A stretch of DNA of 63,518 bases, from positions 1-63,518 of the forward strand of contig PAZY01000053.1 of assembly GCA_002715765.1 (NCBI GenBank), given 5' to 3'. A program made the translations under genes and the position numbers. The DNA is from Rhodobiaceae bacterium. Lineage in GTDB: Bacteria; Pseudomonadota; Alphaproteobacteria; Parvibaculales; Parvibaculaceae. Below are positions 1 through 63,518 of the stretch, in pieces (within the stretch, counting starts at the first letter, position 1; the number at the start of each line of letters is the position of its first letter). The notes beneath the pieces are model-generated. The model had not been told where the DNA came from and searched no databases. It saw nothing but the letters and a program-made list of their open reading frames with translations.

Positions 1-167
1 ACGGGAGAATTGCCAGACGGAACAACGCGCGGTGTCCCAATTGTCACCGACCCGGAACCGGACGCAGGCGGCGTTGCCGATCCGCCGCCAAACATGCGCA
101 TCAATCCGTAAAAAAGTGCTGTCAAACCCATCGCCAAAAGAACCTCATCGCCTACAGAACGTCCCAT
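1..167 (-). CDS. Prophage membrane protein, partial (runs off window)
   Basis: An open frame from ATG at 167 to the window edge, 55 codons visible. It overlaps the stop of the preceding gene and has GGGGA about 7 bases upstream of the start. Residues 9-25 form a hydrophobic stretch compatible with one membrane span, followed by a Gly/Ser/Pro-rich linker. It is the last visible member of the virion gene run. I do not recognise a family. Its position suggests a virion membrane or spike-associated protein, which is inference. Confidence 0.6.
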   Translation of the reverse strand, partial: MGRSVGDEVLLAMGLTALFYGLMRMFGGGSATPPASGSGSVTIGTPRVVPSGNSP

Positions 168-481
168 GTGAAGTCCCCGAACGCATCCGTCGAATTTGAA
201 AAAGCGGCCAGAGAAACGCCGGGAGGAATGAACAGTTCGCGCGGAAAAACACTTACACCGATGCCTTGCTGATACATGATCAGCACATCGTTTCCATACC
301 TGTTGAACACCAGCGAACCATTAACCGCAGTCACATTCCGCAGCACAGCCGTGCGCAAAATAACGCCATCGACATTGGCCAGCGCACTCACAAGCTCAAC
401 ACCCAAGCTGATTGTGCCGGTAAACTGATTAGCGCCAATTGGCGCAATTGATCCGCCATCTGATGTTTTCCAACCAGCCAT
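152..481 (-). CDS. Prophage small beta-rich virion protein candidate
   Basis: 109 residues with no membrane span. The sequence looks all-beta: alternating hydrophobic residues, an Asn-Arg-Tyr-Gly-Asn turn, then an IPPGVS segment like the PGE/PGxS loop found in many phage capsid-decorating beta-sandwich proteins. The start ATG at 481 shares one base with the stop of the 202-residue gene upstream (TAATG), and AAGG lies within 12 bases, so translation is probably coupled. The C-terminal half resembles the end of the upstream protein in pattern. It may be a vertex (penton or spike) protein. No family was recognised with certainty. Confidence 0.6.
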   Translation of the reverse strand: MAGWKTSDGGSIAPIGANQFTGTISLGVELVSALANVDGVILRTAVLRNVTAVNGSLVFNRYGNDVLIMYQQGIGVSVFPRELFIPPGVSLAAFSNSTDAFGDFTWDVL

Positions 482-1089
482 TACACTACCTTTTCCTCAA
501 GCACAGATACGAGCCCGGCAGTGCCAGACGAAACGGCATTCAGCGCACCCGTGCAGGTGGTCTCGAAGGTCTCGCCGGGTGCCAAAAAATGCCCCACATA
601 AGAGCCGGACGTCGATAGAGCGACCTCCGAAGCACCAATATTTTTGTAAATTGCCCGCCGCCTATCGGCATTTGAAACACTCAGCGCCACGCTTCCACCA
701 GCCGGTACAACTTTCGGCGCACCGGGAGAAAAAACATTAGCAAGCCGGTCCCCGAAATTCTTGACCTCAACCGGCACATTTGTTCCGCCGAAGACAACCC
801 GATCATCGAAGACTTGGCCCTCCCCGACAATAATTTTGATTGTGTTTGCAATGCCCTGGGTCTCCAAAAAGTGAAGTTCCGAGAAAGTCGGGAGAGAGCC
901 TGTTAGCGGGTCACGCTCGGACGCCAAACCAAGCCCTGCAAAGCCGGTAATCAGATCCTCGCTCGACGCCCCAATTTCAAAATCATGAGTGGCGGAAAGA
1001 ATGCGAAAAAATGACCCATACAACGAGCGCCGCGTCTGTTCGTTCGGGTCCAGTTCTATCGTCATCTCTTGAAAGGTCGAAAATTTCAT
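481..1089 (-). CDS. Prophage virion protein, candidate vertex/spike protein
   Basis: 202 residues, no membrane span. The N-terminal half carries mixed sequence; the C-terminal part (about 125-200) is beta-rich with a LAPGETFET segment and an SGTAGLVSVLEE ending typical of small beta-sandwich phage surface proteins. The start shares its first base with the stop of the 136-residue gene before it, and the stop overlaps the next start, so the genes read as one translated unit. A role as minor capsid, penton or spike protein is inference from location and fold impression. The sequence alone does not allow a family name. Confidence 0.6.
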   Translation of the reverse strand: MKFSTFQEMTIELDPNEQTRRSLYGSFFRILSATHDFEIGASSEDLITGFAGLGLASERDPLTGSLPTFSELHFLETQGIANTIKIIVGEGQVFDDRVVFGGTNVPVEVKNFGDRLANVFSPGAPKVVPAGGSVALSVSNADRRRAIYKNIGASEVALSTSGSYVGHFLAPGETFETTCTGALNAVSSGTAGLVSVLEEKVV

Positions 1090-1499
1090 CAGCGCATCAC
1101 CTTGTAAGCCACGAAACCAGCGGCAGTGATTGCCACCACTTTGACCAACTGGTCCATAAGCTGCTTTGTGTCTGTTTCGCGCGAAGCAGCAAATTGAGCC
1201 TGCGTTGCCGACACAAATTTGTTAGACCGGTCATTCACATCATCAACGGCATCAATAGCCGCATCGAAGATGCCGCGCGCGAAGCCAAAAGCCTCTTCCG
1301 TGGTCTCAAAGTTGAAGCCCAGCGCATCCCGCACAACATCGCCGGACAGGTCATAATTGTAGACATAGGAATAGGCCGACGATCCGTCTTTTGCAGACGT
1401 GATCGTTGATCCTTCCGTCGCCGCAAGCCGCTCATCGCGATTTACAGTCGTGGAATTTGTCGCCTGCGATGATGCTGATTTGCTTTTATTGAAACACAT
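1089..1499 (-). CDS. Prophage virion protein with C-terminal membrane anchor
   Basis: 136 residues. The first 45 residues are polar and Ser/Thr-rich, the middle (about 66-115) is helical and acidic, and residues 118-134 form one hydrophobic span ending in a basic residue. That layout, a soluble domain tied to a membrane by its very C-terminus, recurs in two neighbours and fits a protein anchored in an internal virion membrane. ATG at 1499 overlaps the previous stop by one base. Family unknown; the structural role is inferred. Confidence 0.6.
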   Translation of the reverse strand: MCFNKSKSASSQATNSTTVNRDERLAATEGSTITSAKDGSSAYSYVYNYDLSGDVVRDALGFNFETTEEAFGFARGIFDAAIDAVDDVNDRSNKFVSATQAQFAASRETDTKQLMDQLVKVVAITAAGFVAYKVMR

Positions 1500-1891
1500 C
1501 AGACCGCCTCGCGCGTGAAAAATGTAGCCCGCTTGCGCATCCCGAAACGCTCTGCAATTCGCTCCATGGCGGGCTTTTCAATCATGCATTGTAGAGAGGC
1601 CGACCTCGCGTCAGCACTCGCCACAATCGCCTGAAACATCATCCGCAAGGCGAGCGGTGCGCCTTTTGCGTTCATGCCGATAATATCAATGGCAAGGCCG
1701 CTAACGGCATTTTCAAGGCGATAGGCCATGACCCCCATCAACGCCCCTGCATCATCGCGAGCCGTGAGAAAATGAAGCTCCCCCGCCTCCCAAGCCGGAA
1801 GCAAGTCACCAGCCGGAAAATCAACCGGTGCCGTTGCCTGAATAGCGGCATCAAGTGTTTCTGAGAAAACCTCTGACAAGTTCACATTCAT
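1499..1891 (-). CDS. GNAT-fold-like protein inside the virion gene cluster
   Basis: 130 residues starting at ATG 1891, which overlaps the stop of the previous gene by ATGA. The order of elements resembles a GCN5-type acetyltransferase: a beta strand with LHFLTARDD, a turn, GVMAYRLENAVSGLAIDII, then a helix (about residues 78-93) and a C-terminal AERFGMRKRATFF segment like the end of GNAT domains. The usual acetyl-CoA pyrophosphate loop (Q/R-x-x-G-x-G/A) is not evident; MNAKGAPLALRMM sits where it should be. It may be a catalytically dead or highly diverged GNAT used as a structural or internal protein. Confidence 0.55.
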   Translation of the reverse strand: MNVNLSEVFSETLDAAIQATAPVDFPAGDLLPAWEAGELHFLTARDDAGALMGVMAYRLENAVSGLAIDIIGMNAKGAPLALRMMFQAIVASADARSASLQCMIEKPAMERIAERFGMRKRATFFTREAV

Positions 1892-2124
1892 CGCTTGCCC
1901 CACAACAGAAAGAAGCCAATCGCAACACCGCCCGCAATCAGCAACGCCGTATTGTTCAGGTTGATACCGGAAGGTGCCCCGGTCGCGCTTGCCCCCGTAC
2001 CGACCGCAAAAGGACCGGTTGAAAACAACCCGCCATCTTGGGCGAACGTCGAAAGCGGATTTGTGGACGCGGACGTAATGGGATTGTTCGTATACCCGCC
2101 GCCGCCAATTGGGAGCTTTGGCAT
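1888..2124 (-). CDS. Prophage small C-terminally anchored membrane protein
   Basis: 78 residues: a Gly/Ser/Thr/Ala-rich N-terminal part and one membrane span at about 58-75 ending in Gly-Lys-Arg. The tail, with ATGAPSG followed by LLIAGGVAIGFFLL, is similar in pattern to the tail of the next gene upstream (ATGTAPG ... LLMIGGAAVVAILLL), so the two look like tandem paralogues. It lies two bases after that gene. A virion membrane protein is the most likely role (inference). Confidence 0.65.
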   Translation of the reverse strand: MPKLPIGGGGYTNNPITSASTNPLSTFAQDGGLFSTGPFAVGTGASATGAPSGINLNNTALLIAGGVAIGFFLLWGKR

Positions 2125-2126
2125 TG

Positions 2127-2504
2127 CTACCTCCGCAGAAGCAGAATAGCGACCACGGCAGCACCGCCGATCATCAACAGTTTGGGATCAACACCCATAA
2201 AGCCCGGCGCGGTTCCCGTTGCCTGCGCAACCGATCCCGCCGCCGTCTGAGCGGCCTGATTTGTCGCAAACTGGTTTTGATACTTGGCAAGCTCAAATTG
2301 TGTGAGAGCCTGATAGCCCTGCGTGACCGCGCCCGCAACATCAGAAAAAATATTGCCGAGCGATCCGAAAAAGCCGCCATCATCGACCAACACAGAACCC
2401 GCCGTCTCCACGTTGGTTGACGTGAAAGCGTTGGCGGCGGTTGACCAACCAACCGCCTCCGCGAAGTCAATGCCTGAGCCGTCACCATAGAAAAAATCAG
2501 ACAT
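2127..2504 (-). CDS. Prophage C-terminally anchored membrane protein
   Basis: 125 residues. The N-terminus is acidic and aromatic (MSDFFYGDGSG), the centre is Gln/Ala-rich and probably helical (about 60-95), and residues 107-123 are a membrane span closed by two arginines. It follows the capsid gene by nine bases and its end resembles that of the 78-residue neighbour. Such proteins are typical of phages with a lipid layer beneath the capsid. No family name can be assigned from sequence. Confidence 0.65.
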   Translation of the reverse strand: MSDFFYGDGSGIDFAEAVGWSTAANAFTSTNVETAGSVLVDDGGFFGSLGNIFSDVAGAVTQGYQALTQFELAKYQNQFATNQAAQTAAGSVAQATGTAPGFMGVDPKLLMIGGAAVVAILLLRR

Positions 2505-2513
2505 AAACGCCTC

Positions 2514-3365
2514 TTAGTCAGGCTGGCCGAGATACTCAACCAGAATTGCAAAATCGTTTGCCGTCGCCATGTCGATATCCATGCGCAGCTCACCCACCAA
2601 CTTGCCGCCTGGACGGCTTGTCGGAAGACGATCTTCCGGACGACCGTTCTCCATAAAATCGGCATGGAAGACGGCAGCATCAGGAATAAAGCCAAGCTGT
2701 TTTTGGATTGCGTTGTTCAACACGCGATCCCGCTCAAACGCCGTCACCTGATCGACCTTGACGGTTACGGATTTAATATCCGCCGCCGCTGTCTCGAAAA
2801 AGTGCAGTGCCCGAATGTCGCCAAGCTCGCGCGGAATGTCATTGGTCATCGTCACCAGACCAACAGCCGACACGCCCTTGTTGAATTTGCGCGTCTTGAT
2901 GATCGGTCCCAAAGGCAACAGCTTGCCATTTGGCCCACGTGCATTATCGACAATGGCCGAGACTTCGAGTTTCGGAGACACACGCCCCGCTGCAATCGTG
3001 ATCTGAGCGGTAAACGTCGATGCATTGCCCTCAATCGCCCATGCAAGCGTATCTTCGCCGCCCGGTGTGCGCGCGTCTGGCTCTGCAAAGAAGACCGGCA
3101 GTACGCCGTCCTGATACGCGAAGCCCTTGCGCTTGTTCAGCGTAATCAATTCAGCCGCCGTATATTGGCGCTGCGACTTGCCATTCAACCGTAGGTCAAC
3201 CGACGTGATTGCCGCCTTCATATTGGCCTCAGTCACATCAACGCCGTTTTCGGTATAGCGGAAATAGAGCTGGTGATAGCGATACTCGGTCGGAATTTCG
3301 ACGGTTGCCACCTGCCCCGCGCCGACGCCTTTGATCGTTGTAATCGGAATTGTTCGCTTGAACAT
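2514..3365 (-). CDS. Candidate double-jelly-roll major capsid protein (P2-like)
   Basis: 283 residues from ATG 3365; a TTG one codon earlier is less likely, and GGGAG stands about 7 bases upstream. The opening has a short basic N-terminus, then IPTEYRYHQLYFRYTE and a strand pair with LRLNGKSQRQYTAAELITLN, resembling the first jelly roll of PM2 P2-type coat proteins. A second all-beta half follows (about 140-283). No cysteine or membrane span is present. PM2 P2 is of comparable size. It sits downstream of the packaging ATPase, as expected. The assignment rests on pattern, size and context; a profile or structure comparison would settle it. Confidence 0.72.
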   Translation of the reverse strand: MFKRTIPITTIKGVGAGQVATVEIPTEYRYHQLYFRYTENGVDVTEANMKAAITSVDLRLNGKSQRQYTAAELITLNKRKGFAYQDGVLPVFFAEPDARTPGGEDTLAWAIEGNASTFTAQITIAAGRVSPKLEVSAIVDNARGPNGKLLPLGPIIKTRKFNKGVSAVGLVTMTNDIPRELGDIRALHFFETAAADIKSVTVKVDQVTAFERDRVLNNAIQKQLGFIPDAAVFHADFMENGRPEDRLPTSRPGGKLVGELRMDIDMATANDFAILVEYLGQPD

Positions 3366-3376
3366 CAAAGGCTCCC

Positions 3377-3502
3377 TTAAGCGTCGTAACCGGCGATTGC
3401 CTGAGCTACAAATTCATTGTTGCGCATGGCGTTCATGATCAGACCGGCGACGAAAATCGCACCGATTGTCAGGCCCACATGCTTCATGTCTGCATTCGAC
3501 AT
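3377..3502 (-). CDS. Prophage 41-residue single-span membrane protein
   Basis: A small gene: ATG at 3502, TAA at 3377-3379. It encodes a polar start (MSNADMKH), one hydrophobic segment (about residues 9-25, VGLTIGAIFVAGLIMNA) and a short polar tail ending in Tyr-Asp-Ala. GGAG lies 8 to 9 bases upstream, inside the end of the preceding small gene, whose stop is one base before this start. Tiny membrane proteins next to the capsid gene are typical of PM2-like viruses. The exact function is unknown. Confidence 0.65.
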   Translation of the reverse strand: MSNADMKHVGLTIGAIFVAGLIMNAMRNNEFVAQAIAGYDA

Positions 3503-3503
3503 C

Positions 3504-3623
3504 TCACACTCCAAGGTTTGGAAATTGTTTCTTCAAAGTCGGCTCCAACAAAACCTTGTAGAGCGCAATCGAAAGAGCGCCCGCCACTGCTGTTACAGCT
3601 ATTGATTTGAAGTCCGTTTTCAT
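3504..3623 (-). CDS. Prophage 39-residue single-span membrane protein
   Basis: ATG at 3623, TGA at 3504-3506. The product has a charged start (MKTDFKS), a hydrophobic stretch at about 8-26 (IAVTAVAGALSIALYKVLL) and a basic tail (LKKQFPNLGV). It is directly followed by the 41-residue gene, with which it is probably co-translated. The opposite charge layout of the two small proteins suggests they may take opposite orientations in the membrane, which is inference. Confidence 0.62.
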   Translation of the reverse strand: MKTDFKSIAVTAVAGALSIALYKVLLEPTLKKQFPNLGV

Positions 3624-3631
3624 CACCGCAA

Positions 3632-3687
3632 GGGAACGTCTTGCAGCCTTGTTTTGCAAGCGAAAACGTCCCCTAGGGGAAGCCCCT
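3632..3687. promoter_or_regulatory. Inverted repeats between the ATPase and capsid modules
   Basis: The gap after the ATPase gene holds a broken inverted repeat, CTTGCA (3640-3645) with TGCAAG (3655-3660), flanked by GGGAACGT and ACGTCCCC. Next to it are a palindrome CCCCTAGGGG (3670-3679) and a competing pair AGGGG/CCCCT (3675-3679 and 3683-3687). There is no clear T-run. It could be a processing site, a leaky terminator or a regulator-binding site separating early and late genes. Confidence 0.4.
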
Positions 3688-3697
3688 AAGCTTCCGC

Positions 3698-4381
3698 CTA
3701 ACTTAATTGAACCTTGCCAGATGCCAGCGTCTTGCCGCGCTTCATCCCATCTATTGAAAGTTGCACAAACTCATATTTTTTGAGCCCTCGCAACGCGGGT
3801 TTGTCAGCGTCGGCCATGTTCTCTTCAACCGCGCGCCGGGGAGTGTCTGGCAGCTTGAACGCATAAGTCACAGTGGCATTGTTCCTAAAGGTTTTGCTGA
3901 TCTGTTGCGGGAACTGCGTCACTGCAATCGCCTCAAGCCCCCAATGCCGCCCCTGATTGCAAAGCTTGGCCATGGCAAACATTTCCTTAGGCAGCTTCGA
4001 AACAGGGAAAGACAGGTCCATTTCCTCAATCACAAGCGTGAGCTTTTCCCGCAAGCGTCCCTCACGATAGCCACGCTGCAAGTCAAACATCCACAATGCC
4101 AAATTATGCAAGCACACATCTTCCTGCCCATCGAAAGGCACCGCCGCCATGCGGAACTTTTTTCTCTTCAACGCACGCTTTGCAGCCGCGCTCAAGCGTT
4201 TGCGATCTTCCCCGGCATGGCCCGTCATCTGGACCGCTTCCCAACCTCTCATCTGTGCATAGTCGGCAATCGGATCGAAGGCGATCACGTTTTGACGGGG
4301 ATCAATCAACGCGCGGACCAAGGTTGATTTCCCTGATCCGCGCGGACCGTAAACGGCCACAAGTGCAGCGTCCTTAATCAC
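3698..4381 (-). CDS. HerA/A32-type genome-packaging ATPase
   Basis: 227 residues. Walker A is GPRGSGKS at 12-19; Walker B is LTLVIEE at 114-120, followed by Met-Asp. The segment NQGRHWGLEAIAVTQ (142-156) with RNN at 166-168 matches the sensor/arginine region of the FtsK-HerA superfamily viral packaging ATPases (PRD1 P9, PM2 P9, poxvirus A32 group). Length is close to PM2 P9. The ATG overlaps the previous gene's stop (ATGA). It probably pumps circular DNA into the preformed, membrane-lined capsid. The family call is firm; membership of the PM2 branch is inferred. Confidence 0.85.
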   Translation of the reverse strand: MIKDAALVAVYGPRGSGKSTLVRALIDPRQNVIAFDPIADYAQMRGWEAVQMTGHAGEDRKRLSAAAKRALKRKKFRMAAVPFDGQEDVCLHNLALWMFDLQRGYREGRLREKLTLVIEEMDLSFPVSKLPKEMFAMAKLCNQGRHWGLEAIAVTQFPQQISKTFRNNATVTYAFKLPDTPRRAVEENMADADKPALRGLKKYEFVQLSIDGMKRGKTLASGKVQLS

Positions 4382-5007
4382 TTGATATTGACCACCGTAG
4401 CCGCATCCCCCTTAGAGGATGCCTTAGAAAATCCCTCAGGGGGACTTTCCTTCGCACTCGCCTCACCCCCAAGGTCTTGTCTTACGGGAGGCCGCGAGCG
4501 CGCATCCAATTCCATGCGGATCACCATCAGTTTTCCCATGAAAAAAGCACCAATCACCATTGCGCGTTGCACCCATTCATTACCGGGTTCAACCAGCCAA
4601 GACAGATATGGCGTCTTGCAGGCAATCTCATAAATGGCATCAGATGCCTCACGCGCGGCCCCCTCCTCATAATCTTGGATCGGCAGAGACCGGATAGGGA
4701 AAGGCTTGACCGGCAGCATATTGGGCGCGGCAAACATGCTCCTGAAGGTCGCAAAAAACACGTCTGCACTTATGCGCTCAAGCGGCTTTTTTTCGTCGCC
4801 CAAAACCTCGCCAGCAACGTCCTCAACCGCATCATCGTTTTCGATCTGCTCAACGTCACTGATCGAAAACGTATCCGCTTTTTGGCTTGGCGGCGATTGG
4901 CTCACCCCCTCCTGATCCGGCTCGGTCTTGCTCACCGTCTCCACCTTCTGGTTTGTCTCCGACCTCTTCAGCGGCGGCGTTCCCGGCAGCACTGGCAAGT
5001 GATCCAT
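4378..5007 (-). CDS. Prophage single-span membrane protein upstream of ATPase
   Basis: 209 residues. The first 75 are acidic and low-complexity; a conserved-looking core follows (about 80-145, with FFATFRSMFAAPNM and SLPIQDYEEGAAREASDAI), then a membrane span at about 145-164 and a polar Ser/Lys-rich tail. The ATG at 5007 has AGAGAG upstream and lies inside the end of the preceding gene, which is read in another frame. The end overlaps the ATPase start by four bases. It could link the packaging ATPase to the virion membrane, but this is only a positional guess. Confidence 0.6.
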   Translation of the reverse strand: MDHLPVLPGTPPLKRSETNQKVETVSKTEPDQEGVSQSPPSQKADTFSISDVEQIENDDAVEDVAGEVLGDEKKPLERISADVFFATFRSMFAAPNMLPVKPFPIRSLPIQDYEEGAAREASDAIYEIACKTPYLSWLVEPGNEWVQRAMVIGAFFMGKLMVIRMELDARSRPPVRQDLGGEASAKESPPEGFSKASSKGDAATVVNIK

Positions 5008-5248
5008 TTTCTTTCTCTCTCATCTCAGCAAAAAAGTTTATGTACTTTTCAGACACAGCTTGATTGTAGTTGCGATTGTTGCCGCCGCACGTTTGAGTGT
5101 CATAGCGGCCCTGACAGTCGGCAAAAACGCGACCATTCTTATCGACCTTCCAAAGCACACGAGCGCCGCAGCGCTCGCCTGACTTGGGATCAATGACAGT
5201 GAAGCAAGCGCCGAAGCCCAAAGCCTTTGCAGTTGCTGGTGACGCCAT
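4856..5248 (-). CDS. Prophage cysteine-rich protein, possible zinc ribbon
   Basis: 130 residues from ATG 5248, which shares one base with the previous stop (TGATG); a TTG one codon upstream is an alternative start. Cysteines at 15, 27, 45 and 54 surround Val-Leu-Trp and Val-Phe-Ala strands, as in a small zinc ribbon. The C-terminal half is Gly/Glu/Ala/Lys-rich and disordered-looking, and its last 150 bases are shared out of frame with the next gene. Zinc-ribbon transcription factors occur in PM2, but I infer only metal or nucleic-acid binding here. Confidence 0.5.
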   Translation of the reverse strand: MASPATAKALGFGACFTVIDPKSGERCGARVLWKVDKNGRVFADCQGRYDTQTCGGNNRNYNQAVSEKYINFFAEMREKENGSLASAAGNAAAEEVGDKPEGGDGEQDRAGSGGGEPIAAKPKSGYVFDQ

Positions 5249-5421
5249 CAATCCACCTCGCGATAGACCGGCAGGCCATTCTTGTAACCGACGATTTCAG
5301 GCTCATCAGACGCGCGCCCGTCAAGCGCCTCGCGGATTGCAGCCGCCGCAAGGGTTGCAACCTTCCCGGCCTGCCCCGTGGCTGTACCTGCGTACTCTTC
5401 AAGTTCTTTCAGTTTTGACAT
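5248..5421 (-). CDS. Prophage 57-residue protein, unknown
   Basis: ATG at 5421, immediately after the Rep stop (TGA at 5423-5425). Longer upstream starts would lie inside rep. The product has a helical, Ala-rich N-terminal part and a short C-terminal beta hairpin (EIVGYKNGLPVYREV). The stop overlaps the next start by one base, so it belongs to the same translated unit. It may be a small regulatory or Rep-associated protein. I do not recognise the family. Confidence 0.5.
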   Translation of the reverse strand: MSKLKELEEYAGTATGQAGKVATLAAAAIREALDGRASDEPEIVGYKNGLPVYREVD

Positions 5422-5422
5422 T

Positions 5423-6646
5423 TCAGGCTTCCTCAAAATCGGCAACATCTTGCCAGTGGCTAAATGATCCATACGGATCGAAAGCCCGCCGCCGTGGTGC
5501 TGGTGGCGGGGCATAGTTGGGCGCTGGATGCTCGCGCGCGTCGTAATAGCTGTGACAGTCATGCAGGTTGAGGAAGCGCGTCACGCCCTCGCTACCGCCT
5601 TCCGCTGCCGCGTCCAGCAAGGCCCCTGTCAGGCCCTTGGTGCAGATCCTCCGCCATGTGCCGAAATCGAGAAGCGCAACGCGTCCGCTTTCTGCACAAA
5701 GCACTTCGCCCGTCTCTTTGTCGATGGTCTCGCCTTCGCTCTTGCCGTCGATTGCCAGTTCTGCGTCCGTCGCCGGATAGCGCAGGTCATAGGCTTCACG
5801 TGATCCCTTGGAATAGGTCAGGTGCCGCGCCCGAAAGAAGGCTTTCGCGTATTCTCGAAAGAGCCGTGCCGCGCCGTCGTCATGTTCTGATGCTTTCAAA
5901 AGGTTCCAGACAGATCGGCCGGCAGCTTCCTTTTGAGCGCCCTTTGCGATTTCATGGCCCGCGCCCCATTTTGCAACATAGGCCGCAGCTTCCGCGCCGG
6001 TAGATGCCCGCCGAAGGTCGAAAGCGCCAATCTCGGAAGAACCGCCCAGCTTGCGAATGCGGGTTTCCCAGCGCTCGAACAGATCAAGCCGCAGCATTTC
6101 CGCCTCGGTATCGTCCAGGGCGCGTTCTGTGAGCAAAAGAACATGAATATGTGGATGCCAGCCGTTGCGCCCGTGTGTGACTTCGAGCGCACGCACTGTG
6201 TGCGCGATGCCGTACCGATTTTTAAGCCGCGCCCATGGGGCCCCGGCCTGCATTTTTTGCCACGCTTGTGCAACGGTATCCCGAAGGGATCGGCATTTAT
6301 TGAAAGCATGGTGGCGAAGTGTGAACGTCGCCATATAGACCACGCCGCCTGCCTTTTCGTGTGCGTCGGCAAGCTCCTGCTCTTCGTCGGCGCGACGATT
6401 TGAAATTTTGTTGGAGCAAACAGGGCATTGCCAAATGCTTCCGCAGGTCTCAAGGCCGCGAAAGTGTGCGCCGCCCCCTTCTCGCCAAATCTCAACCGTT
6501 GGGCCTGTTGGCGTAGCTCCGCAGGCTTGCAATCTAGCATTGTCGGTTATCTCTCCAGCGAGCCGCCTAAGTGAGTGCCTTTCTTGCCGTGCCGTGTCCC
6601 GAAGGTCTTGGGGGGGTAACTCTGTTTGCGTATCTATCAAGAGCAC
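5423..6646 (-). CDS. Rolling-circle replication initiator (HUH endonuclease)
   Basis: 407 residues from a GTG at 6646. A cysteine knuckle (C68, C74, C77 in CGSIWQCPVC) precedes motif 1 (ATFTLRHH, about 106-113), the metal-binding HUH motif (HPHIH at 164-168) and a Tyr-x-x-Lys motif (YVAK at 223-226) carrying the likely nicking tyrosine. This layout matches the pC194/Rep_1 type of plasmid and phage initiators, with an added C-terminal domain of about 150 residues. It would nick a double-strand origin and start replication of the circular phage genome. PM2 also uses a rolling-circle initiator, of a different length (P12). Confidence 0.85.
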   Translation of the reverse strand: MLLIDTQTELPPQDLRDTARQERHSLRRLAGEITDNARLQACGATPTGPTVEIWREGGGAHFRGLETCGSIWQCPVCSNKISNRRADEEQELADAHEKAGGVVYMATFTLRHHAFNKCRSLRDTVAQAWQKMQAGAPWARLKNRYGIAHTVRALEVTHGRNGWHPHIHVLLLTERALDDTEAEMLRLDLFERWETRIRKLGGSSEIGAFDLRRASTGAEAAAYVAKWGAGHEIAKGAQKEAAGRSVWNLLKASEHDDGAARLFREYAKAFFRARHLTYSKGSREAYDLRYPATDAELAIDGKSEGETIDKETGEVLCAESGRVALLDFGTWRRICTKGLTGALLDAAAEGGSEGVTRFLNLHDCHSYYDAREHPAPNYAPPPAPRRRAFDPYGSFSHWQDVADFEEA

Positions 6647-6670
6647 CCCGCCGACGAAAACTGAGAACTA

Positions 6671-6898
6671 TTAAGACACCTCAACGACCTTAATGCCCGC
6701 GACCGGTCTTCCCTGAAAGTGCTCTCGTGCGTCGGCCAGCGCAGCTGCTTCGAGCTCTTCGCGGTTGCTCTTAAAGAGTTCAGGGAAGACAAGTCGAAGA
6801 TCATCAATTTCGAATGGATCTGCACAGTACGTAATTGAGTAGATTTCGAAATCTTTGTCAGACCGATAGAAAATTTTGTAGTGAGTTTCTGATGGCAT
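6671..6898 (-). CDS. Prophage 75-residue protein, unknown
   Basis: The best start is ATG 6898 with AGAGG about 12 bases upstream; the in-frame extension further upstream is Arg/Gly-rich and lies over the neighbouring gene, so it is rejected. The protein is acidic, with mixed strands (THYKIFYRSDKDFEIYSITY) and a helix (REELEAAALADARE). No known motif. It stands between a zinc-binding-like protein and Rep in the early part of the operon. Confidence 0.5.
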   Translation of the reverse strand: MPSETHYKIFYRSDKDFEIYSITYCADPFEIDDLRLVFPELFKSNREELEAAALADAREHFQGRPVAGIKVVEVS

Positions 6899-6959
6899 TT
6901 GATGCTCAATCCTCTTTGGTGAAACAAAGAACTTATCAGATAATTGAGAGATATCCCGC

Positions 6960-7160
6960 TCATGCCTTCGTCCCCTGCCCGCACCAATCAAGCGTGCTGG
7001 TCCACGGCCAGAGGCCGTTGCCGTACGTGTCGGCACCAATTGGGGCGTTGCGCCGACATTCACCGGTTTGTGCGCCTTCATCCGTGCGATTGAAGAACTT
7101 GCATGTCAGGCAGCAAAACCCGTTACGCAAGATCTGTGATGATTGGGCCGGGCTCACCAT
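6960..7160 (-). CDS. Prophage 66-residue cysteine protein (phage-type Zn-binding)
   Basis: Contains Cys-x-x-Cys at 17-20, then C35 in GECRRNAPIG and C60 in WPWTSTLDWCG. This CxxCxF...GxCRRxxP...WP...DWCG pattern recurs in small proteins of many phages and probably binds one zinc ion. Its start overlaps the previous gene's stop by 7 bases, with GGGGC just upstream. Function unknown; the pattern is remembered from other phages and is not based on a search. Confidence 0.65.
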   Translation of the reverse strand: MVSPAQSSQILRNGFCCLTCKFFNRTDEGAQTGECRRNAPIGADTYGNGLWPWTSTLDWCGQGTKA

Positions 7161-7441
7161 GTGCGCCCCGTGAACGCGCGCCGAGAATTGAACTCATCCA
7201 GCTTGAACGCGCTGGGACCGTTCTTATCGACCACGCCGACACACTCGCCGCATTCCTCGCCTTCAGGATGGCGCACAACGCGGGCTTGTTTGGCTTTGTT
7301 GCCCATGGCCTGCCGCAACGTCTCATCAAGCGCGTGGACCGGCACTGCCGTCACATCGAAAGACTTCACCAGCCGCCCGGTGGCCGTGTAGACATCGGCC
7401 CGCATTAACATTTCTGAATGGTTTGTTGATTGCTGTCTCAT
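7154..7441 (-). CDS. Prophage 95-residue protein, first gene of the leftward operon
   Basis: Begins at ATG 7441 beside the palindromic control region; AAAGGGGA lies about 11 to 18 bases upstream. A second start at codon 11 or 13 is possible. It contains a GEECGEC element and strand-rich N-terminal half (ADVYTATGRLVKSFDVTAV). As the first gene of the lytic-type operon it could be an early regulator or replication helper; the family is unknown. Confidence 0.5.
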   Translation of the reverse strand: MRQQSTNHSEMLMRADVYTATGRLVKSFDVTAVPVHALDETLRQAMGNKAKQARVVRHPEGEECGECVGVVDKNGPSAFKLDEFNSRRAFTGRTW

Positions 7442-7659
7442 GGCTCATTCATCCCCTTTGAGCTTCAATCCCCCCGAGGCACCGAGACCAACTTTGCCCG
7501 ACAGTCTCGGGCCTCAGGGGATGAGTGTCCACTTCCAAGTTGAACTTGGAGGTGTGGATCAAACTGGCCAGCTCTCAGCCGGACTGTCAACCCCCTAGCC
7601 ATTACTTATAAAAAGGGGATATGATCTTGAAACCAGACTCATTGCCCGGAGTTCATCTA
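7442..7659. promoter_or_regulatory. Prophage divergent control region with two large palindromes
   Basis: Two strong inverted repeats lie between the leftward operon and the regulator gene. The first pairs CCCCCGAGGCACCGAGAC (7471-7488) with 7504-7520 around a 15-base loop. The second is TCCAAGTT-G-AACTTGGA (7534-7550), extended by TCCAC (7528-7532) and GTGGA (7554-7558). ATCCCC copies at 7451-7456 can compete for the first repeat. These could be repressor operators, promoters for both directions, or the rolling-circle origin with its hairpin. The sequence does not tell which. Confidence 0.55.
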
Positions 7660-7953
7660 ATGGAAATCGACGAATTACTGACCGCCGCCATGAGCGCCGC
7701 AGCCCTGCCGTCTGACAACAAACTTGCCCGACGCATTGGCGGTTCATCCAGTCAGATCAGCGCATGGCGCAAACGGTTCTATTACCCTAAAGACGAGACT
7801 TTAATTGAGCTTTGCGAGCTTGCGGGTGTTCCTGAGGACGTCGGTTTGATGTGGCTCAACGTGTGGCGCTCGGACGAAAAAGCGAAGCCGATCTATGAGA
7901 AGTTGGCGCGTGATTTGGAAAAGCGCGCAAGTAAAACAAATCGGGCAGCGTAA
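7660..7953 (+). CDS. Prophage HTH regulator (DUF3693-like)
   Basis: 97 residues from ATG 7660, preceded by GGAG at 7648-7651; an in-frame ATG at 7621 has no well-spaced ribosome site. Residues 18-42 form a helix-turn-helix (SDNKLARRIGGSSSQISAWR). A second part (LCELAGVPEDVGLMWLNVWRS) follows the layout of small Xre-like regulators of the DUF3693 kind found in filamentous and other small phages. It is the only rightward gene of the element and faces the operon across the palindromes, so it is the likely lysogeny repressor (inference). Confidence 0.65.
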   Translation: MEIDELLTAAMSAAALPSDNKLARRIGGSSSQISAWRKRFYYPKDETLIELCELAGVPEDVGLMWLNVWRSDEKAKPIYEKLARDLEKRASKTNRAA

Positions 7954-8285
7954 CCAAGGCGGGGACTTTCGCGCCGTTACATCAAAACAATAGCGCGCCC
8001 ATTTTCCCGTTATTTTTCAATAGGTTGTGAGAGCGGCCGGCGAACCCGCATGTGTGTCCTTTTATACATTATGCGCCTTTTTGTTATACTGGTAACTCCT
8101 TACCTGACCCCTTATTGGAGGCGACGGCAAGAAGCGCCCTGCGACTAATTTGGACTCACAGATGATCCGGGTATTCGCTTTGACTGCATCTGCCAATCAG
8201 TTTACCCACTGCGCTTCGAACTTCAGCGCGATTATTTGTCCGAGTACCGGGCAGCATTACGCGCATCCTGAAAAAGCATCCCACG
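7954..8285. other. 332-base gene-free phage/host junction
   Basis: No convincing gene here. It holds the end of the prophage regulator transcript, an AT-rich section, the dif-like sequence (8052-8079), and a TATACT box (8085-8090) that could serve as a -10 element for the Hsp70-like gene. GGCG/CGCC arms around 7960-7975 are too weak to call a terminator. The switch from phage to host DNA is placed within this stretch. Confidence 0.5.
8052..8079. other. dif-like XerC/XerD recombination half-site, putative att junction
   Basis: On the minus strand, 8079 to 8052 read as arm, spacer, arm of a 28-bp dif. The right arm plus spacer (8063-8076, TATACATTATGCGC) is identical to 14 bases of the E. coli dif reverse complement as I remember it. 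The phage-side arm (8052-8062) matches the XerD arm at only about four of eleven positions. A good XerC arm towards the host and a poor XerD arm towards the element is the layout expected for one junction of a dif-integrating phage. An AT-rich promoter coincidence remains possible. Confidence 0.5.
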
Positions 8286-9551
8286 ATGGAGACTGCCGTG
8301 ACAAACTGGCTGGGGGTCGATTTTGGCACCTCAAATTCAGCTGCTGCCTATTTCTCAGACGGTAAAGTCGTCAATATCGAACTGGAGCCAGGCCGGAACA
8401 TGATCCCGACCGCGGTCTTTTTTGACTTTCACGAGCGGGAAATTCTACTCGGGACTGCTGCCAACAAGGCGCTGATTGATGGCCTGGATGGCCGCTATAT
8501 GCGTTCTCTTAAGAGCGTACTCGGTACCAGCCTGATGAGTGAGAAGCGCCCCCTTCTCGGCCGGCGGACCGACTTTTACGACATCATCACCGTGTTCTTG
8601 CGACAGCTGAAAAGCCGGGCTGAAAAGAGCACCGGACAAACATTTGATCACGTTGTTTCAGGGCGGCCGGTTTTCTTTCACGATGGCGACCCTCAACGAG
8701 ATCAGGCCGCGCAGAATGATCTGGAGACGTGTTACCTGCGCGCCGGATTTTCCAGCGTGAAATTTTTGTTCGAGCCCGTTGCGGCTGCCTTCGCAAATGC
8801 AGGCCACGCTCATGCCGGGACAATTGGCCTCGTCGTCGATATTGGTGGCGGCACCTCCGACTTTACGCTTTTCCGGACAGCGGCAGCAAACTGCATTGAT
8901 GTTCTTGCGTCGAACGGGCTTCGCTTGGGCGGTACCAATTTTGACCGCCAAATCAGCTTTGATCATTTCATGCCATTGCTGGGACGTGGCCAGAAGCTTA
9001 AACGACGCCTTCCGGACGGGATTATCGAAGCCCCTACCCATATATTCGCCGAACTTTCGACCTGGGAAAAAATTCCCTTCCAGTATGACCCCAAAAACCT
9101 TCTGTTTGCGCAAGGCCTGTTGCGCGACGCTGTCGAACCACAGACTTTCTCTCGGTTGGTAAAAGTCCTCGAAATGCGGCTTGGCCATGATATCGCTTTT
9201 CTCGCTGAGAAAACCAAAATTTCATATAAGCGGCATGCCACTTCCCAAGATGTGGATCTGGGCATCATTGAACCCGACTTGTATGCACCACTTTCTCAAG
9301 ACGGATTTGAGCAAAGCCTCGCGAGATTTACTCCCCCGCTGGCCGCCGCTATTCAGGAGATACTGGATAACGCAAAAATCCCTGCAAGCAATATTGGGCG
9401 CGTTGTCACCGTGGGTGGCTCCAGTTCCATGCATATCGTTACGGACGCTATTGGCCACTCTCTTCCTGATTTAGCCAATCTGGAGATCGAAGATGGAGCT
9501 ATTTTTACATCTGTTGTGGATGGGCTCGCGATTGCCGCAAGTCAGCAATAG
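8286..9551 (+). CDS. Hsp70-family protein, YegD-like
   Basis: 421 residues, an actin/Hsp70-type ATPase domain with almost no substrate-binding domain. The phosphate-1 motif GVDFGTSNS is at 10-18, EPVAAAF at 163-169 and the phosphate-2 motif VVDIGGGTSDF at 183-193; an adenosine-type GGSSSM motif lies near residue 390. This matches YegD-like chaperones, which lack the DnaK peptide-binding part. It is the first host gene after the prophage and is followed by a hydrolase in the same direction. A GTG at codon 5 is an alternative start. Confidence 0.8.
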   Translation: METAVTNWLGVDFGTSNSAAAYFSDGKVVNIELEPGRNMIPTAVFFDFHEREILLGTAANKALIDGLDGRYMRSLKSVLGTSLMSEKRPLLGRRTDFYDIITVFLRQLKSRAEKSTGQTFDHVVSGRPVFFHDGDPQRDQAAQNDLETCYLRAGFSSVKFLFEPVAAAFANAGHAHAGTIGLVVDIGGGTSDFTLFRTAAANCIDVLASNGLRLGGTNFDRQISFDHFMPLLGRGQKLKRRLPDGIIEAPTHIFAELSTWEKIPFQYDPKNLLFAQGLLRDAVEPQTFSRLVKVLEMRLGHDIAFLAEKTKISYKRHATSQDVDLGIIEPDLYAPLSQDGFEQSLARFTPPLAAAIQEILDNAKIPASNIGRVVTVGGSSSMHIVTDAIGHSLPDLANLEIEDGAIFTSVVDGLAIAASQQ

Positions 9552-9629
9552 CGCGTGATTGCCTGGTTTTTCTTGAACTTGACCCCTCCGGTCTGCGACA
9601 ACAATGCATTGAAATTTGAGAGGAAGCTC

Positions 9630-10286
9630 ATGCCCCTGAAAGCCGCCATTGTACCGGTGACGCCGCTACAGCAGAATTGTTCGCTTATCTGGAATGATGA
9701 GACCATGGTTGGTGCTGTCATTGATCCCGGTGGCGACATTGAGAAAATCGAAGATGCACTGTCACAGGTTGGCGTCACTCTGGAAAAAGTCCTCCTGACC
9801 CACGGGCATCTGGATCACGCGTCAGCGGCCGGAGAGCTTTCTAGAAAGTACGGCATTCCCATTGAGGGACCGCATGAGGACGATCTGTTTCTGATTGAAG
9901 ACCTGCCCAACCAGAGTGCCAAATACGGGATGCCCGTCTATGGAGACTTTCGTCCCGACCGCTGGCTTGCCGACGAGGACACGGTTGAGGTGTCCGGGAT
10001 GACACTCCGCGTGCGGCATTGTCCCGGCCACACGCCCGGCCATGTTGTTTTTATCCACGAGCCATCCAAACTCGCAGCCGTTGGTGACGTTTTGTTTCAG
10101 GGATCGGTGGGGCGTACTGACTTTGCGCGCGGTAATCACGAGGATCTGATCTCGTCTATTCGCAACCGTCTGTTCCCGCTCGGGCTCGACATCGCCTTTA
10201 TCCCCGGGCATGGGCCTATGTCCACATTTGAAGCAGAGAAAAAGACCAATCCGTTCTGTTCTGACATGGCCGTCGGCGCAGACTGA
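9630..10286 (+). CDS. Metallo-beta-lactamase-fold hydrolase (glyoxalase II-like)
   Basis: 218 residues from ATG 9630, chosen for GAGAGGAAG just upstream; a frame extension of 25 residues upstream is not needed. Metal ligands are visible: THGHLDH (57-63), His134 in CPGHTPGH, Asp153 and His194 in IPGHGP. This is the two-metal site of the glyoxalase II/YcbL group, which hydrolyses thioesters such as S-lactoylglutathione. It lacks the long C-terminal glutathione-binding domain of true glyoxalase II, so the substrate is uncertain. Cytosolic. Confidence 0.8.
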   Translation: MPLKAAIVPVTPLQQNCSLIWNDETMVGAVIDPGGDIEKIEDALSQVGVTLEKVLLTHGHLDHASAAGELSRKYGIPIEGPHEDDLFLIEDLPNQSAKYGMPVYGDFRPDRWLADEDTVEVSGMTLRVRHCPGHTPGHVVFIHEPSKLAAVGDVLFQGSVGRTDFARGNHEDLISSIRNRLFPLGLDIAFIPGHGPMSTFEAEKKTNPFCSDMAVGAD

Positions 10287-10324
10287 CTGCGTTGAACCAG
10301 GGAGACATTTCCCTGTCGTCGCGC

Positions 10325-11926
10325 CTATCCTATCAACAGGCCTGAGCGCGCCGCGTGGGCAACGATGCGCGCAAATGTTGCATGTGCGCGCGCTTCCGGT
10401 GTCGGTTCGTTGGAAGCCAACTCAAACTCACCATTGGCAACCGCTCTGACAAGTTCAGTTATCACCTGTTCTGCGTTCTGGGTGCCATCAAGGCGCGACA
10501 GGATGAACCTAGCGGACGCATCCACATTGACGCGATGGGGAGAGAGGCTGGCGATATAGTCCTGCCCCAATCGGACCTGATGCAGGGCCAATGGCGACAG
10601 GAGTGGCTTTTTCTGCAAATTACGCGCTGCGCGTGTTTCTGCTTTATGCCCAACCAAGGCGCCCATCGGCAGCAGCTTCAAACATAGTTTTGCAATTGTC
10701 TGCGTCACACGGTCTGTCGGCACATTTTCAACCCCGGCCTTTTTAAGGGCCGTGATTACATGCATCGCCAGACGCGACATGCCAACGGGAAACTGCTTGT
10801 TCTGCTCCAGCAATGCGAGGGTCACAATTTCGATAATGCTCGCGGTCTGATAACGGACCGGCCCCTCAAAAACAACTTGTTGAGCCTGCAAAAGGTCCGC
10901 ATCCGTCATGCGGGGATCCTGCCTGGAAAGCATGCTTGTAAACAACAAGCCATCCAGCAGATCTGCCGTACCTGTTTTAACCGGCGAGCGCTCCGCGTGA
11001 ACCAGCAGAATTTTTCGGTGCCGCACATTGGTCTGCAGATCAATGAGCTGACAGGTTTTGAGCAACCGCCCTTGCCTTGCTCTTTCCGGGGCCCCTTCCG
11101 GTGGCGTTTGCTTGCGAACCTCCTCCTGCTGGTCGATGGGTAGAATTTCGACATTTGTTTTCAGGGGATCCACGTCACCAACCACCTGCAACTTGGCGGC
11201 CTGGGCCATCGCAAAGAAATCCTCAATCGCACATGTTCGGCGGCGTGGGTCCAACACATCACGATAGAGGTCAGCATCATTTTCCCGCAGAAGCTGCTTG
11301 AGTTCCTCCAGCAGGTACGCGTATTTCGAGGTCTTGTCGGCAGCAATATCTGTTGCCAGCCGGCGCAAGTTCTCCCGCGCCCTCGCTACCTGATCTTCTG
11401 CCGTATCTCCAGCTTTCACCTCTTGCAATACCAACTCGCGTAATTCATCACGCTGACGTCCACCTGGAAAAACATCAATGCCTATACAGGCTATGCCGTC
11501 TTCGGCCAGGTGCTGTTTTGTCAGCACAAGCAGGGCCATTCGCTCCGCCGTACTCGCGGTCGCAAAAACATCGTTTGCGACAATGAAATCATGCGTGTCT
11601 ATATCGGCCTGAAAGCGCGCCAGATTGATATCGCGAACTTCCACATTCTGCGCCCTTGCCTGAAGCGCGAAAGACTTAACACTGGTGCTTTGGTCGGGTG
11701 AGGCGCAGGTAAAGACGACTTCGGGAAATGCGGCAGCCTGCGCGACGAGCCCTGCCCCCGCGCCCGCGTCAAAATCCAGATAATGAGAGCCATTCAACCC
11801 GCGAACGGGATAGCCCAGCATGAGCGCCCGCGCCGCCAGACGTGACGGCGACACAGCCGGGTCAATGAGCAAATCATCCCAGCCCGCTAACGCGCTTTCC
11901 GTGCGTGCCTTTTGGTCCGGCTTCAC
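10325..11926 (-). CDS. SAM-dependent methyltransferase with regulatory domain
   Basis: 533 residues. The N-terminal part has a Rossmann-type SAM site (YLDFDAGAGAG at about 49-59, followed by an acidic strand end FTCASPD). The middle (about 210-300) resembles the methyltransferase regulatory domain, with LLRENDADLYRDVLD. The C-terminal 70 residues end in a PqqD-like segment (FILSRLDGTQNAEQVITELV). Such proteins occur in many proteobacteria, with an unknown substrate. The gene is convergent with the hydrolase gene and divergent from the transporter gene. Confidence 0.65.
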   Translation of the reverse strand: MKPDQKARTESALAGWDDLLIDPAVSPSRLAARALMLGYPVRGLNGSHYLDFDAGAGAGLVAQAAAFPEVVFTCASPDQSTSVKSFALQARAQNVEVRDINLARFQADIDTHDFIVANDVFATASTAERMALLVLTKQHLAEDGIACIGIDVFPGGRQRDELRELVLQEVKAGDTAEDQVARARENLRRLATDIAADKTSKYAYLLEELKQLLRENDADLYRDVLDPRRRTCAIEDFFAMAQAAKLQVVGDVDPLKTNVEILPIDQQEEVRKQTPPEGAPERARQGRLLKTCQLIDLQTNVRHRKILLVHAERSPVKTGTADLLDGLLFTSMLSRQDPRMTDADLLQAQQVVFEGPVRYQTASIIEIVTLALLEQNKQFPVGMSRLAMHVITALKKAGVENVPTDRVTQTIAKLCLKLLPMGALVGHKAETRAARNLQKKPLLSPLALHQVRLGQDYIASLSPHRVNVDASARFILSRLDGTQNAEQVITELVRAVANGEFELASNEPTPEARAHATFARIVAHAARSGLLIG

Positions 11927-12123
11927 AGAACCTGCTCCCGAAAACGATCATTCACCGGTCTTTGCCCCTCACGAGACTCGTACGACGGATTAACTTTAAG
12001 GGGCGACCCTTAACGGAACGTGTCTGTTTGCCTCGACTTGCGCTGTCTGCTAAGAGTGACAAAAAGTCACTATCCGACAAGCATAGTAAAATAATCACTA
12101 TTCGTTCCCCGGGAGGAACCCAG

Positions 12124-13614
12124 ATGACCGACACCCCCCTGTCACGCTGGCGCGTGGCGATGTTTGCGCTGCCGTCGATTCCGATTTCTGCCTTGGGCCT
12201 GCCAATTGTTGTCTACCTTCCCCCTTTCTATGCGGAAGAGATGGGACTCTCCCTCACCCTGGTCGGCACTATTTTCATGATTGCCCGGTTCTGGGACATT
12301 TTCACAGATCCGATCCTCGGCGTTCTCTCTGACCGCTTTCCAAGCCGCTGGGGCCGCCGCCGACACTGGATTGTCCTTTCTGCTCCCTTCCTTATTCTTT
12401 CCTCCCTCATGCTTTTCATGCCCAGCGAGCCGCTCACGGGCATGTGGATGTTCAGCTGGCTGGGCGATCTGAGCGCACAGATTCTGGGGCAACGACCGTC
12501 GGATGTCGCTCTCTATCTGATGGGCTGGATGGTGATCCTCTACATCGGCTGGACACTTATTACGATTTCTCACATGAGCTGGGGCGCTGAACTTTCTACC
12601 GATTATGACGAGCGCTCGGCTATTCAGGGCTGGCGGGAATTTGCCCTGATTTTTGGCATGTTCACCGTTCTTGCCCTGCCCGCAATTATTGAGGGTGTGC
12701 AGGAACACACGGCCGGGCGAGACAGGGTTGCTGCAATGGGCTGGTTTATCGTGCTCTTGCTGCCTATCACGATCGGGCTCGCGACATGGCTTGTACCGGA
12801 ACGGGCGGTTGAGAAAAAAAGCAGTTTTGAGCTGAGTAAAGCGTGGAAAATCCTGGTCTCGAACCGATTGCTCCAGCGGGTTCTGGTCGCAGACCTTCTG
12901 GTCGGTGTGGCCCCCGCCATCACCGGTTCGCTCTACATCTTCTTTGCCTCTTACGCTATGGGACTGCCCAAATACGCAAGTCTGCTTCTGCTCATTTATT
13001 TCATCGCCGGGTTTGCTGGCATTCCAGCCTGGATACGTCTGTCAGAATTGTCCGGCAAACACCGCACACTCGCCTATGCAATGATTTACGGTGCGATTAC
13101 CCTGCCGCTGGTTTTGTTTATGCCGCGCGAGAGTTTCTGGTGGCTTTTCTTCGGCAACACGTTTTATGGCATTGCGTACGGTGCCGGCTCGTTTCTACTG
13201 CGCTCTATTATGGCGGACGTGACGGACTACGACAATCTGGAGACGGGTGAGCAGCGGACGGGGCTCTATTATTCTCTTCTCACCATGACGGCAAAAGTCG
13301 CTTCCGCCATGGCAGTCGGTATCACCTATCCATTGCTGGACTGGATCGGGTTTGTCCCCGAGCCCGGGGCCAACTCTCCTGAAACGCTGCAACATCTGCT
13401 CTACATTTACACAGGTTTTCCAGCGCTCTTTATGGTTGCTGGTGCAGCGGTTATGTGGAATTTCCCTCTGGATCGTGAGCAGCAACGGCTCCTGCGCGAA
13501 AAGATTGCCGCGCGAGATCTACATGCGCATGATGAACACGTCGTGAGCGATGCGGCCGCGGCTGTTACCCAGTTGGGCAGTGCCGGAACCATTTATGACA
13601 GACCTGCGGATTGA
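12124..13614 (+). CDS. GPH-family (MelB-like) sugar:cation symporter
   Basis: 496 residues from ATG 12124, with CGGGAGGAA upstream. Twelve membrane helices of the MFS_2 (glycoside-pentoside-hexuronide) type. The signature after helix 2, RFWDIFTDPILGVLSDRFPS, then RWGRRRHW, is typical of MelB relatives, including the Asp residues that bind the coupling cation. The cytoplasmic C-terminal tail is polar and histidine-containing. The stop is four bases before mazG, so the two may share a transcript. Substrate unknown, probably a glycoside. Confidence 0.8.
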   Translation: MTDTPLSRWRVAMFALPSIPISALGLPIVVYLPPFYAEEMGLSLTLVGTIFMIARFWDIFTDPILGVLSDRFPSRWGRRRHWIVLSAPFLILSSLMLFMPSEPLTGMWMFSWLGDLSAQILGQRPSDVALYLMGWMVILYIGWTLITISHMSWGAELSTDYDERSAIQGWREFALIFGMFTVLALPAIIEGVQEHTAGRDRVAAMGWFIVLLLPITIGLATWLVPERAVEKKSSFELSKAWKILVSNRLLQRVLVADLLVGVAPAITGSLYIFFASYAMGLPKYASLLLLIYFIAGFAGIPAWIRLSELSGKHRTLAYAMIYGAITLPLVLFMPRESFWWLFFGNTFYGIAYGAGSFLLRSIMADVTDYDNLETGEQRTGLYYSLLTMTAKVASAMAVGITYPLLDWIGFVPEPGANSPETLQHLLYIYTGFPALFMVAGAAVMWNFPLDREQQRLLREKIAARDLHAHDEHVVSDAAAAVTQLGSAGTIYDRPAD

Positions 13615-13617
13615 CAG

Positions 13618-14466
13618 ATGCCTTCACGGATACAAGATGACCTTGATCAGCTTGATACGCTTCTGAAGATTATGGCTGCGTTGCGCAACCCCGAAGGGGG
13701 GTGCCCGTGGGACCTTGAACAGACGTTTCGCAGCATCGCACCCTATACACTTGAAGAAGCCTACGAGGTTGTTGATGCCATTGAACGCGGCAATCTGGAT
13801 GACTTGAAAGAAGAGCTTGGCGACCTCCTCCTTCAGGTTGTTTTTCACGCCCGGATGGCAGAAGAGCAGAACGCATTTCAGTTCCGCGATGTTGTTGAGG
13901 GTATTTCCGCCAAAATGATCCGTCGTCACCCCCATGTTTTTAGCGATCACGGGGGTGGAGGGACTGATACTCCCGCAAAGGTCGCCGCGTCGTGGGAGGA
14001 AATCAAGCAGGCTGAAAAGGCTGCCAAAGAGGCAAAGCCGAAAGGCCTGCTGGAGGATGTGCCCGTTGTTTTGCCTTCACTCACACAAGCGGTGAAACTG
14101 CAAAAGCGGGCTGCCAAAGTGGGCTTCGACTGGTCGAGCGCAAAGCCTGTTCTTGATAAGTTTGAAGAGGAAATGGCTGAGCTTCGAGAAGCCACTGAGG
14201 CGCAGGATGCCGATCACATGGAAGAGGAATTTGGTGATCTGCTTTTTGTACTCGCAAACTATGCGCGGCATTTAAAAATTGATCCTGATGCTGCCTTGCG
14301 TCGCGCAAACCAGAAGTTCCGCAATCGTTTCGGGGCCATGGAGATGATGGTCGCTACCCCGAAAAGCCTCGCCGATATGAGCCTGGAAGAGCTGGAGGCA
14401 CTGTGGGTGCGCGCCAAAACGCTTGAAAAAAAGGCGCTTGAAAAAGCAACAAAAACGACCGTTTAA
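13618..14466 (+). CDS. mazG: Nucleoside triphosphate pyrophosphohydrolase MazG
   Basis: 282 residues with two MazG domains in tandem. The first carries the metal-binding EEAYE (46-50) and EELGD (65-69) motifs; the second has EEEMAELREA and MEEEFGDLLFVLANYARH. MazG hydrolyses (d)NTPs to monophosphate and pyrophosphate and cleans up aberrant nucleotides. In many alphaproteobacteria it follows hflX near hfq; here it is on the opposite strand. Its end overlaps the convergent phosphatase gene by four bases. Confidence 0.92.
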   Translation: MPSRIQDDLDQLDTLLKIMAALRNPEGGCPWDLEQTFRSIAPYTLEEAYEVVDAIERGNLDDLKEELGDLLLQVVFHARMAEEQNAFQFRDVVEGISAKMIRRHPHVFSDHGGGGTDTPAKVAASWEEIKQAEKAAKEAKPKGLLEDVPVVLPSLTQAVKLQKRAAKVGFDWSSAKPVLDKFEEEMAELREATEAQDADHMEEEFGDLLFVLANYARHLKIDPDAALRRANQKFRNRFGAMEMMVATPKSLADMSLEELEALWVRAKTLEKKALEKATKTTV

Positions 14467-15278
14467 ACCATAAGCGTGCGTGCAGCGTGCCACAATGGTT
14501 CTGTGGCGGCGAGCACATGCGGCCCCTGGACATGTGCCGGACGATGATCGTCTCCCGTCGCAATATTGCGAGCGACGCCGCCAACTTCTCTCAAAATAAG
14601 GCTTCCCGGCGCATGGTCCCAAGGCAACATTCGATGATAGGTTGCCAGGTCCTTCCGGCCGCAGGCAATGTCGGTATATTCGCACGCGGCGGCCAAATCG
14701 TTGGTGCTTAACGCAACGCTCTGCTGCAAGCGCTCCAGAGGCGCATCCCATTGCGGGGGGAAATGCTTGGTGTAGAAAGCAGCATGCGCGACATTCAATG
14801 CATCCGGGCCACTACGCCGGGGAAGCTTGAGAGCCACCTTCCCCGCCTCCTGCACGAAGGCACCTGCGCCCTTTTCAGCCATATAAAGCGTTCCGGAAAC
14901 TGGAAAGAAGATTGCTGACTGCCTTACCTCACTCCGATCAGCAAAGGCCACCATGATCGCAAAGCCAGGCAGACCGTTGATGAAATTTGAGGTGCCATCA
15001 ATCGGGTCCACGTACCAGATGGGCTTGTCCGTATCCGCTGCATCCAAAAGGCTGGGATCAGCCGCTGTGGCTTCTTCCCCCACAACAATCGAGTCCGGCA
15101 CCATCCCCTTCAGTTCCGGTGTCAAGGCGAACTCAGCCTCCCGGTCAGCGATGGTCACAAAATCCCCTTTGGATTTTTCCTCAATATCCCCACTTCCGAG
15201 CGCTTGATAGCGGGGCATAATAATGTCCGTGGCGACAGCTCTCAGCAGCGTCGCCAGTCGGTCCATGTCTGCCATCAT
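14463..15278 (-). CDS. Inositol monophosphatase-family phosphatase
   Basis: 271 residues (270 if the second of two adjacent ATGs is used). Contains GEEA at 67-70, the metal-binding DPIDGTSNF at 91-99 and a late LPWDHAPGSLILREVGG segment, the three signatures of the lithium-sensitive phosphatase superfamily (SuhB, CysQ, histidinol-phosphatase HisN type). The substrate cannot be told from sequence. The start overlaps the hflX stop, so it is translated as the third gene after hfq and hflX. Confidence 0.8.
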   Translation of the reverse strand: MMADMDRLATLLRAVATDIIMPRYQALGSGDIEEKSKGDFVTIADREAEFALTPELKGMVPDSIVVGEEATAADPSLLDAADTDKPIWYVDPIDGTSNFINGLPGFAIMVAFADRSEVRQSAIFFPVSGTLYMAEKGAGAFVQEAGKVALKLPRRSGPDALNVAHAAFYTKHFPPQWDAPLERLQQSVALSTNDLAAACEYTDIACGRKDLATYHRMLPWDHAPGSLILREVGGVARNIATGDDHRPAHVQGPHVLAATEPLWHAARTLMV

Positions 15279-16750
15279 TCCGCCGCGCCTGCCAGTATGG
15301 GTGGGGTGTCGGGCGACAACAGATGGGGATAGAGTTTTCCAAATTTCCCCGCATCCGGTGGTGAAAGATGGACCGTCAGTGTGAAGATCCCATCATCATC
15401 TATCTCGCTGCTTTGAACCGCGCCATGCCGGTGCAGCCATGCGAGTGCCTCCGCGTCAGCCGGACCCAGGGTCAGGGAGAACTCCGCGGCACCAGCCGCC
15501 AGTAACGCGTCGATATGCGCCATCAGTTCCGTGACGCCAACGCCGGTGGCCGCAGAAATCACTGCAAGATTAGGATCCCGCTCCGTCTGCTCATGCAGTG
15601 CGGCAACAGCTTCATCGCTCATCAGATCGACTTTATTCAACACTTCGACCAGCGGCACTTTGTCATCTGCAAAGACATCAATTCCCAATTGCTTCAGAAC
15701 ATCAATAACGTCCGCCTTTTGGGCTTCTGTCTCTTCATGCGCAATATCTCGGACGTGCAAAATGATGTCGGCTTCCAACACTTCTTCAAGGGTTGCCCGG
15801 AATGACGCCACCAGATGTGTCGGCAGATCGGAGATAAATCCTACAGTGTCGGACAGGATCGCCTTACGGCCGCTCGGCAGTTCGATTGACCGCATGGTCG
15901 GGTCGAGTGTTGCGAACAGGAGGTCCTGCGCAAAGACGCCTGCCTCGGTAATCCGGTTGAACAATGTGGATTTGCCAGCGTTGGTATACCCCACCAGCGC
16001 AATGATCGGGTACGGGGTTGCACGCCGGGTTTTCCGGTGCAGTTCCCGTGTTCGCTTCACTTTGGCAATATCCTGCTCAAGCCTGGTGATTTTCTCCTGC
16101 AGGGCGCGCCTGTCGGACTCGATCTGTGTTTCACCGGGCCCCCCGAGAAAACCAACACCACCCCGCTGGCGCTCCAGGTGGGTCCATGACCGGACAAGTC
16201 TACTTTTCTGATAAGAAAGATGAGCCAGATCAACCTGCAATCGGCCTTCGCGGGTTCTTGCGCGCTCGCCGAAAATTTCCAGAATAAGGCCCGTCCGGTC
16301 AAGAACCTTGACCTTCCAAGCCCGTTCCAGATTACGTTGCTGGCCCGGTGACAATTGTCCGTCGATAATGGCGAGCTCGATATTCTCCTGTTTCAGGCGC
16401 TCTGCCAGTTCCTCCACCTTGCCCTTGCCAAAAAGTGTGGCGGGGCGCGGCGCATCGAGCGTGACAATCTCGGCCTTCACAATGTCCAGATGAATAGCGT
16501 GTGCCAGACCGACGGCTTCTTCCAGCCGTGCTTCCGGGGTACGCCGCTGGCTGGTGGCACGCTTGCGCGTCGGCAACAGAACAAAGGCTCTCGTCGACGG
16601 CTCTGCTTCTACCTGAAAAAGGGCGCGTTCCCGCCGTCCGGTTTTTCCGTCGCTCTCGTCCTCAGCGGATGCGAGAGCATGCTCGTCAGTGAGGGCATCT
16701 TCATCAAAAACGCCATCACCTGACTCTGTGTTCGAACTCTCTACGGTCAA
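15275..16750 (-). CDS. hflX: Ribosome-associated GTPase HflX
   Basis: 491 residues if read from the TTG at 16750, six bases after hfq; no ATG is available before the conserved part. After an acidic N-terminal tail come the HflX nucleotide-binding domain (LFGKGKVEEL), a coiled glycine-rich linker (GGVGFLGGPGETQIE) and the G domain with GYTNAGKS (G1), DTVGFISDLP (G3) and NKVD (G4). HflX splits stalled ribosomes under stress. The C-terminal domain is about 80 residues. The hfq-hflX pair is the usual arrangement. Confidence 0.93.
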   Translation of the reverse strand: MTVESSNTESGDGVFDEDALTDEHALASAEDESDGKTGRRERALFQVEAEPSTRAFVLLPTRKRATSQRRTPEARLEEAVGLAHAIHLDIVKAEIVTLDAPRPATLFGKGKVEELAERLKQENIELAIIDGQLSPGQQRNLERAWKVKVLDRTGLILEIFGERARTREGRLQVDLAHLSYQKSRLVRSWTHLERQRGGVGFLGGPGETQIESDRRALQEKITRLEQDIAKVKRTRELHRKTRRATPYPIIALVGYTNAGKSTLFNRITEAGVFAQDLLFATLDPTMRSIELPSGRKAILSDTVGFISDLPTHLVASFRATLEEVLEADIILHVRDIAHEETEAQKADVIDVLKQLGIDVFADDKVPLVEVLNKVDLMSDEAVAALHEQTERDPNLAVISAATGVGVTELMAHIDALLAAGAAEFSLTLGPADAEALAWLHRHGAVQSSEIDDDGIFTLTVHLSPPDAGKFGKLYPHLLSPDTPPILAGAAE

Positions 16751-16755
16751 GCTTT

Positions 16756-16998
16756 TCAGCTATCCTGTTCTTCCCCTTCAAAAAGGGAGATAGGTTGCCC
16801 CGGCATGATCGTCGAAATCGCGTGCTTGTAGACAAGTTGCGAATGACCATCACGGCGAAGCAATACACAAAAATTATCAAACCAGGATATCACGCCCTGA
16901 AGTTTGACGCCATTCACCAGAAATATAGTGAGTGTGGTTTTGTTTTTCCGCACATTATTAAGAAATGTGTCCTGTAGATTTTGTGGTTTTTCCGGCAT
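16756..16998 (-). CDS. hfq: RNA chaperone Hfq
   Basis: 80 residues from ATG 16998, with CGGAA upstream; an upstream in-frame extension is rejected because family members begin with exactly this QNLQDTFLN region. The Sm1 motif spans about 12-45 and the Sm2 motif includes YKHA (58-61), which lines the poly-U binding ring. It forms a hexamer pairing small RNAs with mRNAs, and in alphaproteobacteria influences nitrogen control. It is followed directly by hflX. Confidence 0.95.
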
Positions 16999-17256
16999 TT
17001 TTTCCGTTCCGGTTGGTGCCGGTTGACGGGCTCGGGAGGCATCCCCACGCCTCACAGCCTCGTGGTCCAGCACGTGCCTATTGTTAGGCAACACGAGCTC
17101 TTTTCACATCGTTCACATCTAGAGCCATGCCGCCGATTGGCAAGGCCCGCCACACAAACAACCTGACGGGCACCTGCACGGATCTGCCTGTCGCCCTCCT
17201 AACCCAACGACAACGCAAATCACGTTCTATCAATCTACGTATTTCGGTGGGGGAAG
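16999..17256. other. hfq upstream region with a short hairpin
   Basis: 258 bases between hfq and the aminotransferase gene, both leftward. It contains a perfect hairpin, TGCCTA (17075-17080), loop TTGT, TAGGCA (17085-17090), without a T-run on either strand. The region probably carries the hfq promoter. I see no gene or recognisable RNA. Confidence 0.4.
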
Positions 17257-18117
17257 TTAAGCCCCGATTTTGTGATGCAGCCTGTAACGCTGGTTCAAAT
17301 CATTTGTGATGGGTCCCGGCTTTCCGTCTGCGATCGTCACGCCATCCAGGCTGACAATGGGCGTCGCTCCCACTGTTGAGGCCGTCGAGAATGCCTCCCG
17401 GGCCTGTCTCGCCTCCTCTACTGAGAATGGACGCTCATCACAGGAGATCCCGGCGTCCGCCGCCAGGGCGAGAAAAACGCCGCGCGTCACACCTCCCAGA
17501 ATTGACTCGTCAAGATGACGGGTCGTCAAGATTCCGTCACTGGAAACAATCCAGGCATTGGTCGATGTTCCCTCGGTGATCATTCCCTGCTCATCATACA
17601 GCCAGGCTTCATAAGCGCCCTGGTTCTTGGCAGTCTGCTTTGCCAGTACATTCGGCAAGAGGCCTGTTGACTTGATGGAACAACGCGCCCAGCGCTCGTC
17701 CGGCAATGTTACTGCCGGCACTCCGGTGGTGCGGATACGCTCCAGCTTTGCCGGGTCTACCCGCTTTGCCGTTACAACAATCGTCGGCACGGGGCTCGGC
17801 GATGGGAAAGCATGATCACGACGCGCCTGCCCCCGCGTGATCTGGCAATAGACCAGGCCGTTGCGCACCCTGTTGCGCCGTAATGTCTCCCGATAAATCA
17901 ACCCTAGTACTGGCTTTGTAACCGGCGACGGAATTTCTATAGCGGCGAGGGAACGCACCAGACGCTCAAAATGCAGCGTCTCATCAACCAATTCCCCATC
18001 AACAACCGCACAAACCTCGTAGATGCTGTCCGCAAACTGAAAGCCACGATCCTCTACATGGACGGCTGCCATGCCGATGGGTACGTAGTACCCGTTCACA
18101 TATGCGATGTGCGACAT
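17257..18117 (-). CDS. D-amino-acid/branched-chain aminotransferase (class IV)
   Basis: 286 residues from ATG 18117, which has an excellent GAGGGGGAA upstream. Fold-type IV PLP enzyme: the substrate-side EDRGFQFADSIYEV segment (22-35), Lys149 in CSIKSTGLLPN as the Schiff-base lysine, and EGTSTNAW as the cofactor-phosphate region. These features and the length fit D-alanine aminotransferase, which supplies D-glutamate or D-alanine; a branched-chain role cannot be excluded. It lies 11 bases after trkH, so it is in the same transcript. Confidence 0.8.
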   Translation of the reverse strand: MSHIAYVNGYYVPIGMAAVHVEDRGFQFADSIYEVCAVVDGELVDETLHFERLVRSLAAIEIPSPVTKPVLGLIYRETLRRNRVRNGLVYCQITRGQARRDHAFPSPSPVPTIVVTAKRVDPAKLERIRTTGVPAVTLPDERWARCSIKSTGLLPNVLAKQTAKNQGAYEAWLYDEQGMITEGTSTNAWIVSSDGILTTRHLDESILGGVTRGVFLALAADAGISCDERPFSVEEARQAREAFSTASTVGATPIVSLDGVTIADGKPGPITNDLNQRYRLHHKIGA

Positions 18118-18128
18118 GAACTTCCCCC

Positions 18129-19589
18129 TCAAGACCGCCACTGCTCACGGCCAAACAATGCCAGCAGTGCCAGCAATTCCAGTCGGCCGACTATCATTGC
18201 CACCATCAAGACCACTTTTGTCATCATCCCCATATCCGCGTAGGCGCTGCCAATATCAGGCTCCCCCAATCGCACAATATCGTAGGCTGGACCTGCATTT
18301 CCGATGGATGCGGCGGCGGCGACCAGCGCGCCCTCAAAGGTCAACCCCGTCGCGGTCAACAAGATGGTGATGCAGCCATATGAGGTGAGGAAGAGAACAA
18401 AAAACACCCATATGGACTTCATCAGCTGGATCCCGACGGACCTGCCACCAAACCGTGTGGGAATAATGCCGTGTGGATGGCTTAATCGCTTCAGTTCCCG
18501 TCCCCCCTGCTTCAGCAGCAGCGCGAGGCGCATCAGTTTAAGTCCGCCCGCAGTGGAGAGAGTCGCCCCACCAATCAGCACAAGCCCAATCACAAAAATG
18601 GTTGAGAGCGACGAAAAGCCGGTCGTGACCGGTGGGACATAACCGGTGCTGGTCGCCAGACTGGCGGCGGTGAAGAAACCGCTCGCTATAGCGTATCGCA
18701 GGCTACCAGTCCCCTGGAGGGCCGCAATGCTCAAAAACAGTCCTCCCACCAGAACGACCATCAGCAAATAAGTGACTTCCGGGTCGTCCCGATATTCCGC
18801 CCCGCCGGTGCGCAGCGCAGAACGATGTGTGGCAAAACTCGTCCCGCCCAAAATCATCGCAAAGAAGAGGACCCACATTGCAAACGGGGCGTCATAGCCA
18901 CTTAACCCCGCATCAGTGGTGGTGAAACCACCGGTGGAAATAGTTGATAATGACAGGCAAAACGCGTCGAAGGCGGGCAACCCGCTCACAAGCAAGACCA
19001 AAAAGAAGGCCCCGGTGAGCGACGCGTAGATCCCCAAAATGGCTTCAGCGGTGCCCCTGAACCGGTCCAGCGCCCGCGTCCGATCCGCTCTCGTTAAAGG
19101 CGAAACACGCAGCTCCATACCGCCCACACCAAGCGGCGCGAGAACGGCAGCGCCCATTACGATGGTTGCAAGCCCTCCCATCCATTGCAAGGACGCACGC
19201 CAGATCAACACAGCCTTTTCCGTTGCATCGAGCGAGGGGATGACGCTCGCCCCCGTTGTTGTAAACCCGGACAGGGACTCAAAATAGGCATCAATAAAAC
19301 TGCCCAGCGCGCCAGCTCCATAGATCGGCACGGCGGCAAGCAACGACACACTCAGCCAGCTACTCGCCACCAGGACAAGCAGTTCCAGTTTTGAGGACCG
19401 CTTTTTGATGTCACGAAATGCCATGACCAGTGCTCCACCGAAAAAAGCATAGAGCAGCAAGGCAAATGAGAAGGCAATCAAAGACGCCTGCTCCCCCAGA
19501 AGCAGCGCGGTTGCCCACGGGAGAATGCAAGCGACAGCCAGCATCAGGATCAACCATCCGATCGCATGTAAAACCGTGCTGTAGTTCAT
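18129..19589 (-). CDS. trkH: Potassium uptake protein TrkH
   Basis: 486 residues, a membrane-wide protein with four repeated pore modules, each with a short selectivity loop (for example ESLSGFTTTGASV, STISTGGFTTTDAG, and SLATSTGYV). This is the SKT-type K+ channel-transporter architecture. It works with the cytosolic gating subunit TrkA, encoded 21 bases upstream on the same strand. The pair lies behind ntrYX, as in other alphaproteobacteria. Confidence 0.92.
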   Translation of the reverse strand: MNYSTVLHAIGWLILMLAVACILPWATALLLGEQASLIAFSFALLLYAFFGGALVMAFRDIKKRSSKLELLVLVASSWLSVSLLAAVPIYGAGALGSFIDAYFESLSGFTTTGASVIPSLDATEKAVLIWRASLQWMGGLATIVMGAAVLAPLGVGGMELRVSPLTRADRTRALDRFRGTAEAILGIYASLTGAFFLVLLVSGLPAFDAFCLSLSTISTGGFTTTDAGLSGYDAPFAMWVLFFAMILGGTSFATHRSALRTGGAEYRDDPEVTYLLMVVLVGGLFLSIAALQGTGSLRYAIASGFFTAASLATSTGYVPPVTTGFSSLSTIFVIGLVLIGGATLSTAGGLKLMRLALLLKQGGRELKRLSHPHGIIPTRFGGRSVGIQLMKSIWVFFVLFLTSYGCITILLTATGLTFEGALVAAAASIGNAGPAYDIVRLGEPDIGSAYADMGMMTKVVLMVAMIVGRLELLALLALFGREQWRS

Positions 19590-19610
19590 AAGAGATCCGG
19601 CTTTCGGTTC

Positions 19611-20987
19611 TTAAAAGAACTCAAGGCTGACACGAAACAGCTGTTCAACAGTTGCGACCTGGTCGCGCTGGGCAAACATGACGACTTTGTCGCCAGCTTC
19701 AATGATTGTTGAGCCGTTCGGCGTAATAACATTCCCATCACGTGCAATCGCGCCGACAATCAAGCCATCCGGCAGATCCACTTCACGCAAGGGCTGACCG
19801 ACAAGTGGCGACGTTTCCAGTGCTTCCGCTTCGATTACTTCGGCGGCACCATCATGCACGGCCTGCAAACCGCGGATCCGACCGCGACGAACATGTCGCA
19901 GAATATGGCTGACGGTGGTTGCGCGCGGATTCAGGAATGCATCAATGCCGAGAGACCGCATGAGTGGCGAATATGTCTGATTGTTGATGAGGCTCAATGC
20001 CCGGCTACACCCTTCCCGTTTCGCCAGAACGCACGTGAGGATATTTGCCTGATCATCATTGGTGAGGGTTACGATTGTTTCAGTTTCCTGAACTCCGGCC
20101 TCACGCAGAATTTCAGGCTCCAGACCATCACCGTTCAAGACAATCGTGCGCTGCAGCCGGTCAGCGGCAAACACGGCACGATCCCGACTTCGCTCCAATA
20201 CTTTGACGCGAACGCCTGTATTTTTCTTCTCCAGTTCCTGGGCGACGTAGAGGCCAATGTTTCCCGCGCCGACAATCAGCACACGGCGCGCCTGCTGTTC
20301 CTCATGCCCGAAAATTCCTAGGGTCCGGCGAACTTCTTTCCGGTCCGACGCAAAATAAACCTGGTCGCCGACGATCATCTGGTCGTCACTATGAGGGACA
20401 AAAAGTTTCCCCTGCCGGACGACCCCGACGACGCGGGATTTGAGATCGGGAAATAGCTCAGTCAATTGTCGAAGCGGTGTGTTGGCAATCGGGCAGTCTT
20501 CTTCAACACTCACGCCAACCACATTTACGAGCCCATCCGCAAACTCCAGAATATCAAACGCCCCCGGCACCGCCAGGCGGCGCAAAACAGCGCGCCCCAC
20601 TTCAAGTTCCGGTGAAATAATCACATCGATCGGCATGTGATCGCGCGCAAACAGATCTTGAAACCCCGGCTGCAAATAGCTCTGGGAACGGATACGCGCA
20701 ATTTTTGTCGGTACGTTGAAAACCGAATGCGCAACCTGACAGGCAACCATGTTCACTTCATCATGGAATGTCACGGCAATCAGCATGTCGGCATCCGGTG
20801 CGCCTGCACGCTCCAGCACATCCGGGTGTGCGCCGTGCCCGACAATTGCCCGCACATCCAATACATCGGAGACCCGTTGTACAAGTTGAGGAGACTGATC
20901 AATAACGGTGACGTCGTTGTTCTCAGCCGCCAACTGCCGGGCAATGCCGAAACCAACCTGCCCTGCACCGCAAACGATGACCTTCAT
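19611..20987 (-). CDS. trkA: Trk potassium system NAD-binding subunit TrkA
   Basis: 458 residues made of two similar halves, each an RCK_N Rossmann domain followed by an RCK_C domain. The glycine motifs are GAGQVGFGIA near the N-terminus and GAGNIGLYVA near residue 240. Binds NAD(H)/ATP and gates TrkH. It follows ntrX by 36 bases, so it is probably transcribed with the nitrogen regulators, a linkage common in this class. Confidence 0.93.
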   Translation of the reverse strand: MKVIVCGAGQVGFGIARQLAAENNDVTVIDQSPQLVQRVSDVLDVRAIVGHGAHPDVLERAGAPDADMLIAVTFHDEVNMVACQVAHSVFNVPTKIARIRSQSYLQPGFQDLFARDHMPIDVIISPELEVGRAVLRRLAVPGAFDILEFADGLVNVVGVSVEEDCPIANTPLRQLTELFPDLKSRVVGVVRQGKLFVPHSDDQMIVGDQVYFASDRKEVRRTLGIFGHEEQQARRVLIVGAGNIGLYVAQELEKKNTGVRVKVLERSRDRAVFAADRLQRTIVLNGDGLEPEILREAGVQETETIVTLTNDDQANILTCVLAKREGCSRALSLINNQTYSPLMRSLGIDAFLNPRATTVSHILRHVRRGRIRGLQAVHDGAAEVIEAEALETSPLVGQPLREVDLPDGLIVGAIARDGNVITPNGSTIIEAGDKVVMFAQRDQVATVEQLFRVSLEFF

Positions 20988-21023
20988 GCTTTTAGAGCCT
21001 TCATCAAATTGTCGGGAATCGTC

Positions 21024-22418
21024 CTAAAGGACCAATGTTCCCCGGTCAGAGGTATTCACGCCCAAGGACTTTAACTTCCGGTGAAGCGCAGAGCGTTCCA
21101 TACCGATAAAGGCCGCTGTACGCGAGATATTTCCACCAAAACGTCCAATCTGGGCAATCAGGTAGTCTCTCTCGAATGTCTCGCGGGCTTCGCGAAGCGG
21201 CAATGCCATAATATGTTCGCCGCCTGCGCCGCTCATACCCATCTGGTTTGACGAACTGGAATCATCCGTCAACTTATCGGCGGTGATGATCGTTGAAGTG
21301 TCAGAAGAGGTCAAAATCATCAGACGCTCAATATTGTTGCGCAACTGACGCACGTTTCCCGGCCACGCGTATGACTGAAGTGTGGCCATGGCATCATCCG
21401 AGATTGTCCGCGGCGGCAGTCCTGTGCTCCTGGAAATCTGATCCACGAAATACTGGGCCAGAACCGGAATGTCCTCCCGGCGCTGTTCAAGAGAGGGAAC
21501 GGAGATTGGAACCACGTTGAGGCGGTGAAACAGGTCTTCGCGAAAACGACCTGCGGCAATTTCCTCCCGCAAGTCTCGGCTGGAAGACGAGACCACTCTG
21601 ACATCCACTTTCACTTTGGTTGCTCCGCCCACCCGGTGAAATGTCTGCTCGACCAGGACCCGCAAAATCTTGCTCTGGGTCTCCAACGGCATTTCGGCGA
21701 CTTCATCAAGAAAAAGTGTGCCGCCATGCGCTTGCTCAAACACCCCAACCTTGCGCGGCCCGGCGGCACTCTCTTCTGTGCCAAACAGTTCTGCTTCCAT
21801 CCGCTCCGGCGCCATGGTTGCCGCATTGATAGCTACAAACGAATTTTTGTCACGCCTTGAAGAAGCATGCAGCAGGCGCGCAACAACTTCCTTACCCGTT
21901 CCTGACGGGCCGGTAATCAATACCCGACTCCCGGTCGGCGCAACTTTTTCAATTGTCTGGCGCACCTGATTAAGCAAAGGCGAGTTGCCGACAAGGGTCG
22001 TCTCCTGCCCGACCTTTACTCGCAGTTCCGCATTTTCCCGCTTCAGCGCATCAGCTTCGATGGCACGACGAATAACAAGGATCAACCGGTCTGCCTTAAA
22101 AGGCTTCTCGATAAAATCGTATGCACCCTTCTTGATCGCCGATACCGCTGTTTCAATGTTTCCGTGCCCACTAATGATAACGACGGGCAAATTGGGATAG
22201 CGTTCAGCAATAACGTCCAGCACTTCCAACCCATCCAGCCGACTGCCCTGCAGCCAGATGTCCAGCACGACGAGGCTCGGCAACCTTTGTTCCAAAGCTG
22301 CCAGCGCACTATCGCTATCGGATGCGACGCGTGTTTCATAACCTTCGTCAGAGAGAATACCGGATATCAGATCCCGAATATCTTCCTCATCATCGACGAT
22401 CAATATTTCAGACGCCAT
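21024..22418 (-). CDS. ntrX: Nitrogen response regulator NtrX (lacks GAFTGA)
   Basis: 464 residues: receiver domain with Asp53 as the phosphorylated residue, an AAA+ domain with GPSGTGKE (Walker A) and [13 protein letters not shown] (Walker B), and a Fis-type HTH at the C-terminus (NISRTAAFIGMERSALHRKL). Where sigma-54 activators carry GAFTGA, this protein has EESAAGPRKVG. It therefore probably does not remodel sigma-54 polymerase and may act in another way, as described for some other NtrX proteins. Partner of the NtrY kinase encoded immediately upstream. Confidence 0.9.
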   Translation of the reverse strand: MASEILIVDDEEDIRDLISGILSDEGYETRVASDSDSALAALEQRLPSLVVLDIWLQGSRLDGLEVLDVIAERYPNLPVVIISGHGNIETAVSAIKKGAYDFIEKPFKADRLILVIRRAIEADALKRENAELRVKVGQETTLVGNSPLLNQVRQTIEKVAPTGSRVLITGPSGTGKEVVARLLHASSRRDKNSFVAINAATMAPERMEAELFGTEESAAGPRKVGVFEQAHGGTLFLDEVAEMPLETQSKILRVLVEQTFHRVGGATKVKVDVRVVSSSSRDLREEIAAGRFREDLFHRLNVVPISVPSLEQRREDIPVLAQYFVDQISRSTGLPPRTISDDAMATLQSYAWPGNVRQLRNNIERLMILTSSDTSTIITADKLTDDSSSSNQMGMSGAGGEHIMALPLREARETFERDYLIAQIGRFGGNISRTAAFIGMERSALHRKLKSLGVNTSDRGTLVL

Positions 22419-22453
22419 TCTTTGCCTCTACCCTGTTTACCACCATCGGACCA

Positions 22454-24736
22454 TCAAACAGCGATGTCCTTGGTTTCTTCATTGGTGCTTGTTTTGTCTT
22501 CATCATCCACGGGTACCTGCCGCGCGAATGTCAGTGTAATTTCTGCACCGGTTTCCCAGCCGGCTGTCTGCGGTGCATCTGCAAGCTCAAGCGTACCGCC
22601 ATGATCTTCCATGATTTTTTTGACGATCGCGAGCCCCAGGCCGGTCCCCTTTGCACGTGTTGTCATATAAGGCTCAGTGAGCTTGAAACGGTCCGCTTTC
22701 GGCAGCCCTTTCCCACTGTCCGTAACGGTAATAACCATTTGCTCTCTCGTTGCCCTGACGCGCGTTTCAATACGATGAGGTTTGCGCTCAACATCCGTTT
22801 CGTCCATACGCGCACCTTCAATTGCTTCGGCCGCATTTTTCAAAACATTTGTCAGTGCCTGCCCAATCAAACGGGCATCCCCATCGAAGGGAATTTCGAC
22901 ATCGGGCAAGACCAGCTCGTAGTGAATATCGCTATGCGAGACACGCTGCAGGAACACCGATTGCCGAACGATTTCGCCCAACTCCGCCTCCTGCATCACA
23001 GCTTCCGGCATCCGTGCAAAAGATGAGAATTCATCTACCATTCGCCCGATATCGCCAACCTGCCGAATGATTGTATCCGTACATTGATTGAATACTTCCG
23101 GATCGGTGACAATCTGCGCGCCGTATTTTCGTTTCAATCTTTCGGCTGAAAGCTGGATGGGCGTAAGCGGGTTCTTGATCTCGTGGGCAATTCGCCGTGC
23201 GACGTCTGACCAGGCTGCGTTTCTCTGGGCGACCACCAATTCTGTAATATCGTCGAAGGTTACCACAAAACCCTGATCGTCGGCTTCCGCCTTCTCGCCG
23301 GTTACACGCACATTAAGCGTGCGCTCCAGTCCGTTTCGGACAAGCACCACCTGCTCATGCGCTGTCCTGCTCGGGCGTTCGTGCGCAGCATCGATCACAG
23401 CAGCAAACTCGGGCGCGCAATCTTTCAGGCGCTGCCCTTCGAGGATTTCTTCCCTAAGGTTGAGAAAGGTTTTGGCTGCACGGTTTGCGTGGCTGATTGC
23501 GCCATCCGCCTCAACACCCAACACACCCGCACTCACCCCGGCAAGCACCGCTTCGGTAAACTGGCGACGCTCATCCATCTGGTGGTTTGCCGCCACCAGA
23601 TCGTTACGCTGCTGCTCAATCTGTCGTGTCATTTCATTGAACGCAGCGGACAGCATGTCGATTTCATCGTCATCGGTGCCCACTGTCACACGTGCCGACA
23701 AATCACCAGCACTGACCCTTTCCGCGGCCCCGGCCAGACGCCCGATGGGGGTCACAATACGGTTTGCCGCCCATAGCCCCAGCCAGATTGCAGCCAGCAA
23801 TATTACCAGCGCTACCGTGACGTAAATCAGGGCGAAGGTCAGCTGCACGGAGCTCAGCCCCCCTTCCAGGGTTTCATATTCCCGAACCGCGGCTTGCGTT
23901 CGTGCCATATGGTCCAATACACGCGCATCCACAAAACGAGCCACATAGAGATACAGATTGTCGAAAGCCGGCAGTTTCAACAGCGCCCGGATTTCATCCC
24001 CGTCATTCTCGGTGTAGAGCACAACGAGCCCTTCGTCGGCCTTCGCAAACTGTCCCGGTCCGGGCACACCCACTTCCGGCGCAATCGCGGCTGTCGCCCG
24101 TGCAACAATCTGTCCTTCATTGTTGATCAGGTAGGCAGCCGGAAGTGACCGCAAAGCCGCCTGTGTTGCCAGCAATTGTTGTGTCCGGTTCTGATTTTCG
24201 AGCAGGTATGGTGCTGCCCTGTTCAGGTCATTGGCCATGGCGAGCACATCCTGGCGAAGCACCTGATGATGCTCTGCAAGATAGGCCTGCGCGACCTGTA
24301 ACGCATTGTCGATGATGGAGCGTGTCCGCGTGGAAAACCAGGTATCAAGACCACGGTCGAGGGTGACGGAGGCAAACACAGCAACGGTAATGGCCGGCAA
24401 CACGGCAATGAACGCAAACATGGTCACAAGCCGTGCATGCAGTTTTGCACCTGCTATGCCGCTGCGGCGTTCCATATACAGGCGGATCACGCGCCAGCCG
24501 ATAAGGGCGGCCAACACCAGCACGATAAAGAAGTTGGCCAGAAGCAAGACGGTCACGACACCTTTGCTGGGTGCGAAAGGCGTGAGCCCGGTCAGCGTCA
24601 TGTAGGTGAATGTGCCCAAAAACATGGCCACAACGACCAGGCTGATCGGCAGGGCCCGGCCCAGCCGGGGCCAGCGCGCCCAGGCCCATAGCCTGTCGGT
24701 CCATTGCGAGGCAGCCGATTTGTCGGTGATTGCCAT
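22454..24736 (-). CDS. ntrY: Nitrogen sensor histidine kinase NtrY
   Basis: 760 residues from ATG 24736, with GAGGCGGAA upstream. The N-terminus holds three to four membrane helices and a periplasmic part, followed by a HAMP linker (RIVTPIGRLAGAAERVSAGD), a PAS domain (about 370-480), a HisKA domain with the phosphoacceptor in [14 protein letters not shown], and an ATPase domain ending in GTGLGLAIVKKI. It phosphorylates NtrX and responds to nitrogen status or redox conditions in alphaproteobacteria. A gap of 209 bases separates it from ntrC. Confidence 0.92.
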   Translation of the reverse strand: MAITDKSAASQWTDRLWAWARWPRLGRALPISLVVVAMFLGTFTYMTLTGLTPFAPSKGVVTVLLLANFFIVLVLAALIGWRVIRLYMERRSGIAGAKLHARLVTMFAFIAVLPAITVAVFASVTLDRGLDTWFSTRTRSIIDNALQVAQAYLAEHHQVLRQDVLAMANDLNRAAPYLLENQNRTQQLLATQAALRSLPAAYLINNEGQIVARATAAIAPEVGVPGPGQFAKADEGLVVLYTENDGDEIRALLKLPAFDNLYLYVARFVDARVLDHMARTQAAVREYETLEGGLSSVQLTFALIYVTVALVILLAAIWLGLWAANRIVTPIGRLAGAAERVSAGDLSARVTVGTDDDEIDMLSAAFNEMTRQIEQQRNDLVAANHQMDERRQFTEAVLAGVSAGVLGVEADGAISHANRAAKTFLNLREEILEGQRLKDCAPEFAAVIDAAHERPSRTAHEQVVLVRNGLERTLNVRVTGEKAEADDQGFVVTFDDITELVVAQRNAAWSDVARRIAHEIKNPLTPIQLSAERLKRKYGAQIVTDPEVFNQCTDTIIRQVGDIGRMVDEFSSFARMPEAVMQEAELGEIVRQSVFLQRVSHSDIHYELVLPDVEIPFDGDARLIGQALTNVLKNAAEAIEGARMDETDVERKPHRIETRVRATREQMVITVTDSGKGLPKADRFKLTEPYMTTRAKGTGLGLAIVKKIMEDHGGTLELADAPQTAGWETGAEITLTFARQVPVDDEDKTSTNEETKDIAV

Positions 24737-24945
24737 TTCCGCCTCGAGAAACCTTCGCGTTAATGCACAGTCGAATGACCCGCAACTCAACCCGGAACGC
24801 CACGCAAACAGCTAATTTGCAACAGGTCGCCCCTCCGCTTCGAGTCATGAACCCCAAGCGTTGTGCGCATCTTGGCTCGACTTCCGTTCCCGATCAACAA
24901 CAATGTTGCAGGATTGCATCACTCATAGTTGTAGAGCCTGAACAG

Positions 24946-26388
24946 CTAACGCGGGAGGCGTACACCCTGCACGTCCAACTCCCGAATTTTCTTTCGCAGC
25001 GTGTTACGGTTAATGCCGAGCAATTGCGAGGCTTTGATCTGATTTCCTCGCGTCGCGGCAAGGCAGATGCTCAAAAGGGGCTTTTCCACCTGCGCCAAAA
25101 CACGCTCATGCAGCCCGTCTGGCGGCAAATCATCCCCAAACGAGGCAAACTCCCGGATAAGCGCCCGTTCGACAAGTTCACTCAGCCCTTCATCGCCGCC
25201 GGCGGGTTCAGGCGGTATGCCGAATGTCGGTTCGGCAAGCTCAATTTTGAGGACCGAGACGCCAATGGTTTCCTCGGTGTAGAGCGCGGCTAGCCGCCGC
25301 ACCAGATTCTCCAGTTCGCGCACATTGCCCGGCCAGCGATAGCGTTTGAGAAGGTCCATGCCTTCCACATCTACAGACTTGGGCGGCAGTCCCTCTTCCT
25401 GGGCAAGCTTCAGGAAGTGACGAACCAGATCGGGAATATCCTCCGTCCGCTCCCGCAAAGGCGGCAACCGGATTGGAACCACGTTCAGGCGATAAAACAG
25501 ATCCTCGCGAAACAGTCCCTGATTGATCAATTGTTTCAGGTCGCGGTTGGTCGCCGCCACAATCCGTACATCTGTTTTGATAGGTGTACGCCCTCCAACC
25601 GTGGTGTACTCCCCCTCCTGCAGGACGCGCAGCAGACGGGTTTGTGCTTCCATCGGCATGTCTCCGATTTCATCCAGAAAAAGCGTTCCCCCTTCGGCCT
25701 GCTGAAAACGGCCGGTGCTTCGCTGGCTGGCGCCGGTGAATGCCCCCTTTTCGTGACCAAACAATTCACTCTCGATCAGTTCTCGCGGGATTGCCGCCAT
25801 ATTGATGGCAACAAAAGGGCCCTGACGGCGCTTCCCATAGTCATGCAGCGCTTTCGCGACGAGTTCTTTCCCCGTACCACTTTCGCCCGACACCATGACA
25901 GACAGGTCCGTTTGCATCAGACGCGCAAGAACGCGATAAATTTCCTGCATGGCCGGTGACCGCCCGATAAGCGGGATTTTGTCGTCATCCTCCGGCTTCA
26001 GGACCGGCACACCGCTTGCGCCGGGTGTGGAGAGCGCACGTTCCGCGACGGCAATGACTTCGTTCAGGTCAAAGGGTTTGGGCAGATATTCATACGCCCC
26101 TCTTTCCGCCGCTGTAATCGCTGTCATCAGCGTGTTCTGTGCACTGATAACAACAATTGGAATGTCAGGTCTGACTTTTTTAATACGCGGAATAAGGTCG
26201 AAACCATTTTCATCAGGCATCATGACATCGGTAAAGACGAGATCACCGTCTCCCTGGCTTGCCCAGCGCCACAATGTTGCGGCGTTCGATGTTGTCCGAA
26301 CGTCATATCCGACACGGGTCAGCGCCTGACTTAGCACGGTCCGAATGGCAGCGTCGTCATCAGCAATCAGAATGGTCCCAGAAGGCAT
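24946..26388 (-). CDS. ntrC: Nitrogen regulator NtrC (sigma-54 activator)
   Basis: 480 residues: receiver domain with Asp54 in [14 protein letters not shown]+ domain with GESGTGKE and an intact [10 protein letters not shown] sigma-54 contact loop, Walker [14 protein letters not shown], and a C-terminal Fis-type HTH ([18 protein letters not shown]). Phosphorylated by NtrB under nitrogen limitation, it activates glnA and assimilation genes. Follows ntrB by 26 bases. Confidence 0.95.
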
Positions 26389-26414
26389 GTCGGTATCTTT
26401 CTTTGCTTCAATTT

Positions 26415-27548
26415 CTAGTTTTCGCCGGGCATACCGGGCATGGCGCTATCGCCCATATGCATTGGCAGGAGAACGCGGAAGACCGTTTTGCGTGGCTGGC
26501 TGTCGCATTCAATGATGCCGCCGTGATCGCCAACAATCTTGGCGACCAGAGCCAACCCAAGACCAGTACCGGATGATTTTGTCGTCACGAACGGATCAAA
26601 GAGATAAGGCAGAAGATCGCTTGGGACACCCGGGCCATTATCGATCACGCAGATTTCGATGGGCAGGCCCACGCGTTCCCGGCTTCCGGGCACGGCGAGG
26701 CGAACGCCGGGACGAAACGCCGTTGTCAGCGTGATTTCGCCATCCGGTTTACCAACCGCCTCTGCCGCGTTTTTCACAAGATTAAGAAAGACCTGTATCA
26801 ATTGATCCTGATCTCCCGGCACCGGCGGCAACGAGGGGTCATACTCCTCACCGATCTTCAGGTCACTTGCAAAACCGGTTTGCGCCAATTGTTTCACCCG
26901 CCCCAGCACAACGTGAATATTGGTGGGCAATCTTGGCACGGGCCGTTCGTCGGAGAATACTTCCATCCGGTCCACAAGTTTACAGATGCGATCTGTTTCA
27001 TCGCAGATCAGGCGTGTCAGAGTCCGGTCATCTTCCGTCGCCACCTGCTCCAACAGCTGTGCGGCCCCGCGAATACCCGACAACGGATTTTTGATTTCAT
27101 GCGCGAGAACCGCCGCCATACCGACAACAGAACGTGCCGCGCCACGATGTGTAAGTTGCCGGTCCATCTTGTGCGCCATGGTTCGTTCCTGAAGGATCAC
27201 CAGCACATGACCGGGCGTGTCCACGATCGGCGACACCTGAATATCAACACCGCGTTCCCCAAAACGCGGGGAAGCAAGTTCGACACCATATTCGTTCACC
27301 GAAGTTCCATTCTCCATGACCTGTTGAATAAGGGCCAAGAGCGGACTACCGAATGACACAAAGGTCGCAAGCTTATTGCGCATGAGCACGGCGCGACTTG
27401 CATCAAAAAAAGTCTCAGCAGCATCGTTGACGAACTCCGCCTGCATGCGTTCATTCACTGCAAGCACGGGGTTGGGCATCGCATTCAGGATCTGCGTTGT
27501 ATCCGGCGGCAACCCTACCATTGTCTGCTTAGCGCTCTCGCTACTCAT
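26415..27548 (-). CDS. ntrB: Nitrogen sensor kinase/phosphatase NtrB
   Basis: 377 residues with no membrane span: an N-terminal PAS domain (about 18-120), a HisKA domain with His150 in [14 protein letters not shown], and a GHKL ATPase domain with GPGV and [11 protein letters not shown] boxes. A cytosolic partner of the PII protein that sets the phosphorylation state of NtrC. The start overlaps the dusB stop by four bases, the classical nifR3-ntrB-ntrC order. Confidence 0.94.
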
Positions 27549-28546
27549 GCCACCCTCCGTTTATCCGCTTCCGCAAAAAAGCGCTCCAGTTCTCCCAGCA
27601 CCTTGTCGCTGTCTGAGCTGGGTAGCAGGTCAGACTTCAACTGCCTCAAATCCATGCCCCAGTCTGCCCCCGCATGGTCGAGGTAAGCGGCCAGATGCTT
27701 GCGCACGATGCGCAAGCCAAGGTTGGGACCATAAAGTGCCAGAGAGTCGAGGTAATGTGCTTTGACGATATCCCAGCGCTCCCGCGGTCCCGGGGCCGGC
27801 ATGGCGGGCCTCCCGTCCAGCGCGTTATGCACTTCGGTGAGAAACCATGGTCGGCCATTGGCGCCCCGCCCGATCATCACACCGTCGGCGCCCGACTGGT
27901 GGAGACAGGTTTTCGCGTCCTCAACACTCTCAATATCGCCATTGGCAACAAGAGGAATGGAAATAGCCTCTTTCACCTGTCGGATAGCTTTCCAGTCCGC
28001 TCTTCCTTTGTAGAACTGACACCGTGTGCGACCATGCACAGTGACAAGCTTGACCCCTGCCGCCTCTGCCCGAGCGGCCAGCGTTGGTGCGTTGATAGTG
28101 TTCTCATCCCAGCCGAGACGCATTTTGAGGGTCACAGGCTTTGTGGTCGCCTTCACAGTTGCCTCAACCAGCGAGACAGCGTGATCGAGATCGCGCATAA
28201 GGGCGGAACCAGAGAGACCGTTTGTCACCTGGCGGGCCGGACATCCCATATTGATATCTATAACATCTGCGCCGGCATCCTCCGCCAACCTGGCACCCTC
28301 CGCCATCCAATGCGCTTCCCTGCCTGCCAGCTGAATAACGAGGGGAGATAATTGCCCACCCCCGGCCGCGCGCCGCATCACGTCAGGGCGCGCCTGCGCA
28401 AGCTGATCGCTGGCAACCATCTCCGACACAAGCAGGGCTGGCGCACATTTCGCAACCGCCAGCCGATAGGGCAAATCCGTGACACCGGACATGGGGGCCA
28501 GAACAACACGGCTGGTCAGCTTTTGCTCACCGATGGAAATGTCCAT
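27545..28546 (-). CDS. dusB: tRNA-dihydrouridine synthase (DusB/NifR3)
   Basis: 333 residues, TIM-barrel FMN enzyme. SGVTDLPYR (20-28) binds FMN; Cys102 in [10 protein letters not shown] is the catalytic acid; a C-terminal helical RNA-binding domain follows. Reduces uridine to dihydrouridine in the tRNA D-loop. First gene of the ntrBC operon and divergent from ispDF; the 145 bases between them must hold both promoters. Confidence 0.93.
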
Positions 28547-28691
28547 ATATTAGGCAACTTCTTTTATGCATAAATCTTATGCAATTTGTAGATGGTCCTG
28601 CGGGTTCGCACAAGCCAAGAATGCGCTTTTCTCCTGAAAATCATCGACTTGCTGGCTTGCAAAGCCTCCTGCGAGGTGCGAAACGAGGGTT

Positions 28692-29852
28692 ATGCGTGTA
28701 GCCGCCCTTATTGTGGCCGCCGGGCGGGGAACCCGCGCGGGTGCGGGCCTTCCCAAACAATACCGTCCATTGGGCGGTGTTCCGCTGCTGCGCCATACAC
28801 TGGCTGCCTTTTGCGGACACCCGATGATTGACCTGACCCTGACCGTCATTCACCCGGATGATACGGCTCTTTTCCGCACCGCTTCACAAGGCCTCCCCAA
28901 ACAGGTTGCTTTCGTTCCAGGCGAGGCGAGCCGGCAGGCCTCCGTACTGGCGGGGCTTGAAGCGCTCACGGCCCATGAACCTACTCATGTCCTGATCCAC
29001 GATGGTGCGCGGCCGTTCGTCTCACCGACACTGATCGACGCGGTTTTGAGAGGCCTGGAAACAGCCGACGGGGCCCTCCCTGCCCTTGCCGTAATCGACA
29101 CGCTGAGGCGCGACCTTGCCGGGAAAGCGGGCGAGACCGTTTCGCGTGACGGGCTCGTTCGCGCACAAACACCCCAAGGCTTCCGCTTCGGTGCTATTCT
29201 CGCGGCGCATCGCGCCGCACCACATGACCGGTTTACAGATGATGCCGCAATCGCGGCAGAGGCCGCTCTTCAGACTGTTCTTGTTCCCGGTGCGGAGGAG
29301 AATTTCAAAGTGACAGAAGCACAGGATTTTATAAGAGCTGAACGTCACCTGTCTCAGCTCCGCGAAACCCGGACCGGCAGTGGATTTGACGTGCACCGTT
29401 TCTGCGATGGTGACCATGTCACGCTATGCGGCGTCACAATACCCCATACACATGGCCTACTGGGTCATTCAGATGCCGATGTGGGGCTGCATTCGCTGAC
29501 AGATGCGCTGCTGGGTGCCATTGGCGCAGGTGATATTGGCGACCATTTTCCGCCCTCCGACATGCAATGGAAAGGCGCGACCTCTGATATTTTTCTGGCA
29601 CATGCCGGCCAACTCGTCAGGGCGCGCGGCGGGCAGATCAACAATCTTGACGTGACGTTGATTTGCGAAGCCCCGAAAATCGGACCTCATCGCGATGCCA
29701 TGCGACAAAAAATTGCAGAGATCCTGCAGGTTGATGTTTCCCGGGTGAGCGTCAAAGCGACCACGACGGAAGCCCTTGGCTTTACGGGCCGACGTGAAGG
29801 TATTGCGGCTCAAGCCATCGCGACTGTCCTGCTTCCGCTGAACGGAGACTGA
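28692..29852 (+). CDS. ispDF: Bifunctional IspD/IspF (MEP isoprenoid pathway)
   Basis: 386 residues. The N-terminal IspD domain (1-220) has the CTP-binding [17 protein letters not shown] and HDGARPFV. The C-terminal IspF domain (from about 226) has the metal-binding GSGFDVHRF (Asp233, His235) and [19 protein letters not shown]. It makes CDP-methylerythritol and then cyclises the phosphorylated product. The fusion is typical of alphaproteobacteria; the intermediate step needs IspE, not seen here. pgpA starts two bases after. Confidence 0.94.
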
Positions 29853-29853
29853 A

Positions 29854-30309
29854 ATGCCTTCACCCGCCCTTCTCATTGCGACGTGGTTTGGTTCCGGTCT
29901 GCTACCGAAAGCCCCCGGTACCTGGGGATCACTTGCCGCGCTTCCCGTTGCTTGGGGCATTGTCACACTGACCGGCACACCTCACTCGCTTCTGCTTGCA
30001 GCACTCATTCTTTTGCCAATTGGCGCCTGGGCGGCGGCCCGTCACAGTGCAACGTTGGGAACACATGACGCAGGCGAAATTGTTGTAGATGAAGTTGTAG
30101 GGATCTGGCTCGTACTGGGAGTGATACCTGTAGCTCCTCTCTGGTGGGTGGCCGGTTTTGCCGTCTTCCGGCTTTTTGATGTGCTGAAACCCTGGCCGAT
30201 CAGCTGGCTGGATACCCATATATCAGGTGGTTGGGGTATCATGCTTGATGATGTTGCGGCTGGCATTGCTGGTGCTGCTGTGCTTGCGGCTGTTTTTCTC
30301 TCTATTTAA
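29854..30309 (+). CDS. pgpA: Phosphatidylglycerophosphatase A
   Basis: 151 residues with about four membrane spans. Family signatures are LPKAPGTWGSLAALP near the start, GEIVVDEVVGIWL in the middle and FRLFDVLKPWPI with a late LDDVAAG acidic motif. Removes a phosphate from phosphatidylglycerophosphate in phospholipid synthesis. Begins two bases after ispDF and is followed nine bases later by the disrupted cinA-like gene. Confidence 0.92.
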   Translation: MPSPALLIATWFGSGLLPKAPGTWGSLAALPVAWGIVTLTGTPHSLLLAALILLPIGAWAAARHSATLGTHDAGEIVVDEVVGIWLVLGVIPVAPLWWVAGFAVFRLFDVLKPWPISWLDTHISGGWGIMLDDVAAGIAGAAVLAAVFLSI

Positions 30310-30318
30310 GGAACCGGC

Positions 30319-30819
30319 ATGTCACTTTTTCCACGTCCCATCCTGCAACTTGCGGAACTTGTGCTTGCAGATGCGAGAGAGAAAAACCTCAAGATTGTTA
30401 CAGCAGAAAGCTGCACTGGCGGGCTTGTTGGCGGTTGTCTGACAGAGGTTGCCGGTTCCTCGGCCGTTGGGGACCGGGGGTTCATTACCTATTCCAATGA
30501 AGCCAAACGCGATATGCTGGGCGTGCCTGGTGACATGATCGCCGATCATGGCGCGGTGAGCGAACCTGTTGCACGCGCCATGGCTGAAGGCGCGCTCGAA
30601 GAAAGCCGAGCCCATGTCAGTGTTTCAATCACCTGAATTGCAGGACCAGGCGGCGGCACACCCCTGAAACCGGTTGGGCTCGTTCATTTTGCCACAGCAC
30701 GTCAACGCTTCGGCATCATCCATGAAGTCTATCGTTTCGGGGACGTTGGCCGTGATGAAGTTCGCATGCAGGCCGTACAGGCAGCATTGGAGCTCTTACG
30801 ACGGCAGATCGAGCGGTAA
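30319..30819 (+). pseudogene. CinA C-terminal-domain protein interrupted by TGA
   Basis: The reading frame from ATG 30319 to TAA 30817 is collinear with stand-alone CinA C-domain (PncC, nicotinamide-nucleotide amidase) proteins: TAESCTGGLVGGCLTEVAGSS, then YSNEAKRDMLGV, SVSIT, then IAGPGGGTPLKPVGLVHFA. A single in-frame TGA at 30634-30636 stands exactly where the family has glycine in the T-G-I-A-G-P-G-G motif (GGA to TGA, one base). Everything after it remains in frame and looks functional. It is a fresh nonsense mutation, a sequencing error or, less likely, a read-through. The end overlaps the convergent gene by 24 bases. Confidence 0.85.
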
Positions 30820-31284
30820 GTGCGCGGGCTCACCATAAAGCGCATCTGCCCGGCTGAAAAAGGCTGTCACAATCTTGCGGACCGCCCGGTCAAACAGACC
30901 GCCGACCATGCGCTCCAATGTCCTGCTCTTGAATTCAAAATCGACCAGAAAGTCGACAATCGTCTCCTCGTCTTCCTTTGAGGGATGAGGTTCAAAGCGC
31001 CAGCGATTGTCGAGGTGTTTAAAGGGCCCGTTCACATAGTCCACATCAATGGACCGTGCCGCACGATTGATCGTTACGCGACTGCGAAAACGCTCGCGGA
31101 ACATTTTGTATGAAACGAGAAGATCCGCGATAACGACTTCCGTCTCTCCGATCGTTTTACGTTCGCGCACGCGCACACCGGAGCACCAGGGTAAAAACTC
31201 GGGGTAAGACTCGATATCGGCAACCAGATTAAAGAGATCATCGGGCTTGTGGGCGACGGTGCGCCGTTCAGCATGAGAGGGCAC
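30796..31284 (-). CDS. COQ10/RatA-like START-domain protein
   Basis: 162 residues of the polyketide-cyclase/START fold. Typical elements are a DLFNLVADIESYPEFLPWC segment, the ERF-SRV strand and FDFEFKSRTLERMVGGLFD near the end. Relatives bind ubiquinone or are named RatA in E. coli; in alphaproteobacteria the COQ10-like role is more likely. The gene follows lipA by five bases on the same strand. Confidence 0.8.
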   Translation of the reverse strand: MPSHAERRTVAHKPDDLFNLVADIESYPEFLPWCSGVRVRERKTIGETEVVIADLLVSYKMFRERFRSRVTINRAARSIDVDYVNGPFKHLDNRWRFEPHPSKEDEETIVDFLVDFEFKSRTLERMVGGLFDRAVRKIVTAFFSRADALYGEPAHLPLDLPS

Positions 31285-31289
31285 GCGGT

Positions 31290-32264
31290 TCAGGCCTTAC
31301 CAAGTTTTGCATCACGCGCAGCACGTAAAGACGCAAAGTCCGCATCCGCATGATAGGATGATCGGGTCAGCGGGGTCGATGAAACCATCAGAAACCCTTT
31401 GCTTCGCGCAATCGTTTCGTAAGATTTAAATTCATCCGGCGTTACAAAACGATCAATCGCCGCATGCTTGCGCGTGGGCTGCAAATATTGACCGATGGTC
31501 AGAAAATCAATTTCGGCCGAGCGCATATCATCCATCACCTGCATGATCTCATCACGCGCCTCTCCCAGTCCAACCATCAGGCCTGATTTGGTGAAAATCG
31601 TCGGGTCGATTTCCTTTACCCGTTGAAGCAAACGCAGCGAATGAAAATAGCGTGCGCCGGGCCGAATGCCGAGATAGAGCCGGGGCACGGTTTCAAGATT
31701 ATGGTTGAACACATCAGGGCGGGCCTCGACCACCACCTCAAGCGCACCTGGCTTCCGCAGAAAATCCGGCGTCAGGATTTCAATCGTCGTCGATGGCGTA
31801 CGCGCCCTGATTGCCTGAATGGTGTTTGCGAAATGTGCTGCGCCACCATCATCCAGATCATCCCGGTCAACCGAGGTAATCACAACATGCCGAAGCCCCA
31901 GTTTTTCAACAGCGTTCGCCACGTTCTCTGGTTCAGCCGGGTCGAGGGCATCTGGTAAACCTGTGCGTACATTGCAAAAAGCACAAGCGCGCGTGCACGT
32001 GTCTCCCATAATCATCATGGTCGCGTGCTTCTGGGTCCAGCATTCGCCGATATTGGGACAACCTGCCTCTTCGCACACCGTCACAAGGCCATTTTCGCGC
32101 ACGGTTTTTCGGGTTTCAGCATAGACGGGCGAACCCGGTGCTTTCACGCGGATCCAGTCCGGTTTGCGCACGACGGGCGTGTCCGGACGTTTGGCCTTTT
32201 CGGGGTGCCGGGCGCGCTCGCCGGGCTGCGGCGTGCCACCTACTGTGTTGAGAACCGTTACCAT
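31290..32264 (-). CDS. lipA: Lipoyl synthase LipA
   Basis: 324 residues, a radical-SAM enzyme with two iron-sulfur clusters. The auxiliary cluster uses C64, C69 and C75 ([12 protein letters not shown]); the SAM cluster uses C90, C94 and C97 (CTRACAFC). The C-terminal RSSYHAD contains the serine ligand of the family. Inserts two sulfurs into octanoyl groups on lipoyl domains such as those of PdhB and PdhC encoded just upstream. Confidence 0.95.
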
Positions 32265-32343
32265 CTTCTGTCCAGCTGTTTTCCGTTCGGGAACATATAG
32301 AGTGTATCCCGGAAAGATTAAGATCGGGACCTTTAGTTTTTAC

Positions 32344-33090
32344 TCATTGTGAGATGCTTTGTCGCGCACGCCGCCGTTCTCGCCGCGCGGCGGCCCACAA
32401 ATTGAGTGTTTCCACGCCAATTGAGAAGGCGATGGCGAAGTAGATGTAACCGCGTGGGATGTGGAAATGCAGCCCATCGGCGATGAGAGAGGCACCTACC
32501 AGAATGAGAAAAGCCAGCGCCAGCATTTTGACCGTCGGGTGCTCTTCGACAAAACGCCCGACAGGGCCCGCCGCAAAAAGCATGACCGCCATCGCGATCA
32601 GCACTGCCAGAACCATGATCTCGACATGCTCCGCCATACCGACGGCGGTAATCACACTGTCGAGGGAGAACACAATATCGAGGATTGCGATCTGAACAAT
32701 GGCGCCGGCAACGCTCATGGTTGCCGCACCTGCGGCATTATCATGCCCATGCCCCTCCACAGTTCCGTGAATTTCTGTCGTGCCTTTGGCCAGCAGAAAA
32801 AGCCCGCCAAAAAAAAGCACCATGTCGCGCCATGAAAATGACATGTCAAAGGCTGTGAACACGGGCGCCGTCAGGCCGATAACCCAGGCGATGGACATGA
32901 GCAGTACAAGGCGGGAGATCAGTGCACCCGCAAGCCCCCATTTTCGAACCGCATCCCGCCTGTGCTCCGGTGCTCGTGCCGCCAGAATGGTCAGGAAAAT
33001 CAGATTGTCGATGCCCAGGACAATTTCCAGGACGGCAAGTGTTGCCAAGCTTATCCAGGCCTGAGGATCTGTCAGCAGTTCGAGCATCAT
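32344..33090 (-). CDS. TerC-family membrane protein
   Basis: 248 residues with about seven membrane helices. The TerC signature acidic motifs are LEIVLGIDNLIFLTI near the start and ILDIVFSLDSVITAVGM in the middle. Related proteins export metals, chiefly manganese. A histidine-containing loop (HGTVEGHGHD) could hold metal. It lies between lpd and lipA on the same strand; the co-transcription may be fortuitous. Confidence 0.85.
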   Translation of the reverse strand: MMLELLTDPQAWISLATLAVLEIVLGIDNLIFLTILAARAPEHRRDAVRKWGLAGALISRLVLLMSIAWVIGLTAPVFTAFDMSFSWRDMVLFFGGLFLLAKGTTEIHGTVEGHGHDNAAGAATMSVAGAIVQIAILDIVFSLDSVITAVGMAEHVEIMVLAVLIAMAVMLFAAGPVGRFVEEHPTVKMLALAFLILVGASLIADGLHFHIPRGYIYFAIAFSIGVETLNLWAAARRERRRARQSISQ

Positions 33091-33114
33091 TTATGTCCGA
33101 GTGGGTTGAGGGTT

Positions 33115-34515
33115 TCAGATATGAAGAGCGCGTCCATACGCATCTAGCACGGATTCGTGCATCATCTCACTCAAAGTCGGGTGCGGGAAGACGGTTGCCA
33201 TCAAGTCGGCCTCTGTGGTTTCCAGCTGGCGGGCGAGCGTATAGCCCTGGATCAGTTCGGTCACCTCCGCGCCAACCATGTGTGCGCCCAGAAGTTCGCC
33301 GGTCTTTGCATCAAAGATCGTTTTGATCAGGCCTTCGGGTTCTCCCAGTGCGATAGCTTTGCCATTGCCGATAAACGGAAAACGCCCCACCTTTATTTCA
33401 TAACCCGCCTCTTTGGCTTTCGCTTCTGTCATGCCAACACTTGCCACCTGCGGATGGCAATAGGTGCAGCCGGGAATGTTGTCCGTGTTCATCGGGTGGA
33501 CGCCTTTTACCCCCGCAATACGCTCCGCAACCAATACGCCCTCGTGACTGGCCTTGTGAGCTAACCAGGGAGGGCCCACAAGATCACCAATTGCATAAAT
33601 GCCCTCTACGCCGGTTTCACACCACTCGTTGACCACGACATGGCCGCGGTCTGCTTTGATGCCCAGGGATTCCAAACCGATGTCTTCAATATTCCCCGTA
33701 ATGCCAACGGCAGAAATCACCTTCTCAACGCGCACGATGTCCGTCTTGCCACCCGGCAGTTCAATCGTTGCTTCGGCGCCTGATTTTGTTTTCTTGAGAC
33801 CGGTTACTTTTGCCCCCGTCAGAAGCGTCATTCCTTGTTTCTTAAAGGCTTTGGCTGCGAAGGTGGAAATTTCCGCATCTTCAACCGGCAACACTCTGTC
33901 CATCAGCTCCACCACCGTGACCTCGGCGCCGAACGTATTGTAGAAACTTGCAAACTCGATGCCGATTGCACCGGAGCCTATAACCAGAAGTGATTTCGGC
34001 ATGGTCTTTGGTACCATCGCCTCCCGGTAGGACCAGACAATCTCGCCATCCGGCTCCAACCCCGGCAAGGTGCGTGCCCGCGCACCCGTTGCCAAAATAA
34101 TATTCTTTGCACTGATCTCTTTTGTATCCGAGCCGTTTGTGACCGATACCTTTCCTTGTCCGACGAGCCTTCCTTCACCGATCAGCGTTTCAACCTTGTT
34201 TTTCTTCAACAACATTTTAATGCCGCTTGAAAGCTGCTTTGCCACGGTGCGTGACCGCTCCACTATCTTTTCCGGATTAAAGGTCACATTTTCCGCGGCG
34301 AGTCCAAACTCCTCCGCGCGCTGCATGTTGTGATAAATTTCGGCCGACCGCAGGAGCGCCTTGGTCGGAATACAGCCCCAGTTCAGGCAGATACCACCCA
34401 GCTCCGCCCGCTCCACAACTGCTTCCTTCAGCCCCAGTTGAGCAGCCCGTATTGCTGCAACATACCCGCCAGGGCCCGAACCAATTACTACAACATCATA
34501 GGTTTGAGTGCTCAT
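33115..34515 (-). CDS. lpdA: Dihydrolipoyl dehydrogenase (PDH E3)
   Basis: 466 residues. FAD-binding GSGPGGYVAA at 12-21, redox disulfide C43/C48 in GGICLNWGCIPTKAL, NAD-binding GSGAIGIEFA, and the C-terminal HPTLSEMMHE containing the catalytic His-Glu. Re-oxidises the dihydrolipoyl arm of E2. It follows pdhC by six bases, completing pdhA-pdhB-pdhC-lpd. Confidence 0.93.
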   Translation of the reverse strand: MSTQTYDVVVIGSGPGGYVAAIRAAQLGLKEAVVERAELGGICLNWGCIPTKALLRSAEIYHNMQRAEEFGLAAENVTFNPEKIVERSRTVAKQLSSGIKMLLKKNKVETLIGEGRLVGQGKVSVTNGSDTKEISAKNIILATGARARTLPGLEPDGEIVWSYREAMVPKTMPKSLLVIGSGAIGIEFASFYNTFGAEVTVVELMDRVLPVEDAEISTFAAKAFKKQGMTLLTGAKVTGLKKTKSGAEATIELPGGKTDIVRVEKVISAVGITGNIEDIGLESLGIKADRGHVVVNEWCETGVEGIYAIGDLVGPPWLAHKASHEGVLVAERIAGVKGVHPMNTDNIPGCTYCHPQVASVGMTEAKAKEAGYEIKVGRFPFIGNGKAIALGEPEGLIKTIFDAKTGELLGAHMVGAEVTELIQGYTLARQLETTEADLMATVFPHPTLSEMMHESVLDAYGRALHI

Positions 34516-34521
34516 CGGTCC

Positions 34522-35832
34522 TCACAGCAACATGGATGGGGGATATTCGATATAGGTCTTAAAGGCACTGAGGAGCCTGGCTCCCAACGCCCCATCTATC
34601 GCGCGATGATCACAGGAAAGCGTAACCGTCATCACTGTCGCGGCTGTCACCTCACCGCTCACAATGATCGCGCGCGACTCCCCCGCGCCGACGGCCAGAA
34701 TGGCTGCCTGAGGCGGGTTAATCACGGCGGTGAAGTGTTTCACCCCAAACATGCCGAGATTTGAAACGGAAAAGCTTCCACCTTCAAACTCTTGTGGTTT
34801 CAGTTTTTTCGCCTTTGCCCGCTCCGCCAATTGCTTGGCCTCTGCAGAAATTTCGGCCAGACCCTTTTCTTCTGCCCGGCGAATGATCGGGGTGATCAAC
34901 CCGCCTTCCAACGCTACAGCTATGCCGACATCACTATGATGATGCATCAACAATGCGTCGCCCGCAAAGCTGACATTGGCGTCAGGCACCTTCTTCAGAG
35001 CCAGCGCTGCCGCTCTCACTACAAAATCGTTCACCGACAGTTTGACACCCTCAGCCGCACCTTGTTCGTTCAAGGCCTGACGCACCTTCAAAAGCTCATC
35101 CAGCACGCAGTCGATGGTGAGGTAATAGTGAGGAATTTCCTGTTTGGATTGTGTCAGGCGTCTGGCGATGGCCTTGCGCATACCGTCTAGCGGCACTTCA
35201 TCATAAGAGCCTGCTTCATAGAAAGCACGGACACCGGCACCATCCTGTGTCCCGGCCTTTGCCCCGGCCTGTGCGGATGTTACGGGCCGGGTGTTTAACT
35301 GCCCGGCGATGGCTGACCCTGACAGACCTGCTACATCTGCCTTGACGATGCGGCCATGCGGCCCGGAACCCTTTATCTGTGAGAGATCAATCCCGCTGTC
35401 GGCGGCGATCCGCTTTGCAAGCGGGCTTGCAAATACACGCTCGCCTTTCTGCCGCACGGGTTTGGGAGTCTCTTCCCGCTTTGGTGTCACAGGTGCCGCC
35501 GGTGTGGCTTCTGCCTTTGGCAGTGTGGCTTCAGCCTTTGGCGACGTGGGCGCAGACGATGTAACATTATCGGCGGCGGACGGGTCTTCTCCCTCCAGGA
35601 GCAGAACGGCAATCGGCTCGTTGACAGGCACCCCCTCCGTTCCTTCGGCAATCAACAGCTTTCCAATAACCCCTTCATCAACGGCTTCCATCTCCATCGT
35701 GGCCTTGTCGGTTTCGATTTCAGCCAGCAGATCACCGGACTTTACCTCGTCGCCTTCTTTCACCAGCCATTTGGCGAGTGTTCCCTCTTCCATCGTGGGT
35801 GAGAGTGCAGGCATAAGAATTGATACAGGCAT
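34522..35832 (-). CDS. pdhC: Dihydrolipoamide acetyltransferase (PDH E2)
   Basis: 436 residues: an N-terminal lipoyl domain with Lys43 in [14 protein letters not shown], an Ala/Pro/Thr-rich linker (about 80-135), a peripheral-subunit-binding domain ([20 protein letters not shown]), a second linker and the catalytic domain ending in [12 protein letters not shown] with the active-site His and Asp. Core of the pyruvate dehydrogenase complex. Its first 40 residues are almost the same as those of PdhB. Confidence 0.94.
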
Positions 35833-35844
35833 CGGCTCTCTCCC

Positions 35845-37227
35845 TCAGCGATACATGACGCTTTTCACTGCCGCGACGACTTCCGCCGCGCTTGGCAGTG
35901 CAAGCTTTTCAAGGTTGGCCGCATAGGGCATTGGAACGTCTTTGCCCGACACGCGCAGAACGGGGGCATCAAGATAATCGAACGCCTTTTCCTGCACTTG
36001 CATAGCAATCTCTGACGCGATACCGCAGACGGGCCATGTCTCTTCCACGATCACCAGACGATTGGTTTTCCGTACCGAGGTGATGACTGTTTCAGTATCC
36101 AGCGGACGGAGTGTGCGCATGTCGATGATCTCAACATTAATCCCTTCACTCTCCAGTGTCTCCGCCGCAGCGAGTGCATAGGTCAACCCATGGCTGAAAG
36201 AAACGATGGTTGCGTCTGATCCTTCCTTCAACACCTTTGCCTTGCCAATGGGGACAATCCAGTCATCAACCTCCGGCACGTCAAATGTTTTGCCGTAGAG
36301 AATTTCGTTCTCCAGGAAAACAACCGGGTTCGGGTCGCGGATTGCCGCCTTAAGCAATCCTTTGGCATCTGCGGCCGAGTAAGGTGCCACCACTTTCAGC
36401 CCCGGAATGTGCGCATACCAGGAGGAGTAATCCTGGCTGTGCTGCGCACCCACGCGGGCGGCCGGGCCGTTTGGTCCGCGAAAAACGATCGGGCAGGACA
36501 TTTGTCCACCCGACATGTAGCGGGTCTTGGCAGCCGAATTTATGATCTGATCAATTGCCTGCATGGCAAAGTTAAATGTCATGAATTCAACGATCGGCCT
36601 GAGGCCGGCCATCGCCGCCCCGGTGCCGAGACCGGCGAAACCGTGTTCTGTGATCGGCGTATCAATCACCCTGCGGTCGCCAAACTCATCCAGCAAACCC
36701 TGAGTGACCTTGTAAGCCCCCTGATATTGCGCAACCTCTTCGCCCATGACAAAAACATTATCGTCCAAGCGCATTTCCTCGGCCATTGCATCCCGCAACG
36801 CCTCCCGTACCGTGGTCGGGCGCATGGTTACACCTTCCGGCACGTCTGGGTCGCGAAGATCTTGTGCGGTCTTCGGCGCTTCCGGTGCTGTATCTGAGGC
36901 TGTTTCCCCGGCTGGCTGTTGAGTTGGCGCGGGAGCAGACGCCGGTGTTGATACGGAGGTGTGCGTCGCGGCTCCGGCCTCCTCACCCTCCTCCAGGAGG
37001 ATTGCTATAGGCGCATTCACCGCGACATTTTCAGTGCCTTCCGCAACGATGATCTGGCCGATCCGTCCTTCGTCCACGGCCTCCAGCTCCATTGTTGCCT
37101 TATCTGTTTCTATCTCCGCGATCACATCGCCCGACTTTACCTCATCGCCTTCTTTCACCAGCCATTTGGCCAGCGTACCTTCTTCCATGGTCGGCGACAG
37201 GGCGGGCATCAAAATCTCTGTGCTCAT
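35845..37227 (-). CDS. pdhB: Pyruvate dehydrogenase E1 beta with lipoyl domain
   Basis: 460 residues from ATG 37227, preceded by GGGGAGG and overlapping the pdhA stop. A lipoyl domain (1-80, Lys43 in [11 protein letters not shown]) is joined by an Ala/Pro/Thr linker to the transketolase-like E1 beta part (about 135-460), with [18 protein letters not shown] and [16 protein letters not shown]. The N-terminal lipoyl domain on E1 beta is characteristic of alphaproteobacteria. Forms an alpha2-beta2 tetramer with PdhA. Confidence 0.94.
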
Positions 37228-38378
37228 GACTGCACCTCCCCGGCTGGTGACGGCGCGACAATATCTGTCCACAGTTCCGAGGGATCCGGTTCAGGACTTT
37301 CCTGTGCAAAATTCGCGGCCTCCATTACGAGCGCCCGAACTTCTGTATCGATTTTCTTCAATGCAGCCTCGTCCAGCACTCCGGCTTTCAGAATGCGGGC
37401 CTTGACCTGCTCTAGCGGGTCATGCTCTTCGCGCATCTTGTTCACCTCTTCGCGCGCCCGGTATTTTGCCGGGTCAGACATGGAATGCCCGCGATAGCGA
37501 TAGGTGTTCATTTCCAGAATATAGGGGCCTTTGCCTGACCGGCAGAAATCAGCGGCGCGATTTGCCGCATCTGCAACGGCGCGCACATCCATACCATCCA
37601 CCTGCTCACCGGGAATGTTGAAACTCACGCCACGCTTGGACAGATCTGTCTGAGCTGAGGCACGGCTGATTGCGGTGCCCATCGCATATTGGTTGTTCTC
37701 GATGACATAGACAACGGGGAGCTGCCAAAGCTCAGCCATGTTAAAGCTCTCGTAGACTTGGCCCTGATTGGCCGCACCATCACCAAAATAGACATATGAG
37801 ACATTGTCATTGCCGCGGTAGCGATTGGCGAAAGCCAGACCTGTACCCAAAGACACTTGCGCCCCCACAATGCCATGACCGCCGTAGAAATCCTTCTCGC
37901 GCGAGAACATATGCATGGAGCCTCCCTTGCCCTTGGAGAGCCCGCCCTCGCGGCCTGTCAGCTCCGCCATTACGCCCTTGATATCCATGCCGCAAGCGAT
38001 CATATGGCCGTGATCCCGGTATCCGGTAATCACCTGATCCCCCTCTTTCACTGAGGTCTGCACGCCGACGACGACCGCCTCCTGCCCGATATAGAGGTGA
38101 CAGAAGCCACCAATCAGGCCCATGCCGTACATCTGGCCGGCCTTCTCCTCAAACCGACGAATGGTGAGCATCATCCGATAGGCATCGAGGTCCTGTTCAG
38201 GTGTGAAGTCCGGGATTTTCCCCGCAGGCTTTGGCGTCGGCACAGAGGATGGCTTGGTCGCGTTTCTAGCGCCCCCTTTCCGCTTAGCCGGCTTTTTTGT
38301 GGCCGACTTTTTTGCTGCCGTTTTGGGTGCCGATCTGGCGCCGGACTTTGGTTGGGTAGAGGGGGATTTGCCCGCCAT
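37224..38378 (-). CDS. pdhA: Pyruvate dehydrogenase E1 alpha
   Basis: 384 residues from ATG 38378; an upstream start adds ten residues without a better ribosome site. The first 55 residues are Lys/Ala/Pro/Ser-rich and disordered-looking ([14 protein letters not shown]), an extension seen in other alphaproteobacterial PdhA. The enzyme part has the thiamine-diphosphate motif [20 protein letters not shown] and the regulatory loop region with [14 protein letters not shown]. First gene of the PDH operon; 158 bases separate it from ftsB. Confidence 0.94.
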
Positions 38379-38536
38379 GAAACTGGCCTCATTCGTTGAT
38401 CGCCGCACAGAAGGATACGGTTAACAAGGGCCAGACTAGACTTCAATGTTTGGGATTGTGTGAAAATTTTTCTGTTTAACTGAATTTCAGTTAATTCAGA
38501 TATTCCCTTAAAAACCAAATGCTTATTTGGTTTGGA

Positions 38537-38866
38537 CTACCGCAAATCTCGATAAATTGTCAGTTCGTCAGGGCGTGCGATCCCTAACGTTGCACGCGCG
38601 CGTTCGTCCAGAAGATCGGGATCCAGGCTCTCGGGCCTGAGTAACGCGACGTGATGTTCCATCCGTTCACGCTCTTCGCGAACCGTCGCTAGGTCTGAGT
38701 TCAGCGTTTCAAGTTCAACCGACAGTGCGCGCCAGTTCTCCAAACTCTGTTCTCCACCCACGGCGGAAAAAGCAAAATAGGTGAGAATAAGTGCGCAGAC
38801 GATCGGCAGCACCAGCAGGCGCAGCTTCAAAGGTTCGCGGGTTGTGACAAGACCAAATCGTTCCAT
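38537..38866 (-). CDS. Cell-division protein FtsB/DivIC-like
   Basis: 109 residues: a short cytoplasmic start, one membrane span (about 18-38, LVLPIVCALILTYFAFSAV) and a periplasmic coiled coil (about 46-80) followed by a short conserved tail (DPDLLDERARATLGIA). This is the septum formation initiator family, part of the FtsQBL complex. Located between the GST gene and pdhA, a usual place near enolase and PDH genes in this class. Confidence 0.85.
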   Translation of the reverse strand: MERFGLVTTREPLKLRLLVLPIVCALILTYFAFSAVGGEQSLENWRALSVELETLNSDLATVREERERMEHHVALLRPESLDPDLLDERARATLGIARPDELTIYRDLR

Positions 38867-38964
38867 GACTTGAGAGAATCACAAGTCGATTCGTCCCGTC
38901 AAGGGAAAATGATTCGGGAATCTCTCAATGAGTCCAAATAGTTGTGGATTGTTTAGCGGTGTCG

Positions 38965-39618
38965 TTAGGGGCCGGTTCTGACAGGAAAATCGATCTCCGG
39001 ATCGCCCGTCTTCCACTGCGCGTACTTGCCCATCACGTTTTTGAACCGTGAAGAACTGAGAAAGCGTTCCAGCCAGACTTTAAGGTACGGCCAGTCTTGC
39101 CTGTCGAACCAGTCCCGGTCGGTATTCGCAAACTGCCTGACGAACGGCAGAATGGCGTAGTCCGCAAGACGCGCGTCGCCACCCAACAACCAGGGGCCCT
39201 CTGCCAACCGTTCGTTCAGCGCAACAAGATAGGGCATTGCCGCACTACGATGCTGCTCCGCCACAGCCCCGTCATACCGGTTTGAATATTTGTAGCGATC
39301 CAGATGGTGTTTGAACGGGCCATCAATATCAGCAATCAGTTCCGCACTCTTGGGTTCTTCAACCAGCCAGTTCTCCGGGTCATGCTGCTTCAAGGCCCAG
39401 TACATAATATCGAGGCTCTCTTCAAGGATGGTGCCGTCGACGGTTCTCAACACCGGAACTGTACCCTTGGGCGAGACAGCCAGCATCTCTTCTGGCTTAT
39501 CGCGCAGCACCACTTCTCGCAGACGCACGGCCTGTCCACTCACATCCAGAGCCAGCCTTGCACGCATGGCATAGGGACAGCGACGGAAGGAATAGAGAAC
39601 GGGGCGTGTCACGGTCAT
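38965..39618 (-). CDS. Glutathione S-transferase-like protein
   Basis: 217 residues. Thioredoxin-fold N-terminal domain (YSFRRCPYAMRARLAL, then SPKGTVPVL with cis-proline, and EESLDIMYWAL) and an all-helical C-terminal domain. The CPYA motif suggests a glutaredoxin-like or cysteine-type GST. Substrate unknown. Twenty-six bases downstream of trhO. Confidence 0.8.
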   Translation of the reverse strand: MTVTRPVLYSFRRCPYAMRARLALDVSGQAVRLREVVLRDKPEEMLAVSPKGTVPVLRTVDGTILEESLDIMYWALKQHDPENWLVEEPKSAELIADIDGPFKHHLDRYKYSNRYDGAVAEQHRSAAMPYLVALNERLAEGPWLLGGDARLADYAILPFVRQFANTDRDWFDRQDWPYLKVWLERFLSSSRFKNVMGKYAQWKTGDPEIDFPVRTGP

Positions 39619-39644
39619 TTTTGATTGCTCACCATTCGCGATAT

Positions 39645-40631
39645 CTAGGCCTCAGGCTCTTCGGCTGTGACAGACTCTGCGGGACCGTCAAAACTGGCGC
39701 CCAGGTGCTTTTCCTGCCGCGCTCGGGCCAACTCCATCTGCTGCTGCCGCGCAGCGAAACGTGCTTTCTGTTCAGACGTCGACAGATCAATACAATGTGG
39801 GCAGCTGACCCCCAACTCATAAGTTGGTGATGCCTTATCTTCTTCCGAAATTGGCATGCGGCAAGCGTGGCACATGTCATACGCGCCCAATTCCAAACCA
39901 TGGCGGACAGATACGCGTTGATCAAAAACGAAGCATTCCCCACGCCACAGGCTTTCCTTTTCCGGCACGGTTTCCAGATATTTGAGGATCCCCCCTTCCA
40001 GGTGGAATACTTCGGGAAATCCTTCCGATTTCATATAGGCACTGGCCTTTTCGCAGCGGATACCGCCTGTGCAGAACATGGCAACCTTCGGGGTTCTGCC
40101 ACTTTCCTCTGCGCGTTGTTTGAGTGCTTCAACCCAGTCCGGAAACTCCCGAAAGCTTTTTGTTTTCGGGTCGATAGCCCGGTCAAACGTACCAATGGCG
40201 ACTTCGTAGTCATTGCGCGTATCCACGACGATTACATCGGGGTCTGAGATAAGTTCGTTCCAGTTCTCCGGCTTCACATAAGTCCCTACGATCTGCTTGG
40301 GATCGACCGCGGGCTTGCCCATCGTCACAATTTCTTTTTTCAGCCGGACTTTCAGACGATGAAACGGCATTTCTTCGGCGTGGGAATATTTAAGGCTCAT
40401 GCCTTCAAATCTGGGTTCCGCCTGAAGATAGGCAATAACGGCCGCAATGCCTTGTGCGGAGCCTGCAATGGTACCGTTGATCCCCTCTTCCGCCAGCAAC
40501 AAAGTCCCCGTAACCCCTTGAGAAAGGCACAGCTCTTTCAGTGGTTCCTGCATGGATGCATAGTCTGGTAGCGCCGCAAATTTATAGAGAGCGGCGACAG
40601 TGATCGGCGGTTCGTTGGTCATTTCAGTCAT
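39645..40631 (-). CDS. trhO: tRNA uridine-34 hydroxylase TrhO (rhodanese fold)
   Basis: 328 residues from ATG 40631; an ATG three codons on is equally good. An N-terminal ferredoxin-like domain, a rhodanese domain with the active-site loop [11 protein letters not shown] and EGGILKYL, and a C-terminal domain with clustered cysteines ([27 protein letters not shown]). These match YceA/TrhO, which makes 5-hydroxyuridine at tRNA position 34. Confidence 0.88.
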
Positions 40632-40821
40632 TCCGGTTACGCATGTCCGCCCGCTCGTACAATTTTGAAGGCCAAAGGGCAAGCTGGAAAGCCACAAAAA
40701 AATTCTGGTTTATTCACAATATCGGAAAATGGGTGCCTCTCCGTCTGGTTTTGCTGAAATTTAGATTTCCTCAAATTTCGGCCCCTAGATTAATGCCTTC
40801 AGCAAGCTTTTTGGTTCCACC

Positions 40822-41403
40822 ATGACCTTTGACGAAATCAGTGCCTCATCTTCTGCGCCGCTACAATTTAATGCCTTCATTGATTGTTATCGATCTGCGC
40901 AACAAGAAGACGGCATTGGTGTCAAATCCGCCTTACCATTCAGAGCCTTTGCACCGCTGATGGCAGACATTACCTTGCTTGAATTTGTCGATAATCAGGC
41001 ACTCCCCTACAGGCTCGCCGGCGAGAACGTGCTGGAGCGTATGGGGCGCGATGTTATCGGCAAGGATTTCCTTGATTACATCCCACCGGCATTGCGGTTC
41101 GAATCCCTGACCGCCCATCGGGCCATGTGCTCGCTGCCTTGCGGTTATTACATGATCTACGAGAACGAATATGTCAGCGGACAGCGTGTCAAAGCAGAGA
41201 CAATGACCCTGCCGTTGAAGAAATCCACTTCCGGGGCCGCCAACTTCTTCCTCAGCTATCACATTCATCACAAGGTCACGGGAGTCAACCTGCACGAGAA
41301 GAACGCGGCGCTCATTGTCGGATACGAGTTGAGTACTTTTGTTGATATCGGGTATGGCCTCCCGGAATCTGCAACACACGAGGCTGCTCCCGCCCGAGCC
41401 TGA
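40822..41403 (+). CDS. PAS_5-family protein, first of a tandem pair
   Basis: 193 residues forming one PAS-like domain: PLMADITLLEFVDNQALPYRLAGENV, then ERMGRDVIGKDFLDYI, and GYYMIYENEYVSGQRVKAETMTLPL. This is the alphaproteobacterial PAS_5 pattern (short PAS proteins without an output domain). No kinase or DNA-binding part. The next gene encodes a paralogue. Role unknown; possibly signalling in the cytosol. Confidence 0.75.
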   Translation: MTFDEISASSSAPLQFNAFIDCYRSAQQEDGIGVKSALPFRAFAPLMADITLLEFVDNQALPYRLAGENVLERMGRDVIGKDFLDYIPPALRFESLTAHRAMCSLPCGYYMIYENEYVSGQRVKAETMTLPLKKSTSGAANFFLSYHIHHKVTGVNLHEKNAALIVGYELSTFVDIGYGLPESATHEAAPARA

Positions 41404-41558
41404 TGATGCGAGTTTATGACGCTTGTCCACGCATCTCTTCGTCGCCGGACAAGGTTAACAAAAACTTACAAAGGCATTTCCTAAACGGCCCTATCCCAAA
41501 ACGGCGTTACACTTTGTAAATCTAGTGTCCGGATACTGATTAACGGGCAAGTATTCGG

Positions 41559-42227
41559 ATGGTGGTAAAGCAGATGAACCTGGAACAGGTCCTGGCAAGA
41601 ACGCACGCGCAGCAAAAGCTCCGTCTTTTGTTTGACTGCTATGCGCAGGCTGCCGATGAAACAGGTGTGCTTGTCAAAGACCAGCTTCCGATGAGGCAAC
41701 TTGCCTCGCTGATGGGAGACATCACACTCTTCGAGCTGACAGACGACGATCAGATTATCTACAGACTTGCCGGGCAGAATATTCTTGATCGTATGGGTAT
41801 TCCGCTTCAGGGGCGCGACATGCTTGACTTCGTTCACCCGGACAATCACGCCTACATGCTCTACGCCCACAAGATGGTGCTGAGACGGTGCTGTGGCTAT
41901 TTGATGATTTTTGAAGCCACTTACTCGTCCGGCAATATTCGTCGTATCGAGGCCCTTCGGTTGCCCATGCGGGCGCACGAGGGAGCGAAGCTCAATGGCT
42001 TTCTTGGATTTAATATTCACCGGGAGATTGTCGGTATTGGCGATCTGGACAACACGCCCGAAATTCTTCTGACAGGCGAGAGCGAATTTTCAAGCTTCTT
42101 TGATTTGGGCAGAGGCGTCCCCAGTGCGCATGAGGAAAGCTCCGAGGATATGAAGGCGCTCTACCACCGGGCTGTTTTTGGTACGCCTCCTCAGTCCGGC
42201 ACGGCCCCGGGGCAGATCTGCACCTGA
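41559..42227 (+). CDS. PAS_5-family protein, second of a tandem pair
   Basis: 222 residues, similar along its length to the preceding gene product: SLMGDITLFELTDDDQIIYRLAGQNI, DRMGIPLQGRDMLDFV, GYLMIFEATYSSGNIRRIEALRLPM. ATG 41559 has no strong ribosome site; ATG at codon 6 is an alternative. The pair probably arose by duplication, and 155 bases separate the genes. Function unknown. Confidence 0.75.
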   Translation: MVVKQMNLEQVLARTHAQQKLRLLFDCYAQAADETGVLVKDQLPMRQLASLMGDITLFELTDDDQIIYRLAGQNILDRMGIPLQGRDMLDFVHPDNHAYMLYAHKMVLRRCCGYLMIFEATYSSGNIRRIEALRLPMRAHEGAKLNGFLGFNIHREIVGIGDLDNTPEILLTGESEFSSFFDLGRGVPSAHEESSEDMKALYHRAVFGTPPQSGTAPGQICT

Positions 42228-42242
42228 TCATCGCGGTCCGAT

Positions 42243-42668
42243 TTATTCCGACGGCGGGCTTCGGCGCATCGCTTTAATGCTGCCCCTCTTTCCCTTGTCA
42301 TCCAAACGTTTCTTCTTCTGGGTTTTGCTCGGACGGGTTTTCACGCGAAAGCGTGGCGGAACGGCGGCCTCCTTGATGAAATTAAATAGGCGTTCGCGTG
42401 CGGCCTCCCGATTGAGGCTCTGGGTACGAAACTCTCTTGCTGTAATGGTCAGTACGCCGGTTGAAGAAAGCCGACGTCCCACCAGGCCCTTCAGGCGGGT
42501 TTTTACCGCATGCGTCAGAGCCTCTGTTTTCTCGAGATCAAACTTCAACTGAACGGCGGTTGCCAGCTTATTGACGTTCTGACCTCCCGGCCCGCCTGCC
42601 TGAATGAAACTCTCTTCGAGTTCAGCTTCGTCAATCTCGATTTGAGGTGTGATGCGTATCCTGGCCAT
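42243..42668 (-). CDS. arfB: Alternative ribosome-rescue factor ArfB
   Basis: 141 residues. The catalytic GGQ motif is in AGGPGGQNVNK (24-34), as in class I release factors, and the C-terminal tail is strongly basic (RVKTRPSKTQKKKR), as needed to enter the empty mRNA channel. Hydrolyses peptidyl-tRNA on stalled ribosomes. Nine bases after the flavoprotein gene on the same strand. Confidence 0.93.
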   Translation of the reverse strand: MARIRITPQIEIDEAELEESFIQAGGPGGQNVNKLATAVQLKFDLEKTEALTHAVKTRLKGLVGRRLSSTGVLTITAREFRTQSLNREAARERLFNFIKEAAVPPRFRVKTRPSKTQKKKRLDDKGKRGSIKAMRRSPPSE

Positions 42669-42677
42669 GGCGCACTC

Positions 42678-43886
42678 TCACACCGCCTTCAGATAAGCTG
42701 CAACGGCGACACCGCAGGTCCGGCCCGTCGCCATGCACGCATTAAGGAGATAACCACCGGTCGGTGCTTCCCAGTCCAGCATTTCCCCAGTGCAGAACGT
42801 GCCGGGCTTCGCTGTCAGCATAAACCCGTCATCCAGTGCTTCAAAGCTCACACCACCTGCTGACGAGATTGCTTCTTCTATGGGGCGGGCACCCGTGAGT
42901 TTGATCGGCAGGCTCTTGATCGCGCCGGCCAGCGCGTCAACATCGTCGAGCTTATCGGCTGCACATTCGCGCAAAAGATTTGCTTTGGCTCCTGACAGGA
43001 AAACTGTCTTCTTCAAATGGGTTGCGAGGCTTTTTGTGCCCCGCGGTTTGGAAAGTCGTGCGATAACTTTTTCCAGCGGCACATCCGGCATAAGGTCGAG
43101 ACGCAGCGTCGCCTCTCCCTTGTCCTTCATCATCTCCCTCAGCGTGCGCGCATGGGCATAGATGCCGCTGCCCTCCACCCCGTACTCCGTGACAACAAAC
43201 TCGCCATTGGTGCGAATGTCGTCGGCCGACAGGGCCACAGCCTTAACAGGCTCGCCTGCAAACCGCTCCTTGAAAAAATCAGACCACTCGACATTGAAAC
43301 CACAATTGGCGGGCTCGAATGGTTTCACGTTCACGTTCGCTTGCTTGAGTGCGGGCACCCAGCTTGCATCTGATCCAAGTTTCGGCCAACTCGCGCCGCC
43401 GAGCGCCAGAATAGTGGCTTCTGCCATTGTGGTTTTCAGGCCGTCCGGCGTCTCAAACTGGAGTGCGCCTGCCTCATCCCACCCTGTCCATTTGTGGCGC
43501 ACATGAACGCACATGCCGCGGGATTTCAAACGGCGGATCCAGGCCCTGAGCAAGGGGGCAGCCTTCATGCTTTTTGGAAAAACGTGACCTGATGTGCCGA
43601 CAAATGTTTTGGTGCCAAGTTCCAGCGCCCATTCCCGCACTGCCTCTGGCGGGAAATGATTGACCGCATTTTCCACATGGCCGCGAGCCTCACCAAAGTG
43701 AGACAGAAACGTGTCCAGTGGTTCAGCGTGGGTGAGGTTGAGACCACTTTTCCCCGCCATCAGGAACTTGCGTCCCAAGGACGGCATGGCGTCGAACAGA
43801 TCAACGCCGATGCCCCTTGCGGTCAGGGCTTCAGCCGCCATGAGCCCCGCGGGCCCACCGCCGATAATTGCTACCCTGACCTTCAT
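42678..43886 (-). CDS. HI0933/TIGR03862-type flavoprotein
   Basis: 402 residues. FAD-binding GGGPAGLMAAEAL near the N-terminus, the family's SLGRKFLMAGKSGLNLTHAE segment, and a C-terminal SAGGVSFEALDDGFM and GGYLLNACMATGRTCG ending. Belongs to the BaiN/HI0933 NAD(P)/FAD-dependent oxidoreductase group; substrate unknown. Lies between enolase and arfB in one direction. Confidence 0.85.
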   Translation of the reverse strand: MKVRVAIIGGGPAGLMAAEALTARGIGVDLFDAMPSLGRKFLMAGKSGLNLTHAEPLDTFLSHFGEARGHVENAVNHFPPEAVREWALELGTKTFVGTSGHVFPKSMKAAPLLRAWIRRLKSRGMCVHVRHKWTGWDEAGALQFETPDGLKTTMAEATILALGGASWPKLGSDASWVPALKQANVNVKPFEPANCGFNVEWSDFFKERFAGEPVKAVALSADDIRTNGEFVVTEYGVEGSGIYAHARTLREMMKDKGEATLRLDLMPDVPLEKVIARLSKPRGTKSLATHLKKTVFLSGAKANLLRECAADKLDDVDALAGAIKSLPIKLTGARPIEEAISSAGGVSFEALDDGFMLTAKPGTFCTGEMLDWEAPTGGYLLNACMATGRTCGVAVAAYLKAV

Positions 43887-43906
43887 GTTGTTTGTGCCTT
43901 TCAGGC

Positions 43907-45277
<1,371 letters not shown>

Positions 45278-45354
45278 TCAGCACTTTTTTGGCTCAGTGA
45301 GCGCAAAAGATGCCAAGGGGACAGTGATCGTGCATCGCCCCCTTGGAGCAGACG

Positions 45355-45783
45355 TTACCGTCCCAGACGTTTATCCAGGCTGATCGTATCTTCCTCCCTG
45401 AATGCCAGGAGAACCAGTGTGGCCGCAAATACGGTCAATGACGGGAAAAACAGGACTTCCCGTGTTTCTTCTGTCAGCAGGTACATTCCGAGAGGGTCGG
45501 CGATATATTTCCAGATGGCAAGCAGGCCGAGACCCAGCACGATTGACTGGACGGGATAGGCGATTTTCCGAAACAGGCCGAAGACAACAGCCAGACCCAA
45601 CAGAATTTGCAGAGCACCGAGCGGAACCTGAAGCATCTCGACGCTCAGAACACCGCCATAGTATTTTTCAGAGACGCCAATGGAGGCTTCGGGGGCTGCG
45701 ACCTTGATCAGGCCCCATATAGACAGGAGAAATCCGGTTCCCATTCGAAGCAACAGCAGTGAGACGGGCTTTAGCATGATCAT
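45355..45783 (-). CDS. DoxX-like membrane protein
   Basis: 142 residues with four membrane helices and the family's early segment LLLLRMGTGFLLSIWGLIK, followed by LQILLGLAVVFGLFRK. Short cytoplasmic tail. DoxX-type proteins have loosely defined roles, often linked to quinones or oxidative stress. No operon partner: 170 bases from enolase. Confidence 0.7.
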   Translation of the reverse strand: MIMLKPVSLLLLRMGTGFLLSIWGLIKVAAPEASIGVSEKYYGGVLSVEMLQVPLGALQILLGLAVVFGLFRKIAYPVQSIVLGLGLLAIWKYIADPLGMYLLTEETREVLFFPSLTVFAATLVLLAFREEDTISLDKRLGR

Positions 45784-45989
45784 TTCTTTCGATTGTTCTT
45801 TGTGATGTAGCCATTATTGGAAGCGAGCGTCTGTGCCCACCTTATTGGATCAGAATTAGCAATTCCCGCGCTGAACCGACAATTAAGCTCTCAACACATC
45901 TGCGTGATAACAGAGCGATCAAGCAGCGGGGCTTGGTTCGTGTCCTGATTTAGGAGAAACACTCCGCGCTCTCCCGCGTATGCGATCCC

Positions 45990-46508
45990 TCACGAACACC
46001 CTTCCACCCACTCCAGCTCTGGATAGCGCCCCACACGGAACGCCTGGACCTTGCCTTCGGACACGTTGAAAATGAGCCCCGCACTTTCTGACAGGGTTAT
46101 CTGATAGTCCGTTCCCTGTTCATCATACTTGTTGGGCTCGACAACAGCCTTATCCCCAAAGGCCGCGATGATTTCATCTTCCAGACTCCCGATGCCCAGA
46201 CCGTTCTCCAGTGTGGCGCCCTTTTCTCCCAGTTCGATACGGGCAACTTTCCCGTCTATTGTCATAATGAAAACGGGACCATTGTCTGTCTCCGCGCGGG
46301 CATAGGTGCATCCATATGTCTCTTCCTGAATACGGGGGATGTCCGCTGCCAGTGTTTCATTGATCCGGATCGTCCCGAAGCCTGCCTTTGTAAGAAATGG
46401 CCCCTGAGCTGCAACCTGCCCAGCCTCACTCCCGGCTGGCCTTTCCTTCGTGCAGGCCGCAGGAACCCCCGCCAAGACTGCCACAATTACCAGTGCTCTT
46501 GTTTTCAT
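45990..46508 (-). CDS. Putative lipoprotein, unknown function
   Basis: 172 residues from ATG 46508 with AGAGGGGGAAA upstream. A lipoprotein signal: MKTRALVIVAVLAGVPAAC, with the lipobox VPAAC and cysteine at residue 19. The mature part is beta-strand-rich and acidic, with a GLGIGSLEDEIIAAFG segment resembling periplasmic RsiX/DUF-type domains. No recognised family. Divergent from queC; 106 bases lie between the two starts. Confidence 0.65.
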   Translation of the reverse strand: MKTRALVIVAVLAGVPAACTKERPAGSEAGQVAAQGPFLTKAGFGTIRINETLAADIPRIQEETYGCTYARAETDNGPVFIMTIDGKVARIELGEKGATLENGLGIGSLEDEIIAAFGDKAVVEPNKYDEQGTDYQITLSESAGLIFNVSEGKVQAFRVGRYPELEWVEGCS

Positions 46509-46614
46509 GTTTCCCCCTCTAATCTGGGAGTGTGCCCCCGATCCAGGTAAGATGAAAGTGTGACGCAGGCTGGAATGCTTGACCTTTGCGCTCAAAGGCG
46601 GTTCAACACCCCCC

Positions 46615-47328
46615 ATGACAGTACACACGACAGTTCCGGCAAAAGCCTTGGTTCTCTTCTCCGGTGGGCAGGATTCCACCGTTTGCCTCGCCTGGGCGCT
46701 TTCGCGCTTTGATGCGGTGGAAACCATCGGCTTTGACTATGGTCAGGGGCACCATGTGGAGCTTGAATGCCGTTTGACGGTGCTCGACCAGCTTAAAGCG
46801 GCCTTCCCTGACTGGGCGTCAAAGCTGGGGCCGGACCATGTTCTGGCGCTGAACGCCCTCGGTGCCATCAGTGAGACGGCGCTCACCCGCGATCAGGAGA
46901 TCGAAATGGGGGAAAACGGGCTCCCCAACACCTTCGTCCCCGGACGCAACCTCCTGTTCCTGACCTATGCGGCGGCACTCGGCTATCGCCGTGGGGCGAG
47001 CCATCTTGTCGGCGGCATGTGCGAAACGGATTTTTCCGGTTATCCCGATTGCCGGAACGACACACTTCAGACGCTCGCCAAGGCGCTTTCGCTCGGTATG
47101 GACCGCGAGATCATGATCGAGACACCGCTTATGTGGATCGACAAGGCCGCGACATGGGCCATGGCGGAAACGCTGGGTGGTGCGGCACTCACGCAGCTCA
47201 TCATTGAGGACACCCATACCTGCTACCGGGGAGAGCGCACCAAACGCCATGAATGGGGTTATGGGTGTGGCACCTGCCCCGCCTGCGAGCTGCGCGCCAA
47301 TGGCTATGCCAACTGGCAGAAGGGCTGA
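46615..47328 (+). CDS. queC: 7-cyano-7-deazaguanine synthase QueC
   Basis: 237 residues from ATG 46615; a TTG 12 codons earlier is possible. The PP-loop [11 protein letters not shown] (14-24) binds ATP and a C-terminal zinc site uses four cysteines ([19 protein letters not shown], then ACEL). Converts carboxydeazaguanine to preQ0. First of four contiguous genes that together make preQ1 for queuosine in tRNA. No riboswitch was seen upstream. Confidence 0.94.
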
Positions 47329-47331
47329 TCC

Positions 47332-47964
47332 ATGTATTCGGTCAAAGAGCTTTTCTTCACGCTTCAGGGGGAAGGCAAGCATGCCGGGCGTCCTGCCGTC
47401 TTCTGCCGGTTTGCAGGGTGCAACCTGTGGACGGGCCGCGAACAGGACCGGGCCTCTGCCGTCTGCACGTTCTGCGATACGGACTTTGTGGGTACGGACG
47501 GCCAAAATGGCGGGAAGTTCAAAACAGCCGCAGAACTTGCGGCCCGCGTCGCGTCCTTTTGGCCGGAACGAAGGACCGAACATCGCTATGTGGTCTTTAC
47601 CGGGGGGGAGCCCCTCCTCCAGCTCGATGCCGACCTGATCGAAGCGGTCCATGCGGAAGGCTTTGAAATCGCCGTGGAAACCAATGGCACAATTGAAGCG
47701 CCAGACGGTATTGACTGGGTCTGTGTCAGCCCGAAAGCGGATGCGGAGCTTGCGCAACTCAAGGGTTCCGAGCTCAAGCTTGTTTACCCTCAGGCCAAAA
47801 ACAGCCCCGAAATGTTCGAAAAGCTCGATTTTCAGCATTTCCTGCTACAACCGCTCGACGATGCATTGTATGACGCCCATCTGAAGGCGGCGATTGCCTA
47901 TTGCAAGACACATCCGCGCTGGCAATTGTCGTTACAAACGCACAAGTATCTCGGGATTGACTAA
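47332..47964 (+). CDS. queE: 7-carboxy-7-deazaguanine synthase QueE
   Basis: 210 residues, radical-SAM enzyme. Cluster ligands C30, C45 and C48, with the enlarged loop typical of the class: CNLW ... CTFCDTDFVG. FTGGEPLLQ follows as the SAM-binding GGE. Converts carboxytetrahydropterin to CDG. Starts four bases after queC; the stop overlaps the queD start by one base. Confidence 0.93.
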   Translation: MYSVKELFFTLQGEGKHAGRPAVFCRFAGCNLWTGREQDRASAVCTFCDTDFVGTDGQNGGKFKTAAELAARVASFWPERRTEHRYVVFTGGEPLLQLDADLIEAVHAEGFEIAVETNGTIEAPDGIDWVCVSPKADAELAQLKGSELKLVYPQAKNSPEMFEKLDFQHFLLQPLDDALYDAHLKAAIAYCKTHPRWQLSLQTHKYLGID

Positions 47965-48326
47965 TGCGCATTTACAAGGAATTCGGGTTCGAGGCGGCTC
48001 ACCATCTGCCGTCAGCACCAGAGGGCCATCCAAATAGTCGCATTCACGGTCATTCCTTCCGCGCGGTCGTCTGGCTGGAGGGCGAGCCTGATCCTGAAAC
48101 GGGGCTCATTCGCCACTTCGGGAGCCTGCTTGATATCCTGAACGAGGTACGCGAAGAGCTCGACCATCATTACCTCAATGAAGTTCCGGGCCTCGAAGTG
48201 CCGACGCTTGAAAATATCTGCGTCTGGATCTGGAACCGGCTTTCACCGAAACTGAAACGACTGGCGCGGGTGGAAGTGCATCGGGACTCGTGCCGCGAAG
48301 GTTGCGTCTATGACGGCCCCAAGTAA
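47964..48326 (+). CDS. queD: 6-carboxytetrahydropterin synthase QueD, Cys-less variant
   Basis: 120 residues of the PTPS fold. Zinc ligands are visible: His16 or 17 in EAAHHLP, and His31 and His33 in RIHGHSF. The catalytic pair Asp/His-Glu region includes [12 protein letters not shown] and EVHRDSC. The cysteine normally found four residues before HGH (KCxRLHGH) is Asn here (HPNSRIHGH). I cannot tell whether another residue replaces it. The operon position leaves little doubt about the pathway. Confidence 0.82.
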
Positions 48327-48349
48327 GGACTGAGCGAAGGTTTAGGATC

Positions 48350-48811
48350 ATGAGCCATTATACAGACAATCTGACCCAGCTTGGTGGCGCAAGTAATGCG
48401 CCAGACAGTCCTGACAAGGCTGTGCTGGAGCGTGTGCCCAATCCACAAAGTGGGACCCAGTATGTGGCGCGTTTTACCTGCCCTGAGTTTACGTCGCTTT
48501 GTCCTGTGACGGGCCAGCCTGATTTTGCACATCTGGTGATCGATTATGTGCCGGGCGACTTTCTGGTGGAGAGCAAATCGCTCAAGCTCTATCTCCAGTC
48601 CTTTCGCAACCATGGTGCGTTTCACGAAGACTGCACTGTCGGCATCGGCCGCCGGTTGGCGGATGAGCTGAAGCCGGTTTGGCTGCGTATTGGTGGCTAC
48701 TGGTTCCCGCGTGGCGGCATTCCGATTGACGTATTCTGGCAGACCGGTGCCGCACCGGCTGATGTCTGGATCCCGGATCAGGGCGTTGCCCCCTATCGCG
48801 GCCGCGGGTGA
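48350..48811 (+). CDS. queF: preQ0 reductase QueF (type I)
   Basis: 153 residues, the short single-domain type. Catalytic Cys51 in [15 protein letters not shown] forms the thioimide with preQ0, with Asp58 nearby; the NADPH-binding part includes [14 protein letters not shown]. Reduces preQ0 to preQ1. Follows queD by 23 bases. The last codons overlap the first copy of a short repeat (48815-48829). Confidence 0.94.
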
Positions 48812-48814
48812 TTG

Positions 48815-49195
48815 CACTGGATTGCCGGATGATCAGAATGCTCGCGTCATTGACCTGTCTCGGGCTTTCTCTCGCTTTTGGGTATCTGTACTACGTCGAC
48901 TATTTCAAAAGGCGCGATTGTTTCAACGAATTGGGCCGGTGCTTCGATGAAGACACGGGCATCGTATACATGGAGCAATCGGGAACGGTCTGGCTCCTAC
49001 TCACTGTGCTGGCACTGGGCGCAGGGCTTTACAACACGTGGCGCTTAGATAAAACGAAACGGCAATCCGGTCGTGGATGATCACACTGGATTGCCGGAAC
49101 AAGTCCGGCAATGACGAAGAAGCCCGTGAAGGCTGTTTTCGTCAAGACGGACCCAGACTGTCACCCTCGGACTTGTTCCGAGGGTCCAGTGCTCC
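48815..49195. repeat. REP-like palindromic elements and 15-bp direct repeat
   Basis: Identical 15-base copies (CACTGGATTGCCGGA) at 48815-48829 and 49084-49098. The second belongs to a hairpin, TTGCCGGA (49091-49098), loop ACAAG, TCCGGCAA (49104-49111). A second hairpin with a related loop follows: CCCTCGGA (49164-49171), CTTGT, TCCGAGGG (49177-49184). Such palindromes are frequent intergenic elements in alphaproteobacteria. The downstream pair lies between convergent genes and could also end transcription. Confidence 0.65.
48829..49080 (+). CDS. Small two-span membrane protein, unknown
   Basis: 83 residues from ATG 48829 (90 if a GTG at 48808 is used). Two hydrophobic spans (about 3-18 and 53-70) flank a loop with two cysteines (RRDCFNELGRCFDED), which could form a disulfide. 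There is no clear ribosome site. The frame is bounded by two copies of the same 15-base repeat, so it may have come in with repetitive DNA. Family not recognised. Confidence 0.4.
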   Translation: MIRMLASLTCLGLSLAFGYLYYVDYFKRRDCFNELGRCFDEDTGIVYMEQSGTVWLLLTVLALGAGLYNTWRLDKTKRQSGRG

Positions 49196-49207
49196 GAATG
49201 CGCCGCG

Positions 49208-50842
<1,635 letters not shown>

Positions 50843-50951
50843 TCAACTTAAATGGAACGCGCGACGATTCGAAGCAAAGAAACGTCGTACACGTAAAAAA
50901 ACTGGAAAAATGGTTCGTTCGTCTTGAAAAGTCAGCTTACCCGGCGTGCCT

Positions 50952-51332
50952 TTATTCCGCACGGGGAACCAGCGGCCCTTGTGCAGCCGGTTCCTCGACA
51001 CCCAGCGGTGCCGGGGGTGGTGTTGCATCGCCCGCGTCATTTTCAATCGCCGGAATGAGCGGTGCGGTTTCCTCCTCTGAAACAGTATCGAGGATCGAGC
51101 CGCCCTGATTGTCGAACTTGGCAATCAGCGTAAGGCCAATGCTGGTCAGGAAAAAGAGCGCTGCCAAAATGGCTGCCGCCCGGGTCAAGGCGTTGCCCGC
51201 CGCCCGGTTGGACATAAAACCGCCGCCGCCACCGCCAATCCCCAATGCGCCACCTTCCGAGCGCTGCAACAGAATTGTTGCAACAAGTGCGATAGCGATC
51301 ATCAAATGGATCACGAGCAGAATGGTAGCCAT
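50952..51332 (-). CDS. secG: Preprotein translocase subunit SecG
   Basis: 126 residues: two membrane spans (about 4-22 and 52-70) joined by a Gly-rich loop (SEGGALGIGGGGGGFMSNR), the SecG hallmark, followed by an acidic, Pro/Ala-rich C-terminal tail of about 50 residues that is longer than in E. coli. Works in the SecYEG channel. Between tpiA and pyrG on the same strand, a common order. Confidence 0.92.
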   Translation of the reverse strand: MATILLVIHLMIAIALVATILLQRSEGGALGIGGGGGGFMSNRAAGNALTRAAAILAALFFLTSIGLTLIAKFDNQGGSILDTVSEEETAPLIPAIENDAGDATPPPAPLGVEEPAAQGPLVPRAE

Positions 51333-51468
51333 TTGCGGTTCCTTTGGGCGGTTCAGCGTTTCCTGCCGGACGTAAAATTCAGCAAGGCAAACTGGAAGGC
51401 AGACGGGCGCGGTTCTAACCTATTGGTGCTGGCATTGCCAGCCCCCCGCACCCGCCAAAGCCGTAATA

Positions 51469-52230
51469 TCAGAGATAAGCAGAGATTATGCCGAAAAAAT
51501 CCTCTGCCTTTAGGCTGGCACCCCCGACAAGGGCCCCGTTAACGTTTTCAACACCCATCAGCTCCACCGCATTCGAGGGCTTTACGGACCCTCCATAAAG
51601 GATGCGGAAAGAGGCTCCTTCGTCACCAAAGCGGGTGATGAGGCGTTTGCGGATCGCGGCATGTACTTTGGCAACATCCTGAGGGGTCGGGGTGCGGCCT
51701 GTGCCAATAGCCCATACGGGCTCATAAGCAATAACCGTGTTCTTTGCGGTGAACGTATCGCCCAGCGAGCCTTTCAACTGTGCCGAGATGACTTTAAGGG
51801 TCGATCCCTGATCACGCTCGGCCTCGGTTTCGCCCACACAGACAATGGCGGTAAGTCCGGCGCGGTGGGCTGCCTCTGCCTTGGTGCGGACCAGCTTGCT
51901 GTCCTCATCATGGTCCGCCCGACGCTCCGAATGACCGACAATCACATATTTCGCGCCGACATCTTTCAGCATTTCCGCGGCAATATCGCCCGTATGTGCG
52001 CCATTTTCCCGAGAATGACAGTCCTGCGCACCAATGGCGATCTTTGTCCCACGGGTCTTGGCCACAAACCCCTCGATCAATGTTGCGGGTGGGCAAATCA
52101 GCACCTCGCAAGGAAGACGGCCTGCCTTTTTAAGCTTTGTATCAAGAGATTTAAGCTCTCGTGCGGAGGCTTTTCCCCCGTTCATCTTCCAATTGCCAGC
52201 AACCAGTGGCTTCGGTTTTTTTGCGGCCAT
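51469..52230 (-). CDS. tpiA: Triose-phosphate isomerase
   Basis: 253 residues, TIM barrel. Active-site residues: Lys15 in NWKMNGG, His in IVGHSERR, Glu in [11 protein letters not shown], and the phosphate-binding YGGSV. Interconverts dihydroxyacetone phosphate and glyceraldehyde 3-phosphate. Divergent from the ppiD-like gene across 205 bases, which probably contain both promoters. Confidence 0.95.
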
Positions 52231-52435
52231 GACTTATCCCCTCTGTCTTCGCATGTGCGATCCTTCCTGTTGCGTTTACCAGAAGGACGGGAGGAGGCCA
52301 AGCAAGTGACCCGGTTCAAGCCAAATTTCTTTGATGCCACTTGCCCTTACCTGACCCTCCCCCCTATCATGCGGCGCGCTTCGGGGCGGCATATTCGGCC
52401 CGGAAACTCATTCAAGCGGTGAAAGACAATAAACG

Positions 52436-54334
52436 ATGCTCAATTTCCTCAGAAGTCACGCCAGCGGCTGGGTCGCCAAGATCCTTATCGGTTTGCTCGT
52501 CATGGCGTTTGCCGTATGGGGCATCGCCGATGTCTTCCGTGGGTTCACCAGCACCACGATCCTGACGGCAGGTGACACGGAAATTCCCGCAGACCGGTTT
52601 GCCGCGGAATACCGCCAGCGCCTGAATGAGTTTGCCGAGCGTATCGGCCAGCCATTGACGGCTGCTGAGGGGCGGAAATACGGTATTGACCGCCGGGTAA
52701 TCGCCCAATTGGCCGGGTCTGCTGTCTTGTCCGAAGAAGCATCAGACCTCGGTCTCACAGTCTCGGATGCGCTCGTGGCAGCGGATATTCGCGGCGATCA
52801 GAATTTCTTCGGCGCGTTTGGCAAATTTGACCGGCAAACGTATGAGCTTGCCCTCGCGCAAAGCCAGATTTCCGAAGCTGCCTTCGTTAATGACCGCCGC
52901 GAATTCATGACCCGCGACCAGCTTCTGAAAGCTGTAGCCGGTGGTGCAACGGTCCCTGCCGGGCTGGCGGAAGCGATGTATGAGTACCAGTATGAGACCC
53001 GGACAGCGCGCTATATTGTGCTTCCACCGGACCTTGTCGGCGATATTGAAGACCCGGCTGAAGATGTCGTTGCAGCCTATTATGCTCAAGCATCCAACCG
53101 GTTTACGAAAGAAGAGACGCGCTCTTTCTCTGTGCTGACGGTTAAACCCTCCGACATTGCGCCAACCATCGGTGTTGATGCAGCGCAATTGGAGCAGGCC
53201 TTTGAAGACCGTCGCGGACTGCTCGACAAACCCGAAACCCGTACCGTTATTCAAATCCCGTTGCCGGACGCGGAAGCTGCGGCCGATGTTTCCGCCCGGT
53301 TGAAGGCGGGCGAAACAGTTGAAAGCGTTCTGACGGCGAGAGGGCTCAGCCTCGACGATGTGACCCTGACCAACGTCACGGAACGCGGTTTCCTGTCCCC
53401 CGACATTGCGGCGGCGGCTTTTGCGCTTTAGCAAGGTGAGGTGAGCGACGCCATTGACGGCCCACTTGCCCATGTTGTGTTGAAGGTGGAGAACATTTCG
53501 CCGGCCGCCCCCGCGGTTTTTGAAGACCACAAAGAGGCAATCAAAGCCCAACTGGTTGAAGATGCCGCCGCAGACGCGGTCTTTGATCTCTACAACAAGA
53601 TTGAAGATGAACGCGTCGGTGGGGCCACACTTGATGAAGTGGCGACACGTTTCTCACTTGATGTGGTCAGCGTCGATGAGGCCACGCGTACGGGGCTGAC
53701 CCGTGCCGGACAGCCGCCTGCCAACATGCCCAGCATTCCGGGCCTCATTTCTGAGGTCTACGAAATGGATATCGGCATTGAAACACCCGCAAACGACCTT
53801 CCCGACGGTGGCTATTACTGGGTCGAAGTAACAGGTGTCACCCCGGCAGAGGTCAAACCGCTGGACGATGTCCGTGCGCAGGTCATTGCACTTTGGAAAA
53901 GTGAGCAACGCAAAGTCCTGTTGGACGCGCTCGCGCAGAGCCTGGTTGAGCGCGGTAATGCGGGCGAGTCTATTGATGCGCTGGCGGCAGAGCAGTCACG
54001 CGTTGCCCAGACTTCACAGCCCATGCTTCGTCGTTTTTCCAATGACACGTTCTCGCGCATTGGAGTGAACAGCCTGTTTGGTTCGCCGGAAGGCGGGTTT
54101 TCTTACGCGCTCGCCGGATTTGGCGACAGTATGGTGGTGATGCAGGTCGCCAAGATTGAAACACCCGAGCCCGGCAACGGAACGGCCGGTCTTGACGAAA
54201 TTCACGATGCTCTTTCAGAGCGCGCCGGTGATGATCTGATTGCCTCACTCGTGACGGCACTTCAGGAAAAACATGTTGTCGAAGTCAATTACGGCTTGCT
54301 TGACCAGATGGTCGGCGATGCCTCTGGCAGTTGA
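52436..54334 (+). pseudogene. PpiD-like peptidyl-prolyl isomerase interrupted by TAG
   Basis: The frame from ATG 52436 to TGA 54332 encodes a PpiD/SurA-N-like protein: an N-terminal anchor (VAKILIGLLVMAFAVWGIADV), a SurA_N domain (about 40-170) and a parvulin-type region. An in-frame TAG at 53429-53431 interrupts AAAFAL-stop-QGEVSDAIDG, a stretch where relatives have a Lys or Glu before QGEVS. One base change explains it. The frame then continues for 300 codons with good codon use. Either a recent nonsense mutation, a base-call error, or translational read-through. Confidence 0.85.
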
Positions 54335-54354
54335 TGAACGTGCGGGAGCGATTG

Positions 54355-54378
54355 ATGATGTATTGGTGGCGAAACTAA
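54355..54378 (+). CDS. trpL: Tryptophan-rich leader peptide trpL (MMYWWRN)
   Basis: A seven-codon ORF, ATG 54355 to TAA 54376-54378, with two adjacent Trp codons (TGG at 54364-54369). GGGAG (54344-54348) sits six bases before the start. An in-frame ATG at 54334 would add seven residues. It lies directly before the interleaved hairpins in front of trpE. Ribosomes stalling at the Trp codons would keep the first hairpin arm free, as in classical trp attenuation. Confidence 0.75.
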   Translation: MMYWWRN

Positions 54379-54387
54379 GCTTGATTA

Positions 54388-54432
54388 AACCGTGAGCAAG
54401 GCGGGTGGCCCTCACGGTTCACCCGCCTTTTT
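54388..54432 (+). terminator. trp attenuator: mutually exclusive antiterminator and terminator
   Basis: Hairpin A pairs AACCGTGAG (54388-54396) with CTCACGGTT (54411-54419). Hairpin B pairs AAGGCGGGTG (54398-54407) with CACCCGCCTT (54420-54429) and is followed by a T-run (54428-54432). The arms are interleaved, so only one can form. B is a strong intrinsic terminator; A would prevent it. The trpL stop is 10 bases before arm A. Alternatively B only ends the ppiD transcript. Confidence 0.75.
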
Positions 54433-54487
54433 GCTTGTGCGTGCAGATAACCTGCCCTCGTTTTGAACTGTGTTTTGGACTGATCCC

Positions 54488-55999
54488 ATGTTTCACCCTG
54501 CTTTTGAGAGTTTTGAATCCGCTTATCATTCCGCAGCGCCACAGGTGGTCTGGACACGGTTGGTCGCTGACCTTGAAACTCCCGTCTCTGCCTATTTGAA
54601 GATTGCAAAGCAACTGCCCAACAGCTTTCTCCTGGAATCTGTTGAAGGTGGCGATACGCGGGGCCGTTACTCCATTATCGGCCTGAAGCCAGATGCCATC
54701 TGGAAGGCGCAAGGCGACAAAGCCAGCCTCAATCTGCAGGTTGAAACAGACCCGCAGGCTTTTGAACCCTGCCAGGCTGGTACACTTCAATCCCTGCGGG
54801 ATTTCATAGAAAGCGCACGCATTGAGTTACCTGAGGCCCTGCCCCCCATGGCTGCCGGCGTTTTTGGCTATATGGGATATGATTCCGTCCGATTGATGGA
54901 AAATCTGCCTGACGAAAATCCGGACGTGCTGGGTCTGCCCGACGGTTTGTTTCTTCGACCAACGGTGATTGCCGTTTTTGACTCCGTCAAAGATGAAGTC
55001 ATGTTGGTCACGCCTGTCCGTGTTGCCGATGCTGTGACAGCAAAAATGGCATACGAGCGTGCGCTGGCGCGGCTTGAGGTGACCATTACCGATTTTGATC
55101 AGGCACTCGCTCATGCAGACCCTATGGTCGATGTTGCCACCATGCCCGCACCGGTTTCCAATACGCCGAAAGAGACCTATTTTGAGATGGTCCGTGCCGC
55201 CAAGGAATATATTGCTGCAGGGGATATTTTTCAGGTCGTGCTCAGCCAGCGATTTGAAGCACCATTTGAGCTGCCCCCTTTCTCTCTCTATCGCGCGCTT
55301 CGCCGGATCAATCCATCTCCCTATCTCTTCTTCCTCAATTTTGAAGGGTTCTCACTGGTTGGCTCCAGCCCTGAAATTCTGGTTCGGGTGCGGGACGGGA
55401 AAGTGACAATCCGCCCGATTGCAGGTACCCGGCACCGGGGCACAAGCCGTGCCGAAGATGCGCTGATTGCGGCGGACCTTCTGGAAGACCCTAAGGAGCG
55501 CGCAGAACACCTAATGCTGCTTGATCTGGGGCGAAATGATGTGGGTCGCGTCTCTAAACTCGGTTCTGTACGCGTGACCGACCAGTTTGCGCTTCAGTAC
55601 ACATCACACCTCATCCATATCGTGTCGAATGTGGAGGGTGAACTTGATAACAAGTTCGACGCTATTTCCGCACTGATTGCCGGGCACCCGGCCGGCACTG
55701 TTTCCGGCGCGCCAAAAGTACGGGCGATGGAAATTATCGATGAGCTGGAACTCGAGAAGCGGGGCGCTTATGCGGGGCTTGTCGGTTACTTCTCTGCGGG
55801 CGGGGATATGGACACCTGTATCGTGCTGCGCACAGCGGTCGTTAAGGACTGGAAAATGTATGTGCAGGCTGGCGGTGGTGTTGTTGCTGATTCCACCCCC
55901 GAATACGAGCATCAGGAATCGGTGAACAAGGCCAAAGCACTGTTCAGGGCTGCGGAGGAAGCGGTACGGTTCGCCTCAGAAGCGGGACGCGGCCAATAG
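54488..55999 (+). CDS. trpE: Anthranilate synthase component I
   Basis: 503 residues from ATG 54488; a GTG six codons earlier is possible. The chorismate-binding domain has PIAGTRHRG, DLGRNDVGRVS and SGAPKVRAMEII. The N-terminal domain carries the LLESVEGGDTRGRYS region that binds tryptophan as feedback inhibitor. It lies after the attenuator and is separated from trpG by the convergent deacetylase gene, with a 24-base tail overlap. Confidence 0.95.
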   Translation: MFHPAFESFESAYHSAAPQVVWTRLVADLETPVSAYLKIAKQLPNSFLLESVEGGDTRGRYSIIGLKPDAIWKAQGDKASLNLQVETDPQAFEPCQAGTLQSLRDFIESARIELPEALPPMAAGVFGYMGYDSVRLMENLPDENPDVLGLPDGLFLRPTVIAVFDSVKDEVMLVTPVRVADAVTAKMAYERALARLEVTITDFDQALAHADPMVDVATMPAPVSNTPKETYFEMVRAAKEYIAAGDIFQVVLSQRFEAPFELPPFSLYRALRRINPSPYLFFLNFEGFSLVGSSPEILVRVRDGKVTIRPIAGTRHRGTSRAEDALIAADLLEDPKERAEHLMLLDLGRNDVGRVSKLGSVRVTDQFALQYTSHLIHIVSNVEGELDNKFDAISALIAGHPAGTVSGAPKVRAMEIIDELELEKRGAYAGLVGYFSAGGDMDTCIVLRTAVVKDWKMYVQAGGGVVADSTPEYEHQESVNKAKALFRAAEEAVRFASEAGRGQ

Positions 56000-57181
56000 G
56001 CCCTGCTCACGCTTGCCGCGTGCCATTATGGTGATCGGCACCAGGTCAAAACCTTTTGCGTCCAGTCCCCGGCTCCAGACATCCAGCACGTCCAGCGTCA
56101 GTGCATGCGGGTGCGCAATCCCGATCGCACCACCGCTCATGCGGGCGATGCGCTCCAGCTCCGCCAATTGAGACAGAAGTCCGTCGGGGCCGGTTGCATG
56201 ATCGAGGAAAACATCACGGGTAAGCGTTTCCGTGCCTGAGGCTTTTGCAACCTTGTCTGCCAGCGAGTTTGCCGTTGTGCGGCTATCCAGAAAAATCAAC
56301 CCTCGTGCACGGGCCTCGCGCATGACAGGGAGCAACGCCCGCACATCCGCGGTGAAACGGCTGCCCATATGATTGTTGAACCCGACGGCCCCAGGAAACC
56401 GGTCCAACTGGGTGGCCAGCCGTGCGGAAATATCATCTGCCGGCAGATCTACACGCAATGCATTGGGGCCCGGGTCCTGCGGTCCTTCCGGCTGCATCGG
56501 GATATGTGCCATGATTTCATGACCGCGCGCCCGTGCTTCCACAGCCAGCCCTGCCGCTGTTCGCCCATAAGGCAGGAAGGAAAGCGTGACTGCCGCGGGC
56601 AAAGCAATTGCCCGTCTGGTTGACTTTTCATCCAACCCCAGATCGTCCAGCACAACTGCAATCTGCGGCCGCGGGGCAAGTATCGCCGCCGTGTTCGCAC
56701 CGGATTGCGCCTCTACCGGTGCTGTGGCCCTTGCCACCCTTTTCGCCGCAAGCGCTGCCACGGTGACAGGTTGCTGATGAAAGCGTGTAATCCCTTCCTC
56801 CAATGGCAGGTCCAGCGCATCCGCCACCGAGCGGGGAGCCGCGTACCGGGACGCAGGCAAGCGGGTGCTGGTCTCTGCCAGCACATAGTCGGCGACAGGT
56901 GCCGCCCCCACGGGCCCCAAGATCTGTGGGCTGACCTGCGAACTGATCTGCGGATTGCCATGCCGGGCATTGGTCGCTGGCCGCGCCAAGAGCGGCGGCA
57001 AACGCCCGCCTTCGTTCCGGGTATCGGGCATGGTTGCGACACGAGCCGCATTTGCAGGCAGGAAATGACTGGCAGCCAGACCAACCCCCGCCCCGACCAG
57101 CAATGCCAGTGACAATGCCGCAGCAAAGGCATGGGTCTTTGTCAGCCCTTCCGGCTTTGCAAGCTCTGGTATTTGCCGCAC
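55976..57181 (-). CDS. Divergent polysaccharide deacetylase (YibQ-like)
   Basis: 401 residues from GTG 57181 with CGGGGA upstream. An N-terminal membrane anchor (about 18-38), a Pro/Ala-rich linker, then the divergent polysaccharide deacetylase domain (about 170-390): IAVVLDDLGLDEKSTRRAI, GHEIMAHIPMQPEG, VGFNNHMGSRFT and the late GIAHPHALTL. Relatives are periplasmic and act on cell-wall sugars. It interrupts the trp genes on the other strand. Confidence 0.85.
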   Translation of the reverse strand: MRQIPELAKPEGLTKTHAFAAALSLALLVGAGVGLAASHFLPANAARVATMPDTRNEGGRLPPLLARPATNARHGNPQISSQVSPQILGPVGAAPVADYVLAETSTRLPASRYAAPRSVADALDLPLEEGITRFHQQPVTVAALAAKRVARATAPVEAQSGANTAAILAPRPQIAVVLDDLGLDEKSTRRAIALPAAVTLSFLPYGRTAAGLAVEARARGHEIMAHIPMQPEGPQDPGPNALRVDLPADDISARLATQLDRFPGAVGFNNHMGSRFTADVRALLPVMREARARGLIFLDSRTTANSLADKVAKASGTETLTRDVFLDHATGPDGLLSQLAELERIARMSGGAIGIAHPHALTLDVLDVWSRGLDAKGFDLVPITIMARGKREQGLLAASRF

Positions 57182-57471
57182 GATTTTCCCCGAATGCCTG
57201 TTATAAATGGCTATCTGCCCCGGTTAGCCATCCGATTGTTCCGGTTGGGGCTCTACTCGCCCCAAAAACAACTATATGCTGTATTCAAGCACTTGCATTT
57301 CACCACATTTGGTAGGTTTTTCCCATCCTTTTGGGTTTGAGCCGCAGGCTTATCCACAAGTTTTCTTCAACACACCGGACAGGAGAGCCCCTTGTTGCGG
57401 GGAGAGCGCAACCCTATAAGACATAGGATGTTCTTTTTGCCCGCTTTGTGCCTGTTGGGAGCCCTACACTC
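57182..57471. promoter_or_regulatory. Divergent promoter region, deacetylase/trpG
   Basis: 290 bases between the divergent deacetylase and trpG genes. Holds a hairpin TTGGGGC (57245-57251), loop, GCCCCAA (57259-57265) and an AT-rich section around 57270-57330. It probably contains the promoters of both genes. No leader peptide with Trp codons is visible before trpG. I see no gene here. Confidence 0.45.
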
Positions 57472-58065
57472 ATGCTGCTGCTGATCGATAATTACGACAG
57501 TTTCACATACAATCTCGTCCATTTTCTGGGCGATGTGGGGGCGGCTTGTGACGTGTTCCGCAATGATCAGATTTCCGTGGCGGATGCGATGGCACGCGGG
57601 CCCGAAGCCATCATCATTTCGCCTGGCCCCTGTGATCCTGACAAGGCAGGCATTTGTCTGGATCTTGTGACTGCGGCAGCTGACGCCAAAGTGCCTCTTT
57701 TCGGGGTATGTCTTGGTCACCAATCCATCGGACAGGCGTTTGGCGGGAAGATTGTCCGCGCGCCTGAAATGATGCATGGCAAGATGAGCGACATTCATCA
57801 TGACGGATCGGGTGTCTTCAAAGGCCTGCCCAACCCGTTTGAAGCGACGCGCTATCATTCGCTCACCATTTTACCGGAAAGTCTGCCCACCTGCCTGACT
57901 CAAACAGCCTGGACAGCCGATGGAGTGATTATGGGCGTATCTCACAAGGAGCTTCCCATCCATGGTGTACAGTTTCACCCGGAGAGCATTGCCTCTCAAC
58001 ACGGACGGGAACTGCTGGCCAATTTTCTTGATCTTGCGGGTATCAAGCGGGCTGCCCTTGCCTGA
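57472..58065 (+). CDS. trpG: Anthranilate synthase component II (glutaminase)
   Basis: 197 residues from ATG 57472. A class I glutamine amidotransferase with nucleophile Cys80 in [11 protein letters not shown] and His169/Glu171 in VQFHPES. Supplies ammonia to TrpE; may also serve PabB. Thirty bases before trpD in the same direction, so trpG-trpD-trpC form one operon. Confidence 0.94.
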
Positions 58066-58094
58066 CCGACCGTTCTTCAAAAAGCAGAGTTTTC

Positions 58095-59111
58095 ATGACT
58101 GATTTTAAAAGCCTGATCGCTAAAGTCGCTGACGGTCATTCCCTTTCCGCCCTGGACGCGGAGCATGCCTTTGAGGCGATGATGTCGGGCGATGTGACAA
58201 GCGGGCAGATTGGCGGCTTTCTGATGGCGCTGCGCGTGCGCGGTGAGACGATCGACGAGATTACCGCCGGGGCGAAAATCATGCGCGCCAAGGCCGTTAA
58301 AATTGATGCGCCCGCAGGCTCTCTGGACACATGCGGAACAGGCGGTGATGCGTCGGGCACGTATAACATATCTACCGCAGCTTCTTTCGCTGTAGCAGCT
58401 TGCGGCGTTCCTGTTGCCAAGCACGGCAACAAAGCTCTTTCCTCCAAGTCCGGCTCCGCTGAAGTTCTGGAAAAGCTTGGCGTACGGCTTGACCTTGATC
58501 CTGCTCAAATCAAGCGCTGTATTGTGGAAGCGGGGATCGGCTTCATGTTTGCGCCTGCCCACCATTCGGCCATGAAATATGTGGGGCCGACACGGGCAGA
58601 ACTGGGAACGCGGACCATTTTCAACCTGCTGGGCCCATTGTCCAATCCTGCCGGGGCCCCTTTTCAAGTCATGGGCGTGTTTGCGCAGAAATGGGTCGAA
58701 CCGCTGGCACAGGTTTTGAAAAATCTCGGCTCGGCACGGGTCTGGGTCGTGCACGGTAGCGATGGGCTCGACGAGCTTACAACCACCGGGCCGTCATTTG
58801 TGGCAGAACTGAAAGACGGCAAGGTCTCCACCTTTGAAATCTCGCCCGAGGATGCCGGCCTGACGCGCGCCAAACCCGCTGATTTAAAAGGGGGTGATCC
58901 GGAGGAAAACACCGCCGCGGTACGCCGTTTGCTCGACGGGGAGCAAGGTGCCTATCACGACATTGTGGTTCTGAATGCCGCCGCCTCTCTCGTTGTGGCG
59001 GGTAAAGCGGACACCCTCAGGCAAGGTGTTGATATGGCCGCTGAAGCGATCGCCAGCGGTGCGGCACGCGAAGCGCTCGCAAAGCTTGTTTCAATCTCGA
59101 ACGAGGCGTGA
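58095..59111 (+). CDS. trpD: Anthranilate phosphoribosyltransferase
   Basis: 338 residues. PRPP-binding [17 protein letters not shown] and the anthranilate-site [19 protein letters not shown] are intact, and [10 protein letters not shown] follows. Attaches phosphoribosyl to anthranilate. Ends five bases before the trpC start. Confidence 0.95.
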
Positions 59112-59116
59112 AGCGG

Positions 59117-59917
59117 ATGGCGGATATTCTGGAGAAAATCAAAGCCTACAAGCTTGAAGAGATTACCGTTGCGAAAGGTAGAGTGCCCCTGGCCGCGCTT
59201 GAAGCAAAGGCGAAAGCCGCCTCACCCGTCCGCGGGTTTGCCCATGCGCTGAAAGCCAAAGTGGCGGCCGGTGACTATGCTCTCATTGCGGAAATCAAGA
59301 AGGCGAGCCCGTCGAAAGGGTTGATCCGCGCTGACTTCAACCCGCCCTTGCTTGCAGAAGCGTATGAGAATGGCGGGGCGGCCTGCCTCTCCGTGCTGAC
59401 GGATGAACCGAGCTTTCAGGGGGCGCCTGACTTTCTTCCCGCTGCGCGCAACGCAGTTTCCCTGCCGGCGCTGCGAAAGGATTTTCTTTACGATCCTTAC
59501 CAGGTTGTCGAAGCACGGGCCTGGAACGCAGATTGTATTCTGATCATCATGGCGTCCGTCAGCGACACACAGGCTGCAGAGCTTGAGCAGGCTGCCTTTG
59601 ACTGGGGAATGGATGCATTGATCGAAGTGCATGACGGGCCGGAGCTGGACCGGGCATTGAAACTCAAAAGCCCGCTCATCGGCATCAACAACCGCAATCT
59701 GCGCACTTTTGAAACCACATTGCAGACGACGATTGATCTTGCCCCACGCGTGCCCGCAGACCGGCTTGTCGTGGGTGAAAGTGCCCTCAGCGTTCCGGCT
59801 GATCTCGCGCGCCTGTCGAAGGCCGGGGTCAATACTTTCCTCATTGGTGAAAGTCTGATGCGCCAGGCCGATGTGGCCAGCGCCACACGCCGGTTGCTTG
59901 CGAAGGTCGATGCATGA
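59117..59917 (+). CDS. trpC: Indole-3-glycerol-phosphate synthase
   Basis: 266 residues from ATG 59117; a GTG three codons upstream is an alternative. TIM barrel with [28 protein letters not shown] and [12 protein letters not shown], containing the catalytic Lys and Glu residues. Closes the indole ring. A monofunctional enzyme, not fused to TrpF. The stop overlaps the next start by four bases. Confidence 0.95.
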
Positions 59918-60429
59918 ATGTTGTAATTCGACGGGCAGAACCGGAAGACTTTGTGAAACTGAGCGCCATTGAAGTGTCGGCGGGAGAATTGTTTCGCGAG
60001 CATGGTCATGGTGACATCGCGGATCACCCGCCAACGGACATGCCTTTCATTTTGTCCTGCGCCCGTTTTGGCACAGTCCTTGTCGCCGAGATGAAAGGGG
60101 AGCTTGCGGGCTTTGCGCTTGCCGCAAGCTTTGACCGGCATGCGCATCTTTATGAAGTGTCGGTTTCGCGGCATCATCAAGGGCACGGCGTCGGGCGCCT
60201 GCTTGTGAATGCGGTTTGCAACTGGGCGACTGAGAGCGGCTACAATGCGATTACCCTGTCAACTTTTACCGACCTGCCCTGGAACGCGCCTTTCTATGCA
60301 AAGCTCGGGTTTTCAATTGTTGAGTCTGGTGATTTTTCGCCGGCTCTCCGGTTGCTGAGCGGACGTGAGGAAGGAAGCGGGCTTGACATGTCCCGGCGAT
60401 GCGTCATGCGAAAGGAACTCGCTCCATGA
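59914..60429 (+). CDS. GNAT N-acetyltransferase
   Basis: 171 residues. The acetyl-CoA loop is [11 protein letters not shown] (Q-x-x-G-x-G pattern) preceded by the YEVSVS strand, and the end has [12 protein letters not shown]. Substrate unknown. Sandwiched by four-base overlaps between trpC and moaC, so translated with them; no functional link to either pathway is evident. Confidence 0.85.
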
Positions 60430-60908
60430 GCCAAAACAAACTGAGCCATCTGGATGAGACCGGGCGTGTTGCCATGGTGGATGTTGCCGACAAGGAAGTA
60501 ACGGACCGGATTGCCACGGCGCAGGGCCGTGTTGTCATGGCACCAGATACGCTAAGGCTCATCCTTGCAAACCAGACCCCCAAGGGGAACGTCATTGAGA
60601 TTGCCCGTATTGCGGGAATTATGGGAGCCAAACGCACCCATGATCTGATCCCGCTATGCCACCCGCTGGCCATTACCAAAGTCGATATCGATATTGAGCC
60701 GGACGAAAGCGCACATGCGCTCAACGTGACGGCAAGCGTGCGCGTGTCTGGCAAAACGGGTGTCGAAATGGAAGCCCTTACCGCGGTGAGCATTGCCTGC
60801 CTCACGATCTATGACATGGCAAAGGCGGTTGATAAGGCGATGGTGATCGGCGATATCCGTTTGACGCACAAGTCCGGCGGTAAATCAGGCAGGTATGACG
60901 CAGCATGA
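60426..60908 (+). CDS. moaC: Cyclic pyranopterin monophosphate synthase
   Basis: 160 residues from ATG 60426, which overlaps the GNAT stop. Conserved [15 protein letters not shown] and [20 protein letters not shown] contain the substrate-binding and catalytic residues; the C-terminal THKSGGKSG contributes lysines. Works with MoaA in molybdenum cofactor synthesis. Followed by moeA with an ATGA overlap. Confidence 0.95.
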
Positions 60909-62137
60909 GCAGCACCTCTCTTTTGCCGGTTGAAGACGCAATCGCGCGAATTGCCGACGCATGCCCATCTCTTCCAACTGAAATGGTCCCCCTGGCGGAT
61001 GCCGGGGGCCGCGTGCTCGCAGCCCCTCTTACCGCGACACGCACGCAGCCGCCCTTTGACGGGTCCGCGATGGATGGCTATGCGGTCAGGTTTGCCGATG
61101 TCGCTACTGTGCCTGTCACCCTGCCCGTTGTCGGAACATCGGCCGCCGGCAGTGCATTCAACAATCAGCTTGCGACGGGACAGGCAGCACGTATTTTCAC
61201 CGGTGCGCCCGTTCCGTCCGGCGCGGACAGTGTCGTCATTCAGGAGAACACGACCCGCGAGGGAGACAATGTGACGATCCTCGTTGCACCACGCGAGGGG
61301 CAGAACATCCGCCGTGCAGGTGGTGATTTCAGAGATGGCGACTGTTACCTTAGCGCCGGGCGTGTTCTTTCAAATTCTGATATTGCGCTTGCCGCGGCGA
61401 TGAATATTCCGAAACTTTCCGTTTACAGACGACCTCGCGTTGCGTTTTTTGCAACCGGGGATGAACTTGTCCTTCCGGGAGAAACACCTGGCCCCGACCA
61501 GATTATCAGCTCCAACAGCGCAGGGCTTTCCATTCTCATTCGTGAGCTTGGCGGAGAGCCGGTCGATCTGGGCATTGCCCGTGATACGGAAGAGAGTATT
61601 CGAGCGCACGCAACACGCGGACTTGACGCCGATATTCTGCTGACAATCGGCGGCGCATCTGTCGGGGATTATGATCTTGTTCAGCCGGTTCTCAAGTCCA
61701 TGGGGCTGGAGATGGATTTCTGGAAAATAGCGATGCGTCCCGGCAAACCGCTGATGTTTGGCAAGCTTGGTACCCTTCCCTTTATCGGCCTGCCGGGTAA
61801 TCCTGTGTCCGCACTTATTTGTGCCCAGCTCTTCCTTCGGGCAGCCATTGACGCCTCGCGCGGGCGCCCCGCTGCCCACCCTGTTTTGCAACCGGTCTTT
61901 GCGGGTACTGATCTGAAAGAGAATGACCAGCGACAGGACTACCTTCGGGCCAAACTGCGCCTGACGTCCGGCGGGGCCTGGGCTGCAACGCCCTTTCCCG
62001 TACAGGACAGTTCGCTTCTCACCACCTTGTCAGCAAGTGATTGCCTGATTGTACGCACGCCCCATGCGCCTGCCGTGAGTGCCGGTGAGATTGTGCCCGC
62101 GCTGATCCTGCGGACACCCAACTTATCCACAGAATAA
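60905..62137 (+). CDS. moeA: Molybdopterin molybdenumtransferase
   Basis: 410 residues. Domain signatures: [11 protein letters not shown] near residue 58, [29 protein letters not shown] and [11 protein letters not shown]. Inserts molybdate into adenylated molybdopterin. Last gene of the trpDC-moaC-moeA run; lexA follows after 76 bases with its own promoter. Confidence 0.95.
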
Positions 62138-62153
62138 GGTTGACGCCTCCGGA

Positions 62154-62168
62154 GAACTAAACTAGAAC
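62154..62168. promoter_or_regulatory. SOS box (LexA operator) before lexA
   Basis: GAAC at 62154-62157, seven bases, GAAC at 62165-62168: an exact match to the alphaproteobacterial LexA box GTTC-N7-GTTC in reverse complement. It lies 45 bases before the lexA start, so LexA very probably represses its own gene. Confidence 0.85.
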
Positions 62169-62213
62169 ATGCATAAATGTTTTTGATTTGTTCTATATTC
62201 CGGGGACGTCAGA

Positions 62214-62927
62214 ATGCTGACACGCAAACAACATGAACTCCTGATGTTCATTAATGAGCGGATCAAGGAAAGCGGTGTTTCGCCTTCCTTCGATGAAATG
62301 AAAGAGGCGTTGGATCTCAGGTCCAAGTCCGGCATCCACCGGCTGATTACCGCTTTGGAGGAACGGGGTTTCCTGCGGCGACTACCACACCGGGCCCGCG
62401 CACTGGAGATTGTCAAACTTCCGGAATCCGCTTCACCGAGCTTTGGCCGGAACAGTAATGGCTTCTCCCCCGCGGTGATTGAGGGCAGCCTTGGCAAAGA
62501 ACGCACCGCCCCTCAGAACACGCGCCCCGTTGCGGCAAACGAGGATTCGATGCCTGTGCCCGTTATGGGACGCATCGCGGCCGGTACGCCTATTGAAGCC
62601 CTGCAGCAGGAAAGTCATCAGGTTTCCGTACCGCTCGACATGCTGGCCCGTGGGGAGCATTACGCACTGGAGGTCAAAGGCGACTCGATGATTGATGCGG
62701 GCATTCTTGATGGCGATACTGTTATCATTGAGCGCTGCGACACGGCCACGAATGGCGATATCGTCGTCGCACTGGTCGATGATCAGGAAGCGACGCTGAA
62801 ACGACTTCGCCGCAAGGGAAACTCCGTCGCACTGGAAGCGGCAAATCCGGCCTATGAGACCCGCATTTTTGGCCCTGACCGTGTGAAAGTCCAGGGGCGA
62901 CTTGTGGGATTGATGCGTCGCTACTGA
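62214..62927 (+). CDS. lexA: SOS repressor LexA
   Basis: 237 residues: winged HTH (about 1-65, [21 protein letters not shown]), a long linker (about 70-112) and the peptidase domain. Self-cleavage is expected between Ala123 and Gly124 in RIAAGTP; Ser158 (GDSM) and Lys196 are the catalytic dyad. Controlled by the SOS box above. The end overlaps the convergent comEC gene by seven bases. Confidence 0.96.
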
Positions 62928-63518
62928 GCTTCGCGGACGCTCCAGGGCCTTTGCCCCCTCTCCTCTGCCACGGTGCGGATATAGGGGGGACGGCCTTCTT
63001 CAAGGTAGATCGCATGAGCACCCTGCCTGTGCGTGTCGAATATGTCGATGAGCACAGGCGTCGCACAGGCACGACGAAGTGCACCGCGCACTGGGAACTG
63101 TGCGATCAGAATATCCGCCCTCGCGCAATCATCTTCCAACCCGGCGCGTGTCATCGAAACCACGACATTGATCGTCCCTGTCTGCGCAACGCATCCCAGG
63201 AGATCACAGACCATAGGTTGCAGACCGGGCGTATCCCCGTTTCGACGGTTCCAGGTTTCCACGGTGTAACGGGGCGTCCGTCCTGACCAGTGATAGCGTC
63301 CGTCGTCACCACGCACGGCAACCAACTTACCTTCCGCGCTGACCAGAATATCGGGTTGTTGAAAGCCAACCGCCATCAGAAGGCCCAGACCGACAAGCGG
63401 GATGCCCGCCATGCGCAGCTCCGTTTTCCAAAGCGCCATCCACAAGCCACCGAGTGTGATGACGATAAGGCTTGTGGCGGACATGGCAGGGACAGTTACG
63501 GCAGCACCGTCCCATCCC
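62921..63518 (-). CDS. comEC: ComEC/Rec2 DNA-uptake channel, C-terminal fragment
   Basis: The frame is open to the window edge (199 codons visible). It begins within a membrane segment ([18 protein letters not shown]) and continues with the ComEC C-terminal DUF4131/beta-lactamase-like tail: [15 protein letters not shown], then SWNRR-like strands and CDLLGC. ComEC forms the inner-membrane pore for transforming DNA; the comEC-lexA neighbourhood is frequent in alphaproteobacteria. The N-terminal part lies outside the window. Confidence 0.75.

Follow-up and report, generated by a model that had tools for sequence, protein, structure and literature searches.

Jorvik, a phage of Rhodobacter capsulatus, has been isolated and characterized, and 849 related prophages have been counted (PMC10589892). 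Yutin et al. described an alphaproteobacterial clade A in 2022 that includes types encoding a Rep_1 protein (PMC9502842), and the ICTV added three Vinavirales families in 2025 (PMC12451628). How clade A prophages integrate was called unclear in 2022 (PMC9502842), and the idea that such elements dock at dif has since been based mainly on dif-like motifs.

The stretch of DNA analyzed here (63,518 nucleotides from a Rhodobiaceae bacterium; hereafter the window) is a complete contig (C53), and an element that occupies its positions 1–8079 therefore abuts the assembly edge, starting at base 1. We observed that this element encodes a PM2-type capsid protein and a P9-like ATPase together with an HUH Rep of the Rep_1 family and several small membrane proteins, its genes being ordered as in PM2 and Jorvik (Table 1). 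A densely packed run of minus-strand genes extends from ~7.4 kb down to base 1 and is accompanied by a single plus-strand HTH gene. All of the parts named in the original prediction of a PM2-like prophage were thus found where it had placed them. Its further suggestion of a tailless phage also held, as no tail or terminase gene was seen in 1–8079 or in the open reading frame lists for the lysis ends of complete relatives, and the alphaproteobacterial host it proposed was borne out by a host family that takes in a Parvibaculum genome.

We conclude that positions 1–8079 very probably represent most of the genome of a tailless, membrane-containing temperate phage of the Vinavirales (PM2-like, of the alphaproteobacterial kind), carried as a prophage by a Parvibaculum-family bacterium. 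This reading draws on the capsid families, capsid model, and PDB match; on the ATPase and further virion genes matched to PM2 and Jorvik; on a gene order shared with relatives from the same family and class, PM2, and Jorvik; and on the capsid gene lying within ~1 kb downstream of the ATPase gene in every one of the 18 genome loci that an ATPase query retrieved. It also draws on the dif-like junction – with dif being single-copy at the same locus in congeners and complete relatives lying between dif-like sites – and on host genes restarting directly past that junction.

Table 1. Features of the element at positions 1–8079 of the window. Percentages against PM2 or Jorvik proteins come from profile matches, the profiles being built on homologues from as many as 24 related loci; L008–L012 are relatives within the host family.
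Feature	Coordinates	Strand	Basis
Truncated protein at the contig end, N-terminal 55 residues	3–167	−	Position, hydrophobic N-terminus
p109, putative second half of split spike	152–481	−	Aligns with same-place genes of L009 and L011
p202, putative P1-like spike/penton protein, first half	481–1089	−	Homologues in 21 related loci; PM2 P1 only 31%
p136, P10/gp j-like, C-terminal hydrophobic stretch	1089–1499	−	Homologues in 23 related loci; PM2 gp j 52%
Putative acetyltransferase-like protein (GNAT position)	1499–1891	−	Homologues in 13 related loci; Jorvik gp12 20% (weak)
p78, P8-like membrane protein	1888–2124	−	PM2 P8 82%, over a short C-terminal stretch; hydrophobic stretch
p125, P3-like membrane protein	2127–2504	−	PM2 P3 55%; hydrophobic stretch
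Capsid protein, 283 residues	2514–3365	−	Pfam P2_N and P2_C; model, PDB match 2vvf
p45, small membrane protein, P7 position	3377–3514	−	Homologues in 22 related loci; hydrophobic
p51, small membrane protein	3504–3659	−	Hydrophobic stretch
P9-type packaging ATPase	3698–4381	−	phrog_2666; matches P9 of Jorvik and of PM2 by profile
p209, ORF-h-like putative membrane assembly factor	4378–5007	−	Homologues in 21 related loci; Jorvik gp6 79%
p131, P14-like zinc-ribbon transcription factor	4856–5251	−	Homologues in 18 related loci; PM2 P14 92%
p104	5248–5562	−	Open reading frame
Rep, HUH rolling-circle initiator (Rep_1), 407 aa	5423–6646	−	Pfam Rep_1, phrog_11698; motifs
p136b, early gene	6671–7081	−	Open reading frame only
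p66, small Cys-rich protein	6960–7160	−	51% identical over 47 residues to same-place L011 protein
p95, early gene	7154–7441	−	Open reading frame only
HTH protein, likely repressor of lytic genes	7621–7953	+	phrog_638 transcriptional regulator, 7e-15
dif-like attachment site, 28 bases	8052–8079	−	XerC arm AAGGCGCATAA (host side), centre TGTATA, degenerate XerD arm AAAGGACACAC (phage side)

Compared by description, clade A – including the Rep_1 prophages of Paremcibacter congregatus – resembles the element in host class, in the ORF-h/ATPase/P7/MCP/P3/P8/GNAT/P10/spike order, in Rep_1, and in module swapping, and shares a SleB-type hydrolase with the window's nearest relatives; it differs in that the integration mechanism was left open there, whereas a dif site is indicated for the window element (PMC9502842). 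Jorvik (Mestraviridae; PMC10589892, OP588643) has the same structural gene order, similar P2, P9, and gp6-like proteins, an HTH gene adjoining a dif-like attachment site, and no integrase, but its replicase is short and not of the Rep_1 type, its packaging operon lies on the opposite strand, its lysis enzymes differ, it inserts in the RuBisCO operon, and its capsid sequence is distant. Pseudoalteromonas phage PM2 (Corticoviridae; AF155037) is alike in capsid fold and profile, in P9 and the P14-, P8-, and P3-like proteins, and in gene order, and unlike in its larger P12 replication protein, its lack of an acetyltransferase gene, and a capsid that falls in another branch. Vibrio phage NO16 (Asemoviridae; PMC9966536) is likewise a temperate PM2-like phage for which XerCD recombination at dif-like sites was proposed, but it has a gammaproteobacterial host, another replication gene, and a capsid in the PM2 branch. 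Small rolling-circle plasmids and the inovirus PMBT54 are alike in the Rep_1 module only and have no capsid gene in common with the element.

Consistent with the 283-residue protein serving as a PM2-type coat protein, we identified both halves of PM2 P2 within it, far over the Pfam cut-offs (P2_N, 5e-19; P2_C, 2e-18), and a match to PHROG major head protein 8536 (6e-20). An AlphaFold model computed from an alignment with 18 prophage homologues (mean pLDDT 94.5, pTM 0.90) found PM2 P2 as its top PDB match (2vvf; E 3e-22, TM 0.84/0.88, rmsd 2.1), followed by the capsid proteins of PBCV-1, an iridovirus, STIV, and PRD1. Profile search and structure prediction thus agree with the original prediction, and on the strength of the model we identify the protein as a PM2-type double-jelly-roll capsid protein. 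Used alone as a query, it retrieved no relatives from the genome contigs or viral contigs searched, and the capsid alignment was too variable to serve as a query; an ATPase alignment identified the 18 genome loci mentioned above and nothing in viral contigs. Identity to the window capsid protein reaches 47% in the nearest relative found and 31% in the nearest phage record.

The remaining virion genes follow the order ORF-h, ATPase, P7-like, P2, P3, P8, acetyltransferase-like, P10, and spike, as in PM2, Jorvik, and the clade A prophages (PMC9502842). The predicted ATPase contains a Walker A motif and matches phrog_2666 at 2e-21, and its family profile matches the P9 proteins of Jorvik (99.6%) and PM2 (98.1%), in keeping with the HerA/A32-type ATPase of P9 length noted at the outset. 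phrog_2666 itself carries the label 'terminase large subunit'; the match falls on the P-loop ATPase portion of that family, and the protein is in line with P9-type packaging ATPases. The p209 gene lies upstream of the ATPase gene, as in PM2. Genes resembling those for P3, P8, P10, and ORF-h keep their order around the capsid gene, with profile matches of 52 to 82%, the weaker of which are backed by position. A strongly hydrophobic 19-residue stretch is present in each of p45, p51, p78, p125, and p55; p51 has no relatives among the related loci compared.

Assignment of the spike, P7, and acetyltransferase-like proteins is mainly by position and should be read as putative. The acetyltransferase-like protein has no Pfam match. 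The p202 model is all-beta, with PM2 virion chain 2w0c_L among its top PDB matches (E 1e-4, poor global TM). In the window, as in L009 and L011, the spike would be divided between two genes, p202 and p109; it is a single piece in L008, with whose C-terminal half p109 also aligns. Nearly all of the small genes had at first been considered unrecognized; that assessment is partly wrong, as most of the structural ones can be given a PM2 or Jorvik counterpart by synteny and profiles, some of them only weakly.

Consistent with the rolling-circle Rep that had been predicted, Rep matches Pfam Rep_1 at 2e-9 and contains an HPHIH motif and Tyr223 within YVAK. Its relatives outside the Vinavirales group come from filamentous phages, PMBT54 among them, and from small rolling-circle plasmids, with 163 records of the latter, and it is 30–35% identical to the Rep_1 proteins of plasmids and of the inovirus PMBT54 over most of its length. 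Rep_1 is shared with L010 and L011 (both ~55% identical to the window Rep); L008, L009, and L012 encode Rep_trans-like proteins, all under the curated cut-off. L009 and L010 have capsid proteins that are 91% identical and unrelated Reps, and L008 and L012 have Reps that are 78% identical and capsid proteins that are 30% identical. As judged from these pairs, the relatives exchange replication modules independently of capsid modules; Paremcibacter prophages show the same kind of swap (PMC9502842), repeated here in another family.

Among the early genes, p104 has no relatives in the related loci and no family match, p136b and p95 have no family match, and PADLOC returned no match for the small early genes. 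The HTH protein is 55% identical to the product of the L008 HTH gene that adjoins a dif-like site, matches PM2 P15 by profile (64%), and gives a weak match to the PADLOC RmrA models over its HTH part. It is likely a repressor of lytic genes.

We next turn to the junction with the host chromosome. The end coordinate originally given for the element, 8079, is the outer edge of the dif-like site. The window contains a single, mismatch-free copy of the XerC half plus centre, against an expectation of 0.14 occurrences at up to two mismatches. On the host side of the junction lie an Hsp70-like gene and then a metallo-hydrolase gene, and the same metallo-hydrolase gene adjoins the element in four other genomes (G005, G008, G017, and G023). 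The canonical dif GGCGCATAATNTATATTATGGNAAA is present exactly once per genome in five congeners, at the matching locus; three of the five (G003, G004, and G006) have an intact dif and lack a P2 capsid gene, and thus represent the empty state of the locus. The dif locus of two complete congeners lies ~55% of the genome away from gidB, an origin marker, as expected of the terminus; GC skew was too weak to prove a terminus, and single-copy dif and gidB distance were used instead. An E. coli-like dif pattern had no match in the host genome from which the window comes. L008 and L009 are complete elements of 9.9 and 10.9 kb, each flanked by two dif-like sites.

As we read the sites, each of the six family members has a phage site with one degenerate arm, which lies at the repressor/replication end. 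Elements that keep the XerC arm (the window, L008, L009, and L011) have one orientation, and those that keep the XerD arm (L010 and L012) are inverted. The window shows one junction only, dif-like and at the host dif locus, and unoccupied relatives keep an intact dif there. Because dif is intact and single-copy in congeners without the capsid gene, and because complete relatives lie between dif-like sites, integration most likely uses host XerC/XerD, in accord with proposals for Jorvik (PMC10589892) and NO16 (PMC9966536).

At its other end the element is truncated by the contig edge, leaving lysis genes and a second attachment site off the contig. The position and hydrophobic N-terminus of the 3–167 product suggest that it is the start of a SleB/Hydrolase_2-type lysis enzyme. 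SleB-type cell wall hydrolases are present in L009–L011, encoded at the matching place, while the window gene is cut by the contig end. The product shows weak similarity to the N-terminus of the L011 hydrolase (score 42, reached by 0 of 300 shuffles) and none above chance to those of L009 and L010. A hydrolase search of the assembly gave a single 46-residue match, on contig C13; no match to the rest of the element, to the second host flank, or to a canonical dif turned up elsewhere in the assembly.

Together, these genes would allow the following life cycle. Host XerC and XerD would insert circular phage DNA at dif, so that an integrase would not be needed, and the HTH protein beside the site would keep lytic genes off. 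After excision, Rep would nick an origin and the circle would be copied by rolling circle. ORF-h-, P3-, P8-, and P10-like proteins would shape an inner membrane; the icosahedral shell would consist of P2-like capsomers with P1-like spikes and be filled by the P9-like ATPase; and lysis enzymes encoded past the contig end would release the particles.

A defective remnant of the same kind, no longer able to excise or make particles, is a minor possibility. Truncation at the contig edge leaves room for gene loss, and the assembly contains neither a canonical dif nor a continuation; yet every visible core gene is an open reading frame, ordered as in complete relatives, and the part that is missing falls at the contig end. 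We consider it improbable that an integrase or transposase encoded in the unseen part replaces host XerC/XerD: an IS630-type transposase occurs in some gut Vinavirales (PMC9502842) and integrase genes are frequent in dif-targeting tailless Vibrio prophages (PMC11630473), but the junction here is dif-like and at the dif locus, and the open reading frame lists for the ends of complete relatives contain nothing of integrase type.

The pairing of the capsid with a rolling-circle Rep could also point to a FLiP-like phage with single-stranded DNA (Finnlakeviridae), as FLiP-type phages likewise combine a double-jelly-roll capsid with such a Rep (PMC5894146). This seems scarcely credible given the P9-type packaging ATPase, and we reject it on the sequence match of the capsid to PM2 P2, since FLiP capsids have no sequence similarity to such capsids (PMC5894146).

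As for the rank of the Vinavirales prophage, the capsid tree groups the window with Parvibaculum-family prophages within a set of 10 prophage rows (98/98) that are mostly alphaproteobacterial by name, the named clade A sequences being absent from the tree. PM2, PG21, and NO16 form a separate branch (100/99), an Autolykiviridae representative is also apart from the window, and Jorvik and YY, both on long branches, cannot be placed; the ATPase tree had too little resolution to give the element a position. The description 'corticovirus-like' therefore stands in the sense of PM2-like and falls in the strict sense: the capsid protein does not belong to the branch that contains PM2 and the Asemoviridae, and the Rep profile has no match to PM2 P12. 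Mestraviridae membership was likewise rejected, given the Rep_1 replicase and the shared strand of the ATPase and capsid genes. Within the order, 6 of 40 genomes contain P2_N; among genomes sampled from the class, 10 of 386 do.

The original prediction of a new lineage has to be narrowed. The element adds a member to an already known, common group of alphaproteobacterial viruses in which a phage has been isolated and Rep_1 members have been published; a new genus or higher rank is plausible for it, as its capsid protein is at most 47% identical to that of any relative found. More tentatively – we lean somewhat against holding the whole of it – the element may belong to a new genus- or family-level Vinavirales lineage of Parvibaculum-like Alphaproteobacteria with plasmid-type Rep_1 replication, in a host family whose tailless phages would share dif as a docking place, keep one canonical Xer arm, with the degenerate arm at the repressor/replication end setting the orientation of insertion, and swap replication and capsid modules independently.

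These results leave the overall picture of PM2-like tailless phages unchanged. They add a case, backed by an empty-site comparison, for docking at the chromosomal dif by tailless prophages that show no visible integrase, in an alphaproteobacterial family other than that of Rhodobacter. The host family also gives clean pairs for studying replication-module swaps – near-identical capsids with unrelated Reps, and close Reps with very different capsids.

Two pairs of related prophages appear, by sequence comparison, to represent reciprocal module swaps: the prophages at loci L008 and L012 have a replication module in common (replication proteins 78% identical) but not a capsid (30%), while those at L009 and L010 have a capsid in common (91%) and unrelated replication proteins. 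The small Cys-rich protein of the window's prophage aligns with its counterpart at locus L011 at 51% over 47 residues. We looked for a family match to this protein and found none; at a guess, it may act early in infection, either in regulation or against the host.

At the sites of the two oppositely oriented prophages (L010 and L012), the XerC arm is degenerate and the XerD arm is retained. In all six family members, the repressor/replication end carries the degenerate arm.

Features of the prophages and host flank
Feature	Location	Remark
66-residue Cys-rich protein	window 6960-7160	also in L011
Prophage	L010 4096-14301	same dif locus, opposite orientation
Prophage	L012 3825-14673	same dif locus, opposite orientation
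Hsp70-like gene	window 8286-9551	between dif-like junction and metallo-hydrolase gene

Because the nearest match of the window's Hsp70-like gene and the hydrolase gene lie on different contigs in three congeners (G003, G006 and G007), the Hsp70-like/hydrolase side of dif has probably been rearranged in the window's genome. On the non-hydrolase side in G003 (L074 5868-7596), ~3 kb of additional genes separate the dif site from its usual flank. The dif locus therefore also accepts inserts of other kinds, besides the prophages.

Follow-up and report, generated by a model that had tools for sequence, protein, structure and literature searches.

The window, i.e., the whole stretch of 63,518 nt that was analysed, comes from a genome of 3.65 Mb and carries an unfused trpE gene. 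On the forward strand, trpE is preceded by a short putative leader element and, further upstream, by a gene with SurA_N_3 and Rotamase_2 domains, which we take to be ppiD. After trpE follow a gene on the opposite strand and then trpG, trpD and a gene that is presumably trpC. The closest named relatives of its TrpE include those of “Alpha proteobacterium Mf 1.05b.01,” which is now classed in Parvibaculaceae, and of a “Rhodobiaceae” genome bin (86% identity). The locus comprises the following features:

52436–54334, + strand: ppiD-like gene, upstream (SurA_N_3, Rotamase_2)
54344–54348, + strand: GGGAG, Shine-Dalgarno-like by sequence and presumably so in function, 6 nt 5' of the first ATG
54355–54378, + strand: leader ORF MMYWWRN-stop, ATGATGTATTGGTGGCGAAACTAA, read letter by letter; putative as a translated ORF
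54364–54369, + strand: tandem Trp codons TGGTGG
54388–54396, + strand: A5, AACCGTGAG, putative antiterminator 5' arm (sequence and pairing)
54398–54407, + strand: B5, AAGGCGGGTG, terminator 5' arm, within the loop of A (sequence and pairing)
54411–54419, + strand: A3, CTCACGGTT, putative antiterminator 3' arm, within the terminator loop (sequence and pairing)
54420–54429, + strand: B3, CACCCGCCTT, terminator 3' arm (sequence and pairing)
54428–54432, + strand: T run closing the terminator stem
54488–55999, + strand: trpE, anthranilate synthase component I (PF04715, PF00425)

A sequence-only reading had proposed a compact tryptophan attenuator at this site. Checked letter by letter, its ORF, hairpins and T run were found where it had placed them, and a Trp leader ORF followed by a terminator is indeed positioned before trpE; the distance from the leader stop codon to A5, given there as 10 bases, counts 9. 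Terminator B (B5/B3) is a GC-rich 10-bp stem with a T run, situated between the leader ORF and trpE, and was missed by a terminator scan with a loop limit of 8. Helix A (A5/A3) has 9 bp, and the spacing from the element to trpE is 55 nt.

The arms follow each other in the order A5-B5-A3-B3, with linkers of 1, 3 and 0 nt in the terms of an H-type pseudoknot. Since the third linker, of 0 nt, is unable to span a 9-bp helix, the full helices A and B should exclude each other, and the proposal of mutually exclusive interleaved helices is upheld on these geometrical grounds. The accompanying claim that the two hairpins share no arm is true of their cores, which have 0 bases in common, but not of the minimum-energy forms, which borrow bases from each other: A gains a GGC/GCC pairing that takes part of B5, and B gains one outer-loop pair and two inner pairs that take part of A3. 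Folded alone, A reaches -17.4 and B -22.0 kcal/mol, so that B, once complete, is the more stable and could always win. A is nevertheless the best alternative helix, with a score of 23 versus 7.5 for any helix with the terminator 5' arm. Neither an upstream arm that would shield A5 in the untranslated leader nor a protector hairpin was found.

The ppiD-like gene contains an in-frame TAG (53429–53431) with the frame open on both sides, and the same site lies in one uninterrupted frame in three relatives of the genus; the TAG may be a real nonsense change, a variant or an assembly error. If real, it would leave about 920 nt of untranslated message before the leader, which would favour a nearer promoter. 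No promoter-like site was seen on the + strand from 52371 to trpE.

Chance expectation and occurrence in relatives

As genomic controls, 75 terminators (stem of at least 8, loop of at most 16) were collected from 400 kb of the same genome. A WW ORF of at most 20 aa within 110 nt 5' of the terminator occurred before one of them (MWWHAFA, L159), with no evident Trp gene beside it by eye, and the longest interleaved helix among the 75 was 7 bp, against 9 bp here. When the gap was shuffled 4000 times, a WW ORF appeared in 96 shuffles and a terminator in 17, and both together in none. With B held and the flanking arm region and loop shuffled, an interleaved helix of at least 9 bp arose in 7 of 5000 trials. 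This joint rarity, together with the site just before trpE, makes coincidence unlikely, even though the finding was picked out of a whole window.

A TrpE search matched 131 of 192 genomes and a second one 206 of 385, and the upstream regions of 205 other trpE genes were inspected (30 at L007 and L009–L037, plus sets of 80 and 95). Of these 205, which had passed through three different filters, 0 had a tandem-Trp ORF with a terminator behind it; 2 of the 95 in the last set were shorter than 300 nt. The element is missing in all six relatives of the genus (L009–L014). Since it was found in none of the relatives examined, it looks like a lineage-specific gain. In most family loci measurable by script, about 6 to 120 nt separate the upstream stop from trpE; for several family loci its output was missing or implausible. 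A dispersed repeat element was also considered and ruled out, because the 125-bp block is single-copy in its own genome and has no copy in the genus.

Several other structures were observed in the corresponding gaps. In G361 (L324), the gap that follows the upstream gene holds a strong plain terminator without a Trp mini-ORF, about 97 nt ahead of trpE. In 6/6 relatives of the genus, AAGGAGAC is followed by a predicted hairpin of 10 pairs and then by the trpE ATG (L009 and L012, 1456–1503; L010, L011 and L013, 3008–3055; L014, 3020–3067), with both-sided changes at 2 of the 10 pairs; this arrangement, absent or degenerate in the window, perhaps regulates the translation of trpE in these sister species. 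Furthermore, in three of these relatives, G002, G003 and G004, the ppiD-trpE gap contains an additional palindromic stretch of about 100 nt (L010, 3075–3175, minus strand; L011; L012). It has weaker matches at other places in the genus and is possibly a dispersed element in the same gap.

The main rival explanation is that the element is a plain intrinsic terminator at the end of the ppiD transcript, which uncouples trpE from ppiD, and that the presence of a WW mini-ORF and of helix A is coincidental. The lack of the element in all relatives examined agrees with this, as does the terminator of G361 in the same gap with no Trp ORF, and WW mini-ORFs do arise by chance in GC-rich DNA, as the single case among the 75 terminators and the 96 among the 4000 shuffles illustrate; a further example, MSQPVKSRRAWWWSS in L277, lies inside apparent coding DNA. 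However, this explanation requires that a WW ORF and a 9-bp interleaved helix coincide right before trpE, and a plain terminator with no visible promoter behind it would starve trpE. On balance, we regard it as unlikely.

Layout of trpE(G) leaders and position of the ribosome

For comparison, 37 loci were assembled, comprising 29 of 38 matches from one order and the 8 of 23 trpE(G) loci over the cut-off that had a WW ORF upstream. A leader with a terminator was present at 31 of the 37 and absent at 6; 27 of the 31 belong to one genus (g55) and the other 4 to four families. The layout of the comparators was classed from the tandem Trp run; an earlier classing by the last Trp of the ORF, which had put 5/31 “in loop,” was superseded by it. 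In 28 of the 31, including all four comparators outside g55, the best competitor pairs with the terminator 5' arm, and in the remaining 3 it straddles the arm and the loop on the 5' side; in 0/31 does it sit in the loop's 3' half, as it does here. The element falls outside the class in which the antiterminator uses the terminator 5' arm (7.5 for a shared-arm helix versus 23 for the loop helix). The claim that its layout differs from the usual one thus stands against these 31 trpE(G) leaders, 27 of them from one genus.

The 3' edge of a ribosome lies at P+15 to P+17. With this edge, a ribosome at the leader stop codon reaches 54388–54390, covers 1–3 of the 9 bases of A5, and weakens A from -18.0 to -16.5, -15.3 or -12.7 kcal/mol. 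The masking of arm A by a ribosome at the stop codon, on which the sequence-only reading relied, is therefore not borne out: most of A5 stays free and A retains -16.5 to -12.7 kcal/mol. The energy change from the stalled ribosome to the ribosome at the stop is 1.4 kcal/mol here, versus 3.7–25.3 kcal/mol in the 12 of the 31 comparators on which this comparison drew.

Switching was followed with a simple model of ribosome footprints and polymerase exposure. While the RNA is exposed to 54420–54425, A is predicted to dominate with the ribosome stalled or absent (P(A) 0.93–0.97), and B takes over once 54427–54428 are exposed; in the model, A before B is the right order for an antiterminator. With the terminator half exposed, a shift toward it is predicted for 27/31 (P+15) or 15/31 (P+17) comparators, and the element (54424) goes from 0.0 to 0.0 (P+15) or from 0.0 to 0.08 (P+17), i.e., does not switch. 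It does switch when the edge is at P+17 and 54425 is exposed, P(B) then rising from 0.00 to 0.70, and the switch is strong with 5 bases of A5 covered. By these figures, the stop codon appears to be about 2–4 nt too distant for a clean switch. With the terminator nearly all exposed, only 8 of the 31 comparators themselves move toward it, which indicates that the switching model is itself sensitive.

The marginal masking and the shallow predicted switch would also suit a decayed or half-formed attenuator, which once worked or does not yet work and is nearly constitutive, with A or B always winning. The lone occurrence of the element and the in-frame stop in the upstream ppiD point the same way. 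Against it, neither helix has a mismatch along its 9 or 10 bp, which would be unexpected after long decay, and the model does switch at P+17 with 54425 exposed. We consider this explanation improbable.

A candidate tryptophan attenuator and its known counterparts

The most likely reading, which we hold with some confidence, is that the element is a ribosome-mediated Trp transcription attenuator of trpE with an unusual layout. When charged tRNA-Trp is short, a ribosome would wait at TGGTGG, A would form first, and B5 would be held in the loop of A; because A3 joins B3 without a spacer, B would be unable to close over the intact 9-bp A, and RNA polymerase would continue into trpE. With ample Trp, the ribosome would move on to the stop codon, cover the first bases of A5 and make A less competitive, so that B could form and transcription would end. 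As this covering is small, the switch should be shallow or aided by tight coupling of ribosome and polymerase.

This reading is favoured by the anatomy and position of the element, the joint rarity of its parts, the rank of A as the best alternative helix, the order of A before B, its single copy in the genome, and the likeness of its tandem Trp codons, near the end of a short ORF, to trpE(G) leaders of the class. Its absence in relatives, the small covering of A5, the missing A5 shield, the lack of a promoter-like site and the greater stability of a complete B count against it. A further point against it is that no leader ORF with a terminator was found upstream of leuA, ilvB and trpB in the genus (runs of I/L/V or WW tested); WW ORFs do stand before trpB at 6 of 7 loci of the genus, without a terminator. 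The attenuator would be lineage-specific, and perhaps young or shallow. The fuller proposal of a recently born attenuator of a single lineage, in which the pseudoknot-type A5-B5-A3-B3 topology provides exclusion without strand sharing and the ribosome covers few bases of A, is offered tentatively, as somewhat doubtful.

The trpE(G) leader of S. meliloti (rnTrpL) is reported to mediate Trp attenuation, and its RNA to act on trpDC mRNA (PMC7298713). By analogy, the terminated leader RNA of the window might be mainly trans-acting. A crude duplex scan of 3618 stretches of the window beyond the leader itself placed the best partner of the leader RNA (54355–54432) in trpC at about 59395 (-62.0; -64.8 when centred), and none of 60 shuffled versions of the leader attained -62 in trpGDC. 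There is, however, no perfect 9-nt match in trpGDC, the duplex energies omit the costs of unfolding, and the reading is post hoc; we consider it very improbable.

If the proposed attenuator works, it shows that a single lineage can evolve a Trp attenuator in the space between two neighbouring genes, and that the strand sharing on which attenuator finders rely (the 2:3/3:4 rule) is unnecessary, which would add another layout to search for. If it does not work, the locus is a warning example of a leader that passes all anatomical checks yet fails the ribosome arithmetic. Neither this locus nor interleaved attenuators figured in any title returned by a literature search of partial coverage. An Rfam search of the window gave no Trp_leader match at the gathering threshold and none to any leader family even at E 5, and a known Rfam leader was rejected, the matches being sub-threshold noise only.

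Among known systems, the alphaproteobacterial trpL-trpE(G) leaders (S. meliloti rnTrpL and the TIGR01815 loci compared above) resemble the element in having a short ORF with adjacent Trp codons near its end, a terminator and a competing helix before an anthranilate synthase gene. They differ in that their competing helix lies on the terminator 5' arm (28/31) and not in the 3' half of the loop, and in that their target is a fused trpE(G), whereas trpE is unfused here. The enterobacterial trp leader, represented in Rfam as Trp_leader, likewise has a terminator and tandem Trp codons ahead of trpE; unlike it, the element has no shared arm, and no protector hairpin was found. The actinobacterial trp attenuators, as described in PMC1262725, also combine a leader with UGG codons (double or triple there), an antiterminator and a GC-rich terminator, but complementary triples are common to both of their hairpins, whereas the helices of the element are built from two separate pairs of arms.
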